64,000 nt of DNA from Hyphomicrobiales bacterium. GTDB lineage: Bacteria; Pseudomonadota; Alphaproteobacteria; Rhizobiales; Xanthobacteraceae. The notes under the pieces are model-generated. The model saw nothing but the letters and a program-made list of their open reading frames with translations. It made no database searches and was not told where the DNA came from. Made by a program: the position numbers and the translations under genes. Location of the stretch: the NCBI GenBank assembly GCA_021732215.1, contig JAKFVL010000008.1, forward strand, positions 1 to 64,000, written 5' to 3'. Shown here piece by piece: positions 1 through 64,000 of this stretch; position 1 is the stretch's first letter, and every line of letters starts with the position of its first letter.

Positions 1-35
1 CCCCCAACCCCTCCCCACACGGGGGAGGGGAGCAG
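1..35. repeat. Partial copy of the ~140 bp C/G-rich palindromic repeat (family R1), in frame with ileS
   Basis: A run of C-rich then G-rich bases with a short CACAC centre resembles the right-hand hairpin of the R1 repeats at 10707, 16162, 35174 and 55976. It reads open in the ileS frame, and the recognisable ileS protein begins right after it at about base 39. Either the repeat is inserted in frame in ileS or ileS is interrupted here. The left part lies outside the window. Confidence 0.55.
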
Positions 36-1607
36 AAAGGCGACACGCTGCGTGCCCGCGCGCTGCATGCGATCTCGGTGGCGCAGTGGGTGCCGCCGGC
101 CGGACAGAACCGCATCAACGGCATGATCGCCAACCGCCCGGACTGGGTGGTGTCGCGCCAGCGCGCGTGGGGCGTGCCGATCGCGGTGTTCGTCAAGGAC
201 AAGGGCGACGGCTCGGTCGAGATCCTGCAGGACGAGGCGATCAACCAAAGCATCACCGAAGCCTTCATGAACGAGGGCGCGGATGCGTGGTACGCAGCCG
301 GCGCGCGCGAGCGCTTCCTCGGGCCGAAAGCATCCGAAGGCTGGCAGAAGGTCGATGACATTCTCGATGTCTGGTTCGATTCGGGCTCGACGCATGCCTT
401 CGTGCTGGAGGATCGCCAGAACTTTCCCACCCTCGGCGAGATCAAGCGCAAGATCGACGGCGGCAACGATACGGTGATGTATCTGGAAGGCTCTGACCAG
501 CATCGCGGCTGGTTTCATTCATCGCTGCTGGAGAGCTGCGGCACGCGCGGCCGAGCGCCCTATGATGTGGTGCTGACCCACGGCTTCACGCTCGACGAGC
601 AGGGCCGCAAGATGTCGAAGTCGGTCGGCAACACAGTCGAGCCGCAGAAGGTCATCAAGGACTCCGGTGCGGACATCCTGCGGCTGTGGGTCGCGGCGTC
701 GGATTATTCCGACGACCAGCGCATCGGTCCGGAAATCCTGAAAACCATGGTCGAGACCTACCGCAAGCTGCGCAACACCATCCGCTGGATGCTCGGCACG
801 CTGGCGCACTTCAAGCCGGACGATGCGATCGAGCACATGGACATGCCCGAGCTGGAGCGGCTGATGCTGCATCGCCTCGCCGAAGCCGATGCGACGGTGC
901 GCGAGGCTTACGAGACCTACGACTACAAGACCGTGGTCGCGACGCTGGCCGCGTTCATGAACACCGAACTGTCGGCGTTCTACTTCGACATCCGCAAGGA
1001 CACGCTCTACTGCGAGCCGCCGTCGTCGGCGATGCGCAAGGCGTCGCTCACGGTGGTCGACATGCTGTGCGACGCGATCCTGAAATGGCTGGCGCCGATC
1101 CTGTCGTTCACCGCCGATGAAGCGTGGCTCGCCTATCGCCCCGACGCGGAGCCGTCGGTGCATCTGACCACGTTCCCGCAGGGGCTTGGCCAGTATCGCG
1201 ACGATGCGCTGGCCGCGAAGTGGGATGCGATCCGCGACGTGCGCCGCGTCGTCACCGGCGCGATCGAGGTCGAACGCGCGGCCAAGCGCATCGGCTCGTC
1301 GCTCGAAGCCTCGCCGCTGGTCTATGTGTCCGATCCGGCGCTGTTCGCCATCATGGCAAGCATCGACCTCGCCGACGTGTGCATCACCTCGAATGCGGAA
1401 CTGACCAATGCGGACGCGCCCGCGAACGCATTCAGGCTGGCAGACGTCGCGAACGTCGCGGTCGTGGTCGAAAGGGCCGTCGGCACGAAATGCGCGCGCT
1501 CGTGGAAGATTCTCCAGAGCGTCGGTGACGATCCCGACTATCCCGACGTGTCACCGCGCGACGCGGACGCGCTGCGCGAATGGAAAGCGCTCGGCGTTTC
1601 GGTTTGA
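3..1607 (+). CDS. ileS: Isoleucyl-tRNA synthetase, C-terminal part (N-terminus outside window)
   Basis: Class I aminoacyl-tRNA synthetase charging tRNA-Ile with isoleucine in the cytoplasm. Roughly the last 520 of about 1000 residues are visible. The segment contains [12 protein letters not shown], the [12 protein letters not shown] stretch and the ATP-binding KMSKS loop ([11 protein letters not shown], near base 610), followed by the anticodon-binding helical domain ([14 protein letters not shown]). The C-terminus has KCARSWKI, where zinc-ribbon forms have two Cys pairs, so the zinc ribbon looks degenerate. The frame is open to the left edge. A GTG at 78 is an internal Val codon, not a start. 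lspA follows after 12 bases, a common gene order. The first 35 bases of the frame look like an intergenic repeat (see finding). Confidence 0.95.
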
Positions 1608-1619
1608 TCGGACACACGC

Positions 1620-2117
1620 ATGCACCCAGCTCTGCGTCCCGGCATCGTTGCAGCGCTGATCACCGTCGCGCTCGATCAGGCGTCGAAGCTGTGGCTGATC
1701 CACGGCTATGGGCTTGGCGGGCGCGGCGTCGTGCCGGTGCTGCCGTTCTTCGATCTGGTGCTCGCCTGGAATACCGGCATCAGCTACGGCTGGTTCCAGA
1801 CCGAGAGCACGCTCGGGCAGGCCATCCTGCTGGTCATCAAGGCCGCCGCCGTCGTGGCGCTGGCGATCTGGATGGCGCGGTCGAACACCCGGCTTGCGAC
1901 CATCGGTCTCGGGCTGATTATCGGCGGGGCCATCGGCAACGCCATCGACCGCTTCGCCTATGGCGCGGTGGCCGATTTTGCCCTGCTTCATGCCCAGATC
2001 GGGGGGCAAAGGTATAACTGGTACGTGTTTAACCTTGCCGACGTGGCGATTGTTGCTGGAGTCCTGGGTCTGCTGTATGACTCGTTCCGGGCTCCAGACG
2101 CCGCAAAAGCGCCGTGA
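1620..2117 (+). CDS. lspA: Lipoprotein signal peptidase (signal peptidase II)
   Basis: Inner-membrane aspartyl protease that removes signal peptides from diacylated prolipoproteins. The protein is 165 aa, normal for the family, with four hydrophobic segments. Conserved boxes are DQASK (19-23), WNTGISYG (50-57), GGAIGNAIDR with catalytic Asp110, and WYVFNLADVA with catalytic Asp141. It lies 12 bp downstream of ileS and is probably co-transcribed with it. Lipoproteins in this window that would be substrates include Pal and the lipobox protein at 38575. Confidence 0.96.
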   Translation: MHPALRPGIVAALITVALDQASKLWLIHGYGLGGRGVVPVLPFFDLVLAWNTGISYGWFQTESTLGQAILLVIKAAAVVALAIWMARSNTRLATIGLGLIIGGAIGNAIDRFAYGAVADFALLHAQIGGQRYNWYVFNLADVAIVAGVLGLLYDSFRAPDAAKAP

Positions 2118-2183
2118 TCCCCGGGGTATATCCTCTGGAAATCCAGTGACTTGTTCCAGCTTTGGCAGTAACGGACCAGATCG

Positions 2184-2915
2184 ATGCGCGCCACCCACCA
2201 TTTGAACGTCCACAATATTCGCCGCAGGCCCCGCCGCGCCTTGCGGCTGGCGCTGTGCGCTCTCGCCGTCTGCACGATCGCGGCCCAGCCCGCGTTCGCC
2301 GCCGACGATGACGAAGAGGACAACCAGTCGTTTTCACAGAGAATCATCGGCAGTGTGATACGCGGCATCGGCGGCACCAACCTCGAAAACGGCGGCATTG
2401 AATATCGCGAGCGTTCGCCGCTGGTGATTCCGCCGAAGGTGGAGTTGCGCGCGCCGGAAACGCAGCGCCAGATTACTGCGCCGAACTGGCCGAAGGATCC
2501 CGATGTCATCGAGCGGCAGGCGCGCAGGGAGGCCGCCCGCAAGAAAGGCGGTACAACGCGCGACGCCACGCTGGAAACGCGCGAAGCAGCGCGCATCCTG
2601 CTGCCGAGCGAGCTCGCCGGCCAGCCGGTGACCCGCAGTACCAGCCGCGATTCGGTTGTTCCCGGCGCGACCAGCAACAATCCGATTCTGAGCCCGTCCG
2701 AGCTCGGCTACAATGGCGGATTTTTTGGCTTGTTCAGCAGCAAGAAGGCAGAAGCCGAGCGCTTCACGGGCGAACCGTCCCGCGAGAGTCTCACTCAGCC
2801 ACCAGTCGGCTATCAAACGCCATCGCCGAACTTCGCCTATGGAACGGGCGCGTCCGCGCTCCAGCCCAATTACCAGCCGCCCCCCAATCCAGTTCTGGAC
2901 ACTGGCCGCAGGTAA
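2184..2915 (+). CDS. Conserved secreted protein of unknown function
   Basis: 243 aa. An Arg-rich N-terminus precedes a hydrophobic stretch (about residues 20-40) ending in AFA before an acidic run (DDDEED), so it reads as a Sec signal peptide. The mature part is low in complexity and rich in Pro, Arg and Ser, with no catalytic motif I recognise. It lies between lspA and the two M16 peptidase genes on the same strand and could be part of that transcription unit. The ribosome binding site at the ATG is weak, so the exact start is uncertain. Confidence 0.7.
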   Translation: MRATHHLNVHNIRRRPRRALRLALCALAVCTIAAQPAFAADDDEEDNQSFSQRIIGSVIRGIGGTNLENGGIEYRERSPLVIPPKVELRAPETQRQITAPNWPKDPDVIERQARREAARKKGGTTRDATLETREAARILLPSELAGQPVTRSTSRDSVVPGATSNNPILSPSELGYNGGFFGLFSSKKAEAERFTGEPSRESLTQPPVGYQTPSPNFAYGTGASALQPNYQPPPNPVLDTGRR

Positions 2916-3062
2916 TCGCTCGCGCGGATAGTTGATCGCAACGTGATTTGCGGTGCAGCACTGTCCAGTCCAGTATGACGGTACCAGTGCAACGCTTTCG
3001 TTGCTTTTCCGGTTGGCGGCGACCCGAGCCGCCATTTTTGTGAAACGAACCGGTACCTCATC

Positions 3063-4454
3063 ATGATCTCATTGAATCGCTACGCCACGCTCGCAGTCCC
3101 TGCGGTCGCGGCGATGTGTCTCCTTATGCCGCCTCGTGAAGCCCGTGCGCAGACCGCCGAGGTGCAGCGCCCGGCGACGTTCACGCTCAGCAACGGCATG
3201 CAGGTGGTGGTCATCACCGACCGCCGCACGCCGGTGGTCACGCACATGGTCTGGTACAAGGTCGGCTCCGCCGACGAGACGCCCGGCAAATCCGGGCTTG
3301 CGCATTTCCTCGAACATCTGATGTTCAAGGGCACCGCGAAGAATCCGGCCGGCGCCTTTTCCAAGGCCGTGACACTGTTCGGCGGCAGCGAAAACGCATT
3401 CACATCGACCGACTACACCGGCTACTTCCAGCGCGTCACCAAGGACAAGCTGCCCGTACTGATGGACATGGAGGCCGATCGCATGACCGGCCTCGTCCTG
3501 AAAGACGAGGTCGTGCTGCCGGAGCGCGACGTGGTGCTGGAGGAATACAATCAGCGCACCGCCAATAGCCCCGACGCCCGGCTTGGCGATCAGGTGAACG
3601 CCGCGCTCTATCTCAATCACCCCTACGGCCGGCCGGTGATCGGCTGGAAGCAGGAGATCGAGAAGCTCAACCGCGAGGACGCGCTCGCCTTCTACAAGGT
3701 GCACTACGCGCCGAACAACGCGATCCTGATCGTGGCCGGCGACGTATCTGGCGACGAAGTGCTGCCGCTCGCCGAGCGAACCTACGGCAAGATTCCTGCG
3801 CAGCCGTCGATTCCGGCGCAGCGCATCCGGCCGCAGGAACCGCAGCCCGCCGCCGCACGAACCGTTACGCTCGCCGATCGCCGGGTCGAGCAGCCGAGCG
3901 TGCGCCGTTCCTATCTGGTGCCGTCGGCGGTCACGGGTGCGGCCGGCGAAAGTGCCGCACTGCAGGTGCTGGCGCAGATCATGGGCAGCGGCACCAGTTC
4001 ATACCTCCATCGCGCGCTGGTGCTCGACAAGCAGATCGCGCTCTCGGCCAGCGCCTGGTATTCGGGCCTGTCACTCGACGCGACGTCGTTCGGTCTTTCG
4101 GCAACGCCCAAGACCGGAGTCGAATTCGCACAGATCGAACAGGTGTTCGACAGCGTGATCGCCGACATCGCCCAGAACGGCGTGCGCGCCGAGGATCTCG
4201 AGCGCGTCAAGACCCAGCTGATCGCCGATACCATCTACGCCCAGGACAATCAGGCCACGCTGGCGCGCTGGTACGGCTCCGCCATGACGGTCGGGCTTGG
4301 TGTCGACGACGTGCTGAGCTGGCCGGCCCGCGTCCGCGCGGTCACATCCGATCAGGTGCGCAACGCAGCGCGCACCTGGTTCGACAAGAACCGGTCCGTC
4401 ACCGGCTATCTCATCAAGGACACGGCGCCGCGGCGCGAGGAGAAGCGATCGTGA
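3063..4454 (+). CDS. M16 family zinc metallopeptidase, catalytic subunit
   Basis: 463 aa periplasmic peptidase of the pitrilysin/insulinase superfamily. A signal peptide spans about residues 1-30 (ends AR-AQ). The inverted zinc motif HFLEH is at residues 81-85 (His81, Glu84 and His85 in HFLEHLMFKG), and the third zinc ligand probably lies in the VVLEEYNQR helix near 160. N- and C-terminal M16 halves are both present. The stop overlaps the start of the next gene by 4 bp, whose product is a second M16 protein lacking the zinc motif, so the two probably form a heterodimer. The native substrate is unknown. Confidence 0.93.
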   Translation: MISLNRYATLAVPAVAAMCLLMPPREARAQTAEVQRPATFTLSNGMQVVVITDRRTPVVTHMVWYKVGSADETPGKSGLAHFLEHLMFKGTAKNPAGAFSKAVTLFGGSENAFTSTDYTGYFQRVTKDKLPVLMDMEADRMTGLVLKDEVVLPERDVVLEEYNQRTANSPDARLGDQVNAALYLNHPYGRPVIGWKQEIEKLNREDALAFYKVHYAPNNAILIVAGDVSGDEVLPLAERTYGKIPAQPSIPAQRIRPQEPQPAAARTVTLADRRVEQPSVRRSYLVPSAVTGAAGESAALQVLAQIMGSGTSSYLHRALVLDKQIALSASAWYSGLSLDATSFGLSATPKTGVEFAQIEQVFDSVIADIAQNGVRAEDLERVKTQLIADTIYAQDNQATLARWYGSAMTVGLGVDDVLSWPARVRAVTSDQVRNAARTWFDKNRSVTGYLIKDTAPRREEKRS

Positions 4455-5779
4455 TCGTCATATCTAACCGCATCCGGACATTCGCCGTCGCGCTGGCGGC
4501 AACATTCGCCGCCGTCTCGCTCACCCCTGCAACTGCGGACGCCGCAGCAAAAATCCAGCGCTACATCTCGCCCGGCGGCATCGAAGCGTGGTTCGTGCAG
4601 GACGCCACCGTCCCGCTGATTGCCATGGAGTACTCCTTCGACGGCGGCGCATCGCAGGACCCGGCCGACAAGACCGGCGTCGGCTATCTCGTCTCGGCCA
4701 TGCTGAACGAAGGCGCCGGCGAACTGGACTCCAAGACATTTCAGGACCGGCTCGACCGCCGCGCCATCAGCCTGAGCTGGAGCGCCGCGCGCGACCACTT
4801 CCGCGGTTCGCTGCGCACCCTGAAGGAAAACAGCGGCGAGGCGTTCGGCCTGCTCAAACTGGCGCTCACCGCGCCGCGCTTCGAGAGCGAGCCGCTGGAG
4901 CGCGAACGCGCCCAGGTGATCTCGGGGCTGCGCCGCGAAACCACAAATCCGAATTCGCTTGCGGGCCGCCGCTTCTTCGAGACGCTGTTCGGCAACCATC
5001 CCTATGGCCGCCCCAGCAACGGCACACTCGAAACCGTCCCCAACATCACCCCCGCCGATCTCAAGCAGTACGCCGCGCGCATATTCGCCAGGGATACGCT
5101 GAAAGTGTCCGTGGTCGGCGATATCGAGCCGGACGCGCTCGGCAAGCTGCTCGACCTGACCTTCGGCGCGCTGCCGGCCAAGGGCGACCTCGTGGCGATC
5201 CCGAAGATCGAGGCGGCCAAGCCGCCGCAGCGATCGCTGATCGCGCTCGACGTCCCGCAAACCGTGGTGATGTTCGGCGGCCCCGGCATTCAACGCGACG
5301 ATCCGGACTTCATGGCGGCGTTCGTCGCCAACCACATCCTCGGCGGCGGCTCGTTCTCGTCGCGGCTGTATCGCGAAATCCGCGAAAAACGCGGTCTCGC
5401 CTATTCGGTCTACGAGCAGTTGCTGTGGATGAAGCAGTCGGCGATCTTCACCGGCGCCACCGCGACCCGCGCCGACCGCGCCAATGAGACGGTCGACACC
5501 ATCACAACCGAGGCGCGGCGGATGGCCGACGAAGGCCCGACGCAGCAAGAGCTGGATGACGCGAAATCCTACCTCAAGGGTTCGCAGATGCTGGCGCTCG
5601 ACACCAATTCCAAGATCGCTTCAGCGCTGCTGCTGTTCCAGCTCGACAAGCTCGGCATCGACTACATCGAGAAGCGCAACTCGCTGATCGATGCGGTCAC
5701 TCTGGCCGACGTCAAGCGCGTGTCCCGCCGCCTGTGGGGCAACGGTCTGCTCACCGTCATCGTCGGCCGCTCGGCCTGA
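4451..5779 (+). CDS. M16 family peptidase-like protein, non-catalytic partner
   Basis: 442 aa with an N-terminal signal peptide (cleavage around ADA-AA, residues 25-30). It has the M16 fold: the C-terminal region carries the SRLYREIREKRGLAYSVY substrate-contact motif. At the zinc-site position it reads GVGYLVSAMLNEGAGEL, with no HxxEH, so it should be inactive alone. The GTG start overlaps the catalytic gene's stop (GTGA), indicating translational coupling. This active/inactive pairing is known in bacterial M16B systems, where the inactive subunit helps form the substrate chamber. Confidence 0.92.
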   Translation: MIVISNRIRTFAVALAATFAAVSLTPATADAAAKIQRYISPGGIEAWFVQDATVPLIAMEYSFDGGASQDPADKTGVGYLVSAMLNEGAGELDSKTFQDRLDRRAISLSWSAARDHFRGSLRTLKENSGEAFGLLKLALTAPRFESEPLERERAQVISGLRRETTNPNSLAGRRFFETLFGNHPYGRPSNGTLETVPNITPADLKQYAARIFARDTLKVSVVGDIEPDALGKLLDLTFGALPAKGDLVAIPKIEAAKPPQRSLIALDVPQTVVMFGGPGIQRDDPDFMAAFVANHILGGGSFSSRLYREIREKRGLAYSVYEQLLWMKQSAIFTGATATRADRANETVDTITTEARRMADEGPTQQELDDAKSYLKGSQMLALDTNSKIASALLLFQLDKLGIDYIEKRNSLIDAVTLADVKRVSRRLWGNGLLTVIVGRSA

Positions 5780-5801
5780 TCCTTCGGAATCGAACCAGAT
5801 T

Positions 5802-5831
5802 GAAAACACCGGCTTTGCAGCCGGTGTTTTC
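5802..5831. terminator. Strong inverted repeat after the M16 gene pair
   Basis: A perfect 13-bp stem with a 4-base TTGC loop starts 22 bases after the stop of the second M16 gene. The stem ends in A/T runs on both sides (AAAA...TTTT), which fits an intrinsic terminator that separates the peptidase genes from pgi. There is no long U-tract after the stem on the plus strand. Confidence 0.6.
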
Positions 5832-5948
5832 GCGCGCTATGTACAAACCCAACATGCCAAGCGCGGGAGCCATGTTTTGGTCTTCAAGATCCTGTTCGAC
5901 CAGCACGCCAAGACAATCGTGAAATCCGCAGCCCATCCGGAGCATTCC

Positions 5949-7268
5949 ATGTCCGTTGTCCAGTCGATCGATCATGCGCGCGCCGAGGTCGTCGGCGCGC
6001 ACGGCATCGAGCGGAACGCCTACGAGGCGATGCTCAAGCGCACCGAGGCGGCGCTGCAATGGCTGCGCGGACGCCACGCCGACGGCGAGCTGCAACTGCT
6101 GCGGCTGCCCGAGGAACGCCGCGATCTCGCCGGCATCGAACAGGCGGCAGCCGGCTTGCGCGATGGCGCGACCGACATCGTATTTCTCGGCACCGGCGGT
6201 TCCAGCCTCGGCGCGCAGGCGCTGCTGCAACTCGCCGACTACAACGTCCCCGGCCTCGCGCTGCTGCGCACCGGCCCTCGCCTGCACTTCCTTGATAATC
6301 TCGACCCGCAGACCTACGCCGCACTGCTCGGCAAACTGCCGCTCGCCACGACGAAGTTCGTCGCCGTGTCGAAGTCCGGCGGCACCGGCGAAACCTTGAT
6401 GCAGACCATGGCCGCGCTCGACGCCGTGAAACGCGCCGGACTCGAAGCGAAAATTCCGGCGCTGTTCATGGGCCTCTCCGAACCGAACAAGCCGGGCAAG
6501 ACCAACGGACTGCGCGCTCTGCTGGAGGCCTTCAAGGTACCGATGCTGGAGCACGACACGGGCGTCGGCGGGCGCTTTTCGGTGCTGACCAATGTCGGCC
6601 TGCTGCCGGCGGCTGTCGCCGGCCTCAACATCAAGCGTATCCGCGAAGGTGCCGCGAAAGCGCTCGCGCCCGTGCTCGCGAGCAAGCCGGCAGCCGAGGT
6701 GCCCTCGGCCGTCGGTGCGGCGCTGTCGATCGCGCTGGCCGAGCAGAAAGCCAAGCCGATCACGGTGCTGATGTCGTACTCCGACCGGCTCGAACGATTC
6801 GCCAAATGGTATGTGCAACTCTGGGCGGAGAGCGTCGGCAAGGCGGGCCGTGGCACCACCCCGGTTGCGGCGCTGGGGCCGGTCGATCAGCACAGCCAGT
6901 TGCAACTGTTCATCGCCGGTCCGCGCGACAAGCTGTTCACGGTCATCACTACCGGCGTGAGGGGCAAGGGTCCCAGGATGCCGGACGATCTGTCGAAGCT
7001 GTGCGCAGAACCGACGCTCGCGGGCAAGACCATCGGCGATCTGGTCGCGGCACAGGGCCGCGCCACCGCCGAGACGCTGGCCAGGAACGGCTGCCCGGTG
7101 CGCACTTTCCATATCGAGACGCTGGATGAGGCGACGCTCGGCGAGATGCTGATGCATTTCATGCTGGAAACGATCATCGGCGCACACCTGCTAGGTGTGG
7201 ACGCCTTCGATCAGCCGGCAGTGGAAGAAGGCAAGATCCTCGCCAAGCGCTATGTTGCGGAAGGGTAG
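5949..7268 (+). CDS. pgi: Glucose-6-phosphate isomerase
   Basis: Cytoplasmic enzyme interconverting glucose-6-phosphate and fructose-6-phosphate. The frame is open from further upstream, but the ATG at 5949 has a CGGAG ribosome binding site and begins a plausible N-terminus; this gives 439 aa, shorter than the E. coli enzyme (about 550). SIS-type sugar-phosphate motifs are visible: FLGTGGSSLGAQAL, VAVSKSGGTGET, and GVGGRFSVLTNVGLLPA with the active-site region following. DQHSQLQLF near the C-terminus contains the conserved Gln/His of the family. It is flanked by a terminator upstream and a repeat downstream, so it is probably monocistronic. Confidence 0.93.
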   Translation: MSVVQSIDHARAEVVGAHGIERNAYEAMLKRTEAALQWLRGRHADGELQLLRLPEERRDLAGIEQAAAGLRDGATDIVFLGTGGSSLGAQALLQLADYNVPGLALLRTGPRLHFLDNLDPQTYAALLGKLPLATTKFVAVSKSGGTGETLMQTMAALDAVKRAGLEAKIPALFMGLSEPNKPGKTNGLRALLEAFKVPMLEHDTGVGGRFSVLTNVGLLPAAVAGLNIKRIREGAAKALAPVLASKPAAEVPSAVGAALSIALAEQKAKPITVLMSYSDRLERFAKWYVQLWAESVGKAGRGTTPVAALGPVDQHSQLQLFIAGPRDKLFTVITTGVRGKGPRMPDDLSKLCAEPTLAGKTIGDLVAAQGRATAETLARNGCPVRTFHIETLDEATLGEMLMHFMLETIIGAHLLGVDAFDQPAVEEGKILAKRYVAEG

Positions 7269-7270
7269 TC

Positions 7271-7366
7271 GTCGTCCCGGGCGAGCTAAGCGAAGACCCG
7301 GGACCCATACGCCGTGGCCTATCGAGACCGCACGGGGTATGGCTCCCTGCGTTCGCAGGGACGACA
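7271..7366. repeat. Intergenic palindromic repeat (family R5)
   Basis: This starts 3 bases after the pgi stop and fills most of the spacer to arfB. It contains CCCGGG and GGGACCCATAC-type modules and two inverted pairs: CCCGGG either side of the AGCTAAGC loop, and CCCTGCGTTCGCAGGG. It ends in GACGACATC, roughly inverse to its beginning. I recognise this as a common intergenic repeat type of Bradyrhizobium-like genomes. No coding sequence is seen in it. Confidence 0.75.
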
Positions 7367-7393
7367 TCGAATAACGGCGATACACTGTAACCC

Positions 7394-7810
7394 ATGATCC
7401 GCATCGGCCCTTTCCTCTCCATCGACGAAAACGACATCGAGATCGATTTCGTGCGCGCGTCGGGACCGGGCGGGCAAAACGTCAACAAGCTCTCGACCGC
7501 GGCGCAACTGCGCTATCCGATCGCCAAGGCGATGATGCCTCCGGATGCGGAGGCGCGTTTGACGACGCTGGCCGGTCAGCGTCTCACCAAAGACGGCGTG
7601 ATCGTGATCCACGCCCAAAGATTCCGGACGCAGGAACGCAACAAGGCCGATGCGATCGAGCGGCTGGTGGAGCTGCTGCGCGACGCCATGGTGCGCCCCA
7701 AGCCGCGCCGTCCGACGCGGCCGACGCTCGGCTCCAAACAGCGCCGTCTTGAGGGCAAGAAGCGCCGTTCCGACGTTAAGGCGAAGCGCGGAAATCGCTT
7801 CGACGATTAG
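7394..7810 (+). CDS. arfB: Alternative ribosome-rescue peptidyl-tRNA hydrolase ArfB (YaeJ/ICT1 family)
   Basis: 138 aa. The RF1/RF2-like GGQ motif (GPGGQNVNKLST) lies at residues 24-35 (Gly26-Gly27-Gln28), where the family has its catalytic loop, and there is no codon-recognition domain. The C-terminal tail is strongly basic (KRRSDVKAKRGNRF), as needed to enter the empty mRNA channel of stalled ribosomes. The family releases nascent chains from non-stop ribosomes independently of tmRNA. It stands alone between the R5 repeat and mutL. Confidence 0.94.
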   Translation: MIRIGPFLSIDENDIEIDFVRASGPGGQNVNKLSTAAQLRYPIAKAMMPPDAEARLTTLAGQRLTKDGVIVIHAQRFRTQERNKADAIERLVELLRDAMVRPKPRRPTRPTLGSKQRRLEGKKRRSDVKAKRGNRFDD

Positions 7811-7941
7811 GGCGTCGCTCCGGAAGCGCGGGATAACGAGGAAAATCCTTCGCAAAACTTGCGTTCAGGAGCCCGAACGCCACATTCAATGCGCCGTTGT
7901 ACCTACAATCGCACGCTCCCGAATCGGCTTCGAACACGTCC

Positions 7942-9750
7942 ATGCCTGTCCGCCAACTCCCTGAAACCATCGTCAACCGCATCGCCGCCGGCGAGGTGGT
8001 GGAGCGGCCTGCGAGCGCGGTGAAGGAACTGGTCGAGAACGCGATCGATGCGGGGGCGAGCCGGATCGAGATTTTCACCGACGGCGGCGGGCGGCGGCGC
8101 ATCACCATCACCGATGACGGCGCGGGCATGACGCGCGGCGACCTCGCGCTCGCGGTGGAGCGTCACGCGACCTCGAAACTCGACGACGAAGACCTGCTGC
8201 GGATTCGCACGCTCGGCTTTCGCGGCGAGGCCCTGCCCTCGATCGGGGCGGTGGCGCGGCTCGGCATCACCACACGGCACGCCAACGAGCCGCATGCGTG
8301 GGCGATGAGCGTCGATGCCGGCGCGAAGTCGGCGATTGCCCCTGCGGCGCTGACCCATGGCACCCGCGTCGAGGTCGCTGACCTGTTTTACGCGACGCCG
8401 GCACGGCTGAAATTTCTCAAGACCGACCGCACCGAAGGCGAAGCGATTCGCGAGGTGGTGCGGCGTCTTGCCATGGCGCGGCCGGATATCGCCTTCACCC
8501 TTGCGGGCGAGGAGCGCAGCCCCGTGACATGGGCGGCGGCCCTGCCCGGCGCGCCGGGACAACTGACGCGGCTCGGCGATATTCTGGGCACGGATTTTCG
8601 CGCCAGCGCCATCGAGGTGCGATCCGGGCGCGACGGCGTCAGCGTCGAAGGCTTTGCGGCCGCGCCGTCGCTGACCCGCGCCAACGCGCTGGGACAATAT
8701 CTGTTCGTCAACGGCCGGCCCGTTCGCGACAAGCTGATCCTGGGCGCGGTACGCGCGGCCTATGCGGATTATCTGCCACGTGACCGGCACCCGGTCGTCG
8801 CGCTGTTCGTCACGCTGGACAGCCAGGAGGTCGATGCCAATGTGCATCCTGCCAAGACCGAAGTGCGATTCCGTAACGCGGGTCTGGTGCGCGCGCTCAT
8901 CATTCACGCACTGAAAGAAGGGCTGGCGCGCGAAGGCCGCCGCACCGCTGCGAACGGCGGCGGCGCTGTGCTGTCGTCGTTCCGCCCGAACATTCCGCCG
9001 CGCGGCGGCTGGGACTGGCGTAATTCGCCGTCGTATCCCACAACAGCCGCTGCCGAAACGCGCGATGATTTCGTGCAAGGTTTTGCCGAGGTGGCGCAAT
9101 CCGGCTTCGATGTCGGAGCGCCATCAGCGGACGTTCGATTCGAGCAAGGCCCCGCTCCCGAACTGATCGACAAACCGCTCGGCGCGGCGCGCACGCAGAT
9201 TCACGAGACCTATATCGTGTCGCAGACGCGCGACGGCCTGATCGTGGTGGATCAGCACGCAGCCCACGAGCGCATCGTCTACGAACGGCTGAAGGCCTCA
9301 CTCGAACGCAACGGCGTGGCGCGGCAGATCCTGCTGATTCCCGAGATCGTCGAGATGGACGAGGCGACGGTGGAGAAGCTGCTCGCGCAGGCGGACGAAC
9401 TGGAAAGGTTCGGTCTCGCCATCGAATCGTTCGGCCCCGGCGCGCTGGCAGTGCGCGAAACGCCGTCGCTGCTCGGCAAGACCAACGCCGCGGCACTGCT
9501 GCGCGATCTCGCCGAACACATGGCGGAATGGGACGAGGCGCTGCCGCTGGAGCGGCGGCTGATGCACGTGGCCGCGACCATGGCGTGCCATGGTTCGGTG
9601 CGCGCAGGGCGTATCCTCAAGCCGGAGGAAATGAACGCGCTGCTGCGCGAGATGGAAGTGACGCCCAACTCCGGCCAGTGCAATCATGGCCGGCCGACTT
9701 ACGTCGAACTGAAGCTCGCGGACATCGAGAAGCTGTTCGGACGGCGCTAG
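7942..9750 (+). CDS. mutL: DNA mismatch repair protein MutL
   Basis: 602 aa. An N-terminal GHKL ATPase is followed by a transducer domain and a C-terminal dimerisation domain. Motifs: ENAIDAGAS, TDDGAGM, GFRGEALPSIGAVA and the NVHPAKTEVRF transducer motif. The C-terminal half carries DQHAAHERIVYE, matching the DQHAx2Ex4E endonuclease motif, with ACHGSVRAG and CNHGRPTYV. It is therefore expected to be a nicking MutL, consistent with lineages without MutH. The frame is open from 7897, but MPVRQLPETIVNRIAAGE is the typical start, so I chose the ATG at 7942. Confidence 0.96.
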   Translation: MPVRQLPETIVNRIAAGEVVERPASAVKELVENAIDAGASRIEIFTDGGGRRRITITDDGAGMTRGDLALAVERHATSKLDDEDLLRIRTLGFRGEALPSIGAVARLGITTRHANEPHAWAMSVDAGAKSAIAPAALTHGTRVEVADLFYATPARLKFLKTDRTEGEAIREVVRRLAMARPDIAFTLAGEERSPVTWAAALPGAPGQLTRLGDILGTDFRASAIEVRSGRDGVSVEGFAAAPSLTRANALGQYLFVNGRPVRDKLILGAVRAAYADYLPRDRHPVVALFVTLDSQEVDANVHPAKTEVRFRNAGLVRALIIHALKEGLAREGRRTAANGGGAVLSSFRPNIPPRGGWDWRNSPSYPTTAAAETRDDFVQGFAEVAQSGFDVGAPSADVRFEQGPAPELIDKPLGAARTQIHETYIVSQTRDGLIVVDQHAAHERIVYERLKASLERNGVARQILLIPEIVEMDEATVEKLLAQADELERFGLAIESFGPGALAVRETPSLLGKTNAAALLRDLAEHMAEWDEALPLERRLMHVAATMACHGSVRAGRILKPEEMNALLREMEVTPNSGQCNHGRPTYVELKLADIEKLFGRR

Positions 9751-9753
9751 CTG

Positions 9754-9981
9754 TTAGCGCGCGAGAAGAGCGATCAGCTTCTTCATGCCGTAGAAGAAGA
9801 AAAACAACCCAAAGCTGAGAATGAAAGGGACCGGTCCGATATCGATCAAGGTGTCGACGAAATAGCCCGGAACATCCCTCAGCTCGAACTGCATGGACCA
9901 GAGCGCAAGCGCCATCACCAGAAGTGCTGGAAGCGCTCCGATGAATGTGAGAATGAGAAAGACAGTCAGCGCTTTCTGCAT
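9754..9981 (-). CDS. Small membrane protein, unknown function
   Basis: 75 aa with two hydrophobic stretches (about residues 5-28 and 50-66), separated by an amphipathic segment (FELRDVPGYFVDTLIDIG) and ending with a basic tail. It is convergent with mutL, whose stop lies 3 bases from this gene's stop. No family is recognised. Support is compositional (clean two-helix topology and a sensible start), and there is no strong Shine-Dalgarno sequence. Confidence 0.6.
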   Translation of the reverse strand: MQKALTVFLILTFIGALPALLVMALALWSMQFELRDVPGYFVDTLIDIGPVPFILSFGLFFFFYGMKKLIALLAR

Positions 9982-9988
9982 TTTTCCT

Positions 9989-10113
9989 CGTCATGCCGGG
10001 CATAGCCGTTCGAGGAACGGCGTCGCTTCGCTCGCCTATGACCCGGCCATCCACGTCTTCTCTTTCGATATGCTGTAAGGCGTGGATCACCGGGTCAAGC
10101 CCGGTGATGACGA
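9989..10113. repeat. Intergenic palindromic repeat (family R2)
   Basis: Contains the modules TCATGCCGGGCATAGCC, AACGGCGTCGCTTCGCTCGC and CCATCCACGTCTT, then CGTGGATCACCGGG and GGTGATGACGA. Outer and inner arms pair with each other (GTCATGCCGGG with CCCGGTGATGAC; ATCCACG with CGTGGAT). Close copies lie at 60112-60240 and, in shorter or rearranged form, at 41553-41667 and 56751-56833. It ends 4 bases before the rsmD stop. Confidence 0.8.
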
Positions 10114-10117
10114 CTCA

Positions 10118-10681
10118 TCAAATTGATGCAGGCGCTCTCAAAAAAACAAACTCCGTATCGTCGTACGCGCGGCGTTCAAGTTCTTCATAACCACTGGGCG
10201 TTGCAAGCGCAGCAGCCTTCGATTCCTCGACGATCACCAGCGCCCCCGGCGTCAGCCATTTACCCTCGATCAATGATGCCAGCGCTTTCTCTGCCAGCCC
10301 CTGGTTGTAGGGCGGATCGAGGAACGCCAGCGAGAACGGCTCGACCGGATAGCACGGCCCGAGTTGCGTCGCATCGCGGCGGAACACCCGCGTCACGCCG
10401 CCGAGCCCGAGTGCCTCGACATTGTTGCGCAGGAGCGCTCTTGCTTCCGCGCCGTTGTCGACGAACAGCGCGAACGCTGCGCCGCGCGAGATCGCCTCGA
10501 TGCCGAGTGCGCCGGTGCCCGCGAACAGATCGAGCACCCGCGCCCCAATGAGCGGGTTCTCATAGGCATGCATCAGGATATTGAACAGCGACTCGCGCAG
10601 GCGATCGGCTGTGGGGCGGATCGCCTGCGACGATGGCCCTGCGATATTCCGCCCGCGCAGGCGTCCTCCAACGACGCGCAT
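10118..10681 (-). CDS. rsmD: 16S rRNA (guanine-966-N2) methyltransferase RsmD
   Basis: 187 aa from the ATG at 10681 (MRVVGGRLRGRNI). The open frame extends further upstream only through an R1 repeat, so the longer reading is rejected. Family motifs: RPTADRLRESLFNIL, the SAM-binding VLDLFAGTGALGIEAISRG and the catalytic FLDPPYNQGL (DPPY). The family methylates G966 of 16S rRNA during 30S assembly. The rluB-like gene lies upstream on the same strand, separated by an R1 repeat, so an rRNA-modification pair is plausible. Confidence 0.95.
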   Translation of the reverse strand: MRVVGGRLRGRNIAGPSSQAIRPTADRLRESLFNILMHAYENPLIGARVLDLFAGTGALGIEAISRGAAFALFVDNGAEARALLRNNVEALGLGGVTRVFRRDATQLGPCYPVEPFSLAFLDPPYNQGLAEKALASLIEGKWLTPGALVIVEESKAAALATPSGYEELERRAYDDTEFVFLRAPASI

Positions 10682-10706
10682 CACGAGCTCGCTGCACTGG
10701 TTGCCA

Positions 10707-10845
10707 TCCCTCCCCCGCGAAGCGTGGGGAGAGTGGCGCGAATGAGCATTAGCGAATGGAGCGCCGGGTGGGGACAAACCGAAGCGCCAGACCCCCACCC
10801 CGGCCTCCGCTTCGCCTGGCCGACCCTCCCCGCAAGGGGGAGGGA
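10707..10845. repeat. R1 palindromic repeat between rsmD and the pseudouridine synthase gene
   Basis: About 140 bp made of two hairpins: CCCTCCCCC-GCGAAGCG-TGGGGAG on the left and GACCCTCCCCGCAAGGGGGAGG on the right. The centre is GCGCCGGGTGGGG, pairing with the CCCCCACCCCGGC region. Copies are at 13728, 16162, 35174 and 55976, and a part is at 1-35. It is the commonest repeat in this window. Confidence 0.85.
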
Positions 10846-10865
10846 TTTTTCAAACGCCGAACACA

Positions 10866-13133
10866 TTATTCATCCAGCGGCGTCAGATCGCGCTTGCCGT
10901 GATAGCCGCGCTTCGGGCGCTTCGGCGGACCGGAGGCCGCCGCTTCATCTTCGTTACGCGCCCGCGCATCATCCCCGCCGCTGCGCGTCACCAGCACGCG
11001 GCGGCCCTTGCGGTCGGCAATCAGACCGGACTTGCCTTTCGGCTTGAACGGCTTTTTGCCGCGCGGCGCATCGTCGCCAGCGTCGGCATCGTGGCGCTGC
11101 TCTGGAATCTTGAAGTCCGCGCCGGAAAGCATGGCGATGCGATCGCCAAGCTGGTCGCGCAGCACGCGGGTCTTGACCTCCTCGGCCTGACCTTCTGCGA
11201 TCTCAGCCAACTGGAAAGGTCCGTAAGAAATGCGAATCAGCCGATTCACCTCGAGCCCGAGATGCGCCATGACGTTGCGCACCTCGCGGTTCTTGCCTTC
11301 GCGGATCGCGAACACGATCCAGACGTTGGAACCCTGATCGCGCTCCAAGGTCGCATCGATCGAACCATACTTGACGCCATCGACCTCGACACCCTTTTTC
11401 AGCGCGTCGAGTTGCGCCTGCGTGACCTCGCCATGGGCGCGAACGCGATAACGCCGCAGCCAGCCGGTGTCCGGCAGTTCGAGCGTGCGCGCGAGACCGC
11501 CGTCGTTGGTGAGCAGCAGCAGGCCTTCGGTGTTGAAGTCGAGCCGGCCGATGCTGATGAGGCGCGGCAGACCTTCCGGCAGATTGTCGAACACCGTCGG
11601 ACGGCCTTCCGGATCGTCGTGCGTCGTCATCAGGCCTTTCGGCTTGTGATAGAGAAACAGCCGCGTGCGCTCGCGTTCCGGCAATGGCTTGCCGTCCACC
11701 AGCACCACATCGCGCGACGTGACATCGAGCGCAGGCGAGTTGATGATGCGGCCGTTCACCGAGACTCGGCCCTGCGTCACCCATTCCTCGGCATCGCGGC
11801 GCGAGCATAGCCCGGCGCGCGAAATCAGCTTGGCGATGCGTTCGCCTGGCTTCTTCGGTGCAGGTTCGGCACGCGCCGGACGCCTGTCGAAATCCGGCTT
11901 GCGCTCGCGATATTCGCCTCGCCCGCCAAACGCCGGACGCTTGGCGAAAATCTGGCTGTCGTCTTCATTGTCGCGACGCGGACGCTCGCCGCCTGCGCTG
12001 CGCGGATGCTCCTGCCAGTCGGAACGCGCACGCGGCGCGCGATCTTCACGGGGCCGGTCGAAGCGCGGTCGATCGCCTTGCGGGCGATCTTCTCCTGGCC
12101 TGTCGAACTTGCGCGGGCCGCTGTCGGATCGCTCCGCACGCGCGGGCCGATCGCCATACTCACGGCGCGGAGCGCGATCGTCACGACCGCGAGGTTTGAA
12201 GGCCCGATCCCCGCGATCTTCGCGCGGCTTGAAAGAGCGCTCGCCGCGATCCTCACGCGGTTTAAACGGGCGATCTCCGCGATCTTCGCGGGGCTTGTAG
12301 GGCCGCTTCTCGCCGAACTTCTTGTCCTCGCGAGGCTTAAAGGAGCGCTCACCACGGTCCTCACGGGGTTTGAACGGGCGATCTCCGCGATCCTCGCGGG
12401 GCTTGTACGGGGCGCGACCTTCACTACGATCCTCACGCGGTTTGAACGAGCGTTCACCGCGATCTTCACGCGGCTTATATGGCGCACGATCCTCGCGTGG
12501 CTTGTAGGGCCGCTTCTCGCTGAACTTCTTGTCTTCGAACCGGCCGGCTGGACGCGGCGCACGATCACCGTATTCACGGCGCGGGGCGCGATCGTCACGA
12601 TCGCTAGGTTTGAAGGGACGGTCGCCACCATCGCGAGGCTTGAAGGAGCGCTCGCCGCGATCTTCACGCGGTTTGAACGGACGATCCCCTCGATCTTCAC
12701 GAGGTTTGAATGGGCGATCTCCACCATCGCGGGTCTTGAACGAACGTGCTTCGCCACGATCTTCGCGCGGCTTGAAGGTGCGTTCGCCGCGATCCTCACG
12801 CGGCTTGAACGGACGATCTCCGCGATCCTCGCGGGGCTTATAAGGGGCGCGACCTTCACCGCGATCTTCGCGCGGCTTGTAGGGCCGCTTCTCGCCGAAT
12901 GGTTTGTCGCCGAACTTCTTGTCGCCAAACTTGCGATCACCAAATCTTCCAGCAGATTTTGGAGCGGATGAGCGCGCCGGACGATCGTCGCGCGAACGTG
13001 GACCAGCTGAGCGGCCTTCCGAACGGCCCCCTTCACGCTTCTGGCCGCCAGCGCCGAAGCCGCCTTTACCGCGCGGCGGACCGCTGCGCGGCCCACGCGA
13101 ACGGCCGTTGTCTTTATTGTCATCGCGGGGCAT
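10866..13133 (-). CDS. RluB/RsuA-family pseudouridine synthase with a ~400-residue repetitive N-terminal extension
   Basis: 755 aa from the ATG at 13133. Residues from about 426 are a normal RsuA/RluB/RluE-type enzyme: an S4 RNA-binding domain (GERIAKLISRAGLCSRRDAE), then the catalytic GRLDFNTEGLLLLTNDG with the nucleophilic Asp (about residue 526), and EGKNREVRNVMAHLGLEV. Residues 30-420 are a degenerate array of 10-12-residue units of the form EDRGDRPFKPR / EDRGERSFKPR, with about 18 copies, interrupted by two longer RDDRAPRREYGDR blocks. It is highly charged and predicted disordered, probably an RNA-contacting tail. A basic tail follows the catalytic domain. It is divergent from tadA, with a 138 bp spacer. 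Confidence 0.93.
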   Translation of the reverse strand: MPRDDNKDNGRSRGPRSGPPRGKGGFGAGGQKREGGRSEGRSAGPRSRDDRPARSSAPKSAGRFGDRKFGDKKFGDKPFGEKRPYKPREDRGEGRAPYKPREDRGDRPFKPREDRGERTFKPREDRGEARSFKTRDGGDRPFKPREDRGDRPFKPREDRGERSFKPRDGGDRPFKPSDRDDRAPRREYGDRAPRPAGRFEDKKFSEKRPYKPREDRAPYKPREDRGERSFKPREDRSEGRAPYKPREDRGDRPFKPREDRGERSFKPREDKKFGEKRPYKPREDRGDRPFKPREDRGERSFKPREDRGDRAFKPRGRDDRAPRREYGDRPARAERSDSGPRKFDRPGEDRPQGDRPRFDRPREDRAPRARSDWQEHPRSAGGERPRRDNEDDSQIFAKRPAFGGRGEYRERKPDFDRRPARAEPAPKKPGERIAKLISRAGLCSRRDAEEWVTQGRVSVNGRIINSPALDVTSRDVVLVDGKPLPERERTRLFLYHKPKGLMTTHDDPEGRPTVFDNLPEGLPRLISIGRLDFNTEGLLLLTNDGGLARTLELPDTGWLRRYRVRAHGEVTQAQLDALKKGVEVDGVKYGSIDATLERDQGSNVWIVFAIREGKNREVRNVMAHLGLEVNRLIRISYGPFQLAEIAEGQAEEVKTRVLRDQLGDRIAMLSGADFKIPEQRHDADAGDDAPRGKKPFKPKGKSGLIADRKGRRVLVTRSGGDDARARNEDEAAASGPPKRPKRGYHGKRDLTPLDE

Positions 13134-13271
13134 GAAACGTCTCACTTCGGATTTTTGCGCACGATCCCGATCCGAAAGCCGGCCTCATCCCCGGATCGCA
13201 TCCGGGACAAACCTTTTCGGGATTCATGCTGTGGCGCGCCTGATAACAGAGTTTGTTGTGAGAGACCACTT

Positions 13272-13718
13272 ATGACAGCCCGATCTTTGATGGATTTGGC
13301 GCTGAAACAGGCCCAAAACGCGGAAAAGTCAGGCGAAGTACCGATCGGCTGCGTGATCGTGCGCGACGGCGAGGTCATCGCCTCGGCCGGCAACCGCACC
13401 ATCGCCGACCGCGACCCGACCGCCCACGCCGAAATCCTGGCGATCCGCGAGGCCGCGCGCATCCTCGGCAGCGAGCGCCTGACCGGCTGCGACCTCTACG
13501 TAACGCTGGAGCCCTGCGCGATGTGCGCCGGTGCGATCTCGTTCGCGCGCATCCGGCGGCTCTATTACGGCGCACCCGACCCGAAGGGCGGTGGCATCGA
13601 TCATGGCGGTCGCTTTTTCAGCCAACCAACCTGCCATCACGCCCCGGAGGTCTACCCCTCGGTCGGCGAGACGGAGGCGGCGGAACTGCTGCGGGAGTTT
13701 TTCAAGAAGCGGCGGTAG
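13272..13718 (+). CDS. tadA: tRNA-specific adenosine deaminase TadA
   Basis: 148 aa. Converts A34 to inosine in the tRNA anticodon wobble position. Zinc cytidine-deaminase-like motifs: HAE at 52-54 (His ligand, Glu proton shuttle) and PCAMC at 81-85 (two Cys ligands). The RFFSQPTCHH loop near 115-125 is typical of bacterial TadA. The frame is open upstream, but the ATG at 13272 gives the standard length. It is divergent from the pseudouridine synthase gene. Confidence 0.95.
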   Translation: MTARSLMDLALKQAQNAEKSGEVPIGCVIVRDGEVIASAGNRTIADRDPTAHAEILAIREAARILGSERLTGCDLYVTLEPCAMCAGAISFARIRRLYYGAPDPKGGGIDHGGRFFSQPTCHHAPEVYPSVGETEAAELLREFFKKRR

Positions 13719-13727
13719 CGACCTTTA

Positions 13728-13844
13728 CCTCTCCCCGTTTTTACGGGGAGAGGTCGGACTGCGCAGCAGTCCGGGTGGGGGGCTACTGCACAATCTTCAC
13801 ACCCCTCACCCCGACCCTCTCCCCGCCCGCGGGGAGAGGGAGAA
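13728..13844. repeat. R1-type palindromic repeat (variant)
   Basis: Two hairpins: CTCTCCCCGTTTTTACGGGGAGAG on the left and CTCTCCCCGCCCGCGGGGAGAG on the right, linked by GTCCGGGTGGGGG and CACCCCGAC. It sits between the convergent tadA and hydrolase genes and could end transcription from both. The loops differ from the other R1 copies, so it is a divergent member. Confidence 0.75.
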
Positions 13845-13847
13845 AAA

Positions 13848-14750
13848 TCAACCGCCGAGAAAATCCAGCAGCGCGGCCGCCGTCGCCTCCGGGTCTTCCT
13901 CCGTCAAAAAATGCCCCGAGTTCACAGGCTGGCCGCGCACGTTGGTCGCCCAGGTTTTCCAGACATCGAGCGGCGTCGCGGCCGATTGCGCGATACCGGC
14001 ATTGCCCCACAGCGCCAGCATCGGGATCGTGATCTTCGTTCCCGCATCCTTGTCAGCCTTGTCGTGGTCGAAATCGAGCGTCGCGCCGGCGCGGTAATCC
14101 TCGCACATGGCGTGGATGCGCAGCGGATCGCGGAACGCAGCCAAGTAATGCTCGAGCGCGCGCGGATCGAACACGCTGAGGTCCTTTGTGTGCGACCAGC
14201 TCGAGAGCTTGTTCTTCAGATAGAAGTCCGGATTGCCGCCGAGCAGCGTCTCCGGCAAGGGGGCAGGCTGCGCGAGAAACGGCCAGTGATAGACCTTCAA
14301 GGCGAACCTGTAGTCCATCTTCAGCCAGTAATCGTAGGTCGGCATGATGTCGAGCGTGGCGAGCTTCGACAGCCGCCCCGGATGATCGAGCGCGAGACGA
14401 TAGGAGACACGGCCGCCGCGATCGTGGCCTGCAAGAGCGAAATGCACGTGGCCGAGCTTTTCCATCGCATCGACCATGGCTTGCGCCATCGCGCGCTTCG
14501 AATACGGCATGTGCTGCGCGTCGCTCTTGGGCACGTCGGACCAGCCGTAGCCGGGCAAATCCGCGATCACGAGCGAAAATTTCTCCGCGAGCTTCGGCGC
14601 CACGCGATGCCACATCACATGGGTCTGCGAGAATCCGTGCAGCAGCAACAGCGGCGGCCCCTTGCCGCCTGTCCGCGCGAAGATGCGTCCGCTGCCGGTG
14701 TTGATCCACTCAGACCCGAAGCCTGGAAAAAGATCGGCGAGATCAGCCAT
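13848..14750 (-). CDS. Alpha/beta hydrolase, fluoroacetate dehalogenase (FAc-DEX/DehH1) type
   Basis: 300 aa, collinear over its whole length with the R. palustris fluoroacetate dehalogenase (RPA1163) as I remember it. All residues reported for that active site occupy the same numbers: nucleophile Asp110 in GHDRGGR, Arg111 and Arg114 (carboxylate binding), Asp134, the fluoride pocket His155-Trp156 and Tyr219, and catalytic His280 in SGHF. The oxyanion segment HGFSQTH is at 38-44. Likely activity is hydrolytic defluorination or dehalogenation of haloacetates; epoxide hydrolase or another haloacid substrate cannot be excluded. It is cytoplasmic, with no signal peptide. It is convergent with tadA and divergent from the acyl-CoA dehydrogenase gene. 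Confidence 0.88.
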
Positions 14751-14907
14751 GCAATGTTCCGTTCTGCGGAATGGGATGCGGATACTAGGGCGCAGGCGCG
14801 CCGAGAGCTACCGGTTCGCAGGCCTGCGTCCCGCTGCGGATATGTACGAGCGCGGCCCGTTCGCGGTAAAACCGGCTCATTCACAAAGAGCAGAACAGGG
14901 AAACGTC

Positions 14908-16140
14908 ATGGCCATCGATTTCGAAATTCCGCCGGAAGCCAAGGAAGTCCGCGAGCGCGTGCGCAAATGGGTGCAGAGCGAATGCATTCCTGCCGAAAAG
15001 GAACTGGACTCCAAGCCGCTCCCTGACGTGCTGGGACCGCTGCGAAAGAAGGCGCGCGCGCAAGGCTTGTGGTGCCCGTTCGTGCCGGAAGAATACGGCG
15101 GCATGGGCCTCGGCCCGCTGGCCAATGCGCTGGTGCAGATGGAGCTGGGGGAAAGCTCGCTCGGCGCGCTGTCGATGAACACGCAAGGTCCGGACGATGC
15201 GTCGATGATGACGATCCTGACCCACGGCAACGGCTATCAGAAAGACAAATTCCTCAAGCCGCTGCTCAACGGCGACAAGCGCATCTGCTTCTCGATGACG
15301 GAGAAAGCGTCGGGCGCCGACGCCACTGGCATGCAGACCCGCGCAGTAAAGGACGGCAAGGGCAATTACGTGCTCAACGGCGAAAAGTGGTTCTCGTCGT
15401 CGGCGAGCGTCGCCAACATGGCTCTGGTAATGGCCAAGACCAATCCGGAAGCGCCGCGCCACCGGCAGTTCTCGACCTTTATCGTCGAGCTGCCGAACCC
15501 CGGCTACACAATCAAACGCAACGTCCACAACATGGCGATCGAAGGCGAGCATGACGACGTGCTCAAGGGCGGCCATTCGGAAATCGTGTTGAAGGACCTC
15601 GTCGTGCCCGAAGCAAACCTGCTTGGCGGCGAAGGCAACGGCTTCAACATGGGGCAGCATCGCCTCGCCTACGGACGCCTGCGCCACGGCATGCACAACG
15701 TCGCCAAGGCGCAACGCGCGCTCGACATGGCGGTGGCGCACGTTACCAAGCGCTCGACGTTCGGGCAGTTGCTCGCTGATCGTCAGGCGGTGCAGTTCAT
15801 GCTCGCCGAATGCGCCACGCAGCTCTACATCGGCCGCTTGATGTTGCTGCACATCGCCTACAAGGCCGAAAAGGGCCTCGACCTGACGCAGGAAAACTCG
15901 ATCGCGAAGGTGTATCTTGCGCACATGGTGCATCATGTGATCGACACGGCGATCCAGCTTCACGGCGCGCTCGGCTTCAGCCTCGATACGCCGCTCGCCA
16001 AGTGGTACACGCAGGTGCGTTCGCAGCGCCTCGTCGACGGGCCGGATGAAGTGCATCGCTGGAAGGTCGGCCGCAACGTGATCAAGGCCTACAAGCAATA
16101 TGGCTCGACGGCACTGGCTGCGGGCGGCGATTTGCTTTAA
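14908..16140 (+). CDS. Acyl-CoA dehydrogenase family protein
   Basis: 410 aa FAD flavoprotein. Start at the ATG 14908, with AGGG 7 bases upstream; the frame is open further upstream but lacks family sequence. Motifs: FSMTEKASGADATGMQTRA (FAD/substrate motif), NGEKWFSSSAS, the R-x-x-FG motif (RSTFGQLLADRQAVQFMLA) and QLHGALGFSLDTPLAKWYTQVRSQRLVDGPDEVHR at the end. The family oxidises acyl-CoA thioesters at the alpha-beta bond and passes electrons to ETF; it resembles the ACAD10/11-like long-chain group. The substrate cannot be read from sequence. It is divergent from the dehalogenase-like gene with a 157 bp spacer. Confidence 0.9.
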   Translation: MAIDFEIPPEAKEVRERVRKWVQSECIPAEKELDSKPLPDVLGPLRKKARAQGLWCPFVPEEYGGMGLGPLANALVQMELGESSLGALSMNTQGPDDASMMTILTHGNGYQKDKFLKPLLNGDKRICFSMTEKASGADATGMQTRAVKDGKGNYVLNGEKWFSSSASVANMALVMAKTNPEAPRHRQFSTFIVELPNPGYTIKRNVHNMAIEGEHDDVLKGGHSEIVLKDLVVPEANLLGGEGNGFNMGQHRLAYGRLRHGMHNVAKAQRALDMAVAHVTKRSTFGQLLADRQAVQFMLAECATQLYIGRLMLLHIAYKAEKGLDLTQENSIAKVYLAHMVHHVIDTAIQLHGALGFSLDTPLAKWYTQVRSQRLVDGPDEVHRWKVGRNVIKAYKQYGSTALAAGGDLL

Positions 16141-16161
16141 CCGTGAACGTCTAACTCTTGA

Positions 16162-16299
16162 TCCCTCCCCCATTAGTGGGGAGGGTGGCGCGAGTGAGCG
16201 ATAGCGAAACGGAGCGCCGGGTGGGGGTTCTGGGAACGGCCCCCACCCCGGCCTCCGCTACGCTCGGCCGACCCTCCCCACGCTTCGCGGAGGAGGGAT
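16162..16299. repeat. R1 palindromic repeat between acyl-CoA dehydrogenase gene and purD
   Basis: A full R1 copy: a left CCCTCCCCC-ATTAGTGGGGAGGG hairpin, a GGCGCGAGTGAGCGATAGCGA link, a GCGCCGGGTGGGGG core, and a right hairpin GACCCTCCCCACG-CTTCGCGGAGGAGGG. It lies between two convergent genes. Confidence 0.85.
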
Positions 16300-16309
16300 A
16301 CTGCGAACA

Positions 16310-17596
16310 CTATTTCTCTGATGAGCGTTCCCGCTCGATCGCCCGCCAGCCGATGTCGCTGCGGTAGAAGCCTTCCGGCCACCTGATTTTGCTCACGGCC
16401 TGATAAGCGCGGTCGCGCGCCTCGCTTGTTGTCTTGCCGAGCGCGCAAACATTCAGCACACGCCCGCCGTTGGCGGTAATCCTGCCGTCGTTTGCTTTCG
16501 TCCCTGCGTGGAAAATCTCAACGCCGTCGATCTTGGCGGCATTTTCAAGTCCTTCGATCACCGACCCCTTGCCGTAATCGCCGGGATAACCCCTGGTCGC
16601 CATGATCACCGTGATCGCGACATCGTCGTGCCAGCGCAGCGAGAAGTTCTTCAGCTGTCCGTCGGCGCACGCCAGCAACGCCGGCACGATGTCGTCTTTC
16701 ATCCGCAACATCAGCACCTGACATTCCGGATCGCCGAAGCGCGCGTTGTATTCGACCAGCCTCGGCCCATCTCTCGTCATCATCACGCCGGCATAGAGCA
16801 CGCCCTTGTAGGGCATCCCCTTTGCCTTCATGGCGCGCAGCGTCGGATGGATCATCTCGTCCATCACGCGCCGGCACATGGCGTCCGTCATGACCGGCGC
16901 CGGCGAATAGGCCCCCATGCCGCCGGTGTTCGGTCCCTTGTCGCCGGTGAAGGCGCGCTTGTGATCCTGCGCGGTCGCAAGCGGCAGCGCATGCTCGCCA
17001 TCGCACAGCGCGAAGAAAGAGGCTTCTTCGCCCATCATGAATTCCTCGACGACAACTTCGGCGCCCGCGTCGCCAAAGCCGCCGCCGAACATCATGTCTA
17101 CCGCCGCCAGCGCCTCATCCAGCGTCATGGCGACGACGACGCCCTTGCCCGCCGCAAGGCCATCGGCCTTCACCACGATCGGAGCGCGTTGCTCGCGAAT
17201 GTAGGCCTTCGCAGCCTCGGCATCGTTGAAGTGTCCATACTCCGCAGTCGGGATGTTATTGTCCCGGCAAAGCTGTTTGGTGAAGTTCTTCGAGCTTTCC
17301 AGTTGCCCCGCCGCTTTGGTCGGGCCGAACGCCTTGAGGCCCGCCGCGTTCAGATCGTCGACCACGCCCGCGGCGATCGCGGCGTCGGGACCGACCACGA
17401 CGAAGTCAACCTTGTTCGACTTGCAGAACGCAATCACCGCCGGATGATCGGCGATATCCAGCGCCACGCATTCCGCGTCCCGCGCGATCCCGGCATTGCC
17501 CGGCGCGCACCACAGCCTGGTTACCAACGGCGACGCTGCGATTTTCCAGCACAGCGCGTGCTCACGCCCGCCGGAGCCGAGAACCAGGATATTCAT
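16310..17596 (-). CDS. purD: Phosphoribosylamine-glycine ligase (GAR synthetase)
   Basis: 428 aa ATP-grasp ligase for the second step of de novo purine synthesis. The N-terminal [19 protein letters not shown] nucleotide-fold signature is standard. ATP-grasp features follow: [48 protein letters not shown], and the metal-binding [16 protein letters not shown]. The length is normal. It runs convergent with the acyl-CoA dehydrogenase gene and divergent from xseA, with a 113 bp spacer that carries both promoters. Confidence 0.97.
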
Positions 17597-17709
17597 GCTG
17601 GACTGTTCATGCAGGGATATTCACAGGGTCAGCAGGGATGGAGCGGGTTTATGAGGGGCGCGAAAGGGTTTAGCATGCCGCTTTCCCGCCGCAACAGATT
17701 CGATCCTTG

Positions 17710-19149
17710 ATGCCTCAAGCCGCCGCAGAAGTCCTGTCCAACTCGCCGGAATTCACAGTCTCGGAGCTGTCCTCCGCGCTGAAGCGCACGGTCGAGGACA
17801 CCTACGGCCATGTCCGGGTGCGCGGCGAAATCTCGGGCTTTCGCGGGCCGCATTCGTCTGGCCATTGCTACTTCGCGTTGAAAGACGAGAGCGCCAAGAT
17901 CGAGGCCGTGATCTGGAAGGGCGTCCACGGGCGCATGCGCTTCAAGCCTCAAGAGGGACTGGAGGTCATCGCCACCGGCAAGCTCACGACCTATCCCGGC
18001 TCGTCGAAATACCAGATCGTCATCGAAGCGCTGGAGCCTGCCGGGGTCGGCGCGCTGATGGCGCTGATGGAAGAGCGCAAGAAGAAGCTCGCCGCCGAGG
18101 GGCTGTTCGACGAGGCGCGCAAACAGTTGCTGCCGTGGCTGCCGCAGGTGATCGGCGTCGTCACCTCGCCCACCGGCGCGGTGATCCGCGATATTCTGCA
18201 TCGGCTGGAAGATCGCTTTCCTCGCCATGTGCTGGTGTGGCCGGTGCGGGTCCAGGGCGAAGGCTCGGCCGAACAGATCGCAGCCGCGATCGACGGTTTC
18301 AACGCGCTGCCCGAAGGCGGCAGCATTCCGAGGCCGGATTTGCTGATCGTCGCGCGTGGCGGTGGGTCGCTCGAAGACCTCTGGTCGTTCAACGAAGAGA
18401 TTGTGGTGCGCGCGGCGGCGGAGAGCATGATCCCGCTGATTTCCGCCGTCGGCCACGAGACGGATATCACGCTGATCGATTTCGTCGCCGACAAGCGCGC
18501 ACCGACGCCGACGGCTGCGGCTGAAATGGCCGTGCCGGTACGGGCCGAGCTTGCCGTCGAAATCTCCACCCTCGCACGCCGCGCCTTCGCAAGCTGGCGG
18601 CGCAGTCAGGACGCCCGCCGCAACGAACTGCGCAGCGCGGTTCGCGCATTGCCGGGCGTGACGGAGTTGCTGGCGATCCCGCGTCAGCGCTTCGATCGCC
18701 CCGCCGAGAGATTGCCGCGCGCGCTGCGCGCCAACACCCACATCCATGACCGCAAGCTCGCTGCGTTACGCGGCCGTCTTACTGTCCGGACGCTGCAAAG
18801 CCAGATCCAGCAGGCCAAGGAGCGCGTGGCGCGGCTCGGCATGCTGGCGCAGCGCAACGCCAAGCTCCTGATCGAGCGGCGCAAGATTCGCCTCGAGCAT
18901 ATCGAGCAACTGCTGGACGCATTGTCCTACAAGAGCGTTCTCGATCGTGGCTTCGCGCTGGTGCGCGACGGCAAAGGAGCGCCGCTGCATTCGGCCGTAT
19001 CGGTCAATGCGGGCACTGCGCTGAAGATCGAGTTTGCCGACGGCACCGTCGGCGCCACTGCCGATGGCGATATGGTGAAAGCCGCACCGCGGCCGAAGCG
19101 CGGAGGGGCGAAGAGAACGGTACCCAGCGGACAGGGTGATTTGTTCTAG
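17710..19149 (+). CDS. xseA: Exodeoxyribonuclease VII large subunit
   Basis: 479 aa. An N-terminal OB-fold ([34 protein letters not shown]) is followed by the nuclease domain with [40 protein letters not shown] and [13 protein letters not shown], then a long coiled-coil region and a basic C-terminus. Together with XseB, which is not in this window, it degrades single-stranded DNA to oligonucleotides. A TTG precedes the ATG directly; I chose the ATG at 17710. Confidence 0.96.
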
Positions 19150-19150
19150 G

Positions 19151-20041
19151 TCAGCGCCCGAGCCACCGGATGACGCGCCTCTGCGCATCGGCGCGCGCTT
19201 TCGCATTGGTGCCGATATGGCCGCGCGAGGGCAAATCTGCGTCGTCCTTTTGCGCCACGGACTGGACCGCGATGCCGGTCCGGTCGAAGCCGTGATGCGC
19301 GCCGGAATAGCCGACGAATTTTGCGAACGCACTGCGGCCCTTGGTGTCGTCAATCATCTGGCGGCAGACCGCCGACGGATTGACGTCATCGTCTTCGCCG
19401 CTCAACAACAGCGTCGGAACGCGCGCGCTCCATCCCAGCGACGACGGTCTTGCGCAATCCGGATAGAACGCGATGGCGCTGCGAAAATCCGCCGCCGCAG
19501 GGCGCACGCCCTGACGCAGACGGATCACCGACAGCAGTGCATCGGCGCCCTCGCCCCATCCCAGCAGACTGATGCGGCTGCGCTGCACCCACGGCTGGCT
19601 GGCCGCCCATTGCTGCGATGCCTGAAGATCGCCGGCACGCTCGTTCGCCGCACGCACCTGCGAGTCCTTGACGCGGCACTGCGGACCGAGATCGCGCGAC
19701 CCGTAGCTGTCCGGCAGCATGACAGCATAGCCGGCCTTGATCAGTTGCTCGGTCCAGTTGCGATAGTGCGAGCGCACCTGTGATGTGCGGCCCTGCAGGC
19801 CGCCACAATCGTGAGCCGCGATCACCAGCGGAAACGGACCGGCGCCTTCCGGCTTGTAGATCGTGGCATGAAGCAGTTCGCCCTGCTGCTGGATATCGAC
19901 CTGCTGCTGCGGCGGCAGCGACGGGGCGGCAAATGCCGGCGCGAGATTCGCGGGCGTTGCGGCCGCAAAAAATGCAGCCAGCCCGATCAGACCCATTCGC
20001 GTTGGATTTGCCTGCGCGGCAAATACTTTAATGGGATGCAT
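19151..20041 (-). CDS. Secreted dienelactone-hydrolase-fold protein lacking the nucleophile
   Basis: 296 aa from the ATG at 20041, chosen because AGGA lies 8 bases upstream; longer starts at 20092 and 20119 are possible. A hydrophobic segment ending in AFA-AP looks like a signal peptide. The fold follows dienelactone hydrolase: VIAAHDCGGLQG, GYAVMLPDSYGSRD, the nucleophile-elbow position LLGWGEGADALL, the Asp region LLLSGEDDDVNP and the His region GAHHGFDR. At the elbow (G-x-nucleophile-x-G) the third position is Gly instead of Cys or Ser, so hydrolase activity is doubtful. It converges tightly with xseA, with 1 base between the stop codons. Confidence 0.8.
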   Translation of the reverse strand: MHPIKVFAAQANPTRMGLIGLAAFFAAATPANLAPAFAAPSLPPQQQVDIQQQGELLHATIYKPEGAGPFPLVIAAHDCGGLQGRTSQVRSHYRNWTEQLIKAGYAVMLPDSYGSRDLGPQCRVKDSQVRAANERAGDLQASQQWAASQPWVQRSRISLLGWGEGADALLSVIRLRQGVRPAAADFRSAIAFYPDCARPSSLGWSARVPTLLLSGEDDDVNPSAVCRQMIDDTKGRSAFAKFVGYSGAHHGFDRTGIAVQSVAQKDDADLPSRGHIGTNAKARADAQRRVIRWLGR

Positions 20042-20138
20042 CTGCATGGTCCTGTCCGGTGAACCGCCTGCCGGGAGACTCTGAATGCTCATAAAATAGC
20101 ATGGCGCGATTCGCCGCAAACATCACGAATGTGTGGGC

Positions 20139-20167
20139 TTGACAGCAGCCCGTTTCAACCGATTTGT
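20139..20167 (+). promoter_or_regulatory. Possible sigma-70-type promoter for the DUF2093 gene
   Basis: A perfect -35 hexamer TTGACA (20139-20144) is followed after 17 bases by a weak -10 (ATTTGT, 20162-20167), in the spacer between divergent genes. The placement would start transcription about 30 bases before the GTG at 20205. The weak -10 keeps confidence low. Confidence 0.35.
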
Positions 20168-20204
20168 GGTTGTGAATTCTGCTAGCAAAAGGCGAGGATA
20201 GCCG

Positions 20205-20432
20205 GTGCTCAACAAATTCGGCTCGTCGGGCCATGGCGAAGCCAAGGTGCAATATCTCGACGGAGATTTCCGGGTCACCTCGCCCGGCTCCTATGTGCAT
20301 TGCGCCATCAGCGGCGAACGCATTCCGCTGGAAGAGCTGAAATACTGGAGCGTCGATCGGCAGGAAGCCTACGCGACACCGCAGACCGTCCTGCAGCGCC
20401 ATTTCCCGAACGCGATGAAATCCGAAGGTTAG
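20205..20432 (+). CDS. DUF2093 family protein
   Basis: 75 aa, matching the small alphaproteobacterial DUF2093 family: GEAKVQYLDGDFRVTSPGSYVHCAISG and IPLEELKYWSVDRQEAY are the signature blocks. Function unknown. The single Cys in VHCAISG, without partners, does not make a zinc finger. It starts at GTG 20205 with GAGGA upstream. The stop overlaps the convergent lpxK stop by 4 bases. Confidence 0.85.
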   Translation: MLNKFGSSGHGEAKVQYLDGDFRVTSPGSYVHCAISGERIPLEELKYWSVDRQEAYATPQTVLQRHFPNAMKSEG

Positions 20433-21427
20433 GTTCTCGCGAGGGACAGCCGCTGCGTCAGGAAACGGCGCAGGTCATCGCTGCGATCGAATTCGAGACC
20501 AATGGCGAGTGTTGCGAGGCCTTCCGGCGCGGTTGCTGTGCCGCGCATGCGCGCCGCATCCTTTTCGGTCGTAACCAGCATCAAGCCTTCTCGCGCGGCA
20601 TCCGACACGAGGCCAGCGATATCGCCCGCCGAGAAAACATGATGATCGGGAAACGCCCGCGTCTTTGCGACGTCCGGGCCGTTGTCGCGCAATGTGGCAA
20701 AAAACCGCTCCGGATCGCCGATCCCCGCGAACGCCAGCAGGCGATGGCCCCGCAGCGCAGCCAGTGACGCAGGCTCGGGAACGATGCGCGCATGCCAGAC
20801 CGCCCCGCCCCGACCTTTCACTTGCGCCGCCACGTCGTTCGCGGCTTCGCCCTCGCCGATTACGATCAGCGAATCGGTGCGCGCAAGCTGCCCGGCGAGC
20901 GGCGCACGCAGCGGGCCGGCCGGGACCACGCGGCCGTTGCCGATGCCGCGGCGCGCATCGATCACGATCAGACTGGTGTCCTTCTTCAGCGACGGATTCT
21001 GGAAGCCATCGTCCATCACGATCACGCTCGCGCCGATGCTGCGCGCAAGCGTGGCACCCGCAACGCGATCGCGCGAGACGATCACCGGCATCTGCCGTGT
21101 CATCATCAGCGGTTCGTCGCCGACATCCGCAGCCGCATGCCGTTCCGCATCGACCTGTACCGGCCCGGGCAGACGTCCGCCATAGCCGCGGCTGAGCACG
21201 ACCGGCTGCTCGCCGAGTCCCTTGAGAATCTCGCCAAGCGCAAGCACCGCTGGCGTCTTGCCCGCGCCGCCAACGTGATAGTTGCCGACGCAAAACACCG
21301 GAACGCCGGCGGATGCGCCGGGGCGCGCCATGCGCGCGCCGCTGACCGCGCCGTAGATCGCAGCCGCAGGTGCGGCTGCGCGGGAGAGCAGAGAGCCCGA
21401 CCGGCGCCAGAAGCGCGGCTCACGCAT
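20429..21427 (-). CDS. lpxK: Tetraacyldisaccharide 4'-kinase
   Basis: 332 aa inner-membrane-associated kinase that phosphorylates the lipid A disaccharide precursor. The N-terminus is MREPRFWRRSGSLLSRAAAP, with a membrane-interaction helix. The Walker A is GNYHVGGAGKTP (about residues 53-64), followed by VVLSRGYGGRLPGPV, VIVMDDGFQNPSLKKD and the C-terminal TTEKDAARM. The true start at 21427 overlaps the end of waaA by 8 bases. The longer open frame is an artefact through waaA. It is last in the lipid A/Kdo run. Confidence 0.95.
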   Translation of the reverse strand: MREPRFWRRSGSLLSRAAAPAAAIYGAVSGARMARPGASAGVPVFCVGNYHVGGAGKTPAVLALGEILKGLGEQPVVLSRGYGGRLPGPVQVDAERHAAADVGDEPLMMTRQMPVIVSRDRVAGATLARSIGASVIVMDDGFQNPSLKKDTSLIVIDARRGIGNGRVVPAGPLRAPLAGQLARTDSLIVIGEGEAANDVAAQVKGRGGAVWHARIVPEPASLAALRGHRLLAFAGIGDPERFFATLRDNGPDVAKTRAFPDHHVFSAGDIAGLVSDAAREGLMLVTTEKDAARMRGTATAPEGLATLAIGLEFDRSDDLRRFLTQRLSLART

Positions 21428-22727
21428 CGGCTGCGCCCGCCTCGAGGCGCAATTGCAGCAGATACGGCTCGAGCGCCGCCAGCGTTCGTTCCAGCGCCCC
21501 GCCGAGCTGCTCGACCACAGCGATGGCCGCATCGTTCGACTGCTGCCGCAGCTTCGCGTCCGACAGCCATTGCCCGATCTGACGCACCAGCAGTTCGCCG
21601 GTGTCGACCCGTTTCGCGCCGCCGGTGCGATCGAGGATGTCGTACAACTCGGCGAAATTCTGGACGTGCGGGCCGTGGATGATCGATGCGCCGAGCTTGA
21701 TCGCCTCGATCGGGTTCTGCCCGCCATGTTGGATCAGCGACCCGCCAATGAATACGATCGGCGCGAGACGATAGAACAGCCCCATCTCGCCGATGGTGTC
21801 GGCGACATAGACGTCGGTCTGCGCGGACGGCATCTGCTCTCGCGACCGCTGCGCGGTCTGCAAGCCGGCCGCAGCAGCAAGCTCCACGATCTCGCCGCCG
21901 CGCTTGGGATGGCGCGGGATCACGACGCTCATCAGCGCCGGAAGATAGCTGGCGAGCTTGCGATGCGCCGCGATCACGATCTCTTCCTCGCCGGCGTGGG
22001 TCGATGCTGCGACGATGACGGGACGCCCGCGCAACAGGGCCAGCAGCCGGTCGAGCTTGTCCCGGTCCGCGGACGGCGCCTGAACGTCCAGCTTGAGATT
22101 GCCCGTCGTGATGACATCGCGCGCGCCGAGCGAGGCGAACCGCTCTGCATCGGAACCGGATTGCGCAAGCACGAAGTCAAGGCGGCCGAGCAATGCGCCG
22201 ATGGTCGCCTGCGCCTTCTGCCAGCGCGGGAACGAGCGCGGGGACATCCGCCCGTTGATGACGCCCATCGGCACGCGGCGTTCGGAACACGCCATGATCA
22301 GGTTGGGCCAGATGTCGGACTCGACAAACAGCGCCAGCGTCGGCTGCCAGGTGTCGAGAAAGCGCTCGACATAGCGCGGCGCGTCGTAGGGCAGATACTG
22401 ATGCAGCACATCGGACGGGAACCGCCCGGTCACGATCTCGGCCGACGTCACCGTGCCGGATGTCATCAGGATGCGGATATTCAGCGCGCGGAGGCGATCC
22501 ACGAGCGCCGCTGCCGCAAGCACCTCGCCGACGCTTGCACCGTGAATCCACACCAGCGGACCCGGCGGACGTGCGGCGCTGCTGATGCCGCGGCGCTCAT
22601 TGACGCGCTCGGGATCTTCCTTGCCTTGTTTCAGGCGGCGGCGGATCAGCGCGGAGGAGAACGGAACCGCCGCCGCCGACAGCTTGCGGTAGGCACGCAA
22701 TGTAAGCGGCAAATCACTTGCCATCAC
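21420..22727 (-). CDS. waaA: 3-deoxy-D-manno-octulosonic acid (Kdo) transferase
   Basis: 435 aa GT-B glycosyltransferase that attaches Kdo to lipid IVA at the inner membrane. Family features: the N-terminal membrane anchor, PLVWIHGASVGEVLAAAALV, LVESDIWPNLIMACSERRVP, VIAASTHAGEEEIV and FIGGSLIQHGGQNPIEAIKLG. The start overlaps the end of the upstream acyltransferase gene by 4 bases (coupled translation), and lpxK follows with an 8-base overlap. Confidence 0.96.
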   Translation of the reverse strand: MMASDLPLTLRAYRKLSAAAVPFSSALIRRRLKQGKEDPERVNERRGISSAARPPGPLVWIHGASVGEVLAAAALVDRLRALNIRILMTSGTVTSAEIVTGRFPSDVLHQYLPYDAPRYVERFLDTWQPTLALFVESDIWPNLIMACSERRVPMGVINGRMSPRSFPRWQKAQATIGALLGRLDFVLAQSGSDAERFASLGARDVITTGNLKLDVQAPSADRDKLDRLLALLRGRPVIVAASTHAGEEEIVIAAHRKLASYLPALMSVVIPRHPKRGGEIVELAAAAGLQTAQRSREQMPSAQTDVYVADTIGEMGLFYRLAPIVFIGGSLIQHGGQNPIEAIKLGASIIHGPHVQNFAELYDILDRTGGAKRVDTGELLVRQIGQWLSDAKLRQQSNDAAIAVVEQLGGALERTLAALEPYLLQLRLEAGAADA

Positions 22728-23428
22728 GCCTCACCGGGACGCCCGACATGGGCGTATGCGCGGCGGGTCAATTCGTTGAGGCCCGCTTCCAGTTGCACGC
22801 GACATGCCTCCATTGCCCCGTCATCGGCGTCCTGGGGTACCGAGATAGGCTCGCCCATCGCAATGACGCCGCGGCCGAATGGCAAATGAACCACCGAGCG
22901 ATCCCAGTTGTCGAGCCGCTTGAAACGGCTGGTCGCAATGGCGACCGGAAAGATCGGACGTCCCGATTCTCGCGCCAGCATGATGATGCCGAGGCCGGCC
23001 ACGCGCGAGACTTTCGGCACGTCCGCCGTCAGGGCCATATTGTAGTTATCATCGAGCGCACGCAGCATCCCCTTGAAAGCCGATACGCCGCCCTTGCGGC
23101 GGAATTCCGACCCATGGTCGCCCGAGCCGCGAACGGTTCCGACCTTGAGCCGCTCGGCCGCGATCGCGTTGATCTCGCCGTCGCGATGGCGCGAGATCAG
23201 AACCTTGGCGCGATCCTGCTTTCGTTTCAGGAACGGCATCATGAAATGCTGCCCGTGCCAGAATGCGACGATCACCGGCAAATCCTTATCCGGACCGTCA
23301 TAGAGATTGGGCGGATCATAGGAGAATTTATTGGTGAGCCAGATCAGGCGCAGAAACTCGGCCGCCAGAAACCCGGCGGCATGCTGGAACCAGCGCGTAC
23401 GCGATACATTGCCAAGGGAGAACTTCAA
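22724..23428 (-). CDS. DUF374 lysophospholipid acyltransferase family protein
   Basis: 234 aa. It has the DUF374/LPLAT pattern: VIVAFWHGQHFMMPFLK (catalytic His region), VLISRHRDGEINAIAAERL, GTVRGSGDHGSEFRRKGGVSAF and LTADVPKVSRVAGLGIIMLARESGRPIFPVA. It is probably a membrane-associated acyltransferase acting on lipid A or a related lipid. The gene is translationally coupled to waaA, and this order (acyltransferase-waaA-lpxK) is typical of alphaproteobacteria. The acyl donor and position cannot be predicted. Confidence 0.88.
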   Translation of the reverse strand: MKFSLGNVSRTRWFQHAAGFLAAEFLRLIWLTNKFSYDPPNLYDGPDKDLPVIVAFWHGQHFMMPFLKRKQDRAKVLISRHRDGEINAIAAERLKVGTVRGSGDHGSEFRRKGGVSAFKGMLRALDDNYNMALTADVPKVSRVAGLGIIMLARESGRPIFPVAIATSRFKRLDNWDRSVVHLPFGRGVIAMGEPISVPQDADDGAMEACRVQLEAGLNELTRRAYAHVGRPGEA

Positions 23429-23458
23429 TTCAACGGTCCGATCAATGGAAGCACTCGC

Positions 23459-23707
23459 TCAACGCGCCGTCTTGGCGTCGTGACCGGGATCGAGCAGCCG
23501 GTGCAGGTGCACGATGAAATAACGCATGTGCGCATTGTCGACCGACTGCTGCGCCTTGCTTCTCCACACCGCATGAGCCGAGGCGTAGTTGGGATAGAGC
23601 CCGACGATTTCCACCTGATCGAGATCCTTGAAGGTTGCATGGTCGAGATCGGTCAGTTCACCGCCGATCACGAGATGAAGCAGTTGCTGCTGCGGACTTT
23701 CGGACAT
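23459..23707 (-). CDS. DUF4170 family protein
   Basis: 82 aa small acidic/His-rich protein. The blocks LLHLVIGGEL, LDQVEIVGLYPNYASAHAVW and DNAHMRYFIVHLHRLLDP match DUF4170, which occurs next to LPS genes in rhizobia. Function unknown. I chose the ATG at 23707, which has GGAG 10 bases upstream, over in-frame ATGs at 23713 and 23716. It is 30 bases before the acyltransferase gene. Confidence 0.8.
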   Translation of the reverse strand: MSESPQQQLLHLVIGGELTDLDHATFKDLDQVEIVGLYPNYASAHAVWRSKAQQSVDNAHMRYFIVHLHRLLDPGHDAKTAR

Positions 23708-23785
23708 CGTCATCATTCTCCACACGACTGCCGGCCAGGGCATTCAAGCGCGCCCGGCAGTGGTGTGCAATACAGCATCGGACGC

Positions 23786-24592
23786 TCAGGGCAACGGCCT
23801 GTTGCGAAAATGTTCGACAATATGAGCGTGACGCTCACGTCCCGCGGCAACCAGAATACCGTGCGTCACATCACGCAGATTGTAGACCAGCGGTTCGCCC
23901 GCCAGCGAGGTGGCCCAGCCGCCCGCTTCATGAACGATCAGGTCCGCTGCCGCAAGGTCCCAGTCCTTGCTGGCTCCGGCTGCGAACGCCGCATCGATAC
24001 GGCCCTCAGCCACGCGGCATAGCCGCAGCGCCAGCGACCCGATTCGCGGATATGGAACTGCCTCATGATCCGGCGGCAGCAGGCGCTGGATCAGCGGCTT
24101 TGGGCCGGCAAGACGCGATACCTCCAGCGCATATCCCGCTGTCGCGGCGACAGGGGCGCCATTCAAGGTCGCACCGGATCCCTTCACGGCGACAAAACAT
24201 TCATCGCTGGCCGGTGCAAAAACCACGCCGATGACCGGCGCGCCCCGCTCGACCAGGGCGGCACTCACACACCAGTCGTCGCGGCCGGCAAGAAACGAGC
24301 GCGTGCCGTCGATCGGATCGACGATCCAAACTTTCTCCCGATCAAGCCGCGCGAGTTCGTCGGTACTTTCCTCCGATAGCCAGCCATAATCCCGCGATCC
24401 CTGCTCCAGCCGCGTCCGCAGCAGATCGTTCGCGGCGATGTCGGCTTCAGATACCGGCGACGACGCACCCTTGATCCAGCTTTTCAATTCAGTGCGGAAC
24501 AGACCGAGCGCCAGCATACCGGCATCGCGCACGGCGGCCTCGAGCAGTTCGCGATCGTGCGTCAGTGCTGCCGATGAATTAGCGTCCAGCAA
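23786..24592 (-). CDS. 3'(2'),5'-bisphosphate nucleotidase CysQ-like / inositol monophosphatase family
   Basis: 268 aa magnesium-dependent, lithium-sensitive-type phosphatase. Metal-site motifs: WLSEES (Glu), WIVDPIDGTRSFLAG (the DPIDGT signature) and the second metal/substrate site KDWDLAAADLIVHEAGG. Likely substrates are 3'-phosphoadenosine 5'-phosphate (CysQ) or an inositol-phosphate-like compound; the WCVSAALVERG segment is more CysQ-like. The start overlaps the pmbA end by 14 bases. Confidence 0.88.
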   Translation of the reverse strand: MLDANSSAALTHDRELLEAAVRDAGMLALGLFRTELKSWIKGASSPVSEADIAANDLLRTRLEQGSRDYGWLSEESTDELARLDREKVWIVDPIDGTRSFLAGRDDWCVSAALVERGAPVIGVVFAPASDECFVAVKGSGATLNGAPVAATAGYALEVSRLAGPKPLIQRLLPPDHEAVPYPRIGSLALRLCRVAEGRIDAAFAAGASKDWDLAAADLIVHEAGGWATSLAGEPLVYNLRDVTHGILVAAGRERHAHIVEHFRNRPLP

Positions 24593-25982
24593 CCGTCAAT
24601 CCTTCGATGCGCACGGTCGGCGCGTTGACGCCATAGCGGAAGCTGAGATCGTTGGCGGGCGCCATCGATTTGAAAATGTCGAACAGATGCCCGGCGATAG
24701 TGACCTCGCTGACCGCGTAGGTGAGTTCGCCGTTCTCGATCCAGAATCCGGCTGCGCCGCGGCTGTAGTCACCGGTGACGCCGTTGACGCCGGAACCGAT
24801 CAGGTCGGTGACGTAGAAACCCTGGCTGATGCCGGACATCAACTGCTTCGGCGTCACACGTCCGGCTTCGAGATGCAGATTGTAAGAGCCCGGAGACGGC
24901 GACGACGATACGCCGCGATGGGCATGGCCGGTCGTCTCAAGACCGAGTTCGCGGGCGGTGGCGCAATCGAGCAGCCATGTCGCGAGCACGCCGTCCTTAA
25001 CGATGGCGGTCTTGCGGGTGGCGACGCCTTCCGCATCGAACGCCTGCGAGCGAAGTCCCCGCACGCGCAGCGGATCGTCGACGATCTGCACACCGGCATC
25101 GAACAATTGCTGGCCGAGCTTGTCCTTCAGGAAACTCGACTTGCGCGCGATCGATGCGCCGTTCGCGGCGCCGACCAGATGGCCGACCAGCGATCCCGCG
25201 ACGCGCGGATCGAACACCACCGGAACCTTCTGCGTCTCGACCTTGCGCGGATTCAGCCGCGCAATGGTCCGCTCGCCGGCGCTCTTGCCGACCACATCGG
25301 GCGCAAGCAGATCAGAGCCGTGCAGCGCCGATGTAAAGTCGTAGTCGCGCTCCATGCCGGTGCCTTCGCCGGCGATGGCGGTCATCGAAATGCTCTGGCT
25401 CGATCGAAGATATGAGCCATGAAAACCGGTCGAGGTGACGAGCACCATGCCGCCGATGCCGCACGACGCCGATGCGCCGTTGGACTTGGTGACGCCCTTG
25501 ACCGCGAGCGCGGCCACCTCCGCCTCGCGCGCACGGCGTTCGAGTTCGGCGGTCGACGGCATCGCCGGATCGAGCAGATCGAGCGCTGCGAAATGGCGCG
25601 CCAGCAAATCCGCATCCGCCAGGCCGACATAGGGATCGTCCGGCGCGATGCGCGCCATCGCCACCGCGCGCTCGGCAAGTTTCGCGACATTGTCGCCGCC
25701 GACGTCGTTGGTCGACACGACGGCCTGACGCTTGCCGACGAACACACGCAAGCCGACATCGTCGCCTTCGGAGCGTTCGGATTCCTCGACCTGTCCGTCG
25801 CGAATATCGACGCCCTGCGAAACGCCGCGCACCGCGACCGCATCAGCGGCATCGGCGCCTGCGCGTTTCGCCGCCTCGACGAGGCGCTGTGCGAGCGTGG
25901 AGAGAGCGGATTGATCGAGCAGATCGGACGCGGGAGTTTTTGACGCGGTCGTTGCCGATGAAGCGTTTGGTGAAGAGATCAC
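24579..25982 (-). CDS. pmbA: TldD/PmbA family metalloprotease-like protein
   Basis: 467 aa, PmbA half of the TldD/E system, which processes modified peptides (microcin B17, mccJ-type) and aids protein turnover. Family blocks are visible: VEAAKRAGADAADAVAV, DDVGLRVFVGKRQAVVSTND, VVFDPRVAGSLVGHLVGAANG, YNLHLEAGR and GSGVNGVTGDYSRGAAGFWIENGE. The paired TldD subunit is not in this window. It is the first gene of the minus-strand run with the phosphatase and LPS genes. Confidence 0.92.
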   Translation of the reverse strand: MISSPNASSATTASKTPASDLLDQSALSTLAQRLVEAAKRAGADAADAVAVRGVSQGVDIRDGQVEESERSEGDDVGLRVFVGKRQAVVSTNDVGGDNVAKLAERAVAMARIAPDDPYVGLADADLLARHFAALDLLDPAMPSTAELERRAREAEVAALAVKGVTKSNGASASCGIGGMVLVTSTGFHGSYLRSSQSISMTAIAGEGTGMERDYDFTSALHGSDLLAPDVVGKSAGERTIARLNPRKVETQKVPVVFDPRVAGSLVGHLVGAANGASIARKSSFLKDKLGQQLFDAGVQIVDDPLRVRGLRSQAFDAEGVATRKTAIVKDGVLATWLLDCATARELGLETTGHAHRGVSSSPSPGSYNLHLEAGRVTPKQLMSGISQGFYVTDLIGSGVNGVTGDYSRGAAGFWIENGELTYAVSEVTIAGHLFDIFKSMAPANDLSFRYGVNAPTVRIEGLTVAGR

Positions 25983-26019
25983 GAACGAATTCCCGAGGAT
26001 TGGAGCAACCGGCGAGAAT

Positions 26020-26136
26020 CATCAGATGTGCCCGCCGAATAAGGACTTCAAGCATCTGATGCCGCCCAAGGCAACGAAATTCCGGGCCGGACGATAAGGT
26101 CTCGTCAATCATCCCGGCCAAGGTCTCGTCAATCAT
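26020..26136. repeat. Spacer with a 9-bp inverted pair and a 17-bp direct repeat
   Basis: CATCAGATG (26020-26028) and CATCTGATG (26053-26061) form an inverted pair. AAGGTCTCGTCAATCAT occurs exactly twice, at 26096-26112 and 26120-26136, at a 24-base period. This spacer (25983-26256) lies between two divergently oriented genes. The only sizeable frame is an antisense one on the minus strand, which I do not accept as a gene. Confidence 0.6.
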
Positions 26137-26256
26137 GACAATCGAAGCGATGCGGGCTACCGCTGATTAACCAGCCTTTTTAAGCGAATCCGGACATCGC
26201 TCTGGCACAGTCTCACGCATCGACCGGGAACATAATCCCGGCGGGGAGATAAAGCC

Positions 26257-26808
26257 GTGAGGCGTCAAACAACAACACGCGGGGTCATTCCCGCAGGGTC
26301 GAGCCGTGCATTGCGGCTCGACCCTCTTTCCCTCCCGTTGCAATTCGACGCGGGCGATATGCGCGCCGATGGCGGCATTCGCCAGGTCGAGCTCGATCGC
26401 GATCGCATTACCGTGCGCCGCGCCGTGCACGGTGTGCGGATGGCCGTCAACATTCGCGTCAGCGATTTCATCGGAATCGCGCTGCGCGAGATCGATGGCG
26501 AGCAGACGCTGGCTCTGATCCATCGCGATCCGTCGTTGACGATTCCGCTGCTCGTCGCTGCGGAGCCTGAAGACATCGACGCGGTCTGGCAGCTCTGGAG
26601 CGATTGCCTCAAGCTCCCGAAACTGACGCAGGATGAGGAAAGCGCGGCCCGCGGTTTCAACATCGCGGCCGAGCCGGCTCCGCGCCGCCGCCGCCGCAAC
26701 GCCATCCGCGCCCGCCGCCCGAAGTTTCTGGTCCGCCGCCGCGCCGGCCATGCGGTCGACGGAATGCCGGTCTATCGTGGCGAACGCGAGATCGTCGCAC
26801 GCAACTGA
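26257..26808 (+). CDS. Conserved hypothetical protein (DUF6101-like)
   Basis: 183 aa. Starts at GTG 26257, preceded by GGGGAG. It begins MRRQTTTRGVIPAGSSRALRLDPLSLPLQFDAGDMRADGG; the middle part is a compact mixed fold and the last 40 residues are Arg-rich (APRRRRRNAIRARRPKF). I recall similar proteins in Bradyrhizobium-like genomes, grouped as DUF6101, but am not certain of the assignment. No enzymatic motif, signal peptide or membrane segment. It is followed by an AU-type hairpin (26807-26828) and an R6 repeat. Confidence 0.7.
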   Translation: MRRQTTTRGVIPAGSSRALRLDPLSLPLQFDAGDMRADGGIRQVELDRDRITVRRAVHGVRMAVNIRVSDFIGIALREIDGEQTLALIHRDPSLTIPLLVAAEPEDIDAVWQLWSDCLKLPKLTQDEESAARGFNIAAEPAPRRRRRNAIRARRPKFLVRRRAGHAVDGMPVYRGEREIVARN

Positions 26809-26828
26809 AAAGAACCGTCGTTCTTTTC
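26807..26828 (+). terminator. Weak A/T-rich hairpin after the DUF6101-like gene
   Basis: GAAAAGAA and TTCTTTTC are perfect inverted arms (26807-26814 and 26821-26828) around CCGTCG. The hairpin overlaps the stop codon region and is followed by CTTTG. The stem is A/T-rich, so terminator strength is doubtful. Confidence 0.35.
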
Positions 26829-26831
26829 TTT

Positions 26832-26880
26832 GCGCATGATCTGGTCCGAGAACCGGCTTCCACTCTTCGGGATCATGCGC
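26832..26880. repeat. R6 palindromic repeat overlapping the end of ubiA
   Basis: GCGCATGATC at the left and GATCATGCGC at the right form a 10-bp perfect inverted pair around GGTCCGAGAACCGGCTTCC. The ubiA stop codon (26873-26875, TGA on the minus strand) lies in the right arm. Related elements are at 34252-34296, 62100-62213 and, degenerate, around 45285-45332. Confidence 0.75.
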
Positions 26881-27808
26881 CTGCCCTCGTCAGCGCGTCG
26901 GCGAGAAGCCCCGCCGCCAGAAACAATCCCGCGTCGCGATTGGACTTGAACAGCCGCAAACACAACGCCGGATCGGAGATGTTCAGCCGCGCGATCTGCC
27001 ACGACAGATGCAGGCCGAACGCCGCAAGCCCCGCGAACGCGATCCAGCCTGCGCCCGCGCGCGCCAGCGCAGCGCCAATCAAGAGCAGCGACAGCCCGTA
27101 AAAAATTGCCAGCGCCGGTTTGGTGCGGTCGGCGAACATCAGGGCGGTCGACTTGATGCCGATCATGGCATCGTCCTCGCGGTCCTGATGCGCATAGATG
27201 GTGTCGTAACCGATCACCCAGGCGATCGAGCCCGCATAGAGCAGCAGCGCCACCGCATCGATCCGCGCGAATATTTCCGCGAATCCCATCAGCGCGCCCC
27301 ACGAGAATGCAAGCCCGAGCACCACCTGCGGCCAGTAGGTGATGCGTTTCATGAACGGATAGACCGCGACGATCGCGAGCGACGCTATGCCGGTCGCGAT
27401 CGCAAAGCCGTTGAACTGCACAAGCACCGCAAGCCCAACCAGACTTTGCAGCACGGCAAATGCCAGCGCCTGGCGGATGCTGACCTGTCCCGATGGAATC
27501 GGCCGCGAACGGGTGCGCTCGACGCTGCCGTCGAGGTTGCGATCAGTGATGTCGTTCCAGGTGCAGCCCGCGCCGCGCATCGCGAACGCGCCGATAAAGA
27601 ACAGCACGAGCATCATGGGCAGCGGACGCAGATCGCGCGCCATGCCGCAAGCCAGCGCTGCCGACCACCAGCACGGCAGCAACAGCAGCCACGCCCCGAT
27701 CGGGCGATCGAACCGCGATAATCTCAGGTAGGGCCGCAGCCAGAGCGGCGCATGGGTATCGACCCAGTTGCGGGTCGAGTCTGCAACCTGGCCGGCAGTG
27801 TCGGTCAT
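26873..27808 (-). CDS. ubiA: 4-hydroxybenzoate polyprenyltransferase
   Basis: 311 aa inner-membrane prenyltransferase of ubiquinone synthesis. Both Asp-rich motifs are present: NDITDRNLDGSVERTRSRP and YDTIYAHQDREDDAMIGIKS. About eight hydrophobic helices. Substrates are 4-hydroxybenzoate and a polyprenyl diphosphate. It shares an intergenic boundary with a secreted protein gene upstream and ends in an R6 repeat. Confidence 0.95.
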   Translation of the reverse strand: MTDTAGQVADSTRNWVDTHAPLWLRPYLRLSRFDRPIGAWLLLLPCWWSAALACGMARDLRPLPMMLVLFFIGAFAMRGAGCTWNDITDRNLDGSVERTRSRPIPSGQVSIRQALAFAVLQSLVGLAVLVQFNGFAIATGIASLAIVAVYPFMKRITYWPQVVLGLAFSWGALMGFAEIFARIDAVALLLYAGSIAWVIGYDTIYAHQDREDDAMIGIKSTALMFADRTKPALAIFYGLSLLLIGAALARAGAGWIAFAGLAAFGLHLSWQIARLNISDPALCLRLFKSNRDAGLFLAAGLLADALTRAGA

Positions 27809-27818
27809 CGCCGCCCGT

Positions 27819-28592
27819 TCACCGGGCGAGGACGTTGCCGTTCAGCGTGTCGAACGTGCTGCCGCCGCGCTTGGTCTTGGTGGCCTCCGGCACCGACACC
27901 GAGCCCAGCGCTTCGCTGAGGCTTGGAGCGGCAGGTGCCGCGGGGCCGGCCTGCTGCTGCTTGGCAGCATCGCAAACCTGCTTCAACAGCTTGTCCGTCG
28001 TCACGCGCCCCTGCTTCATCTGCTCGGGAACCTCGTTGGGAATTCCGCAGCGCTTCTGATTGGCGTTCACGTAATTCAGCAACTTGAGTTCGGCCTGCGA
28101 GAAACGCGAGATCAGACTGCATGCTTCCTGCGCCGACGCCTTGCGGTCGCTGGCCGCCTTGATCGCCTTGCCGCGCTTTTCGGTTTCGTCGCGCAAGGGC
28201 TTGAACTCGGCGATGCAACTCGCGCCTGCCCCGGCATCGCTAGGCGGCGGAGGTCCTGACAGTCCGCCGCCTCCACCCGGAATCGGCGCGGCGCCACCCG
28301 ACGGGAAAGCGGCTTGCGACGCGGGCGCGCCGCCGACAGGCGGGAACGGCGATGAGCTGGCCGCGGGTGGCGCCGCCGGCGCACCATTGACCGGGGGAAA
28401 CGGCGAGGACCGTTGCGCGCCGCCGACCGGGGGGAACGGCGAAGCGTTGGTGGCCGGCGCCGACGAAGCGCCGCCAGGCAACGGCGCCGGAAATGCGCCC
28501 TGCGCATATGCGCCAGCTACATCAAGCATCAGCGCCGCTATCGCGAGCGGGGCAAGCCGTTTCATCAGCGCAAGGGGTGGTCGGAAATTCAA
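27819..28592 (-). CDS. Secreted protein with a Pro/Gly-rich repeat region, unknown function
   Basis: 257 aa from a TTG at 28592. The TTG is chosen because a strong GGAGG lies 7 bases upstream (28600-28604 on the minus strand), and it adds a basic n-region (RPPLALMKRL) to a hydrophobic core that ends AYA-QG. The next in-frame ATG (28565) lacks a comparable site. After the signal peptide come about three repeats of SPFPPVxGA (28300-28480), then a helical C-terminal domain with three Cys (SCIAEF, EACSLI, RCGIPNE) that may form disulphides. No family recognised. Confidence 0.7.
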   Translation of the reverse strand: MNFRPPLALMKRLAPLAIAALMLDVAGAYAQGAFPAPLPGGASSAPATNASPFPPVGGAQRSSPFPPVNGAPAAPPAASSSPFPPVGGAPASQAAFPSGGAAPIPGGGGGLSGPPPPSDAGAGASCIAEFKPLRDETEKRGKAIKAASDRKASAQEACSLISRFSQAELKLLNYVNANQKRCGIPNEVPEQMKQGRVTTDKLLKQVCDAAKQQQAGPAAPAAPSLSEALGSVSVPEATKTKRGGSTFDTLNGNVLAR

Positions 28593-28801
28593 AGGCAATC
28601 CTCCGGCAAGGATGAGACCAAGGATGCGGTATCCTCGAAACGTTGTACGATTCCTGAAAGACGCTAACAACCCATCTAAGAAGCATGGATTTTGGCGGCA
28701 GCGCGGCGGTTTGCCTCGCGATACCATGGCAATCAGCTTTCATTTGGCCCAGAACACCCCAACGTGATGGCAATGACAGCCAAATTGAGACCCGATCCGG
28801 C

Positions 28802-29551
28802 ATGGCCCGTTCCGACTTTCGCAGCCCGCGGCTCTACATCGACGGCCCGCTCGGGGCCGGCGCTGCGGTTCCGCTCGACCGGGATCGCAGCAACTATCTC
28901 GGCAACGTGTTGCGGCTCGGACCCGGCGATGGAGTGCTTGTCTTCAACGGCCGCGACGGCGAATGGCGTGCAGCCATCGAAGGCGGCAAGCGGCCCACGG
29001 CATTGCGCGTCGATGCGCGTGTGCGGGAACAGACCTCGTCGGCTGACCTGCGTTACGTGTTCGCGCCGCTGAAACATGCACGGCTCGATTACATGGTGCA
29101 GAAGGCCGTGGAAATGGGCGCTTCCGGGCTTCAGCCTGTCCTCACGCGGTTCACACAGGTTGCGCGCGTCAATCTCGAACGGATGCAGGCGAATGCCATC
29201 GAGGCTGCCGAACAATGCGGAATTCTCAGCCTCGCAGCGATCGCCGAACCACTGCCGCTGGATCGCTTTCTCAGCGAGCGAGACGCAAACCGTCTCCTGA
29301 TTTTCTGCGACGAAGAGGCTGAAGTCGCCAATCCTGTGGACGCACTGGCGACCTCCGGAAACGGCAAATCCGGGATCGATGTCCTGATCGGACCCGAGGG
29401 CGGGTTCGCTCCCGAGGAACGCGATTTGCTGCTGCGGCAATCCCGGGTCCATCGCCTGTCGCTCGGCCCCCGGATTTTGAGGGCCGATACGGCGGCTGTC
29501 GCGGCGCTTGCGGTGGTCCAGGCAACCTTGGGCGACTGGGACAAAGGCTGA
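28802..29551 (+). CDS. rsmE: 16S rRNA (uracil-1498-N3) methyltransferase RsmE
   Basis: 249 aa, SPOUT superfamily. The N-terminal PUA-like part (NYLGNVLRLGPGDGVLVFNGRDGEW) is followed by the trefoil-knot SAM site: VLIGPEGGFAPEERDLL and LSLGPRILRADTAAVAALAVVQ. The ATG at 28802 gives the standard N-terminus (MARSDFRSPRLYIDGPL); the longer open frame is rejected. It is upstream of a twin-hairpin spacer and hisZ. Confidence 0.94.
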   Translation: MARSDFRSPRLYIDGPLGAGAAVPLDRDRSNYLGNVLRLGPGDGVLVFNGRDGEWRAAIEGGKRPTALRVDARVREQTSSADLRYVFAPLKHARLDYMVQKAVEMGASGLQPVLTRFTQVARVNLERMQANAIEAAEQCGILSLAAIAEPLPLDRFLSERDANRLLIFCDEEAEVANPVDALATSGNGKSGIDVLIGPEGGFAPEERDLLLRQSRVHRLSLGPRILRADTAAVAALAVVQATLGDWDKG

Positions 29552-29576
29552 TATACACGTAAAGGTTGCATAAGCC

Positions 29577-29730
29577 CTGGTGTGGTCGTCCGAAAGCTCC
29601 CTAAACTGGCCTAACGCACTCAACAGGGAGCTTTCGAACGTCAACCACACCAGAATTCATGATTATCGGTGACCTTTCGAATCCGAAGATCGCTAAACAT
29701 TTGCTGCGAGAGGGACGAACTTCGGATTCG
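29577..29730. repeat. Twin-hairpin element, third and divergent example
   Basis: Hairpin 1: left arm 29577-29602, right arm 29625-29653, about 25 pairs with a few single-base insertions. Hairpin 2: perfect 11-bp arms CGAATCCGAAG (29678-29688) and CTTCGGATTCG (29720-29730). It lies between rsmE and hisZ. The arm sequences differ from the copies at 33147 and 51000, apart from the shared ACGAACTTCGGA core, but the two-hairpin plan is the same. No CDS seen. Confidence 0.65.
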
Positions 29731-29829
29731 GGACGCTGATATCGTTAAGCGCGCTTGCGGATCGAGGTCGAAACCCGGCCAGCCCCGTGGTAGAGCGCAG
29801 TCCCTTTTTCTTCCGATCTGGATTTGACC

Positions 29830-30978
29830 ATGGATCAGACCGCCACCCCGCGCGCGTCAGCATCCGCCGTGCCGGCGGAGGCCCTGCTGTCGTCTTTCGT
29901 GCAGGCCGGTTACGTCCATGCCGAACCGCCGATCCTGCAACCGGCCGAGCCGTTCCTGGACATGTCGGGCGAAGACATCCGCAGGAGCCTCTATCTCACG
30001 ACGGATGCCGGTGGCGAGGAACTCTGCCTGCGGCCGGATCTGACGATCCCGGTGGCTTGCGATTATCTCAAGTCGGCCCAGGCCGGACAGCCCGCCGGAT
30101 TCTGTTATCTCGCGCCGGTGTTCCGTTATCGCGCCGGGCGGCCGAGCCAATTCCTGCAGGCCGGCGTCGAATCCTTCGGCCGCGACGACAAGGCGGCTGC
30201 CGACGCCGAGATGCTGTCGCTCGCATTGAAGGCGTTGGAGACCTTCGGCATCCGCGACGCCGAAATCCGCACCGGCGACGTGGCGCTGTTCACCTCGCTG
30301 ATCGATGCGCTCAACCTTTATCCGGTGTGGAAGCGCCGTCTGCTGAAAGACTTCAACCGCAAGGCCAACCTTGCGCAGGACATCGAGCAGATGACGCTCG
30401 CCAGCGTGACGCGGCCCAACGAGTATGCCGGCGTGCTTGCAGCGCTTGCCGGCTCCGATCGTAAGGCGGCGCTGGCGCTGGTCGCCGATCTCATGTCGAT
30501 CGCGGGTGCCTCCAGCCTCGGCGGCCGCGACGTCCCGGAAATCGCCGATCGTTTCCTCGAGCAATCGACGCTTCAGGGCGGCGCCTTTCCGGCCGACGCG
30601 CTGCGGCTGATCCAGCGGTTTCTAGCCATCGGGGGCGAACCGGACGAAGCGCTCGCTGAACTGCGGGCGATGACATCGGACGCAGGAATCAATCTGAACC
30701 CGGCGATCGATCAACTGGAGAGCCGCATCGGCTTCATGGCCGCGCACGGCATCGATACGCGCGCGATCCGCTTCTCGACCTCATTCGGACGCGGCATCGA
30801 TTATTACACCGGCTTCGAATTCGAGTTGCACGCGAAAGGTAACGGCGCGGAGCCGCTGGTCGCCGGCGGCCGCTACGACGGACTGATGACGCAGCTCGGC
30901 TCAAGGATACCGATTGCGGCGGTCGGCTTCTCGATCTGGGTCGAAACGCTGGCGCAGGCGCGCGGGGGTGCGGCATGA
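29830..30978 (+). CDS. hisZ: ATP phosphoribosyltransferase regulatory subunit HisZ
   Basis: 382 aa from the ATG at 29830. It is a class II synthetase (HisRS)-like fold without aminoacylation activity: [59 protein letters not shown] and [16 protein letters not shown]. HisZ binds HisG to regulate the first step of histidine synthesis. The stop overlaps the hisG start (ATGA, 4 bases), consistent with one unit. The TTG at 29824 is a less likely start. Confidence 0.95.
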
Positions 30979-31949
30979 GCACGCTCGTTGTCGCAGTTCC
31001 CTCCAAAGGACGTTTGCAGGAAAACGCCGAAGCGTTCTTTTCCCGCGCGGGCCTTGCGCTCGCGAAGTCCGGCGGCGCGCGCGACTATCGCGGCACCATG
31101 GCCAATCTCGACAACATCGAGATCGCCTATCTGTCGGCGGGCGAGATCGCGGCAAACCTGGCGCGCGGAACGGTCCACCTCGGCGTCACCGGCGAGGATC
31201 TCGTGCGCGAAAGCATCGTCGATGCCGACCGGCGCGTGACCATGATCGAGAAGCTCGGCTTTGGCGGGGCCAATGTCGTCGTCGCTGTGCCGCAGGCATG
31301 GATCGACGTGCGCACCATGGCCGATCTCGACGACGTCACCACTGGATTCCGCACCCAGCACAATCGCCGGATGCGGGTCGCAACCAAATACATCAACCTG
31401 ACGCGCGCATTCTTTGCCGCCCATAACGTCGTCGACTACCGGATTGTCGAAAGCGCAGGTGCGACCGAAGGCGCACCGGCGACCGGCACAGCCGAGATGA
31501 TCGTGGACATCACCACCACCGGCGCGACGCTGGCCGCCAACGGACTGAAGGTGCTGGACGACGGTGTGATCCTGCGCAGCCAGGCCAATCTGGTTGCATC
31601 GAGGGATGCCGACTGGTCGCCGCCCGCGCGCGAAAGCGCCCGCGTCATCCTCGATCACATCGCCGCCCGCGCCCGCGCTGCAAAGTATCGCGAAGTCCGC
31701 ACCCGCTTTACCGGCGCTACCGCGGATCTTCTGAACGATGCGCAAAACCGGTTCGGCGTGGTGCTGCCGTTCGGCGGGCCGACGTCATCGGGCATGATTA
31801 CCCTGCACTGCCCGCCTGCGCAGCTTTACGCGCTCGGCAGTTTCCTGCGCGATCATGGCGCCGACACGGTCTCGGTGGCATCGCTGGATTACGTGCTCGA
31901 CCGCGAGAATCCGCTGTTTGCGAAGCTCGAGGCATTTTTGCGTTCATAA
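30975..31949 (+). CDS. hisG: ATP phosphoribosyltransferase catalytic subunit HisG
   Basis: 324 aa. Catalyses the condensation of ATP and PRPP, the first step of histidine synthesis. Motifs: [20 protein letters not shown] and [21 protein letters not shown] (PRPP loop). The length is longer than the roughly 210-aa short HisG that is classically paired with HisZ, as in related alphaproteobacteria. Translationally coupled to hisZ by a 4-base overlap. Confidence 0.95.
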
Positions 31950-32042
31950 GCCGCCGCAGGCATTGTGCGGAGCGCTCGCCGGAGCCTTGCGATGCGGGGC
32001 ACAGCGCTTACCATATAGCAGGAACGCTGCGGGATTCGGCCG

Positions 32043-33140
32043 ATGATGTCTTCAATGACGCCTGATGCAATGACGCCTGATGCAATGACACCCGGTGCTG
32101 ACGTTTCAAATGGATCGAGCGGCGCTGCGACCGCATTGGGACTGTCGATCGTGGTCCCGGCCTATAACGAGGCCCTCGGCCTGCCGCTCCTGCATGGGCG
32201 TCTCGGCACGCTCGCGGACAGGTTGAAACAGCGTTTCGGCGTCACCTCGGAAGTCGTTTACGTCGACGACGGCAGCAGCGACACGACGCTGCAGGTGGCC
32301 CGGGGGCTGAACCCCGATCGGCTCGACGTGCAGGTGCTGTCGCTCTCCCGCAATTTCGGCAAGGAAGCCGCCCTGATGGCCGGGCTCGACCATGCCCGGC
32401 GCGGCGCCGTGCTGTTCATGGACGCCGACGGTCAACACTCGCCCGACCTGGTTGAAACGCTGGTCGGCCACTGGGTCGTGGACGGCTACGACGTGGTGTT
32501 CACGGCAAAGGCCAGTCGCCAGAACGAGTCGAAAGCAAAGCGTCTTCTGGGGCGCGGCTTCTACGCCATGATCAACTGGGGCGCGCGGCAGAAGATCCCC
32601 GAGGACGCCGGCGACTTCCGCCTGCTATCGCCACGCGCGGCGGCGGCGCTGCGGCAGATGCCGGAGCGCAACCGTTTCTTCAAGGGGCTGACGAGCTGGA
32701 TCGGCTTCCGCCAGAAGCGAGTCGATTACGAGCCCGAGGCACGCGCATCCGGCCAAACCTCGTTCAGCCCGCGCGCGCTGATCGGCCTGTCGATCGAAGG
32801 CATGACGTCGTTCTCGGTCGCGCCGCTGCGGCTCGCCAGCCTGTTCGGCGCGCTGTTCGCCCTGGTCGCGTTCATCTTCGGCCTGACAATCTTGTGGGAG
32901 ACGGTCGTCGACGGCAAATCCGTCCCCGGCTATCCCTCGCTGATGGTCGGCATGATGACCATCGGCGGCGTGCAGCTCATCATGATCGGCGTCGTCGGCG
33001 AATACATCGGCAAGATTCTTTCCGAACTGAAGCGGCGTCCGATGTACTTCGTGGCCGAACACAGCATCAAACGCACCGACGCTGCGCCGAACGCGAGCGA
33101 TCAGATCACCAACGATCACAGCCGGACCGCCGCTGAATGA
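32043..33140 (+). CDS. Family 2 glycosyltransferase of the DPM/ArnC/GtrB type, membrane-anchored
   Basis: 365 aa. The catalytic domain is GT-A: IVVPAYNEALGLPLLHGRL, VVYVDDGSSDTTLQVA, LFMDADGQHSPDL, and EDAGDFRLLSPRAAAALRQMPERNRFFKGLTSWIGF. The C-terminus has two hydrophobic helices (about 265-290 and 300-325), as in polyprenyl-phosphate sugar synthases. The first 20 codons contain three tandem copies of a 15-base unit (ATGACGCCTGATGCA-like), encoding repeated MTPDA. It probably makes a polyprenyl-phosphate sugar. A twin-hairpin element follows 6 bases after the stop. Confidence 0.87.
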   Translation: MMSSMTPDAMTPDAMTPGADVSNGSSGAATALGLSIVVPAYNEALGLPLLHGRLGTLADRLKQRFGVTSEVVYVDDGSSDTTLQVARGLNPDRLDVQVLSLSRNFGKEAALMAGLDHARRGAVLFMDADGQHSPDLVETLVGHWVVDGYDVVFTAKASRQNESKAKRLLGRGFYAMINWGARQKIPEDAGDFRLLSPRAAAALRQMPERNRFFKGLTSWIGFRQKRVDYEPEARASGQTSFSPRALIGLSIEGMTSFSVAPLRLASLFGALFALVAFIFGLTILWETVVDGKSVPGYPSLMVGMMTIGGVQLIMIGVVGEYIGKILSELKRRPMYFVAEHSIKRTDAAPNASDQITNDHSRTAAE

Positions 33141-33146
33141 ACTCGC

Positions 33147-33311
33147 GCCAGTACCCGTTTCCGAAGTTCGTGCGTGCTCGCCGCAGGTCCTTCACACGAA
33201 CTTCGGAAACGAAGGGTACTGGCCAATTTATAATTCTAGTGCCGCTTACGATCTGAAGTTCCTGAGATGAGCTCGCGTCAAATGGTGCAGGAACTTCAGA
33301 TCGGCGGCACC
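33147..33311. repeat. Twin-hairpin element (copy 1)
   Basis: Hairpin 1: left arm 33147-33172, right arm 33195-33223, 26 paired bases interrupted only by a 3-base insertion. Hairpin 2: left arm 33238-33264, right arm 33289-33311, about 22 paired bases. A linker (ATTTATAATTC) lies between them. The copy at 51000-51162 matches in arms, linker and order. The element begins 7 bases after the glycosyltransferase stop and extends into the next CDS. Confidence 0.85.
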
Positions 33312-34184
33312 AGGCGCATCTGGCTGTGCGCCGACGACTACGGCATCAGCCCGGGAGTAAACAGGGCGATCCGCGAACTGATCGTCATGCGGCGGATCAA
33401 CGCCACATCGGTGATGATGGCCGGGCCGGCGATCGATCGCGACGAGATCGATGCGCTCAAAGCCGCCGTGCAGAACAATCCCGCCTGCGCGGTCGGTCTG
33501 CACGCCACCATGACCGCTCCGTTCCAACCGCTGACCATGCATTTCCGCCCGACAGACGGCAGCGCATTCCTTCCCCTTGCCACGATGCTGCGAGCGAGCA
33601 TCCTGCGGCAGCTCGATCGCGACATGATGCGCACCGAATTCGAGGCACAGTTTACGGCATTCAAGACTGCGTTTGGCGAAGCCCCGGCCTATGCGGACGG
33701 GCATCAGCATGTGCAGGTGTTTCCGCAGATACGCGATGCTTTTCTCGACGCGGTGAAACAGTCGGCGCCCGGCGCATGGGTGCGCCAATGCGGATCGCCG
33801 CGCCCGTTCGTTCAGAACCTCACCAATCCAAAAGCAGCATTGCTCGATGTGCTGAGCGGCGGACTGCGCCGCGCGGCGCGGCGCGCCGGAGTTACGTTCA
33901 ATCCTGCGTTCGCAGGCGCCTACGATTTTTCCGGCAAGGCAGATTTCGGCGATCTGATGGGCGGATTCCTGAACGGCCTGCCGGATGGCGGGCTGATCAT
34001 GTGCCACCCCGGATTTGTCGATCAGACGCTGCGCGACCTCGATCCCCTCACCGACCAGCGCGAGCGCGAATATGAATATCTCGCGAGCGATGCGTTCCCG
34101 CGCCTTTTGGCCGCGAAACAGACCGTTCTGATTGATAATTCGGTCGATTTGTCGCACCGCGTTCATGGAATTGCGCAAATTTAA
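33267..34184 (+). CDS. YdjC/ChbG-type carbohydrate deacetylase
   Basis: 305 aa. The family block starts at IWLCADDYGISPGVN (metal-binding Asp-Asp near residues 22-23), with VGLHATMTAPF and YADGHQHVQVFPQIR (metal His residues), and GGLIMCHPGFVD. Likely removes an acetyl group from an amino sugar, or acts as the HpnK-like member of the family. Residues 6-15 (MVQELQIGGT) are encoded by the right arm of hairpin 2, and the ATG sits in its loop; the ATG at 33282 is an alternative. The adjacent polyprenyl-phosphate-type glycosyltransferase suggests a shared glycolipid pathway (inference). Confidence 0.85.
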   Translation: MSSRQMVQELQIGGTRRIWLCADDYGISPGVNRAIRELIVMRRINATSVMMAGPAIDRDEIDALKAAVQNNPACAVGLHATMTAPFQPLTMHFRPTDGSAFLPLATMLRASILRQLDRDMMRTEFEAQFTAFKTAFGEAPAYADGHQHVQVFPQIRDAFLDAVKQSAPGAWVRQCGSPRPFVQNLTNPKAALLDVLSGGLRRAARRAGVTFNPAFAGAYDFSGKADFGDLMGGFLNGLPDGGLIMCHPGFVDQTLRDLDPLTDQREREYEYLASDAFPRLLAAKQTVLIDNSVDLSHRVHGIAQI

Positions 34185-34251
34185 TCCGCGGCGGCACTTC
34201 TGACGACGCAATCCGGCCCTACATCTTCGCCGCACGTATCGAACGTGCAGG

Positions 34252-34296
34252 GCACGATCCGAAAAGTGGCTCCCGGTTTTCGGGTTTATCGTGCTC
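34252..34296. repeat. R6 palindromic repeat before the DUF2076 gene
   Basis: GGCACGATCCGAAAAGTGGCTCC on the left and the GGTTTTCGGG...ATCGTGC pairing on the right (GCACGAT with ATCGTGC) give the same plan as the copy at 26832. It ends about 20 bases before the start of the DUF2076 gene, so it could influence its leader. Confidence 0.65.
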
Positions 34297-34317
34297 ACAA
34301 AGACCGGAGACTGACCC

Positions 34318-35148
34318 ATGACGCCGCAGGAACGCCAACTGGTCGATGAGCTGTTCGACAAGCTCGCTCAACTTGAGACTGCGCCACGCGACGCCGATGC
34401 CGCTGCAACCATCGCCGCCGGATCGCGGCGCGCGCCCAATGCGCTCTATGCGCTGGTTCAGACCGTTCTGTTGCAGGACGAAGCGCTCAAGCGCGCCAAC
34501 GAGCACATCCAGCAACTGGAAAGCGGCGGACAGAACCAACAGCCGCCTGGCGGATTTCTCGATTCGATGCGCGATACGCTGTTCGGCGGAGGAGGCAGCC
34601 GCGGCTCGGTCCCGAACGTGAGGCCGGCCGATGCCAATTCACGCGGCCCGATGTGGAACAGCGGTCAGGCGCTCGGCCAGCCCAGCGGCGGATATGGCAA
34701 CGGCGGTTACGCAGCCACTGGGTACGGCGGGCCGGGTGCAGCTCCCGCCGGTCCCGCACCGGCTGCCGGCGGCGGCAGTTCGTTCCTCGGCACGGCGGCG
34801 GCGGCCGCGGCCGGCATGATTGGCGGCTCGCTGCTGATGAACAGCATGCGCGGCATGTTCGGCGGCAGCGGCCAGCAACATGGCTTCGGCGATCAGGCCT
34901 CGCTCGGCAACGACAAGAGCGCGAGTCCGTGGGGCGGCAACGATGCGTCCGGCAGCGACCTCGCCCGCGACGCCGGCCTCAACGACATCGGCAAGGGCGC
35001 CAACGCCGGCGGCGGTGACACCAACTCGCGTCAAGGTTTCTTCGATCAGGCCTCGAACGATGAAGGCCATGACGAGGACGATGACGATTTCGACTCGGAC
35101 GATGACTCGAGTGATTTCGGCAGCGGCGGTGACAGTGACTACGCCTGA
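34318..35148 (+). CDS. DUF2076 family protein
   Basis: 276 aa. MTPQERQLVDELFDKLAQLE, DADAAATIAAG and APNALYALVQTVLLQDEAL match the conserved N-terminal DUF2076 helical domain. The middle is Gly/Ala/Pro/Ser-rich with a hydrophobic GTAAAAAAGMIGGSLLMN stretch. The C-terminus is strongly acidic (runs of Asp and Glu). The family is annotated as a possible periplasmic ligand-binding sensor, but no signal peptide is seen here, so location is uncertain. Codon use is Gly/Ser-biased. Confidence 0.83.
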   Translation: MTPQERQLVDELFDKLAQLETAPRDADAAATIAAGSRRAPNALYALVQTVLLQDEALKRANEHIQQLESGGQNQQPPGGFLDSMRDTLFGGGGSRGSVPNVRPADANSRGPMWNSGQALGQPSGGYGNGGYAATGYGGPGAAPAGPAPAAGGGSSFLGTAAAAAAGMIGGSLLMNSMRGMFGGSGQQHGFGDQASLGNDKSASPWGGNDASGSDLARDAGLNDIGKGANAGGGDTNSRQGFFDQASNDEGHDEDDDDFDSDDDSSDFGSGGDSDYA

Positions 35149-35173
35149 GATTCTCTAACAGCCTTCCCGTCGT

Positions 35174-35312
35174 CCCTCCCCACGAAGTGTGGGGAGGGTG
35201 GCGCGAGTGTGCGTAAGCGAATGGAGCGCCGGATGGAGGCATTCCTTGTAGGCACCCCCACACCGGCCTCCGCTACGCTCGGCCGACTCCCCACGCTAAA
35301 GCGGGGGAGGGA
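35174..35312. repeat. R1 palindromic repeat between convergent genes
   Basis: Full R1 copy: left CCCTCCCCACGAAGTGTGGGGAGGG hairpin, the GGCGCGAGTGTGCGTAAGCGAATGGAGCGCCGG link, and right CCGACTCCCCACGCTAAAGCGGGGGAGG hairpin, here with a truncated left side. It ends 11 bases before the L,D-transpeptidase stop. Confidence 0.85.
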
Positions 35313-35323
35313 AGCATTGACTA

Positions 35324-36118
35324 TCAGATCACCACGACCTTCGCGCCCACATTGACGCGGCCGTAGAGATCGATGACGTCCTCGTTGCGCATCCGGATGC
35401 AGCCCGACGACACCGCGGTGCCGATGGTCCATGGCTCATTGGAGCCGTGAATGCGATAGAGCGACGAGCCGAGATACATCGCACGCGCGCCAAGCGGATT
35501 GTCCGGTCCGCCTTCCATGTGGCGCGGCAGATCGGGACGGCGCTTGAGCATTTCCGGCGGCGGCGTCCAGGCCGGCCATTCCTTCTTCGCCGATACGGTT
35601 TTCACCCCGGCCCAGGTAAAGCCGGGACGGCCGACGCCGATGCCGTAGCGCAGCGCCCTGCCGTTGCCCTGCACCAGATAGAGAAAGCGATTTGGCGTAT
35701 CGATCACGATGGTGCCGGCCGCATGTCCGCCGCTGTAATCGACCATCTGCTTGTTGAATCTGGGATCGACCGCGGGCTGCGCCGGGTCGATCGCTGCTTC
35801 GCGACGATAGACCGGCTCGGTCTCCTGCTGCGGCATGATCTGCTGCTGACGCAGTTCATGACGCGGCTGGTATTGATAGTTCGGTTGCTGCTGATAGGCC
35901 GGCGCCTCGTAGGACTGACCGGTATCGAACAGGACCTCGAGCAGACCGCGTCCGCGGGCCGGCCGCTCGTTGTAGGCGACACGGAGCGGCACCGGCGGCT
36001 GGGCGGCGTGCACCGCGCGCGGATCGGCAGGCACGACGCCCTGGGCAGAAGCCGAATGAAGATCGATCGCGAAGAGCGAGGCGCTGGCAAGCAGCGCAAG
36101 CGAGGCGGTTTTGAACAT
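35324..36118 (-). CDS. L,D-transpeptidase (YkuD/ErfK domain)
   Basis: 264 aa. A signal peptide (1-25, ends SASA-QG) precedes a Gln/Pro-rich linker and the YkuD domain (about 125-260): VIDTPNRFLYLVQGNGRALRYGIGVG, the IHGSNEPWTIGTAVSSGCIRM catalytic core with nucleophilic Cys in SSGCIRM and the preceding His in YRIHGSN. It makes 3-3 peptidoglycan crosslinks or attaches outer-membrane proteins to peptidoglycan in the periplasm. It faces the CheZ-like gene divergently, with a 281 bp spacer (36119-36399) that must hold both promoters; nothing else is seen in it. Confidence 0.92.
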   Translation of the reverse strand: MFKTASLALLASASLFAIDLHSASAQGVVPADPRAVHAAQPPVPLRVAYNERPARGRGLLEVLFDTGQSYEAPAYQQQPNYQYQPRHELRQQQIMPQQETEPVYRREAAIDPAQPAVDPRFNKQMVDYSGGHAAGTIVIDTPNRFLYLVQGNGRALRYGIGVGRPGFTWAGVKTVSAKKEWPAWTPPPEMLKRRPDLPRHMEGGPDNPLGARAMYLGSSLYRIHGSNEPWTIGTAVSSGCIRMRNEDVIDLYGRVNVGAKVVVI

Positions 36119-36399
36119 CGACGTACTCTGTACTGTTTCGTCGGACGCGGAATGTCGTCACGCGAACGATTTAAGTTTCAAAACGCATCGGTTTGGTAAA
36201 CGGAATCGCGTTTGCGATTCACCACGTCGTCAATTCGAACGACTTCCTGACGGTAGCGTTTATTTTCGGTGAACGCGCGAGCCGCATGGTTAACGCGCCG
36301 TTTCCGGGGCCTCTGGCTTTTTTCGTTTGGCGTTCCCGCGTGAACTTCGCGTTAAAACACGTTGCCCTAAAACATATGCGTAAGGGTTGGGGGAAGACG

Positions 36400-37221
36400 A
36401 TGCCTGTTCAGCGCAAGCGCTTTCGAGTCGAGAATATCCATCACGGCTCGCCGGTGATCGAGGAGATCGAGCACAACGGCGAACCGATGCCTCATCACAG
36501 CGAGATCATGTCCGAGCTGCGCGCCATCCGCGCCCAGATGGCGGGCTCGCACAGGCCGGCGCCCGCAACCGGACGTGACATGGCTGGAAGCGACGGCGCC
36601 GGAAGCGACGCGGCGGGTGGCAGCATGGCGGCGATGTCGCAGGAAGTGTCGGAGATGCAGGCTACGCTCGAGACCTACCGCGCGCAGATCGAACAGTGCG
36701 AGAAACTCAAGATCGAGCTCGACCTGATCCACGAAGCGATCAACCGGACCAAGCAGGAAATCGCCGTTCTGCACGGCAAGAGCTTCAACGGCGCGGAAAT
36801 GGCGAAGGTCACCGGCGAACTCGGCGCGGTGGTTGGCGGCACCGAACAGGCCACGCAGCAAATTCTCGAAGCGGCGGAAGCGATCGATCAAGCGGCCTCG
36901 GCACTGACCAAGGTGCAGTCGGCCGACCAGCAGGCCCGCCTCAGCGAGGACATCCTGGAGAAGGTGGTCGCGATTTTCGAGGCGTGCAATTTTCAGGACC
37001 TCACCGGCCAGCGCATCAGCAAGGTGATGAATACGATGAAGTTCATCGAGCATCATATCAACGTCATGATGGACATCTGGGGCGGCGTCGACGCCATCAA
37101 GGCGGTTTCGCCGGGCATCGTCGACGATCGTGTCGGAGATGCGCGCCTGCTCAACGGCCCGAAGCTCGACGGCGACCAGGGTCACGCCTCGCAGGACGAC
37201 ATCGACGCGCTGTTCGGCTGA
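36400..37221 (+). CDS. CheZ-like protein phosphatase
   Basis: 273 aa from the ATG at 36400, with GGGGAAG upstream; the frame opens earlier at 36193 but without family sequence. An N-terminal part of low complexity (residues 60-80, SDGAGSDAAGGSM) is followed by a long helical region and the CheZ signature ILEKVVAIFEACNFQDLTGQRISKVMNTMKF near residue 197, in which the catalytic Asp/Gln pattern (DLTGQR) is conserved. CheZ dephosphorylates CheY. There is no chemotaxis operon here, so the partner is unknown; related proteins occur as single genes in Bradyrhizobium-type genomes. Confidence 0.85.
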   Translation: MPVQRKRFRVENIHHGSPVIEEIEHNGEPMPHHSEIMSELRAIRAQMAGSHRPAPATGRDMAGSDGAGSDAAGGSMAAMSQEVSEMQATLETYRAQIEQCEKLKIELDLIHEAINRTKQEIAVLHGKSFNGAEMAKVTGELGAVVGGTEQATQQILEAAEAIDQAASALTKVQSADQQARLSEDILEKVVAIFEACNFQDLTGQRISKVMNTMKFIEHHINVMMDIWGGVDAIKAVSPGIVDDRVGDARLLNGPKLDGDQGHASQDDIDALFG

Positions 37222-37250
37222 TCCAGCAGACCGCAAGCCACGATCAAAAG

Positions 37251-37277
37251 GCCGGAGCGTTTACTCCGGCTTTTTTA
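37251..37277. terminator. Bidirectional intrinsic terminator (CheZ-like gene / MFS gene)
   Basis: Stem GCCGGAG (37251-37257) and CTCCGGC (37264-37270) with a 6-base loop, then TTTTTT on the plus strand and AAAA on the opposite side. The MFS stop codon (TAA on the minus strand, 37261-37263) lies inside the loop. It serves both convergent genes. Confidence 0.85.
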
Positions 37278-38460
37278 TTGCGACGAAGCAAAGCAGCGAC
37301 AGCACGATCATGACGACGATGATTTCGAGCGCGATACGATCCGACGCCCGGTCGATCACATAGGCCAGCGCGAACGGAGACAAGGCCTGCAGAATCTGCG
37401 CGGGGCGCGCAATGCGGCCGAGGACGCGCCCGTAGCCGGTGGCCCCGAACATGGTCAGCGGCAGCGCCCCTCGCGCGATCGTCATGACGCCGTTGGACGC
37501 GCCGAAGGCGACGGCGAACACCGCAGCCAGCACAGGCGAGAGGCCGATCAGCACCAGACTCGTAAACGCCAGCGCCATCAGCGCCATCGCGCCACGCGCC
37601 ACCCACAACGGATGGATCCGGCTTCCCGACAAGAAGTCCGCCAGCCGGGACAGCACTTGGGCCGGGCCGAACAACGCACCGATCGCGACGGTGGTGGTCG
37701 CGCTCAGACCGCCGCGCTGAAGAATCGGCAGCAGATGCGCCGACATGCCTGACAGCACGAAAGCATGCCCGGCAAAGCCGGCGGCAACGAGAACGAACGG
37801 CCAGCCCTCGGGCTTCAGGGCAACTGCGGGCGGAGGCGCATTGGGCAACAACACCGCCGGCGCGGCGGTTGCGGCAACCACCGACGGTGCCGGAAGCAGG
37901 AAGGCGTGCAGCGGCGCGGCGATGAACGCGAGCGCGGCGGCGAAGACGTAATACGCACCTTGCCAGCCATAGGTTTCGATCAGGTACAGCGTCGCGGGCC
38001 AGGCGACGGTCGAAGCCAGCCCACCGGCAAACGTGACGATCGTGATCGGGCGGCGCGACGCCGCGCCGAATACGCGGGTCAGCGTCGCGAAAGCAGGATC
38101 GTACAGGATCGACGACATCGCCACGCCGATCAGCAGCCAAGCAATGACATAAACCGCGAAGTTCGGCGCAAGCGGAATCAGCGCGAGCCCGCACGCACCG
38201 AACAGAGCGCCAACCGACATCACCAGCCGGCCGCCGCGGCGATCGATCTCGCCGCACGCAAACGGCGCGATCAATCCGGCTCCGACGAGCGCCAGGGAAA
38301 AGCCAGACAAGGTCTGCGCCAGCGACCAGCCGCGCTCGGCGGCGATGTACGACATCGTCAGCGCGGGCGGATAGAACAGAAAGCCCCATCCGAGAACCTG
38401 CGTGATGCAAAGAACGATGATCGCGCGAGTCGCCGGCGGCGAGGCCTCGGCAGTCGTCAT
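37261..38460 (-). CDS. Major facilitator superfamily transporter
   Basis: 399 aa with 12 hydrophobic helices arranged in two sets of six. The N-terminal half shows the MFS pattern AERGWSLAQTLSGFSLALVGAGLIAPF and GEIDRRGGRLVMSVGALFGACGLAL. It resembles the MFS transporter group with unknown substrate (YbfB/OFA-like). No neighbouring enzyme suggests the solute. It ends inside the bidirectional terminator. Confidence 0.87.
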   Translation of the reverse strand: MTTAEASPPATRAIIVLCITQVLGWGFLFYPPALTMSYIAAERGWSLAQTLSGFSLALVGAGLIAPFACGEIDRRGGRLVMSVGALFGACGLALIPLAPNFAVYVIAWLLIGVAMSSILYDPAFATLTRVFGAASRRPITIVTFAGGLASTVAWPATLYLIETYGWQGAYYVFAAALAFIAAPLHAFLLPAPSVVAATAAPAVLLPNAPPPAVALKPEGWPFVLVAAGFAGHAFVLSGMSAHLLPILQRGGLSATTTVAIGALFGPAQVLSRLADFLSGSRIHPLWVARGAMALMALAFTSLVLIGLSPVLAAVFAVAFGASNGVMTIARGALPLTMFGATGYGRVLGRIARPAQILQALSPFALAYVIDRASDRIALEIIVVMIVLSLLCFVAIKKPE

Positions 38461-38574
38461 AGGCGGGTGGCCATTACGGCGCGTCCGAATCTGGGAGCTG
38501 GGGAAATGCTTCGAAGATCGACAGAGAGCAACAAATCGATCAGCCAGATATGGCCAACACTGGCCATATCAGAA

Positions 38575-39114
38575 TCATGCACGAGGCGCACAGCGCACGT
38601 AAACCATATTCCCATACCGCACGGCGGCGTCCTTCTCGATGAATCGGGTCACCAGCACCCGTCCGTCGAACGATACAATCTCGCGGTCCTTCTCGCCTGG
38701 CGTCGGACCCGCGGGACCGATGTAGTTCTTGCCGCCTTGCCCGCCCTTGAGGCGCAGTTCCTGCGGCGTTGCTTCGTCGGCAAGATGCATCACCACACCA
38801 CCCGAAGTTCCCTGACCTATCACGTAGGGTTGCCTGCACTGACCGCGCGCCGCCGCCTCGGTACGGGCGCGATCGTTGGGGTTTTGATATGAGGCAAGAC
38901 CCCAGCGGCCCACGATTTCATCGGAGCGAATGCTCGCGGGAATTTCGGGAGCCGGCGGCGGTTCCTGCAGCGAAGACTGGCTTGAACCACCGCCAAAAGA
39001 GAAGCCGCTCAGGGATGTGCTGCAGCCACCCAGCACGGCCATCAGCGCGAGGCCCGAACCAAGCCTGAAAGCCCCGCGACGAAGGGTGATACGTGCGTTC
39101 GCTGAACTCGACAT
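38575..39114 (-). CDS. Putative lipoprotein, unknown function
   Basis: 179 aa from the ATG at 39114 (MSSSANARITL). A hydrophobic segment is followed by the lipobox LGGC (residues 29-32, MAVLGGCST), with Ser after the Cys, which favours outer-membrane sorting. The mature part has the block IVGRWGLASYQNPNDRARTEAAARGQC and a C-terminal SFDGRVLVTRFIEKDAAVRYG. No family is recognised. The spacer to groES (39115-39454) contains a CIRCE element. Confidence 0.78.
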   Translation of the reverse strand: MSSSANARITLRRGAFRLGSGLALMAVLGGCSTSLSGFSFGGGSSQSSLQEPPPAPEIPASIRSDEIVGRWGLASYQNPNDRARTEAAARGQCRQPYVIGQGTSGGVVMHLADEATPQELRLKGGQGGKNYIGPAGPTPGEKDREIVSFDGRVLVTRFIEKDAAVRYGNMVYVRCAPRA

Positions 39115-39351
39115 TCTTAAATCCCCGGCAAAAACCTGAACCACGCCCACACGCTCATCCGCTCACCTGCAGGCATCTCATGCCAGCCTGCGGTGGCATT
39201 CGATCAACTACGCCGCCGCACCGAACATGGTTTCCAAACCATCTCATATTGGCCTCACCAAGGCCTTAAGCAATTTGGGCCTTAAGCAATTCGGGCCTCA
39301 AGGCGGGATTGCTTGACTCCAGAAGCTACAGCCCATATTTCCGGGCCGCAA

Positions 39352-39378
39352 TTGGCACTCACGGGGCGCGATTGCTAA
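39352..39378 (+). promoter_or_regulatory. CIRCE operator (HrcA-binding site) upstream of groES
   Basis: TTGGCACTC, a 9-base spacer and GATTGCTAA match the consensus TTAGCACTC-N9-GAGTGCTAA with one mismatch in each arm. It lies 77 bases before the groES start. It should bind the HrcA repressor, released on heat shock; the hrcA gene is not in this window. Confidence 0.85.
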
Positions 39379-39454
39379 ATCGGCGGACTGAGGCAAGGTA
39401 GCCGGGTCCACCACCCTGCCGAATCTGTCTAACCCGACACTCAAGAGGACCTCC

Positions 39455-39751
39455 ATGGCCAAAGCCAAGTTCCGCCCGCTGCACGACCGCGTCGTCGTCA
39501 AGCGCATCGACGCCGACGAGAAGACCAAGGGCGGCATCATCATTCCCGACACTGCGCAGGAAAAGCCCTCGCAGGGCCAGATCGTCGCCATCGGCCCCGG
39601 CGGACGCGACGAAGCCGGCAAGCTGATCCCGATCGACCTCAAGACCGGCGACAAGGTGCTGTTCGGCAAGTGGTCGGGCACCGAGGTCAAGCTCGACGGC
39701 GAGGACCTTCTGATCATGAAGGAGTCCGACATCATGGGCGTGCTGAGCTGA
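39455..39751 (+). CDS. groES: Co-chaperonin GroES
   Basis: 98 aa, cytoplasmic 10-kDa heptamer partner of GroEL. The mobile loop [20 protein letters not shown] and the C-terminal [13 protein letters not shown] match the family. The ribosome binding site is AAGAGGA, and the CIRCE operator lies upstream. An R4 repeat separates it from groEL. Confidence 0.97.
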
Positions 39752-39772
39752 CCGGCTCATTCAATTTTCTCT

Positions 39773-41544
<1,772 letters not shown>

Positions 41545-41552
41545 AATAAACT

Positions 41553-41667
41553 CGTCTTGCCCGGACTTGATCCGGGCATCCATCTTGATTCGCAAAGAAA
41601 GATGGATTGCGGGCATAGGCGTTCGCAAGAACGCCGTTCTTGGGAACGGCTATGCGGGCAATGACGA
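41553..41667. repeat. R2-type intergenic repeat after groEL
   Basis: Begins TCGTCTTGCCCGGACTTGATCCGGGCATCCATC and ends with GGGCAATGACGA, with inner pairs CTTGATTCG...AAGATGG and GTTCTTGGGAACGGC. It belongs to the R2 family (compare 9989 and 60112). It is followed by a GC-rich intrinsic terminator. Confidence 0.7.
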
Positions 41668-41683
41668 AGAGATGATCCAATCA

Positions 41684-41709
41684 GGCCGCCTCCGGGCGGC
41701 CTTTTTTGT
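41684..41709 (+). terminator. Intrinsic terminator of the groESL operon
   Basis: Perfect 7-bp stem GGCCGCC / GGCGGCC with a TCCG loop (41684-41701), followed by TTTTTTG. It lies 140 bases after groEL, beyond the R2 repeat. Confidence 0.88.
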
Positions 41710-41789
41710 TCCCGCCATGCGAACGCGCCGTATCCCGAAACCGACGTTTGTGGCAAACAGACGGCCTCACTTGTTCGCCGGACCCTCCC

Positions 41790-42986
41790 ATGCGCGCGCT
41801 CGTCTGGTTCTCCTTTCTCGGTCTTTTCGCGGCAGCCGATGCGGCGCTTGCGCAGACCCGGAAGACTGCGCCGGCCGGTCCGGAGACGCGATATTTCACC
41901 TACCTCGACGAATTCATGGACGGTGAGGCCGACGTCGTTCTGAGGCAGGTGAGAAACGGCGCGGCCATCATCTCCGCATCGCTCGATCTTTGCTATCCGG
42001 CACCGAAAGGCTCGGACCGCCGCGACCGCATCGCCACCGACCTGAAGATCGGCGGCAACACCATGACCGGAAGCGCCACCAGCATGCTCGATAACACCCC
42101 GGTCGAGATTTCGCTAACCCAGACCAGAGCCTCGGGATCGGCGGAAGGGTTCAATCTCACCGGATCGATCAGGATCGGCGCGCAGGCGATTCCGGTGACG
42201 TCGAAAGGGACATCCGATTCCAGCGAAAAAGACTTCGCGGACAGCAAGGCCACGGACGATCTCATCGTCGCGGCGCCCGCGGCGTTCACCGACGTATCAC
42301 CGGAATCGATCGCTGCGAAGGTGAAGCTCGAAGCGGTTAGCGAATTCGTCAAAGGGCTTCGCGGCACCAATATCTTCGTGTCGAAGGACAGCCTCGCCGC
42401 ATCGTGCGAGAATCTGCGGGCCGGCGCGCAGGTCATTCGCATGAGCGTCAATCCGGAAACCGCATCCGCAACCATCGCGCAGCTCAAGTCCAAACCTGGC
42501 GTGACGGCGATCGGCTGGAGTTACGGCGATCTCGAACTCGCCCGTGCGATCCGCTTTCCCGCAAAGGACTGGAGCGTCGAGGGCAAGATCGACAGCGCCA
42601 AGATCGGAACGGCGCTGACCGACACGCTGAAGAAGACATTCAGTGCCGAGAGCGCGACATCGGCGTGGGACGCGATCAGCGGCAAGTACAAGATAAAGTT
42701 CAAGCGACCGAGTGCGGCGTTAACCTCCTTCGGCCTGACCGAAACGCTCGAAATCACCGCGATGGCGGCCTTCGACAGACCCGGCGGCACCGACGCCATC
42801 CTGCTCTGGATCGGCTATCCGTCGAGCGAGACCGCGGACGAACAGCCTGGCGCAAAGCTGCTGTTGTCGGACACTGCGGAAGCCGAGGGCGAAGATCAGG
42901 GCATCGACGACAATGGCGCGGTGGGCGACCTCGCAAAATATTTCAAGGCTCAGACGTGGGATGAAAATACTTCGAAGTTCAAATGA
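41790..42986 (+). CDS. Conserved secreted protein, unknown function
   Basis: 398 aa from the ATG at 41790 (MRALVWFSFLGLFAAADAALAQT), giving a clear signal peptide; the frame upstream is open but not convincing. The mature part is a mostly beta, Ala/Thr/Ser-rich protein with two roughly similar halves (residues 30-180 and 180-398), for example SAEGFNLTGSIRIGAQAIPVTSKG. No catalytic motif recognised. It precedes the CrtI-like oxidoreductase gene by 39 bases on the same strand and may be co-transcribed. Confidence 0.72.
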   Translation: MRALVWFSFLGLFAAADAALAQTRKTAPAGPETRYFTYLDEFMDGEADVVLRQVRNGAAIISASLDLCYPAPKGSDRRDRIATDLKIGGNTMTGSATSMLDNTPVEISLTQTRASGSAEGFNLTGSIRIGAQAIPVTSKGTSDSSEKDFADSKATDDLIVAAPAAFTDVSPESIAAKVKLEAVSEFVKGLRGTNIFVSKDSLAASCENLRAGAQVIRMSVNPETASATIAQLKSKPGVTAIGWSYGDLELARAIRFPAKDWSVEGKIDSAKIGTALTDTLKKTFSAESATSAWDAISGKYKIKFKRPSAALTSFGLTETLEITAMAAFDRPGGTDAILLWIGYPSSETADEQPGAKLLLSDTAEAEGEDQGIDDNGAVGDLAKYFKAQTWDENTSKFK

Positions 42987-43025
42987 CTCCCCGCGCCCTC
43001 CACGTCGCGCACGAGCGTACCTTTC

Positions 43026-44474
43026 ATGACTTATGATGCAGTCATCATCGGCGCCGGCCTCGGCGGGCTGACGGCTGCCGCCATTCTGGCGCGCGCCGGC
43101 CGCAAGGTGTTCGTCATCGAGCGAAACAATTCGGTCGGAGGTGCTGCGTCGAGCTACAAGGTCGGCGACCTGTTCGTCGAGGGCTCGCTGCACGAGACCA
43201 GCAATCCGCACGATCCTCGCGACGCCAAGCACGACATTCTCAAGCGCGCCGGCGTGCTCGATGCCGTGACGTGGGTGCCGACCGGTACGCTGTTCGAGGT
43301 ACGCGGCGGGCCGCTGACAACGCCTTTCGTCTTGCCGGATGATCTCGAGGCCGCGCGCGTCGCGCTGCGCGACAGGTTTCCCGAAGCGAGAGACGGCGTT
43401 GCCGCGCTGTTCGCCGAATTCAAGGTGATGGCGGCATCATCCGAAGCAGCGGGCGCAATGACGCTGGCGCAGCGGCTCACGCAGGCGTTCGGGGATAACG
43501 AAGCCGCCAAATGCGCGATCGCCGCCAACCTCTGGTACACCCATGACGACGCAAGCGCGTTGTGGTGGCCGGTATTCGGCAGAACGCAAGGTGCGCTGCT
43601 GGCGCATGGCGCGCGTTTCATTCAAGGCGGATCGCAACGGCTCTCCAGTGCACTGGCACGCGCGGTGCGCGCCGGCGGCGGCCAGGTCGTGATCCGGCGA
43701 ATTGCGACACGGATTGCATTGTCCGATGACGGAGCGACCATCACTCATTCGGCAAAGGACGGCAGTGACCCGCAAACCGTCGAGACAAAGCGCATCATCG
43801 GCAATGCCGGACTCGACGCATTGGCCGAGCTGCTGCCGTCCGCGCCGGCTGCGAAGCTGCGTGAGCATGCCAGCGGGCGGCAGCTTTCGATCTCGCTGTT
43901 TGCAATGACGCTCGGCCTGTCGAAGCCGCCCCGCGAATTCGGCGTGTCGAGCTATTCGACGCAGCTGTTGCCGCCGTGGATGACACGGCTCGACCAGTAT
44001 GCCGAAGGCACATCGCTGATGGCGCATGAACCCGGCGAGCGCATGCCTCCGTTGTCCGTCGTGGATTACGCCGCCATCGATTCCGCCGTCCCGGCGCCGC
44101 CCCATGTGTTGTCGGTGATCGGTCCAGACCGGCTGTCGAACTGGAGTGCCGACGACATGGACACCTATCGCGACAAGCGCGGCCGCTGGCAGGATGCGAT
44201 CGTGCGCTATCTCGACCAGATTTATCCCGGTATCGCCGGCGCCATCGTTGCATCGTCGTTCAATACCGCGCTCTCTGTGCGGCAGTATCTCAATGCGCCG
44301 AACGGCGCAGTCTATGGCTACGCGCCGCTGCCGCCGTCAGCCGGCGTCGTGCCGCCGACGCCGCGAACCGGCATTCCCGGGTTTTATCTTGCCTCGAACT
44401 ATGGCGGGACCGGCGGATACACCGGCGCAATCGCGGCCGGCGGCGCATGCGCGGACATCATTTTGAGCGAGTGA
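43026..44474 (+). CDS. CrtI/retinol-saturase-like FAD-dependent oxidoreductase
   Basis: 482 aa. N-terminal FAD dinucleotide fold MTYDAVIIGAGLGGLTAAAILARAG, with FVIERNNSVGGAASSY after it. The C-terminal VPPTPRTGIPGFYLASNYGGTGGYTGAIAAGG is the typical FAD-binding end of the phytoene-desaturase superfamily. The substrate is unknown: carotenoid, retinoid or another lipid. No other carotenoid genes are present in the window. An R3 repeat starts 1 base after the stop. Confidence 0.87.
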   Translation: MTYDAVIIGAGLGGLTAAAILARAGRKVFVIERNNSVGGAASSYKVGDLFVEGSLHETSNPHDPRDAKHDILKRAGVLDAVTWVPTGTLFEVRGGPLTTPFVLPDDLEAARVALRDRFPEARDGVAALFAEFKVMAASSEAAGAMTLAQRLTQAFGDNEAAKCAIAANLWYTHDDASALWWPVFGRTQGALLAHGARFIQGGSQRLSSALARAVRAGGGQVVIRRIATRIALSDDGATITHSAKDGSDPQTVETKRIIGNAGLDALAELLPSAPAAKLREHASGRQLSISLFAMTLGLSKPPREFGVSSYSTQLLPPWMTRLDQYAEGTSLMAHEPGERMPPLSVVDYAAIDSAVPAPPHVLSVIGPDRLSNWSADDMDTYRDKRGRWQDAIVRYLDQIYPGIAGAIVASSFNTALSVRQYLNAPNGAVYGYAPLPPSAGVVPPTPRTGIPGFYLASNYGGTGGYTGAIAAGGACADIILSE

Positions 44475-44475
44475 G

Positions 44476-44592
44476 CGTCATCGCGAGAGGCGAAGCCGAC
44501 GAAGCAATCCAGAGCTGCGGATTGTGGTGCTGGATTGCTTGGCGGAGCCCGTCATCGGACTCGCCGCAGGCGAGGCCCGGCTCGCAATGACG
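44476..44592. repeat. R3 intergenic palindromic repeat
   Basis: CGTCATCGCGAG at the left and CTCGCAATGACG at the right form outer arms. Inner modules include GAAGCAATCCAG pairing with CTGGATTGCTT. This is a well-known Bradyrhizobium-type intergenic repeat. It lies between the convergent CrtI-like gene and a secreted-protein gene. Confidence 0.85.
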
Positions 44593-44598
44593 GGTCGT

Positions 44599-45021
44599 CT
44601 AGTTGGTATTGATGCGAAAGCGCAGCGGCTTGCCCTGCGGGCCGGCGAATGACACGAGGCTTCCCCGGCGTTTCCATTCGCTGACATTGAGCAAGACCGC
44701 CATTAAAGCATCGTCGGCCTCCGCGCGCTCCGGCGTGCACCCGCTATCGCTCAAATCGGCCGGCAGGAAAATCACCGAGGGACCGGCGACCGAGAATTGA
44801 GCCTTGCCGGACTTGCACCAGAGCTGGAGGACGATTTCTCCCTTGTCGCCGATCTCCAGGTTGGGAATACGTTTCGAGCCCCGCATCGGCGGAGCATCGA
44901 GCGTCATTTCCGCACCGAACGGAAAGCCATCGTCCGCGGCCGCCGGAGATATCTGCGCGAGCACGAGCGCCGCGATCATGCCCATCGCCACACTGAACCT
45001 GACCACCCGAAGCCTCCTCAA
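44599..45021 (-). CDS. Small secreted protein, unknown function
   Basis: 140 aa. Signal peptide about 1-30 (FSVAMGMIAALVLAQISPAAA-DD). The mature part has GEIVLQLWCKSGKAQFSV and SDSGCTPERAEADDALMAVL, with two Cys that could form one disulphide. The layout resembles META/HslJ-like small periplasmic proteins, but the resemblance is weak, so I make no assignment. Confidence 0.6.
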   Translation of the reverse strand: MRRLRVVRFSVAMGMIAALVLAQISPAAADDGFPFGAEMTLDAPPMRGSKRIPNLEIGDKGEIVLQLWCKSGKAQFSVAGPSVIFLPADLSDSGCTPERAEADDALMAVLLNVSEWKRRGSLVSFAGPQGKPLRFRINTN

Positions 45022-45414
45022 CGTCCGCCGCCGTTTCCGGACGTTCTAGACCAGGACGAGGGCGGAGGAAAAGCGACCGCTCCGGGCGTTAGAGGCGTTC
45101 AAGTCCTGTCAATTCCGCGCGAACGAGGTCGCCGCCCGCTCCCTCGCCACAATCCCCATGCTAGTCTCCCCCATCCGACGTTTGCTTCGTTTGCAGCATC
45201 CTTGAGCATCGAAACCCCTTGAAAATTGAATGAGTTGAGCATTCAACGAGTTGGGCATTGAACGAGACCCGCGCGTATCCTTTTGCTTGAGCATGATCTA
45301 TTCCGGCGCAGCTCCCACCTGCGATCGCTCTGACCTTCAAGGGTTCTGACCTGCGTCAAACGTCCCCCGTTTGCCGACGTCCCGGGATGACCCGCCCGCC
45401 ATGGAGACTTTCCT
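45022..45414. other. Spacer with a 16-bp tandem repeat and a degenerate R6 element
   Basis: 393 bases without a gene. GAGTTGAGCATTCAAC (45232-45247) is followed directly by GAGTTGGGCATTGAAC (45248-45263). About 45285-45332 (GAGCATGATC...CGATCGCTC) resembles a degenerate R6 palindrome. The last 25 bases hold the ribosome binding site (TGGAG) of the exporter gene. No other coding or RNA feature is seen. Confidence 0.5.
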
Positions 45415-47151
45415 GTGACCAGCACGACCGGCTTCAAGATCACGACCCTCTGGCGGATCGCTGCGCCCTATTTCAGGTCCGAAGACAAATGGGCAGGACG
45501 CGGGCTCCTCGCAGCCGTGGTCGCGATCGAACTCGGCAGCGTCCTGATCAGCGTTCTGCTCAACAAATGGAATGCCCGGTTCTACAATGCGCTTCAGGAG
45601 CGCAACTGGGACGCCTTCGTCACCGAGATCACCTATTTCAGCGTGATCGTCGCGATCTATATCTTCATCGCGGTTTATCAGCTCTACCTCAACCAATGGC
45701 TGCAGATTCGCTGGCGCAAGTGGTTGACCGAGAAGTATCTCGGCGGCTGGCTGCACAATTCAAATCATTATCGCATGCAGTTGCAGGGCGACGCAGCGGA
45801 TAATCCGGATCAGCGCATGACGGAAGACGTCAAGCTGTTCGTGGACCGCACGCTCAATCTCAGCATCGGCCTGCTCAGCTCGGTGGTGACGCTCGGATCG
45901 TTCGTCGCGATCCTGTGGGGGCTGTCTGCGTCCTCGCCGCTGACCATCGGCGGCGTCGAGTACAATATTCCCGGCTATCTGGTCTGGGGTGCGATGATCT
46001 ACGCCATCATCGGTACCTGGCTGACCCACACCATCGGCTGGCGGCTCGTCGGCATCGATTTCCGTCAGCAGCAGTTCGAAGCCGACTTCCGCTTCAATCT
46101 TGTCCGCGTGCGCGAGAATTCCGAACAGATTGCGCTGCTCGGCGGCGACGCCGCCGAACGCCAGCGCCTGCTGGTCCGCTTCGGCGCGGTGGTCGAGAAC
46201 TGGCTCCAGTTGATGAGCCGCACCAAGAAGGTCACGGCATTTACCGCCAGCTATTCGCAGGCAAGCGTCATCGTACCCTACGTGCTGATCGCACCGGCCT
46301 ATTTCGCCAACAAGGTCCAGCTCGGCGGCATGATGCAGACCGCGTCCGCTTTCGGCAGCGTGCAGAGCGCGCTGTCCTATTTCGTCAGCTACTATCGCCA
46401 GCTTGCCGAATGGCAGGCGGTCATCAACCGTCTCGACGGCTTCGAGAAGGGCCTCGAATCCGCCGAGGCGCTCGGGGCGAGCGCCGACAGGATCGAGGTC
46501 GCGCCGCGCGGTGCATCGGTGGACGTCGATGATCTGCGCGTCACGCTGCCGGGCGGCCGCGCGCTCGTCAGCGCCGACCGTTTCTCAATCAAGCCGGGTG
46601 AGCGCGTCCTGATGACCGGACCGTCGGGGTCGGGCAAATCAACACTGTTCCGCGCCATTGCCGGCATCTGGCCATTCGGCAGTGGCAAGATCTCGATCCC
46701 TGCCGACGCCAGCATGATGATGCTGCCGCAGCGGCCTTACTTTCCGGTTGGTTCGCTCCGCGACGCCATCGCCTATCCGGCGAAGACCGGCGAATTTCCG
46801 GATCAAGCGATCGGAGAGGCCATAAAAGCGGTCGGCCTGCCGCGGCTCGCGGATATGCTGGGCGAAAGCGGCCATTGGAACCGGACATTGTCGCTCGGCG
46901 AGCAGCAACGGCTCGGTCTTGTGCGAGCATTGCTGCACAAGCCGCAATTCCTGTTCCTCGACGAGGCCACCGCATCGCTCGACGAGCCGGCCGAGGCCAA
47001 CATCTATCGCCTGATCGCCGACAGACTGCCCGCAACGACCGTGGTTTCGATCGGGCATCGCAGCACGCTCGGAGCCTTTCACAATCGCAAGGTTGCGCTC
47101 GCCCCGGCGGCCGAAGGCTTCACGTTGCAGGACGAGAATTCGACGGCGTAG
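45415..47151 (+). CDS. SbmA/BacA-like ABC transporter with fused ATPase (YddA/BclA type)
   Basis: 578 aa half-transporter. The N-terminal membrane domain has about six helices and the SbmA/BacA-like stretch LYLNQWLQIRWRKWLTEKYL, DNPDQRMTEDVKLFVD and FASYSQ-type loops. The C-terminal nucleotide-binding domain has Walker A (TGPSGSGKSTLFRAIAG), the LSLGEQQRLGL signature and Walker B LFLDEATASLD. Related proteins (BclA in Bradyrhizobium) import antimicrobial and nodule-type peptides or very-long-chain lipids. GTG start with GGAG upstream. The role in this strain is inference. Confidence 0.87.
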   Translation: MTSTTGFKITTLWRIAAPYFRSEDKWAGRGLLAAVVAIELGSVLISVLLNKWNARFYNALQERNWDAFVTEITYFSVIVAIYIFIAVYQLYLNQWLQIRWRKWLTEKYLGGWLHNSNHYRMQLQGDAADNPDQRMTEDVKLFVDRTLNLSIGLLSSVVTLGSFVAILWGLSASSPLTIGGVEYNIPGYLVWGAMIYAIIGTWLTHTIGWRLVGIDFRQQQFEADFRFNLVRVRENSEQIALLGGDAAERQRLLVRFGAVVENWLQLMSRTKKVTAFTASYSQASVIVPYVLIAPAYFANKVQLGGMMQTASAFGSVQSALSYFVSYYRQLAEWQAVINRLDGFEKGLESAEALGASADRIEVAPRGASVDVDDLRVTLPGGRALVSADRFSIKPGERVLMTGPSGSGKSTLFRAIAGIWPFGSGKISIPADASMMMLPQRPYFPVGSLRDAIAYPAKTGEFPDQAIGEAIKAVGLPRLADMLGESGHWNRTLSLGEQQRLGLVRALLHKPQFLFLDEATASLDEPAEANIYRLIADRLPATTVVSIGHRSTLGAFHNRKVALAPAAEGFTLQDENSTA

Positions 47152-47175
47152 GCCTTCGCGCAGCGAAGCCGGGCG

Positions 47176-47688
47176 CTACCACCATCGCGACGGCCAGTCG
47201 CTACGGCCTGACAGCCGGTGCCAGATCAGGGCAAACGCTGCGAGCAACACCGCTCCCGCCGCCACCGGTGCGATCAGGAACGGCCATGACAGGCCGTTCA
47301 GCACCACCAGCAACGGATTGATGCCCGCTGGTGGGTGCATCGTATCGGTCATGACCATGGCGAAAACCGCAAGCCCGACCGCGATCGCAGCCGCAAAGGC
47401 GCCTGGCCCCGCGATCTTGACAACCAGAATGCCCGCAAGCGTCGACACCAGATGTCCGCCGATCAAGGCGCGCGGCTGCGAAGGTGCTGCATCAGGAAGC
47501 CCGATGACAAGGACGATCGAGGTCGCAAACGGAATGACCGCCAAAGGATAGTCAGCCATCACCGACAGCCATTCCATCGCGCCGATCGCGAGGGCCGAGC
47601 CGAGGCCGGCCAGAACTCCCAGCACCGCGAGGCCCCGCCAGGACTGACGATCGAATGAAGGAGCTTTTGATTGGTCGTTCTGCGTCAT
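47176..47688 (-). CDS. HPP family integral membrane protein
   Basis: 170 aa from the ATG at 47688 (MTQNDQSKAP). Four hydrophobic helices, with the HPP motif (HPPAG) in MTDTMHPPAGINPLLVVLNG. The family is linked with nitrite/anion transport in plants and cyanobacteria; its bacterial function is mostly unknown. It is convergent with the SbmA/BacA-like gene, leaving a 24-base gap, and a terminator lies upstream. Confidence 0.83.
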   Translation of the reverse strand: MTQNDQSKAPSFDRQSWRGLAVLGVLAGLGSALAIGAMEWLSVMADYPLAVIPFATSIVLVIGLPDAAPSQPRALIGGHLVSTLAGILVVKIAGPGAFAAAIAVGLAVFAMVMTDTMHPPAGINPLLVVLNGLSWPFLIAPVAAGAVLLAAFALIWHRLSGRSDWPSRWW

Positions 47689-47728
47689 GGCGCGTCCATC
47701 GCACGGACGGAGAAAGTCTACAAAACAA

Positions 47729-47756
47729 AAGGGCGGCAGATGTCTCTGCCGCCCTT
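47729..47756 (-). terminator. Intrinsic terminator of the porin gene
   Basis: 12-bp perfect stem AAGGGCGGCAGA / TCTGCCGCCCTT with a TGTC loop. On the minus strand the stem is followed by TTTTGTTTTG. It lies 35 bases downstream of the porin stop. Confidence 0.88.
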
Positions 47757-47790
47757 CTTTGTTTGCGAGCAAGGCCCGCTTTATCGTGAC

Positions 47791-48753
47791 TTACTTCAGG
47801 TTGGACAGCGCCGTCAGGTCAGCCGAGAACTTGGCGACGTAGGCGGAGCTACACCAGTTCGAGGCAAGTCCGGGTGCCGGGTTGATTGCAGTGATCGCAC
47901 CGGTGGTGAACGTGGTGTGGTCGCTGGTGAAGGCGTTGCAATTGCCCCTGCCGTAGTCGGTGTCGTGGTAGCGCAGATCGAGCGTGAACACCTTGTAGGT
48001 GAAGCCCAGACCGACGTTCCAGGTGTTGTAGCCGCGGTAGTTCAGGTTGCCGTAGAAGGCATCCGAGGTACCGAAGAACTGATGGCCATACTCACCCGAC
48101 AGGTAAGCGCCAATGCCGGTCGAGCCGAACCAGGTGCTGGGTGCGGTGAACTTCGCGGTACCCGAAACGTAGGTGCCGTCCGCGCCGGTGTTCAGGAAGT
48201 TCGGCGAATAGTAGGCGTTGGCGCCGACTGCGACCCAATCGTTCACAGTCCAGAGAACCTTGCCGTAGCCTTCGAAGAAGCTCCAGTCGCGCTTGGCGAA
48301 GTTGCCGTTCGGGAGCGCGCCGTTGCCGACGAAGCCGCCGCAGAATGCGGGGTTCGCATGGAAGCACTGTCCACCCGGATACAGATAGCCGAACACACCG
48401 AAGTCGAATGCAACCGGACCGAAGGTCGGGCGGATACCGCCGTAGACGTCGATTTCAGCAGCTGCGCGGTTCGGGAACGAGATGCTGGCGCCGCCAAGAC
48501 CGGCGTACAGCTGCAGGTTTGGATTGATGTTGTAGCGCGGCTCGAAGTAGGCGTTCACCGAGGGCTTGTGAGCCGACTGGGTGATGCCGCGGAAGATGTA
48601 GTCGCTGGCGATACCGGCGCCGAATGCGAAATCCCAAGGTGACACTTCAACCGGCGGCGGTGGCGCCTTGGTATAGACCTTGCGGAGATCGGCAGCTTGC
48701 GCAGCCCCTACGCCCAGTGCCAGCACGGCCGCAATAGTAAGAATTTTCTTCAT
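47791..48753 (-). CDS. TorF-family putative outer-membrane porin
   Basis: 320 aa from the ATG at 48753, preceded by a GGGGAT ribosome binding site. Signal peptide 1-20 (AAQA-AD). The mature protein alternates aromatic and polar residues (FAFGAGIASDYIFRGITQSAHKP, YAGLGGASISFPN, DLRYHDTDYG), as in outer-membrane beta-barrels; it fits the TorF/TIGR02001 type. It has Cys pairs in two loops (QCFHANPAFCGG, GNCNAFT...NWC). It likely forms a channel; the substrate is unknown. A long spacer upstream probably holds regulatory sequence. Confidence 0.85.
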   Translation of the reverse strand: MKKILTIAAVLALGVGAAQAADLRKVYTKAPPPPVEVSPWDFAFGAGIASDYIFRGITQSAHKPSVNAYFEPRYNINPNLQLYAGLGGASISFPNRAAAEIDVYGGIRPTFGPVAFDFGVFGYLYPGGQCFHANPAFCGGFVGNGALPNGNFAKRDWSFFEGYGKVLWTVNDWVAVGANAYYSPNFLNTGADGTYVSGTAKFTAPSTWFGSTGIGAYLSGEYGHQFFGTSDAFYGNLNYRGYNTWNVGLGFTYKVFTLDLRYHDTDYGRGNCNAFTSDHTTFTTGAITAINPAPGLASNWCSSAYVAKFSADLTALSNLK

Positions 48754-49100
48754 GACGATCCCCAATCACCGTTGAAAGAGCACGTCCGATTTGTTGAAGC
48801 CGCGAAGGATCCGTAAACCGAAAGCCCCAGAAAGTCCGTTTGGTGGCCGTAATCTGCGGTTTATGACGGGAGACGTGAAGCCAAAAGGAAATGCAATTGC
48901 CGACTTTTTAGGCGTTTGGGGCCTTTCCAGAGTGTTTCGCGCGATGTTGTTGCCGAGTGTGTCATTCAGACAACAGCTTTTGCCACATTCGGCAAATCGC
49001 AGGGATGATTTGGCAGATATTTGAGCGCGGTAACGTCTTTTTCTGCAGACAACGAGCAGGCGATTCGCGATCGGCACCTGGCAGGCCGGCAACCCGTAAG
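48754..49100. other. Long upstream region of the porin gene
   Basis: About 350 bases without a supported gene. The sequence is A/T-richer than its surroundings (for example AAAAGGAAATGCAATTGCCGACTTTTTAGG), as expected for a promoter region. Short frames on both strands lack ribosome binding sites. I could not place -35/-10 boxes with confidence. Confidence 0.4.
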
Positions 49101-49110
49101 ACAGCAAAAA

Positions 49111-49133
49111 GCCGCGGCGATGACAGCCGCGGC
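49111..49133 (-). terminator. Intrinsic terminator of the histone-H1-like gene
   Basis: The stem GCCGCGGC / GCCGCGGC (palindromic arms, 49111-49118 and 49126-49133) has a GATGACA loop. On the minus strand it is followed by TTTTTGCTG. It lies 38 bases after the histone-like stop. Confidence 0.85.
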
Positions 49134-49171
49134 CTTGCCGATAACCGATGCCCGATAAGCAATGTCGGAGT

Positions 49172-49471
49172 TCAGGTACCGTCGCCGGACCCGCCCGGTG
49201 CCGGGCTTGGAGAAGACCAGCTCGGCGCCGGACTCGGCTCCGGCATGGCGGCCGGAGCGGCGGCCATTTTCTTCTTCGGCGCAGATTTTTTCTTTTTCGG
49301 AGCTGCTTTTTTCGGAGCCGCCTTCTTGGCGGTTTTCTTTCCAGCTTTCTTGGCAGGTTTTTTCTTCGACGATTTCTTTGCAGATTTCTTCGAAGCCTTC
49401 TTGCCGGCCTTCTTGGCCATCATTTTTTTGGCCTTCTTCGCTTTTTTGGCCTTCTTCGATTTCTTCGCCAT
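49172..49471 (-). CDS. Histone-H1-like lysine-rich protein
   Basis: 99 aa. Residues 1-72 are almost all Lys, Ala, Ser and Pro, in runs such as KKAKKAKKAKK, PAKKAGKKTAKKAA and PKKAAPKKKK, typical of bacterial histone H1-like DNA-binding proteins (HC1/AlgP-type). The C-terminal tail is Pro/Ser/Ala-rich with a few acidic residues. It should bind DNA non-specifically. Start supported by GGAGG 9 bases upstream. Its start is only 13 bases after the glcF stop, suggesting co-transcription with glcF. Confidence 0.85.
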   Translation of the reverse strand: MAKKSKKAKKAKKAKKMMAKKAGKKASKKSAKKSSKKKPAKKAGKKTAKKAAPKKAAPKKKKSAPKKKMAAAPAAMPEPSPAPSWSSPSPAPGGSGDGT

Positions 49472-49484
49472 CGTGGTAACCCTC

Positions 49485-50993
49485 CTACTTGCCCCAAGAT
49501 CGAGTTGTGTCGCGTTGTCTCAAAACGACGGCCCCGAATTTCCGTCCCGTCGGGAATTCACGCTGATGCGTGAAACCCCTTTCGGCGAATTTCGCTCCGC
49601 GTTGCGCCTGATCCAATGTCCGGTTGGATACCGCCTCGCTCGATCGCTGAAGGTTCGATAGTGAGAGATTCGAAGCCTCGAGATTCGATACGGGTCGGGG
49701 TCCGCCTGTCGCCCAGTCGAGCAACTCGATGGTGTGCACCACCGGGACTGACGTTCCACCAGCAATCTGCACCAAGCATCCGATATTGCCGGCCGCGATC
49801 ATATCCGGCTTCACCGTTGCGATATTGGCGAGCTTTCTGTCGCGCAATCTCCTCGCAATCTCTGGCTGGAGGATGTTGTAGGTTCCTGCCGAGCCGCAAC
49901 ACAAATGACCCTCGGGTACATCTTTCACCACGAAACCGCTCTTGGAAAGCAATTCTTTCGGAAGCTGCGTGATTTTCTGTCCGTGCTGCAACGAACACGA
50001 CGAGTGATACGCGACGACGAGATCGCTGCGGCTCTCGGGATAGGATAGCCCGATACTGTCGACGTATTCGGTGATGTCCTTTGCGAGCGCGGAGACTTTC
50101 GCGGCCTTCGCCGCGTAGGCTTTATCCTCACGCAGCATGTAGCCGTAGTCCTTGATCGTCGTTCCGCACCCCGATGCGGTGACGAGGATCGCATCGAGAC
50201 CGGCACGCTCGATCTCGCGCGTCCATACATCGACGATCGCGCGCGCACGGCGCAACGCATCGTGCTCCCGGCCCATGTGATGCGTCAGCGAGCCGCAGCA
50301 TTCCTCACCCGCCGCGAGCGTCACCTCGATACCGTGGCGATTGAGCAAGCGGATGGCCGCCTGATTGATGCCGGGCGACAGGACTTTCTGGGCGCAGCCT
50401 TGCAGCAGCACGACGCGGCCGCGCTTGTTTCCCGACGCCGGAAACGTGGTGCCGCTCGCTGGTCCGGCCGGAGGCAAAGACGCCGGGGCGAGCGCTAACA
50501 TCGCCTTGATCCGGCTGAGAAAACTGGGCCCTGCCGAGACCGCGGGCGATGGCAGCAAGGCTGCGAACGGCCGCGCGAAGCGCGCCATCACCATCCCGAT
50601 CCGGAACAGTCCCGGGCGCGGCAGGACGAAACCCAGCATGCCGCGCAGCGCGCGCTCAGCGAGCGGCCGCGCATAACGCTGCTCGACCCTCGCCCGCCCC
50701 TGATCGATCAGGTGCATGTAGTGAACGCCGGATGGACATGTGCTCATGCAGGACAGGCATGAAAGGCAACGGTCGATGTGCTTGACCACATCCGCCGTCG
50801 GCGTCGCGTCCTTCTCCAGCATCTCCTTGATCAGGTAGATGCGGCCGCGCGGGCTATCGAGTTCATCGCCGAGCAGGACGTAGGTCGGGCATGTCGCAGT
50901 GCAGAAGCCGCAATGAACGCAGGCGCGCAAAATCTTGTCTGCCTCGGCGATATCGGGGTCAGCCAGTTGCGCGAGGGTGAACTCGGTCTTCAT
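49485..50993 (-). CDS. glcF: Glycolate oxidase iron-sulphur subunit, with an extended C-terminus
   Basis: 502 aa from the ATG at 50993. Two ferredoxin-like clusters are intact: Cys25, Cys28, Cys31, Cys35 (ACVHCGFCTATCPTY) and Cys76, Cys79, Cys82, Cys86 (RCLSCLSCMSTCPSG). CCG boxes of the C-terminal domains are present (EECCGSLTHHMG, HLCCGSAGTYNI). The normal protein would end near HTIELLDWATGGPRP (about residue 434). The last 68 residues (bases 49485-49691) have no family resemblance. The twin-hairpin copy 2 lies directly upstream, so the start is close to it. It transfers electrons from GlcDE to the quinone pool. Confidence 0.9.
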   Translation of the reverse strand: MKTEFTLAQLADPDIAEADKILRACVHCGFCTATCPTYVLLGDELDSPRGRIYLIKEMLEKDATPTADVVKHIDRCLSCLSCMSTCPSGVHYMHLIDQGRARVEQRYARPLAERALRGMLGFVLPRPGLFRIGMVMARFARPFAALLPSPAVSAGPSFLSRIKAMLALAPASLPPAGPASGTTFPASGNKRGRVVLLQGCAQKVLSPGINQAAIRLLNRHGIEVTLAAGEECCGSLTHHMGREHDALRRARAIVDVWTREIERAGLDAILVTASGCGTTIKDYGYMLREDKAYAAKAAKVSALAKDITEYVDSIGLSYPESRSDLVVAYHSSCSLQHGQKITQLPKELLSKSGFVVKDVPEGHLCCGSAGTYNILQPEIARRLRDRKLANIATVKPDMIAAGNIGCLVQIAGGTSVPVVHTIELLDWATGGPRPVSNLEASNLSLSNLQRSSEAVSNRTLDQAQRGAKFAERGFTHQREFPTGRKFGAVVLRQRDTTRSWGK

Positions 50994-50999
50994 TGCGCT

Positions 51000-51162
51000 A
51001 GTACCCAGTTTCCGAAGTTCGTCAATCCTCGCAGCAACCCCCTCCGACGAACTTCGGAACCGAAAGGGTGTCAACAATCCATAATTCCAGTACCGCTTTC
51101 GATCTGAAGTTCCTGATAGTGAACGAGCAGCAACGGTGCAGGAACTTCAGATCGGCGGTACC
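51000..51162. repeat. Twin-hairpin element (copy 2)
   Basis: Hairpin 1: left arm 51000-51023, right arm about 51046-51070. Hairpin 2: left arm 51088-51115, right arm 51139-51162. Arms, linker (CATAATTC) and order match copy 1 at 33147-33311 base for base in long stretches (for example GATCTGAAGTTCCTGA and CAGGAACTTCAGATCGGCGG). The whole spacer between glcE and glcF is this element, and the last part lies inside glcE. Confidence 0.85.
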
Positions 51163-52385
51163 AGCGTCATCCGGCCGCGGTTCAAGATATCGCGGGGATC
51201 GAAGCTCGACTTCACCCGGCGGTTCAAGGCGGCAACGCCGTCACTGTGCGGATGGAACACATCGATCGCGCGGCGTAGCGGATCGGAACCGCGGATCAGC
51301 GTGGCGTGGCCCTCAATGGCGGCAAGTTTTGCGCGCAGATGACCGGCATGCGCATCGGCCGACGGCGGCAACGCGGCCCAGATCAGGCCGCCGCCCCAAT
51401 CGTAGATCACATCCCCGCCTGTCTCGCGTGCAAGTTCGCGGCCGAACGCGCCGCCTGAGGCGGGCGGACAGACAATGCGCCAGACCGGCCACGCGCCGAG
51501 CGGGCCCGACGCCGCGAACGGCGTGACATCGCGGATCGCGACCCACACCGCTTGCGACGCCGTATCCTCGCACCGGTCCGCCTTGCCGAACGATGCCAGG
51601 GCCGCGGTCAGCGAATTGGCGCGATGCGTCACCGACGCACCGATGCCCTCGAGCCGCAGCAATGTCACTGACCCCTGCGATCCGAGACTGGCGAGAGCGC
51701 CAATCGCACCGCGAAACGCCGATTGCGGCAGATGGGCCGCACCCGAGACGTCGAACGACGATCCCAGCGCCGCACTCATGGCGCGGTTCGCCGCCACATC
51801 GTCGAGACCGTGCAGCACCAGCGTGACCTCATGCTCGGCCTTGGGCATCACCTTCAGCGTCACTTCGGTCATCACCGCGAGGGTACCCCACGAGCCCGCG
51901 ATCAGCTTGCAGAGATCGTAGCCGGTGACGTTCTTCACCACCCGGCCGCCGGCCTTGAAGCTCTCGCCGAAGCCCGAAACCGCGGCAACGCCGAGCAGAT
52001 GGTCGCGCGCGCCCCCGGACTTGATCCGGCGCGGACCGGCCAGACCCGCGGCAATGGTTCCGCCGATCGTTCCTGATAGCGAGGCCGTGCCGAGCAGAGC
52101 TGACGTATCCATCGGCTCAAAGTCGAATTCCTGATTTTTGGAATCGATCAGCGACTTGATATCCGCCATCGGTGCGCCAGCCTCGACCGTCAGGATCAGC
52201 TCGTTCGGCTCGTAGGACGTGACGCCGTTCAGCGCGGACAGATCGAGCACCGCATTGGTCGCTGTCGGCTGGCCGACGGCGCGCTTGGTGCCGTGGCCGA
52301 CGATCTCGAGCGGCTGCTCGGCCGCGATCGCGGCCTGCACCGCCTGCTCGACGTCCTTTGCGTCACGGATTTTCAGGATGTCCAC
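51147..52385 (-). CDS. glcE: Glycolate oxidase FAD-binding subunit GlcE
   Basis: 412 aa from the GTG at 52385 (MDILKIRDAKDVEQ), with GAGG 8 bases upstream. FAD_binding_4 domain: LEIVGHGTKRAVGQP, LSGTIGGTIAAGLAGPRRIKSG, FKAGGRVVKNVTGYDLCKLIAGSWG. Its last codons (ILNRGRMTLVPPI-stop) run into hairpin 2 of the twin-hairpin element: the stop at 51147-51149 is inside the right arm. The longer open frame beyond 52385 is an antisense shadow of glcD. Confidence 0.9.
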   Translation of the reverse strand: MDILKIRDAKDVEQAVQAAIAAEQPLEIVGHGTKRAVGQPTATNAVLDLSALNGVTSYEPNELILTVEAGAPMADIKSLIDSKNQEFDFEPMDTSALLGTASLSGTIGGTIAAGLAGPRRIKSGGARDHLLGVAAVSGFGESFKAGGRVVKNVTGYDLCKLIAGSWGTLAVMTEVTLKVMPKAEHEVTLVLHGLDDVAANRAMSAALGSSFDVSGAAHLPQSAFRGAIGALASLGSQGSVTLLRLEGIGASVTHRANSLTAALASFGKADRCEDTASQAVWVAIRDVTPFAASGPLGAWPVWRIVCPPASGGAFGRELARETGGDVIYDWGGGLIWAALPPSADAHAGHLRAKLAAIEGHATLIRGSDPLRRAIDVFHPHSDGVAALNRRVKSSFDPRDILNRGRMTLVPPI

Positions 52386-52399
52386 GTCAAACGCCTCGA

Positions 52400-53893
52400 T
52401 CAGAACCGCGGCAGATCGGGGAAAGCGAGCTTGCCGCCGTGGACATGCACGCGGCCGAGTTCGGCGCAGCGATGCAGGGTGGGAAACACCTTGCCCGGAT
52501 TGAGCAGGCCCTGCGGATCGAACGCGCATTTCAGCCGCATCTGCTGGGCGAGATCGATATCGCTGAACATCTCGGGCATCAGGTCGCGCTTCTCGACGCC
52601 GACGCCGTGCTCGCCGGTGAGTACGCCGCCGAACTCGACGCAAGCGCGCAGGATGTCCGCGCCGAAGGCTTCCGCCTTGTCCATCTCGCCCGGCTTGTTG
52701 GCATCGTACAGGATCAGCGGATGCAGGTTGCCGTCGCCGGCATGGAACACGTTGGCCACGCCGAGGCCGTACTTCTCCGACAGTTCGCGAATCCGCGCCA
52801 AAGCCTGCGGCAGCTTTCCGCGCGGAATGGTTCCGTCCATGCAGAGATAATCCGGCGAGATGCGCCCCACCGCGGGAAACGCCGCCTTGCGTCCGGCCCA
52901 GAACAAGAGCCGCTCCTGTTCGGAATTCGAGATTTGCAGCGTGGTCGCGCCGCAGTCCCTGGCGATCTTCTCGACACGCAAAATCAACTCATCGACCTCG
53001 ACAGCCGGACCGTCCAGTTCGACGATCAGCAGCGCCTCGACATCGAGCGGATAACCGGCGTGAACGAACGCCTCCGCAGCGTGGATCGCCGGCTTGTCCA
53101 TGATCTCCATGCCGCCGGGAATGATGCCGGCGCCAATCACGCGCGCCACGCACTCGCCCGAGGCTTCCACCTGCGGAAATCCGATCATCAGCGCGCGGGC
53201 GGTCTCGGGCTTCTTCAGAATCCGCACCGTCACTTCGGTGACCACGCCGAGCAGACCTTCGGATCCGGTGATGATGCCCATCAGATCGTAGCCGGCCTGC
53301 TCCGGCGCCTTGCTGCCGACGCGCAGGATTTCGCCGCTGATGAGAACGATCTCGCAGCCGAGCACGTTGTTGGTGGTCATGCCGTATTTCAGGCAATGCA
53401 CGCCGCCGGAGTTCTCGCCGATGTTGCCGCCGATGGTGCAGGCGATCTGCGACGACGGATCGGGCGCATAGTAGAAGCCCTCGTGCGCCACCGCCTGGCT
53501 GATGGCGAGGTTGGTGACGCCGGGCTCGGTGACCACGGTGCGGTTTTCGTAATCGATATCGCGGATGCGCTTGAACTTGCCCATGCCGAGCAAGACGCCG
53601 TCGGCCAGCGGCAGCGCGCCACCGGACAGCGAGGTCCCCGCGCCGCGCGGCACCACCTTGATGCCGTTGTCGTGGCAATAGCGCAGCACCCGGCTGACTT
53701 GTTCGGTGGTATCCGGCAACACCACCACCATCGGCGGCTGGCGATACGCCGTGAGGCCATCCGACTCGTAAGGCTGCATCTCGGCGGCGCTGTCGATCAC
53801 GCCCTCGCCCGGCACGATTGCGCGCAGGGCCGCCACGATCGACGAACGGCGATCGAGAATCGCCTGATCGGGAACCGGCATCATGATGGACAT
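52400..53893 (-). CDS. glcD: Glycolate oxidase subunit GlcD (FAD-linked oxidase)
   Basis: 497 aa from the ATG at 53893, with AGGAG 8 bases upstream. FAD_binding_4 domain: RGAGTSLSGGALPLADGVL, IGGNIGENSGGVHCLKYGMTTNN; FAD-linked oxidase C-terminal domain: VFHAGDGNLHPLILYD, GGVLTGEHGVGVEKRDLM. It oxidises glycolate to glyoxylate with GlcE and GlcF. It is first in the minus-strand glcD-glcE-glcF order, with a 14-base gap to glcE. Confidence 0.94.
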   Translation of the reverse strand: MSIMMPVPDQAILDRRSSIVAALRAIVPGEGVIDSAAEMQPYESDGLTAYRQPPMVVVLPDTTEQVSRVLRYCHDNGIKVVPRGAGTSLSGGALPLADGVLLGMGKFKRIRDIDYENRTVVTEPGVTNLAISQAVAHEGFYYAPDPSSQIACTIGGNIGENSGGVHCLKYGMTTNNVLGCEIVLISGEILRVGSKAPEQAGYDLMGIITGSEGLLGVVTEVTVRILKKPETARALMIGFPQVEASGECVARVIGAGIIPGGMEIMDKPAIHAAEAFVHAGYPLDVEALLIVELDGPAVEVDELILRVEKIARDCGATTLQISNSEQERLLFWAGRKAAFPAVGRISPDYLCMDGTIPRGKLPQALARIRELSEKYGLGVANVFHAGDGNLHPLILYDANKPGEMDKAEAFGADILRACVEFGGVLTGEHGVGVEKRDLMPEMFSDIDLAQQMRLKCAFDPQGLLNPGKVFPTLHRCAELGRVHVHGGKLAFPDLPRF

Positions 53894-54045
53894 CGAGCGC
53901 ACTCCTGCGAACCACTGCGACGTGCGCGGCTGCATCATCGTTCAAGCATGCCGAGCGCCGTTTGTGTAGGCGCAATGCAACGATATGAACCGGCAGTGAT
54001 CCGAGGTCCGATCGGCGGCCCTGCCGCTGTCGCGGAAGGTCAATA

Positions 54046-54726
54046 TCAGCCGCTCATCGCCGCGGCTTTGACGGGCAAGAGGCTCGCCTGCACCACGAGG
54101 CCGCGGGCGCGGGCATCCATCACGCCGACCGCCCGCAATGCCAGCAGCGACACCGTCTGGACGGCGTCACGCATCTTGATCGGATCGTCGAGACCCTGCG
54201 GCGCGAGCGGACCGACCAGCGCCTCGTGCAATGCGCCGATCACGGCGGTTGCGGCAAGCGCAGTATCCTGTGCGGGAAGATGATTGGCGCGCATCGCCGC
54301 CTCGATCCGCTGTTCGACTTCAGCGGCGATCTCGCGGCGGCTGGCAATCCGCTGCTGTGACACATCCACGTCGACCGGCTCGGCCAGAATGCCCCATGAC
54401 AGCTTGCGATGCATGAGCACATGAACTGCGACCGTGGTGATGGCGGCAGCCAGCGCCGACATCGGCCCCGGCGCGGCATCGGCGGCGCGGCGGATCGAGG
54501 CCAGTTCATCGCGCGACACATCCGCGATCAGCTCGGAAATCAGATCGGCCTTGGAGGGAAAATAACGATAGACCGTGCCGGCGGCGACATTGGCCCGATT
54601 GGCGACCGGCGCGATCTGAACCGCGGCCATTCCGCCTTCAGCAGCCGCATCGCGTGCCGCGGTGAGAATGGTGCTGCGGCGTGCCGCAAGACGCCGCACC
54701 ACCTGATGGGTCCGCCGATAAACCAT
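54046..54726 (-). CDS. TetR family transcriptional regulator
   Basis: 226 aa from the ATG at 54726 (MVYRRTHQVV). The N-terminal HTH reads TILTAARDAAAEGGMAAVQIAPVANRANVAAGTVYRYFPSKADLISEL, a typical TetR helix-turn-helix. The C-terminal ligand domain is all-helical. No target is evident. It lies between the divergent glcD start region and azlD; a link to azlCD control is possible but not shown. Confidence 0.87.
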   Translation of the reverse strand: MVYRRTHQVVRRLAARRSTILTAARDAAAEGGMAAVQIAPVANRANVAAGTVYRYFPSKADLISELIADVSRDELASIRRAADAAPGPMSALAAAITTVAVHVLMHRKLSWGILAEPVDVDVSQQRIASRREIAAEVEQRIEAAMRANHLPAQDTALAATAVIGALHEALVGPLAPQGLDDPIKMRDAVQTVSLLALRAVGVMDARARGLVVQASLLPVKAAAMSG

Positions 54727-54824
54727 TGAGCGCTCTTGTTTCCCCACAAAAACTGAACACGAATTCAGACGGGTGACAAGACAGATCGCTCGCGGCAACG
54801 AAAATTCGCAGTGCAGCAAACTGG

Positions 54825-55154
54825 TTAACCGCTGAAGCCTACCGCGCGCGCCAGCGCGGCGACCAGCATCCCGGTGGTGACCGCGATGAAATCGTTGCGT
54901 TTGATGATGGTCACGCCGATCGCAGCTGCGATCGCGATGATCACGACCGATCCCCCGTTCAGCACCACCGGCGCGATGGCTGCAATGATGATCGAGCCCG
55001 GCAACGCATCGAGCATGCGCCTCACCCGGGGCGTCACCGGCACATAGGCCATCAGCCAGTAACCGCCGAGGCGCGACGCCACAGTGACGACGGCCATCAC
55101 AGCGATCGCGATCCAGACGTCGGTGCGGCCAAGCGCTATCGTCTGCTCAAGCAT
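54825..55154 (-). CDS. azlD: AzlD family branched-chain amino acid transport subunit
   Basis: 109 aa with three to four hydrophobic helices (VWIAIAVMAVVTVASRLGGYWLM, ALPGSIIIAAIAPVVLNGGSVVII). The AzlD partner of AzlC exports or imports branched-chain amino acids or azaleucine. Start overlaps azlC's end by 8 bases. Confidence 0.87.
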   Translation of the reverse strand: MLEQTIALGRTDVWIAIAVMAVVTVASRLGGYWLMAYVPVTPRVRRMLDALPGSIIIAAIAPVVLNGGSVVIIAIAAAIGVTIIKRNDFIAVTTGMLVAALARAVGFSG

Positions 55155-55878
55155 CGTCGTTGCCGTTCATGAGACCGGCGCTGATCGCGCCCGACAGCGA
55201 GCCCGCGATAATGAACCACCAGCCGGGCAGCACGCGCTGCACGACGAGCGCAACGACACCGGCCACGATCCACGGCAAGGCCGAGCTTCGTCCGCGCCAC
55301 GCCGGCACCAGCAACGCCGCGAAGAACGCCGGAAAAACCAGATCGAGCCCGTACGTCTTCGGATTGGCCAGTTGCTCGGCGAGAAAATATCCCGGCAGCG
55401 CCGCGACGAACCACACCGCATAGAGCATCAGCCCGCCGCCGAGGAAATACGACGCATCGGAGCCGCCGCGCTCGCGATATCGCAGCGAGAGCAGCCAGCC
55501 CGCATCGGTGATCAGCAGCAGCGGCGGATAGGCCTGCCAGGCCGGCAGCGTGCCGAACCACGAGCGGAACGTCGCGCTCATCAGGAAGAAACGGATGTTC
55601 ACCGTCAGGGTCAAAAGCGCCAGCGTCGCGATCGACGGGGCGGTCAACACTTCGGGCCACGACTGCACGGCGACGAATTGCGACATGCCGCCATAGACGA
55701 TGCCCATGAAGCCCTGCACTTCCAGCAGCGTGAATTTCTTCTGCGCGCAGAGCGCACCGAACGCCATGCCGAAGGCCAGCGTTCCCGGCAGCACCGGAAA
55801 CACCGCGCGCGCACCCTGGATCAGCCCCTCGCGGGTCCAGTGCGCGGATGATGACTTGGGAGAGGCGATATCGGACAT
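55147..55878 (-). CDS. azlC: AzlC family branched-chain amino acid permease subunit
   Basis: 243 aa from the ATG at 55878 (MSDIASPKSSSAHWTREG). Membrane protein with family blocks PVLPGTLAFGMAFGALCAQKKFT, GIVYGGMSQFVAVQSW, LTVNIRFFLMSATF and LLLITDAGWLLSLRY. It forms a pair with AzlD, and the two genes overlap. Upstream lies an R1 repeat (55976-56106). Confidence 0.88.
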   Translation of the reverse strand: MSDIASPKSSSAHWTREGLIQGARAVFPVLPGTLAFGMAFGALCAQKKFTLLEVQGFMGIVYGGMSQFVAVQSWPEVLTAPSIATLALLTLTVNIRFFLMSATFRSWFGTLPAWQAYPPLLLITDAGWLLSLRYRERGGSDASYFLGGGLMLYAVWFVAALPGYFLAEQLANPKTYGLDLVFPAFFAALLVPAWRGRSSALPWIVAGVVALVVQRVLPGWWFIIAGSLSGAISAGLMNGNDDA

Positions 55879-55975
55879 GTGTATGCGGGCAAGATGAGCG
55901 CATGGATTGCGGTCAATAGCCGCCGAGGTCAATCGGCGAAGGGTGCGCGCATAACGACTATGCGCGAAGCTGTTC

Positions 55976-56106
55976 TCCCTCCCCCGCGAAGCGTGGGGAG
56001 GGTGGCGCGAGTGAGCGTAGCGAATGAAGCACCGGGTGGGGGCTCTTTGCGAGCTCCCCCCACCCAGCTCGCGTTCGCTCGCCACCCTCCCCACAAGGAG
56101 GAGGGA
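55976..56106. repeat. R1 palindromic repeat upstream of azlC
   Basis: Full R1 copy: left CCCTCCCCC-GCGAAGCG-TGGGGAGGG hairpin, GCGAGTGAGCGTAGCGAATGAAGCACCGGGTGGGGG, and right CCACCCTCCCCACAAGGAGGAGGG hairpin. It separates azlC from the divergently oriented gene at 56121. Confidence 0.85.
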
Positions 56107-56120
56107 GACCACCGCACTCA

Positions 56121-56735
56121 TCACTCCGAACTCGGATGCCACAGCGGCGCGAATCCGCGCCGAAGCACATTGACGATCGCCGGCGGCGTCAGCACGCCGG
56201 CATGAGCGGCCCGCGGCCGCTTGCGCGCTGCGCCATATCCGGACGGCGACCACGGCAGCAGCGCATCGCCCTTCACAGCAAATGCATCCTGTCCCGACAA
56301 CGTGACGACCGCGCCGTCCGGTAGACCATCGAGCTTCATGTGATGGATGCGCTTCGTGTTGCCGGCCGGATGAATGCGCTGCGCGTGCAGAACGTCATCC
56401 ATCTGCGGCGCGCTGGGACGCGCACCTTTGTCATGAAAGCGCTCGGCGAAGGCTACCGCATCCGCCCGGCGGCATTCGAAGCACGGCCGGTGACCGGCGG
56501 CGAGCGCGGTCACCTCATCGAGAAAAAACAGCTCGGTGTAGGTGCGGCCCCAGACATCGCGCTGGCGGTTCTTGAACGACAGCACACAGCAAATCCATTG
56601 CCGCGAGGCATGACGGCGGCGGCCGAGCGTCCGGTCATCGCGATGAAACTTGCCGCCGCGATTGCCGAACAGCAGCCCGCGCGCCGGCACGGCCAGCAAT
56701 TCACCGAAGGGATCGACGCGGTTCTGCAGCGGCAT
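56121..56735 (-). CDS. Conserved hypothetical protein with a Cys-x2-Cys motif
   Basis: 204 aa. Visible conserved-looking blocks: RGLLFGNRGGKFHRDD, TELFFLDEVTALAAGHRPCFECRRADAVAFAERF and RIHHMKLDGLPDGAVV. The RPCFECRRADA segment resembles the Cys region of Ada-type phosphotriester-binding domains, but with only one Cys pair visible I do not claim this. No signal peptide or membrane helix. The gene starts just before an R2 repeat (56751-56833). Confidence 0.65.
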   Translation of the reverse strand: MPLQNRVDPFGELLAVPARGLLFGNRGGKFHRDDRTLGRRRHASRQWICCVLSFKNRQRDVWGRTYTELFFLDEVTALAAGHRPCFECRRADAVAFAERFHDKGARPSAPQMDDVLHAQRIHPAGNTKRIHHMKLDGLPDGAVVTLSGQDAFAVKGDALLPWSPSGYGAARKRPRAAHAGVLTPPAIVNVLRRGFAPLWHPSSE

Positions 56736-56750
56736 GGCGACACTTTATGC

Positions 56751-56833
56751 TGTCATGGCCGGGCTCGTCCCGGCCATCCACGTCTTGTTTCGTAGCCAAG
56801 ACGTGGATGCCCGCGACAAGCGCGGGGATGACG
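56751..56833. repeat. R2-type repeat (short)
   Basis: TGTCATGGCCGGGCTCGTCCCGGCCATCCACGTCTTG on the left, and GACGTGGATGCCCGCGACAAGCGCGGGGATGACGG on the right. Inner pairs GCCGGG/CCCGGC and CGTCTTG/CAAGACG are evident. It is the compact version of the element at 9989. Confidence 0.75.
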
Positions 56834-56849
56834 GCCTGTAAACAAAAAC

Positions 56850-56867
56850 GGGCGCCCGAAGGCGCCC
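56850..56867 (-). terminator. Intrinsic terminator downstream of ftsH
   Basis: 7-bp stem GGGCGCC / GGCGCCC with a CGAA loop (TTCG on the minus strand). On the minus strand it is followed by GTTTTTGTTT. It lies 38 bases after the ftsH stop. Confidence 0.88.
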
Positions 56868-56904
56868 ATTTTGTTTCATCGACCCGTACCAACAAACGTC
56901 AGCA

Positions 56905-58821
<1,917 letters not shown>

Positions 58822-59021
58822 TGAACTTCCCTAGCGGTCGCGGTTCGCGGCCCTTCAATCGATAGATGGTTGAACTGTCTTGAGGTTTCGCCGCGACCGT
58901 CCGGTTGTTAATCTAGGTGCGACCCCTGACCGTTCCAAGGGAAACGCTTGGGACTATTTAACGCATATTGCCGGACTTCAGGCTGAAATTATCGGTTTGA
59001 ATCAGGGTTTTTTCACGGTGG

Positions 59022-60089
59022 TTAAGCGCCTTGTCGCTTGCCTCGCCCTGGCGTCCGCCGGGGGGGAGCGGACGAGATGCTGAGATAGCCCCGCTCCAGA
59101 GCCACCACGGCACCGGCAAGACTGCGCCTGAATCGCGATCCGCCGCGGTATCCTGACATCGCGCCGGCCAGCAATGCCCGGTCGAACGCATCCGCGAGGA
59201 TCTCCGCCTTGCCGAGTTCGGCCGGCCCCTCATGGCCGTTCGCGTTGATTGCCCGCACGAGCAACCGCAGGCGGATTTCGGCGGGCAGCGAAGCAAAGGC
59301 TCTCGCATCGATGGTCCAGCGCGGAGGCTGCTGCTCGACGGCGACCAGAGCGCGCAACGCATGATCCACCACGGTATCGAGTGCATCGTTGGCGCGCGCC
59401 AGACGGCCCGACAGCCGCGCGAGATTGAGGCCGTCGATACCCTCGCCTGCCAGAGCCGGCATCAGCGCCCGCAACCGCGGCCGCAGGAAAGCCGGGTCGT
59501 GATTGGTGGGATCGGAGGCGAAGCGGATACCGGCGGCGTCCAGCGTCGCGACCAGCCGCAACTTCGGCACGCCGAGCAACGGCCGGCACAGGGTGAGGCC
59601 GTCGCGTTGCGACTGCTGCGCCATCGCCGCAAGACCTGCGATACCGCTGCCGCGGGCCAGCCGCATCAGAATCGTTTCGGCCTGATCGTCGCTGGTATGG
59701 CCCGTGACGATATGCACCGCACCCGCAGAGCGCGCGGCTTGCGCCAGCAACCCATAACGTGCCTCTCGCGCCGCCGCAGGCAAACCGGTCCTTGGTTTTG
59801 GACCTTGCCAGCGCAACGTCCGGTGCGTGACATCGAGCTGCGACGCGAGGCGCTTGACGTCGCGTGCCTCCCGCGCGCTCTCGCTGCGCAAGCCGTGATC
59901 GATCGTCACCGCGGTCAGACGCGGACCTTTTTTCAGCGACGCGCGCCAGCGTGCGGCCAGCAACAGCAGCGCAGTCGAGTCGGGGCCACCGGACACAGCG
60001 AGCACGAGCGCGGGCACGGCGGCGAGGTCGGCGAAGAGCGTTTGCGCTTCCGCAGCTGTGATGGGTCGATGTTTCTGCTTCAGCGCCAT
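59022..60089 (-). CDS. tilS: tRNA(Ile)-lysidine synthase
   Basis: 355 aa PP-loop ATPase. The signature SGGPDSTALLLLAARW is at about residue 34-49, with the IDHGLR segment and the HTSDDQAETILMRLARGSGIAGL block. It converts C34 of tRNA-Ile(CAU) to lysidine so it reads AUA. The C-terminal domain is degenerate. It lies between cpoB and ftsH on the same strand, a common neighbourhood. Start ATG at 60089. Confidence 0.95.
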   Translation of the reverse strand: MALKQKHRPITAAEAQTLFADLAAVPALVLAVSGGPDSTALLLLAARWRASLKKGPRLTAVTIDHGLRSESAREARDVKRLASQLDVTHRTLRWQGPKPRTGLPAAAREARYGLLAQAARSAGAVHIVTGHTSDDQAETILMRLARGSGIAGLAAMAQQSQRDGLTLCRPLLGVPKLRLVATLDAAGIRFASDPTNHDPAFLRPRLRALMPALAGEGIDGLNLARLSGRLARANDALDTVVDHALRALVAVEQQPPRWTIDARAFASLPAEIRLRLLVRAINANGHEGPAELGKAEILADAFDRALLAGAMSGYRGGSRFRRSLAGAVVALERGYLSISSAPPRRTPGRGKRQGA

Positions 60090-60111
60090 CCGGCAATCTT
60101 CGCAAGGTCAC

Positions 60112-60240
60112 CGTCATGGCCGGGCATAGCCGTTTGAAGAACGGCGTCGCTTCGCTCGCCTATGCCCCGGCCATCCACGTCTTGATTTTGCAGATCCACC
60201 GTAAGGACGTGGATGCCCGGCATAAAGCCAGGCATGACAA
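60112..60240. repeat. R2 palindromic repeat between tilS and cpoB
   Basis: Close copy of the element at 9989: CGTCATGGCCGGGCATAGCCGTTTGAAGAACGG then CGCTTCGCTCGCCTATGCCCCGGCCATCCACGTC, and GGACGTGGATGCCCGG...CAGGCATGACAA. It ends 4 bases before the cpoB stop. Confidence 0.85.
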
Positions 60241-60244
60241 AAAA

Positions 60245-61330
60245 TCAGCAGCCGGCGCGCTTCTGTTCGCGCTCGACGCCCTGCTTCACGCCGCCGGAGG
60301 CCTTGGGATACTTGCGTCCGACCTCGCCGAACGCGGCACAGGCGGCATCCTTCTGCTTCAGCGCAGCGAGCGACTGGCCGAGGCGCAGCAGCGAATCCGG
60401 CGCCTTGGCCGATGTCCCATGCTTGCTGGTCACGTTCAGAAACGACTCGGCCGCGTCGTTGTATTGCTGCCGCTGAAACTGGCTTTCGCCGAGCCAGTAT
60501 TGCGCATCCGCCGTCAGGCGGTCGCCCGGATATTTTTGCACGAAGTTGCGCATGGTTTCTTCGGCGAGCGCATAGTCCTTGCGCTGCATGTAACCGATGC
60601 CGAGGTCAAACTCGTCGCGCGGCGTCTGGCCCGGCGGCAGCGTCGTGAGGCCTGCCTGTACGCCGGGCGCACGCTGCGGCGGGGTGCTTTGCTGCGTAAG
60701 GTTCGGATCGCGCGGACTGGTGGTGGCAAGATCGAGCGGCTCTCCCGGATCGCGGCCGCCCGGTGCACCGACGCGCTGATTGTCCGGCGCTGCCGGGATC
60801 GGCAACTGCCCGCCGCCGAGCGCACGCGGCGCGCCCGGTGCATTCGGATTGGCCGATGGATCGAACGCATCGCCGCGGCGGACGGACGGTTGCCCCTGCG
60901 GCTGTTGAATCGGCGTCGGCTGGCCCTGCGAAACCTGCGGCGGCTGATTGATCGCCTGCTGCTGGCGAAGGGGCGGCGCGGGTGGTTGCTGCTGGACCGG
61001 CTGTTGCACGGGCGGAGGAAGTTGCGCGACGGGCGGCTGCGGAGACGTGGACGGAGCACCGCCCTGCGCACGCAACTGCTCCTCCAACTGCCGGACACGG
61101 AATTGAAGCTGCTCGTTCTGGCCGGTGAGCTGGCGCACCATATTCTCCAGCCGCTCGACGCGCTGCGGGTCTTCGTCGCTGTCGCGAGAGTCGCGCACGG
61201 GCGGATTGGCGCGCTGATTGTCGCGGGAAAACAGATCAGGGAAAAGTTGCGCCTCCGACGGCGCTGGCGCGGCAAGAACAGCTGCTACGATCATTAGCGG
61301 CAAGGCGAAAGCATTCGGTTTGAAGCTCAT
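60245..61330 (-). CDS. cpoB: Tol-Pal system protein CpoB (YbgF)
   Basis: 361 aa periplasmic protein coordinating peptidoglycan synthesis with outer-membrane constriction. Signal peptide 1-27 (PSEA-QL). Residues 55-90 are a coiled coil (VERLENMVRQLTGQNEQLQFRVRQLEEQLRAQ), followed by a Pro/Gln-rich linker of about 130 residues, longer than usual, and C-terminal TPR repeats (DEFDLGIGYMQRKDYALAEETMRNF, AQYWLGESQFQRQQYNDAAESF). It follows pal on the same strand. Confidence 0.94.
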   Translation of the reverse strand: MSFKPNAFALPLMIVAAVLAAPAPSEAQLFPDLFSRDNQRANPPVRDSRDSDEDPQRVERLENMVRQLTGQNEQLQFRVRQLEEQLRAQGGAPSTSPQPPVAQLPPPVQQPVQQQPPAPPLRQQQAINQPPQVSQGQPTPIQQPQGQPSVRRGDAFDPSANPNAPGAPRALGGGQLPIPAAPDNQRVGAPGGRDPGEPLDLATTSPRDPNLTQQSTPPQRAPGVQAGLTTLPPGQTPRDEFDLGIGYMQRKDYALAEETMRNFVQKYPGDRLTADAQYWLGESQFQRQQYNDAAESFLNVTSKHGTSAKAPDSLLRLGQSLAALKQKDAACAAFGEVGRKYPKASGGVKQGVEREQKRAGC

Positions 61331-61512
61331 GGTGACCTGATTGTTGGCGACCTGATGGTGTTGGCGACCTGATCGCGTTGACGTTACGGTGGCGTTTTCC
61401 GCATCCCGTACCGGCGCGCCGGGGCCTCGTCAGCACTCGTTTCCAATGTGCGCGTCAGTACGCCGAAAATGTGACTTTGACAAAACGCAAAATCGCTGCG
61501 GTTAAAATAAAA

Positions 61513-61534
61513 CCGGCGCCTTTGGGGGCGCCGG
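61513..61534 (-). terminator. Intrinsic terminator between pal and cpoB
   Basis: 8-bp stem CCGGCGCC / GGCGCCGG with a 6-base loop. On the minus strand it is followed by TTTTATTTT. It lies 28 bases after the pal stop, so pal and cpoB may have separate transcripts or read through partly. Confidence 0.85.
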
Positions 61535-61562
61535 CTGATTGTTCGCTTGGCCGCAACCAGCT

Positions 61563-62057
61563 TTAGGAACTGGCGTTCAGCACCGTGACCGCGCGGCGGT
61601 TCTGCGACCAGCAGGAGATGTCGTTACATACCGCGACCGGGCGCTCCTTGCCGTAGGAGATGGTGCGCATCCGCGACGGGTCGATGCCGCGAGACGAAAG
61701 ATAGCTGCGCACCGACTGGGCGCGGCGGGCGCCGAGCGCGATATTATACTCGCGGGTGCCGCGTTCGTCCGCATGACCTTCGATGGTGAAGGCGTAGCGG
61801 TTGTACTGCTGCAGCCACCGGGCCTGCTTGTCGAGGGTCGCGATCGCCTGCGGCGACAGCTCGGTCTGGTCGCTTTCGAAGAACACGCGGTCGCCGACAT
61901 TGACCACGAAATCCTGCTGGCTGCCCGGCGTTGCCGCGCTCGCCAGAGCGCCGTCGGCGCCCAGCGGGTTCTTGTTGGCGCAGGCGCCCATCGACAGCGC
62001 AACGGCCAGCACAGCGGCCAGCTTCAATCCCTGGAGGGTTCGCACGTAACTGTTCAT
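61563..62057 (-). CDS. pal: Peptidoglycan-associated lipoprotein Pal
   Basis: 164 aa from the ATG at 62057, with GGAGG 7 bases upstream; the longer open frame is through the repeats. Lipobox SMGAC (lipidated Cys about residue 26). The OmpA-like peptidoglycan-binding domain has FFESDQTELSPQAIATLDKQA and EGHADERGTREYNIALGARRAQSV. Outer-membrane component of Tol-Pal; expected to follow tolB upstream, but that position holds repeats and an intergenic region, so the upstream Tol genes are not adjacent here. Confidence 0.95.
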   Translation of the reverse strand: MNSYVRTLQGLKLAAVLAVALSMGACANKNPLGADGALASAATPGSQQDFVVNVGDRVFFESDQTELSPQAIATLDKQARWLQQYNRYAFTIEGHADERGTREYNIALGARRAQSVRSYLSSRGIDPSRMRTISYGKERPVAVCNDISCWSQNRRAVTVLNASS

Positions 62058-62099
62058 TCCGGAGCCTCCACGCTCACTAGATCGGACTAAATCGGACCA

Positions 62100-62213
62100 G
62101 AGCATTTTCCGGCCAAGTGGGCGCCGGTTAGCCGCAAGAAAATGCTCGCCATCCATATTCTTGCGCGTATTCCTGTCGCAAAACCGGTATCCACTTTTGC
62201 GGAATACGCGCAT
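62100..62213. repeat. Two R6-type palindromes in tandem upstream of pal
   Basis: First: GAGCATTTTC...GAAAATGCTC (62099-62148, with an AAGTGGGCGCCGGTT core). Second: TGCGCGTATTC...GAATACGCGCA (62162-62212, with the AAAACCGGTATCCACTTTTGC core). Both share the R6 layout and sit within 160 bases of the pal start on the minus strand. They may overlap with the pal promoter region. Confidence 0.7.
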
Positions 62214-62652
62214 GTCCGGTTTACCGCTCTTTAGTTAAGCGAACCTTCCGTCAACCTTGATGCGGTGTTGCCCGGGTCGCTCAAATGCCCCCAAACCGCG
62301 GAAAGCCGCCGCGATAGTTAATGGGGTGTAAATGTGGCGCGAGGGTGAAGGCAGCGCCACCGCATTGTGAATGACGGTAATTGCCGGCTCTCAAATAGCG
62401 GTCAAATCCACGACTTCGTTGCCATCCAGCACCCGGCGAGCCCGGCCAGCACCCGGTGAGCCCGGTCAAGGTTCGAGGTCGAGGTCCTCTCCCAAGCAGC
62501 GATCACGACGGTGGCTGGCGGGGCGGCGATCGCTGTGGTCGACATCGGCGTGGCCGGATCACGCCTCACGGAGCAAACGGTATGCCATTACGCCATCATG
62601 ACGGCGTCATCACCGGCGGCAGTCCGCGGTGTCCTGGTCGCCAGCCGCGCCG
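62214..62652. other. Gene-free spacer between pal and the N-acyl-amino-acid-synthase-like gene
   Basis: Contains a 20-base tandem unit (CCAGCACCCGGCGAGCCCGG at 62426-62445, then a copy differing by one base at 62446-62465). The rest is GC-rich without a supported ORF or RNA. It is the place where tolB would be expected in this neighbourhood, but nothing resembling it is here. Confidence 0.5.
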
Positions 62653-63390
62653 TCAGCCGACGGCTAGCTTGCGAAAGGGAAAGGGAGGCAGACTCAGCGG
62701 CGCGAGCGACTCGCTGCGGCGCTCGAACAGCATTCGACGCTCGAACTGGCTGGAGCGGAAGTAAGGATAGCGCTGGAAGATGCGGTCGCGCACTTCGGGA
62801 TAGTCCGCAGCCATCAGGCAAAGCGGCTTGGTCAGCGTCGGATAGGGACGCGGCTCGCACAACGGCCGCTGCAGAAAGACGCGGCGGTAGAACGCCTGAT
62901 GTTCCTTGCGCACCGTCGCCGTGCCGATATCGGCATTGAAATGGGCGCAGGCGACATAGCCCAGCCGCACGGTCAGATAAGGCAACTCCGGAATGCGCTT
63001 GACCGGATTCGGATCGGCAACGAAGCGGTTCGGATCGACGATCACCTTGCCCCTGGCAAGTTCCGGTTCAAGCAGATCGCTGAATGCATCCACCGCGGGA
63101 GACATCGGCTGATCCGCCGTCGCGACAGTGATGCGGATGGAACTGGCAAGATTGCCTTCAAGATAGACACCGAAAATCCAGGAGTTCGGCAGATCGTCGA
63201 AACGATCAGTCAGCATGCGCGATGCATTGGGAAGAATCGCGCCCTCGTGGGTGTATGCGCGATATCTCAGCCTGCAGATGTCTTCCTTCTCGGCAGACGT
63301 TTCAACCAATCTGTAGTCAACACGATCGAGAAGTTCCATGCCACGCTCTGTTGAGGTCTTTATTGTTATTGGTTCTTGACCGGAGCTCAT
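62653..63390 (-). CDS. FeeM-like N-acyl amino acid synthase / GNAT-fold acyltransferase
   Basis: 245 aa from the ATG at 63390, preceded by GGGGGTT (MSSGQEPI); the frame extends two codons further. Blocks: VDYRLVETSAEKEDICRLRYRAYTHEGAI, RMLTDRFDDLPNSWIFGVYLEGNLASSIRI, GKVIVDPNRFVADP, and YLTVRLGYVACAHFNADIGTATVRKEHQAFYRRVFLQ. This matches the acyl-homoserine-lactone-synthase-like fold of the FeeM family, which makes long-chain N-acyl amino acids from acyl-ACP (inference from pattern). No regulator or exporter gene neighbours it; an EAL-domain gene lies upstream. Confidence 0.75.
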   Translation of the reverse strand: MSSGQEPITIKTSTERGMELLDRVDYRLVETSAEKEDICRLRYRAYTHEGAILPNASRMLTDRFDDLPNSWIFGVYLEGNLASSIRITVATADQPMSPAVDAFSDLLEPELARGKVIVDPNRFVADPNPVKRIPELPYLTVRLGYVACAHFNADIGTATVRKEHQAFYRRVFLQRPLCEPRPYPTLTKPLCLMAADYPEVRDRIFQRYPYFRSSQFERRMLFERRSESLAPLSLPPFPFRKLAVG

Positions 63391-63609
63391 TGGCAACCCC
63401 CAGAACTGGCCATACGCAACGTTCAGCCGACGAAGACAGGTTAACTTTTTCTTAAACGAACCGCAAAGAGATCACTGTATTAGGGTTAATTGTTGGCGGT
63501 GACGTTTAACCTTCGTCGTCGGTATGTTCGTGCGGTCGTGTTGCCCGAATTTTTTGCGCGAGCGGCGCTGAATCATGCACGCCACCACGACGTTTTCGCG
63601 AAAAGGCGT

Positions 63610-64000
63610 TTACGCCATCGTTCGTGTCTTTTCCCTGGGCGCACTCTCGTCCACCGCGGTACGCCCATGCGAGGCCGCAAGAAGTTTGCGAATCTGTGAT
63701 GCCGGTACTGGCTTGCTGAACAGATAGCCCTGCGCTTCCGTCACTGTGCCTTCGGCGCTGATGAGTTCGAGTTGTTCGTTGGTTTCGATGCCTTCGACCA
63801 CCACCGACATGCCAAGGTCCGCGCTCAGCCGCGCAACGCCGCGCAACAGCGTCAGCGGCCGCTCGGTACCGATGCCTTCAAGGAAGGAACGGTCGATCTT
63901 GACCTTCTGCAGCGGAAAATTGTGCAAGTAGCTCAGGCTGGAATAGCCGGTGCCGAAATCGTCGAGCGCGATCCGGATACCGGCGGCGCTGAGCTTGGTC
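63610..64000 (-). CDS. EAL-domain protein, C-terminal part (N-terminus outside window)
   Basis: About 130 visible residues run off the right edge. Motifs of the cyclic-di-GMP phosphodiesterase EAL domain: DDFGTGYSSL (DDFGTG), VKIDRSFLEGIG, VVVEGIET and QGYLFSKPV. The first EAL block lies outside the window. Usually this is the C-terminus of a GGDEF-EAL or sensor protein. It could degrade c-di-GMP. The tail after the EAL domain is short and basic (REKTRTMA). Confidence 0.92.
   Translation of the reverse strand, partial: TKLSAAGIRIALDDFGTGYSSLSYLHNFPLQKVKIDRSFLEGIGTERPLTLLRGVARLSADLGMSVVVEGIETNEQLELISAEGTVTEAQGYLFSKPVPASQIRKLLAASHGRTAVDESAPREKTRTMA

Follow-up and report, generated by a model that had tools for sequence, protein, structure and literature searches.

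A dispersed 166-bp repeat with two hairpins lies in the fourth codon of a ydjC-type deacetylase gene, and comparison with relatives makes it likely (a probability of about 0.75) that this insertion put the old start codon out of frame and that ydjC is now read from a start in the loop of hairpin 2. The gene lies in the window, the whole analysed stretch of 64,000 nucleotides from a Hyphomicrobiales bacterium (this genome is G000 in the comparisons below). The features concerned are:

32043-33140, plus strand: upstream glycosyltransferase family 2 gene (PF00535, 93.8 bits)
33137-33139, plus strand: ancestral start codon ATG, overlapping the glycosyltransferase stop at 33138-33140
33137-33256, plus strand: remnant 39-codon frame, beginning at the old start, crossing hairpin 1 and ending within the left arm of hairpin 2 at TGA 33254-33256
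33148-33313, plus strand: two-hairpin dispersed repeat, 166 bp (model R1, 165.5 bits, full length 1-168)
33148-33222, no strand assigned: hairpin 1 of the repeat, CCAGTACCC...GGGTACTGG, with a perfect core at 33156-33172 / 33195-33211
33223-33235, no strand assigned: A+T-rich inter-hairpin spacer of 13 nt, with TATAAT at 33229-33234
33236-33313, no strand assigned: hairpin 2 of the repeat, CTAGTGCC...GGCACCAG
33265-33287, plus strand: loop of hairpin 2 with in-frame start codons
33267-33269, plus strand: ATG, alternative candidate start of ydjC (MSSRQMVQELQIGGT...), in the loop with its upstream region paired
33282-33284, plus strand: ATG, likeliest start of ydjC (MVQELQIGGT...), with a more open upstream region and followed by in-frame GTG 33285
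33282-34184, plus strand: ydjC-type deacetylase gene (PF04794, 169.2 bits against a cut-off of 29.7, profile positions 1-265 of 266)
50998-51164, plus strand: second copy of the repeat (156.7 bits)
29577-29739, minus strand: third, diverged copy of the repeat (85.9 bits)

The open frame 33267-34184 gave a full-length domain match to PF04794, placing the gene among the YdjC/ChbG deacetylases. A comparison of ydjC genes produced 42 matches in 39 genomes, and the best 30 loci were examined, 29 of them besides the window. The repeat was missing from all 29, leaving the window as the only carrier of the 30. In every one of these other loci a presumed glycosyltransferase frame, 347-431 codons long, ended just upstream of ydjC, and in 20 of the 29 the ydjC start overlapped the upstream stop. 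The distance from this stop to the ADDY motif was 20-116 nt in 28 loci, 326 nt in the remaining one (L027) and 192 nt in the window. When the window flanks were joined without the repeat they read MNSRRIWLCADDYG in frame, resembling relatives (e.g. MSECRIWL, MSTAQGTGQRRIWL), while the old ATG at 33137 survives out of frame with ydjC. Taken together, the repeat-free relatives, the restored MNSRRIWLCADDYG frame and the out-of-frame ATG indicate that a 166-bp insertion displaced the ydjC start; the insertion and the loss of the stop/start overlap are established by this comparison of sequences. A sequence-only reading of the same DNA had suggested that a natural start was replaced by an insertion, which is now well supported, and had reasoned that the idea would fail if orthologues free of the element shared the N-terminus; VQELQIGG was found at none of the 29 other loci. 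Beyond that reading, the hairpin it described proved to be half of a 166-bp element that also contains hairpin 1 and lies downstream of the old start at 33137.

The congener G001 has no copy at this site, and the window insertion is not one of the four found to be shared when the 28 copies of this genome were compared with the 25 of G001, a low number that points to turnover since the species split. The ydjC genes of the two species differ with a dN/dS of 0.136 (283 codons). With the G001 site empty, the element may have entered ydjC recently, and the purifying selection seen between the species may be older than the insertion. The N-terminus of the element-free G001 gene (L010, ~2365-2400) is longer than that of several relatives and contains GGTACTGG, like the end of the element, which could be the scar of a lost copy or chance. 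At L027, in genome G033, the ydjC junction is occupied by hairpin-rich sequence of another kind that ends in a GTG start; it did not match the element model and looks like a second invasion of this start region by a repeat.

The fold of the repeat was examined by perfect pairing and with RNAfold. The arms of hairpin 2 pair perfectly over 16 nt (33249-33264 / 33288-33303), and RNAfold widens them to 33239-33264 / 33288-33310 (-41.5 kcal/mol, z of -6.1 against 200 shuffles); the fold of 33137-33340 has a z of -8.5. A covariance model was built from 27 full copies of this genome, and in their alignment 45 base pairs were kept in 96.4% of cells, with 17 of the 45 changed on both sides. None of 500 shuffles reached this level of pairing, which was also above that of all slid versions. 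The pairing is thus more than chance. A simple scan detected neither a promoter nor a terminator; the spacer of the window copy has a perfect TATAAT at 33229-33234, for which the scan gave no promoter-like pair and no promoter site.

The ydjC frame opens after TAG 33237-33239 and offers three starts, ATG 33267, ATG 33282 and GTG 33285. Past these three, no in-frame ATG, GTG or TTG occurs until residue 41 of a frame 305 residues long, which is already within the YdjC domain, and by this reading of the frame all in-frame starts before the domain lie inside the repeat. The sequence-only reading had placed ATG 33267 in the hairpin loop with its ribosome binding site covered by the left arm, and both points agree with the arms found here and with the predicted fold. 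It had also made MVQELQIGGT the product of that ATG and of the right arm. The right arm does encode QELQIGGT, and it does match the second copy, differing by one base, but the peptide starts at the second loop ATG, 33282, whereas 33267 gives MSSRQMVQELQIGGT. Its placing of the conserved family sequence was accurate, with YdjC similarity beginning at about (RR)IWLCADDYG.

ATG 33282 is the likelier of the two ATG starts, because its upstream region is more open and because an ATG is enriched at this place in copies with an in-frame gene. The 15 nt upstream of it in the loop have unpaired probabilities of 0.24 to 1.0 (mean ~0.63). Among the copies of G000 and G001, five of the seven with an in-frame plus-strand gene, the window included, have ATG at the place of 33282 (four copies) or at the next codon (one copy), compared with 6 of the 46 others (p=0.003). 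No copy in G033 or G009 has ATG at either codon, and many G033 copies have GTG there. Two properties count against a loop start: the sequence near 33282 pairs only weakly as a Shine-Dalgarno site (-2.7 kcal/mol), and the start is directly followed by a stem of about -41 kcal/mol. From the frame and the comparison of copies, we nevertheless infer that a loop start is probably in use.

The following sequence of events would account for the arrangement. Before the insertion, the upstream glycosyltransferase gene would have ended in a stop codon that shared nucleotides with the ydjC start. Entry of the 166-bp repeat into the fourth codon would have put this start out of frame, and initiation in the loop, most likely at ATG 33282, would make the first ten YdjC residues (MVQELQIGGT) repeat-derived. 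Ribosomes might reach this start by binding the open loop directly. Alternatively, ribosomes finishing the glycosyltransferase could restart at the old ATG and translate the 39-codon remnant through hairpin 1; by stopping at 33254-33256 in the left arm they would open hairpin 2, and could then restart at a loop ATG 10 or 25 nt beyond that stop.

To examine other copies, a discovery set was assembled from five genomes (G000, G001, G033, G009 and G067); of 108 copies fetched, one at a contig end was dropped, leaving 107, and 28 of the 30 loci of this genome were included, the two weakest being omitted. Neighbouring genes were called by a simple codon-usage score trained on the window, and the counts are exploratory, since the idea arose from the same data. 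In hairpin 1 an ATG is often present in the loop on the minus strand, and M-x-x-ELRK(P/Q/R)GT is read from it into a gene; on the plus strand many copies have ATG or GTG in the loop of hairpin 2, reading VQELQIGGT. At a gene score of at least 20, genes lay in the start-bearing frame in 41 of 70 copies, where one third would be expected (p=1.3e-5). The excess held at score cut-offs of 8, 15 and 30 (p between 7e-6 and 3e-4) and when shared insertions were counted once (38/67, p=7e-5), and a random-cut control gave near equal thirds (645, 633, 587). By genome, the gene lay in the start-bearing frame in 19/26 copies in G000, 10/15 in G033, 7/15 in G001, 2/10 in G009 and 0/1 in G067. Where the first start outside the element lay at least 14 codons into the gene, 17 of 20 genes were in the start-bearing frame, and all 17 had a start codon in the element. 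Start codons were present in the minus-strand loop in 23 of 26 copies with an in-frame gene and in 47 of 81 others (p=0.003). Of 30 upstream genes entering the element, 24 stopped at its terminal CTAG (G000 5/8, G001 5/5, G033 11/12, G009 2/4, G067 1/1).

SdhA and SdhC are the clearest other cases, in both congeners. SdhA of G000 and G001 reads MTDELRKPGT from the repeat (MTDELRKPGTSAPATNGQAYPIEDHTYD), and its first start codon beyond the element is codon 42; this tag was absent from all 20 readable loci in other genomes (22 loci, two unread). An HD-domain gene at L091, presumably dGTPase-like, reads MVQELQIGGT from the repeat, and its tag was absent from all 12 readable other loci (13 loci, one unread). 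The first outside start falls inside the Pfam domain in YdjC, SdhA, SdhC, an IclR-type gene, two ABC ATPases and an inositol-phosphatase-type gene. These frames suggest that in this genus and in one other, that of G033, further genes rely on start codons located within copies of the repeat, on either strand. A few in-frame genes probably do not start in the element. The gene at L132, which we take to be GlmS, is in frame with a loop ATG, but its own Met-Cys start, which GlmS needs, is present at codon 20. L167 (assumed to be a phosphoribosyl-pyrophosphate synthase) and L176 were counted in the frame test and are among the 17 genes above, but their real starts are probably further in; the GST domain of L176 begins at residue 58.

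Tests fixed beforehand were then applied to held-out copies. The first set comprised 40 copies and drew on 13 genomes, of which G067 had contributed five discovery copies and the other 12 were new; three loci cut by contig ends were kept. Across these 40 copies neither effect was seen: the downstream gene lay in the start-bearing frame in 5 of 23 cases (p=0.92), the upstream gene stopped at the terminal CTAG in 6 of 14 (p=0.31), and of the genes with no near outside start one of six was in the start-bearing frame. Several copies of this set have an in-frame TAG just before GAACTT in loop 2. A second set consisted of 25 further copies from G033. Here the downstream gene lay in the start-bearing frame in 6 of 10 cases (p=0.077) and the upstream gene stopped at the terminal CTAG in nine of nine (p=5e-5); four of five genes with no near outside start were in frame, two of these four lacking a start codon in the element. 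The negative result in 13 genomes indicates that supplying starts is a habit of some subfamilies and not of the superfamily. The frame excess would thus belong to G000, G033 and perhaps G001, and not to G009 or G067, and only certain subfamilies, in certain lineages, seem to provide genes with starts and stops.

Target-site preference offers another origin for the excess of in-frame genes and CTAG stops, as copies landing beside start or stop codons would acquire a set phase. In line with this, a start codon lay within two codons of the element edge in 24 of 75 neighbouring genes of the discovery set, compared with 12.7% of random cuts, and no target duplication was found. A preference of this kind does not readily explain the discovery genes that had no outside start within 13 codons, 17 of 20 of which were in the start-bearing frame, but the corresponding held-out figure was one of six. 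We regard target-site preference as somewhat unlikely to be the source of the excess.

For ydjC itself, the insertion could instead have crippled or silenced the gene, the open frame merely not having decayed yet. The broken overlap with the upstream gene, the weak Shine-Dalgarno pairing at the loop start, the strong stem over the codons after it and the empty site in the congener all fit such a loss; the frame, however, is intact across the whole domain, the window loop has an ATG where most copies of the genus have none, and SdhA is similarly arranged in two species, so that silencing appears improbable. It had also been suggested that the hairpin could control translation of ydjC, and it may do so. 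A narrower reading makes it an evolved regulator that opens, for example, in response to temperature or a factor. A start codon in the loop of a strong, conserved stem is what such a regulator would look like, but the stem is a trait of the family and occurs also in copies with no called in-frame gene, copies that have an in-frame gene and those that lack one were alike in Shine-Dalgarno strength (measured in the other strand's loop, p=0.90), and the insertion is found at only one of 30 ydjC loci; we consider an evolved regulator very improbable. A displaced ydjC start with initiation in the loop of hairpin 2 is the reading we prefer.

In some lineages the repeat might act as a portable stop-start cassette for operons, making insertions at tight gene junctions survivable and providing the true start of core genes such as sdhA and sdhC, a proposal to which we give slightly less than an even chance. 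In such a cassette the terminal CTAG would close the upstream frame, and a start codon in the gene-facing hairpin loop, on either strand, would open the downstream one. This wider pattern, limited to some lineages, would be of more interest than a single accident. Small palindromic repeats are usually regarded as intergenic debris or in-frame inserts; if the loop starts are used, a mobile repeat would carry with it the start (and stop) signals needed to mend what its insertion had broken, which would also explain N-termini that annotators could misplace. The ydjC case would then let initiation within a hairpin loop be studied as a natural experiment.

Several described repeats share parts of this behaviour. 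Rickettsia palindromic elements (RPE; ~100-150 bp) are likewise palindromic, enter protein genes and are translated in frame (PMC2229807, PMC10969869), but from the descriptions available they form in-frame fusions inside genes, whereas the repeat here would give a start codon and an N-terminus, on either strand. The enterobacterial RU-1/ERIC and RU-2 are dispersed repeats whose frames fuse to genes, some N-terminally (PMC2759123); the accessible part of that account makes no mention of a loop start codon replacing the start of an orthologue, and 'start codon' occurs in it 0 times. In Coxiella, the ends of QMITE1/2 similarly give stop codons to upstream genes, although apparently no gene of known function has its 5' end altered by one, judging from the portion of the source at hand (PMC5896051), while the repeat here does affect 5' ends. 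Related bacteria have palindromic repeats as well: Br-REP1 and Br-REP2 of Bradyrhizobium japonicum occur in transcribed regions, both 3' untranslated and intergenic (PMC5082802, in excerpt), and their printed consensus is unlike this repeat in a by-eye comparison. CIR elements of Caulobacter and Brucella also have two independently folding arms (PMC2229807, in part), and the spacer consensus of our 27 copies contains GATTC, a GANTC site; in this comparison by description, CIR elements are said not to be found in genes, and the window copy reads AATTC at the GATTC position. A full-text search covering few subscription journals returned no paper for the peptides ELRKPGT, ELRKQGT, QELQIGGT or VQELQIGG, and among the matches listed no title or opening of an abstract described this repeat or start donation; priority is not claimed.

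The repeat is best explained as a non-coding element that is or once was mobile. Like a MITE it is short, of near fixed length (160-182 bp in 107 copies, 166-168 bp in 83 of them), non-coding and dispersed, with inverted, mostly CTAG-like termini at both ends. Target site duplication, expected of a MITE, was not seen, flank matches numbering 10 against 9.5 in shuffled flanks (2 nt) and 1 against 1.8 (3 nt). The 166-bp unit of two hairpins exceeds the 20-40 bp of REP sequences, which are described as GTAG/CGTC tagged (PMC3733652, in part). No Y1 (RAYT) transposase flanked by copies was found; the single PF01797 match (C13:36737) was borderline, at 23.1 bits against a cut-off of 23, and had no repeat match listed near it among the 150 of 1898 candidates scored. 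Rfam gave no family above its gathering score in the window, the matches in 33100-33360 (nine miRNA models and one RsmV) all being far below their cut-offs, and no plasmid match was found.

With the same 150 candidates scored, this genome has 28 copies above 130 bits, plus weaker ones. In the window, ATG 50993 of an Fe-S protein gene on the minus strand (PF02754 and Fer4 domains) has the second copy 4 nt upstream of it, and the third copy sits between plus-strand ORFs 28685-29551 and 29824-30978. Matches to the repeat were found in at least 39 of 101 genomes searched, with at most 28 candidates scored per genome, and the named genomes listed by a pattern search were Hyphomicrobiales MAG D1_Bin_34, Afipia birgiae, Bradyrhizobium vignae and B. 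retamae. In G033, the copies at L345-L351, L353 and L354 form a very uniform subfamily (CTAGTGTCCCGG... or nearly so), a uniformity that suggests recent spread.
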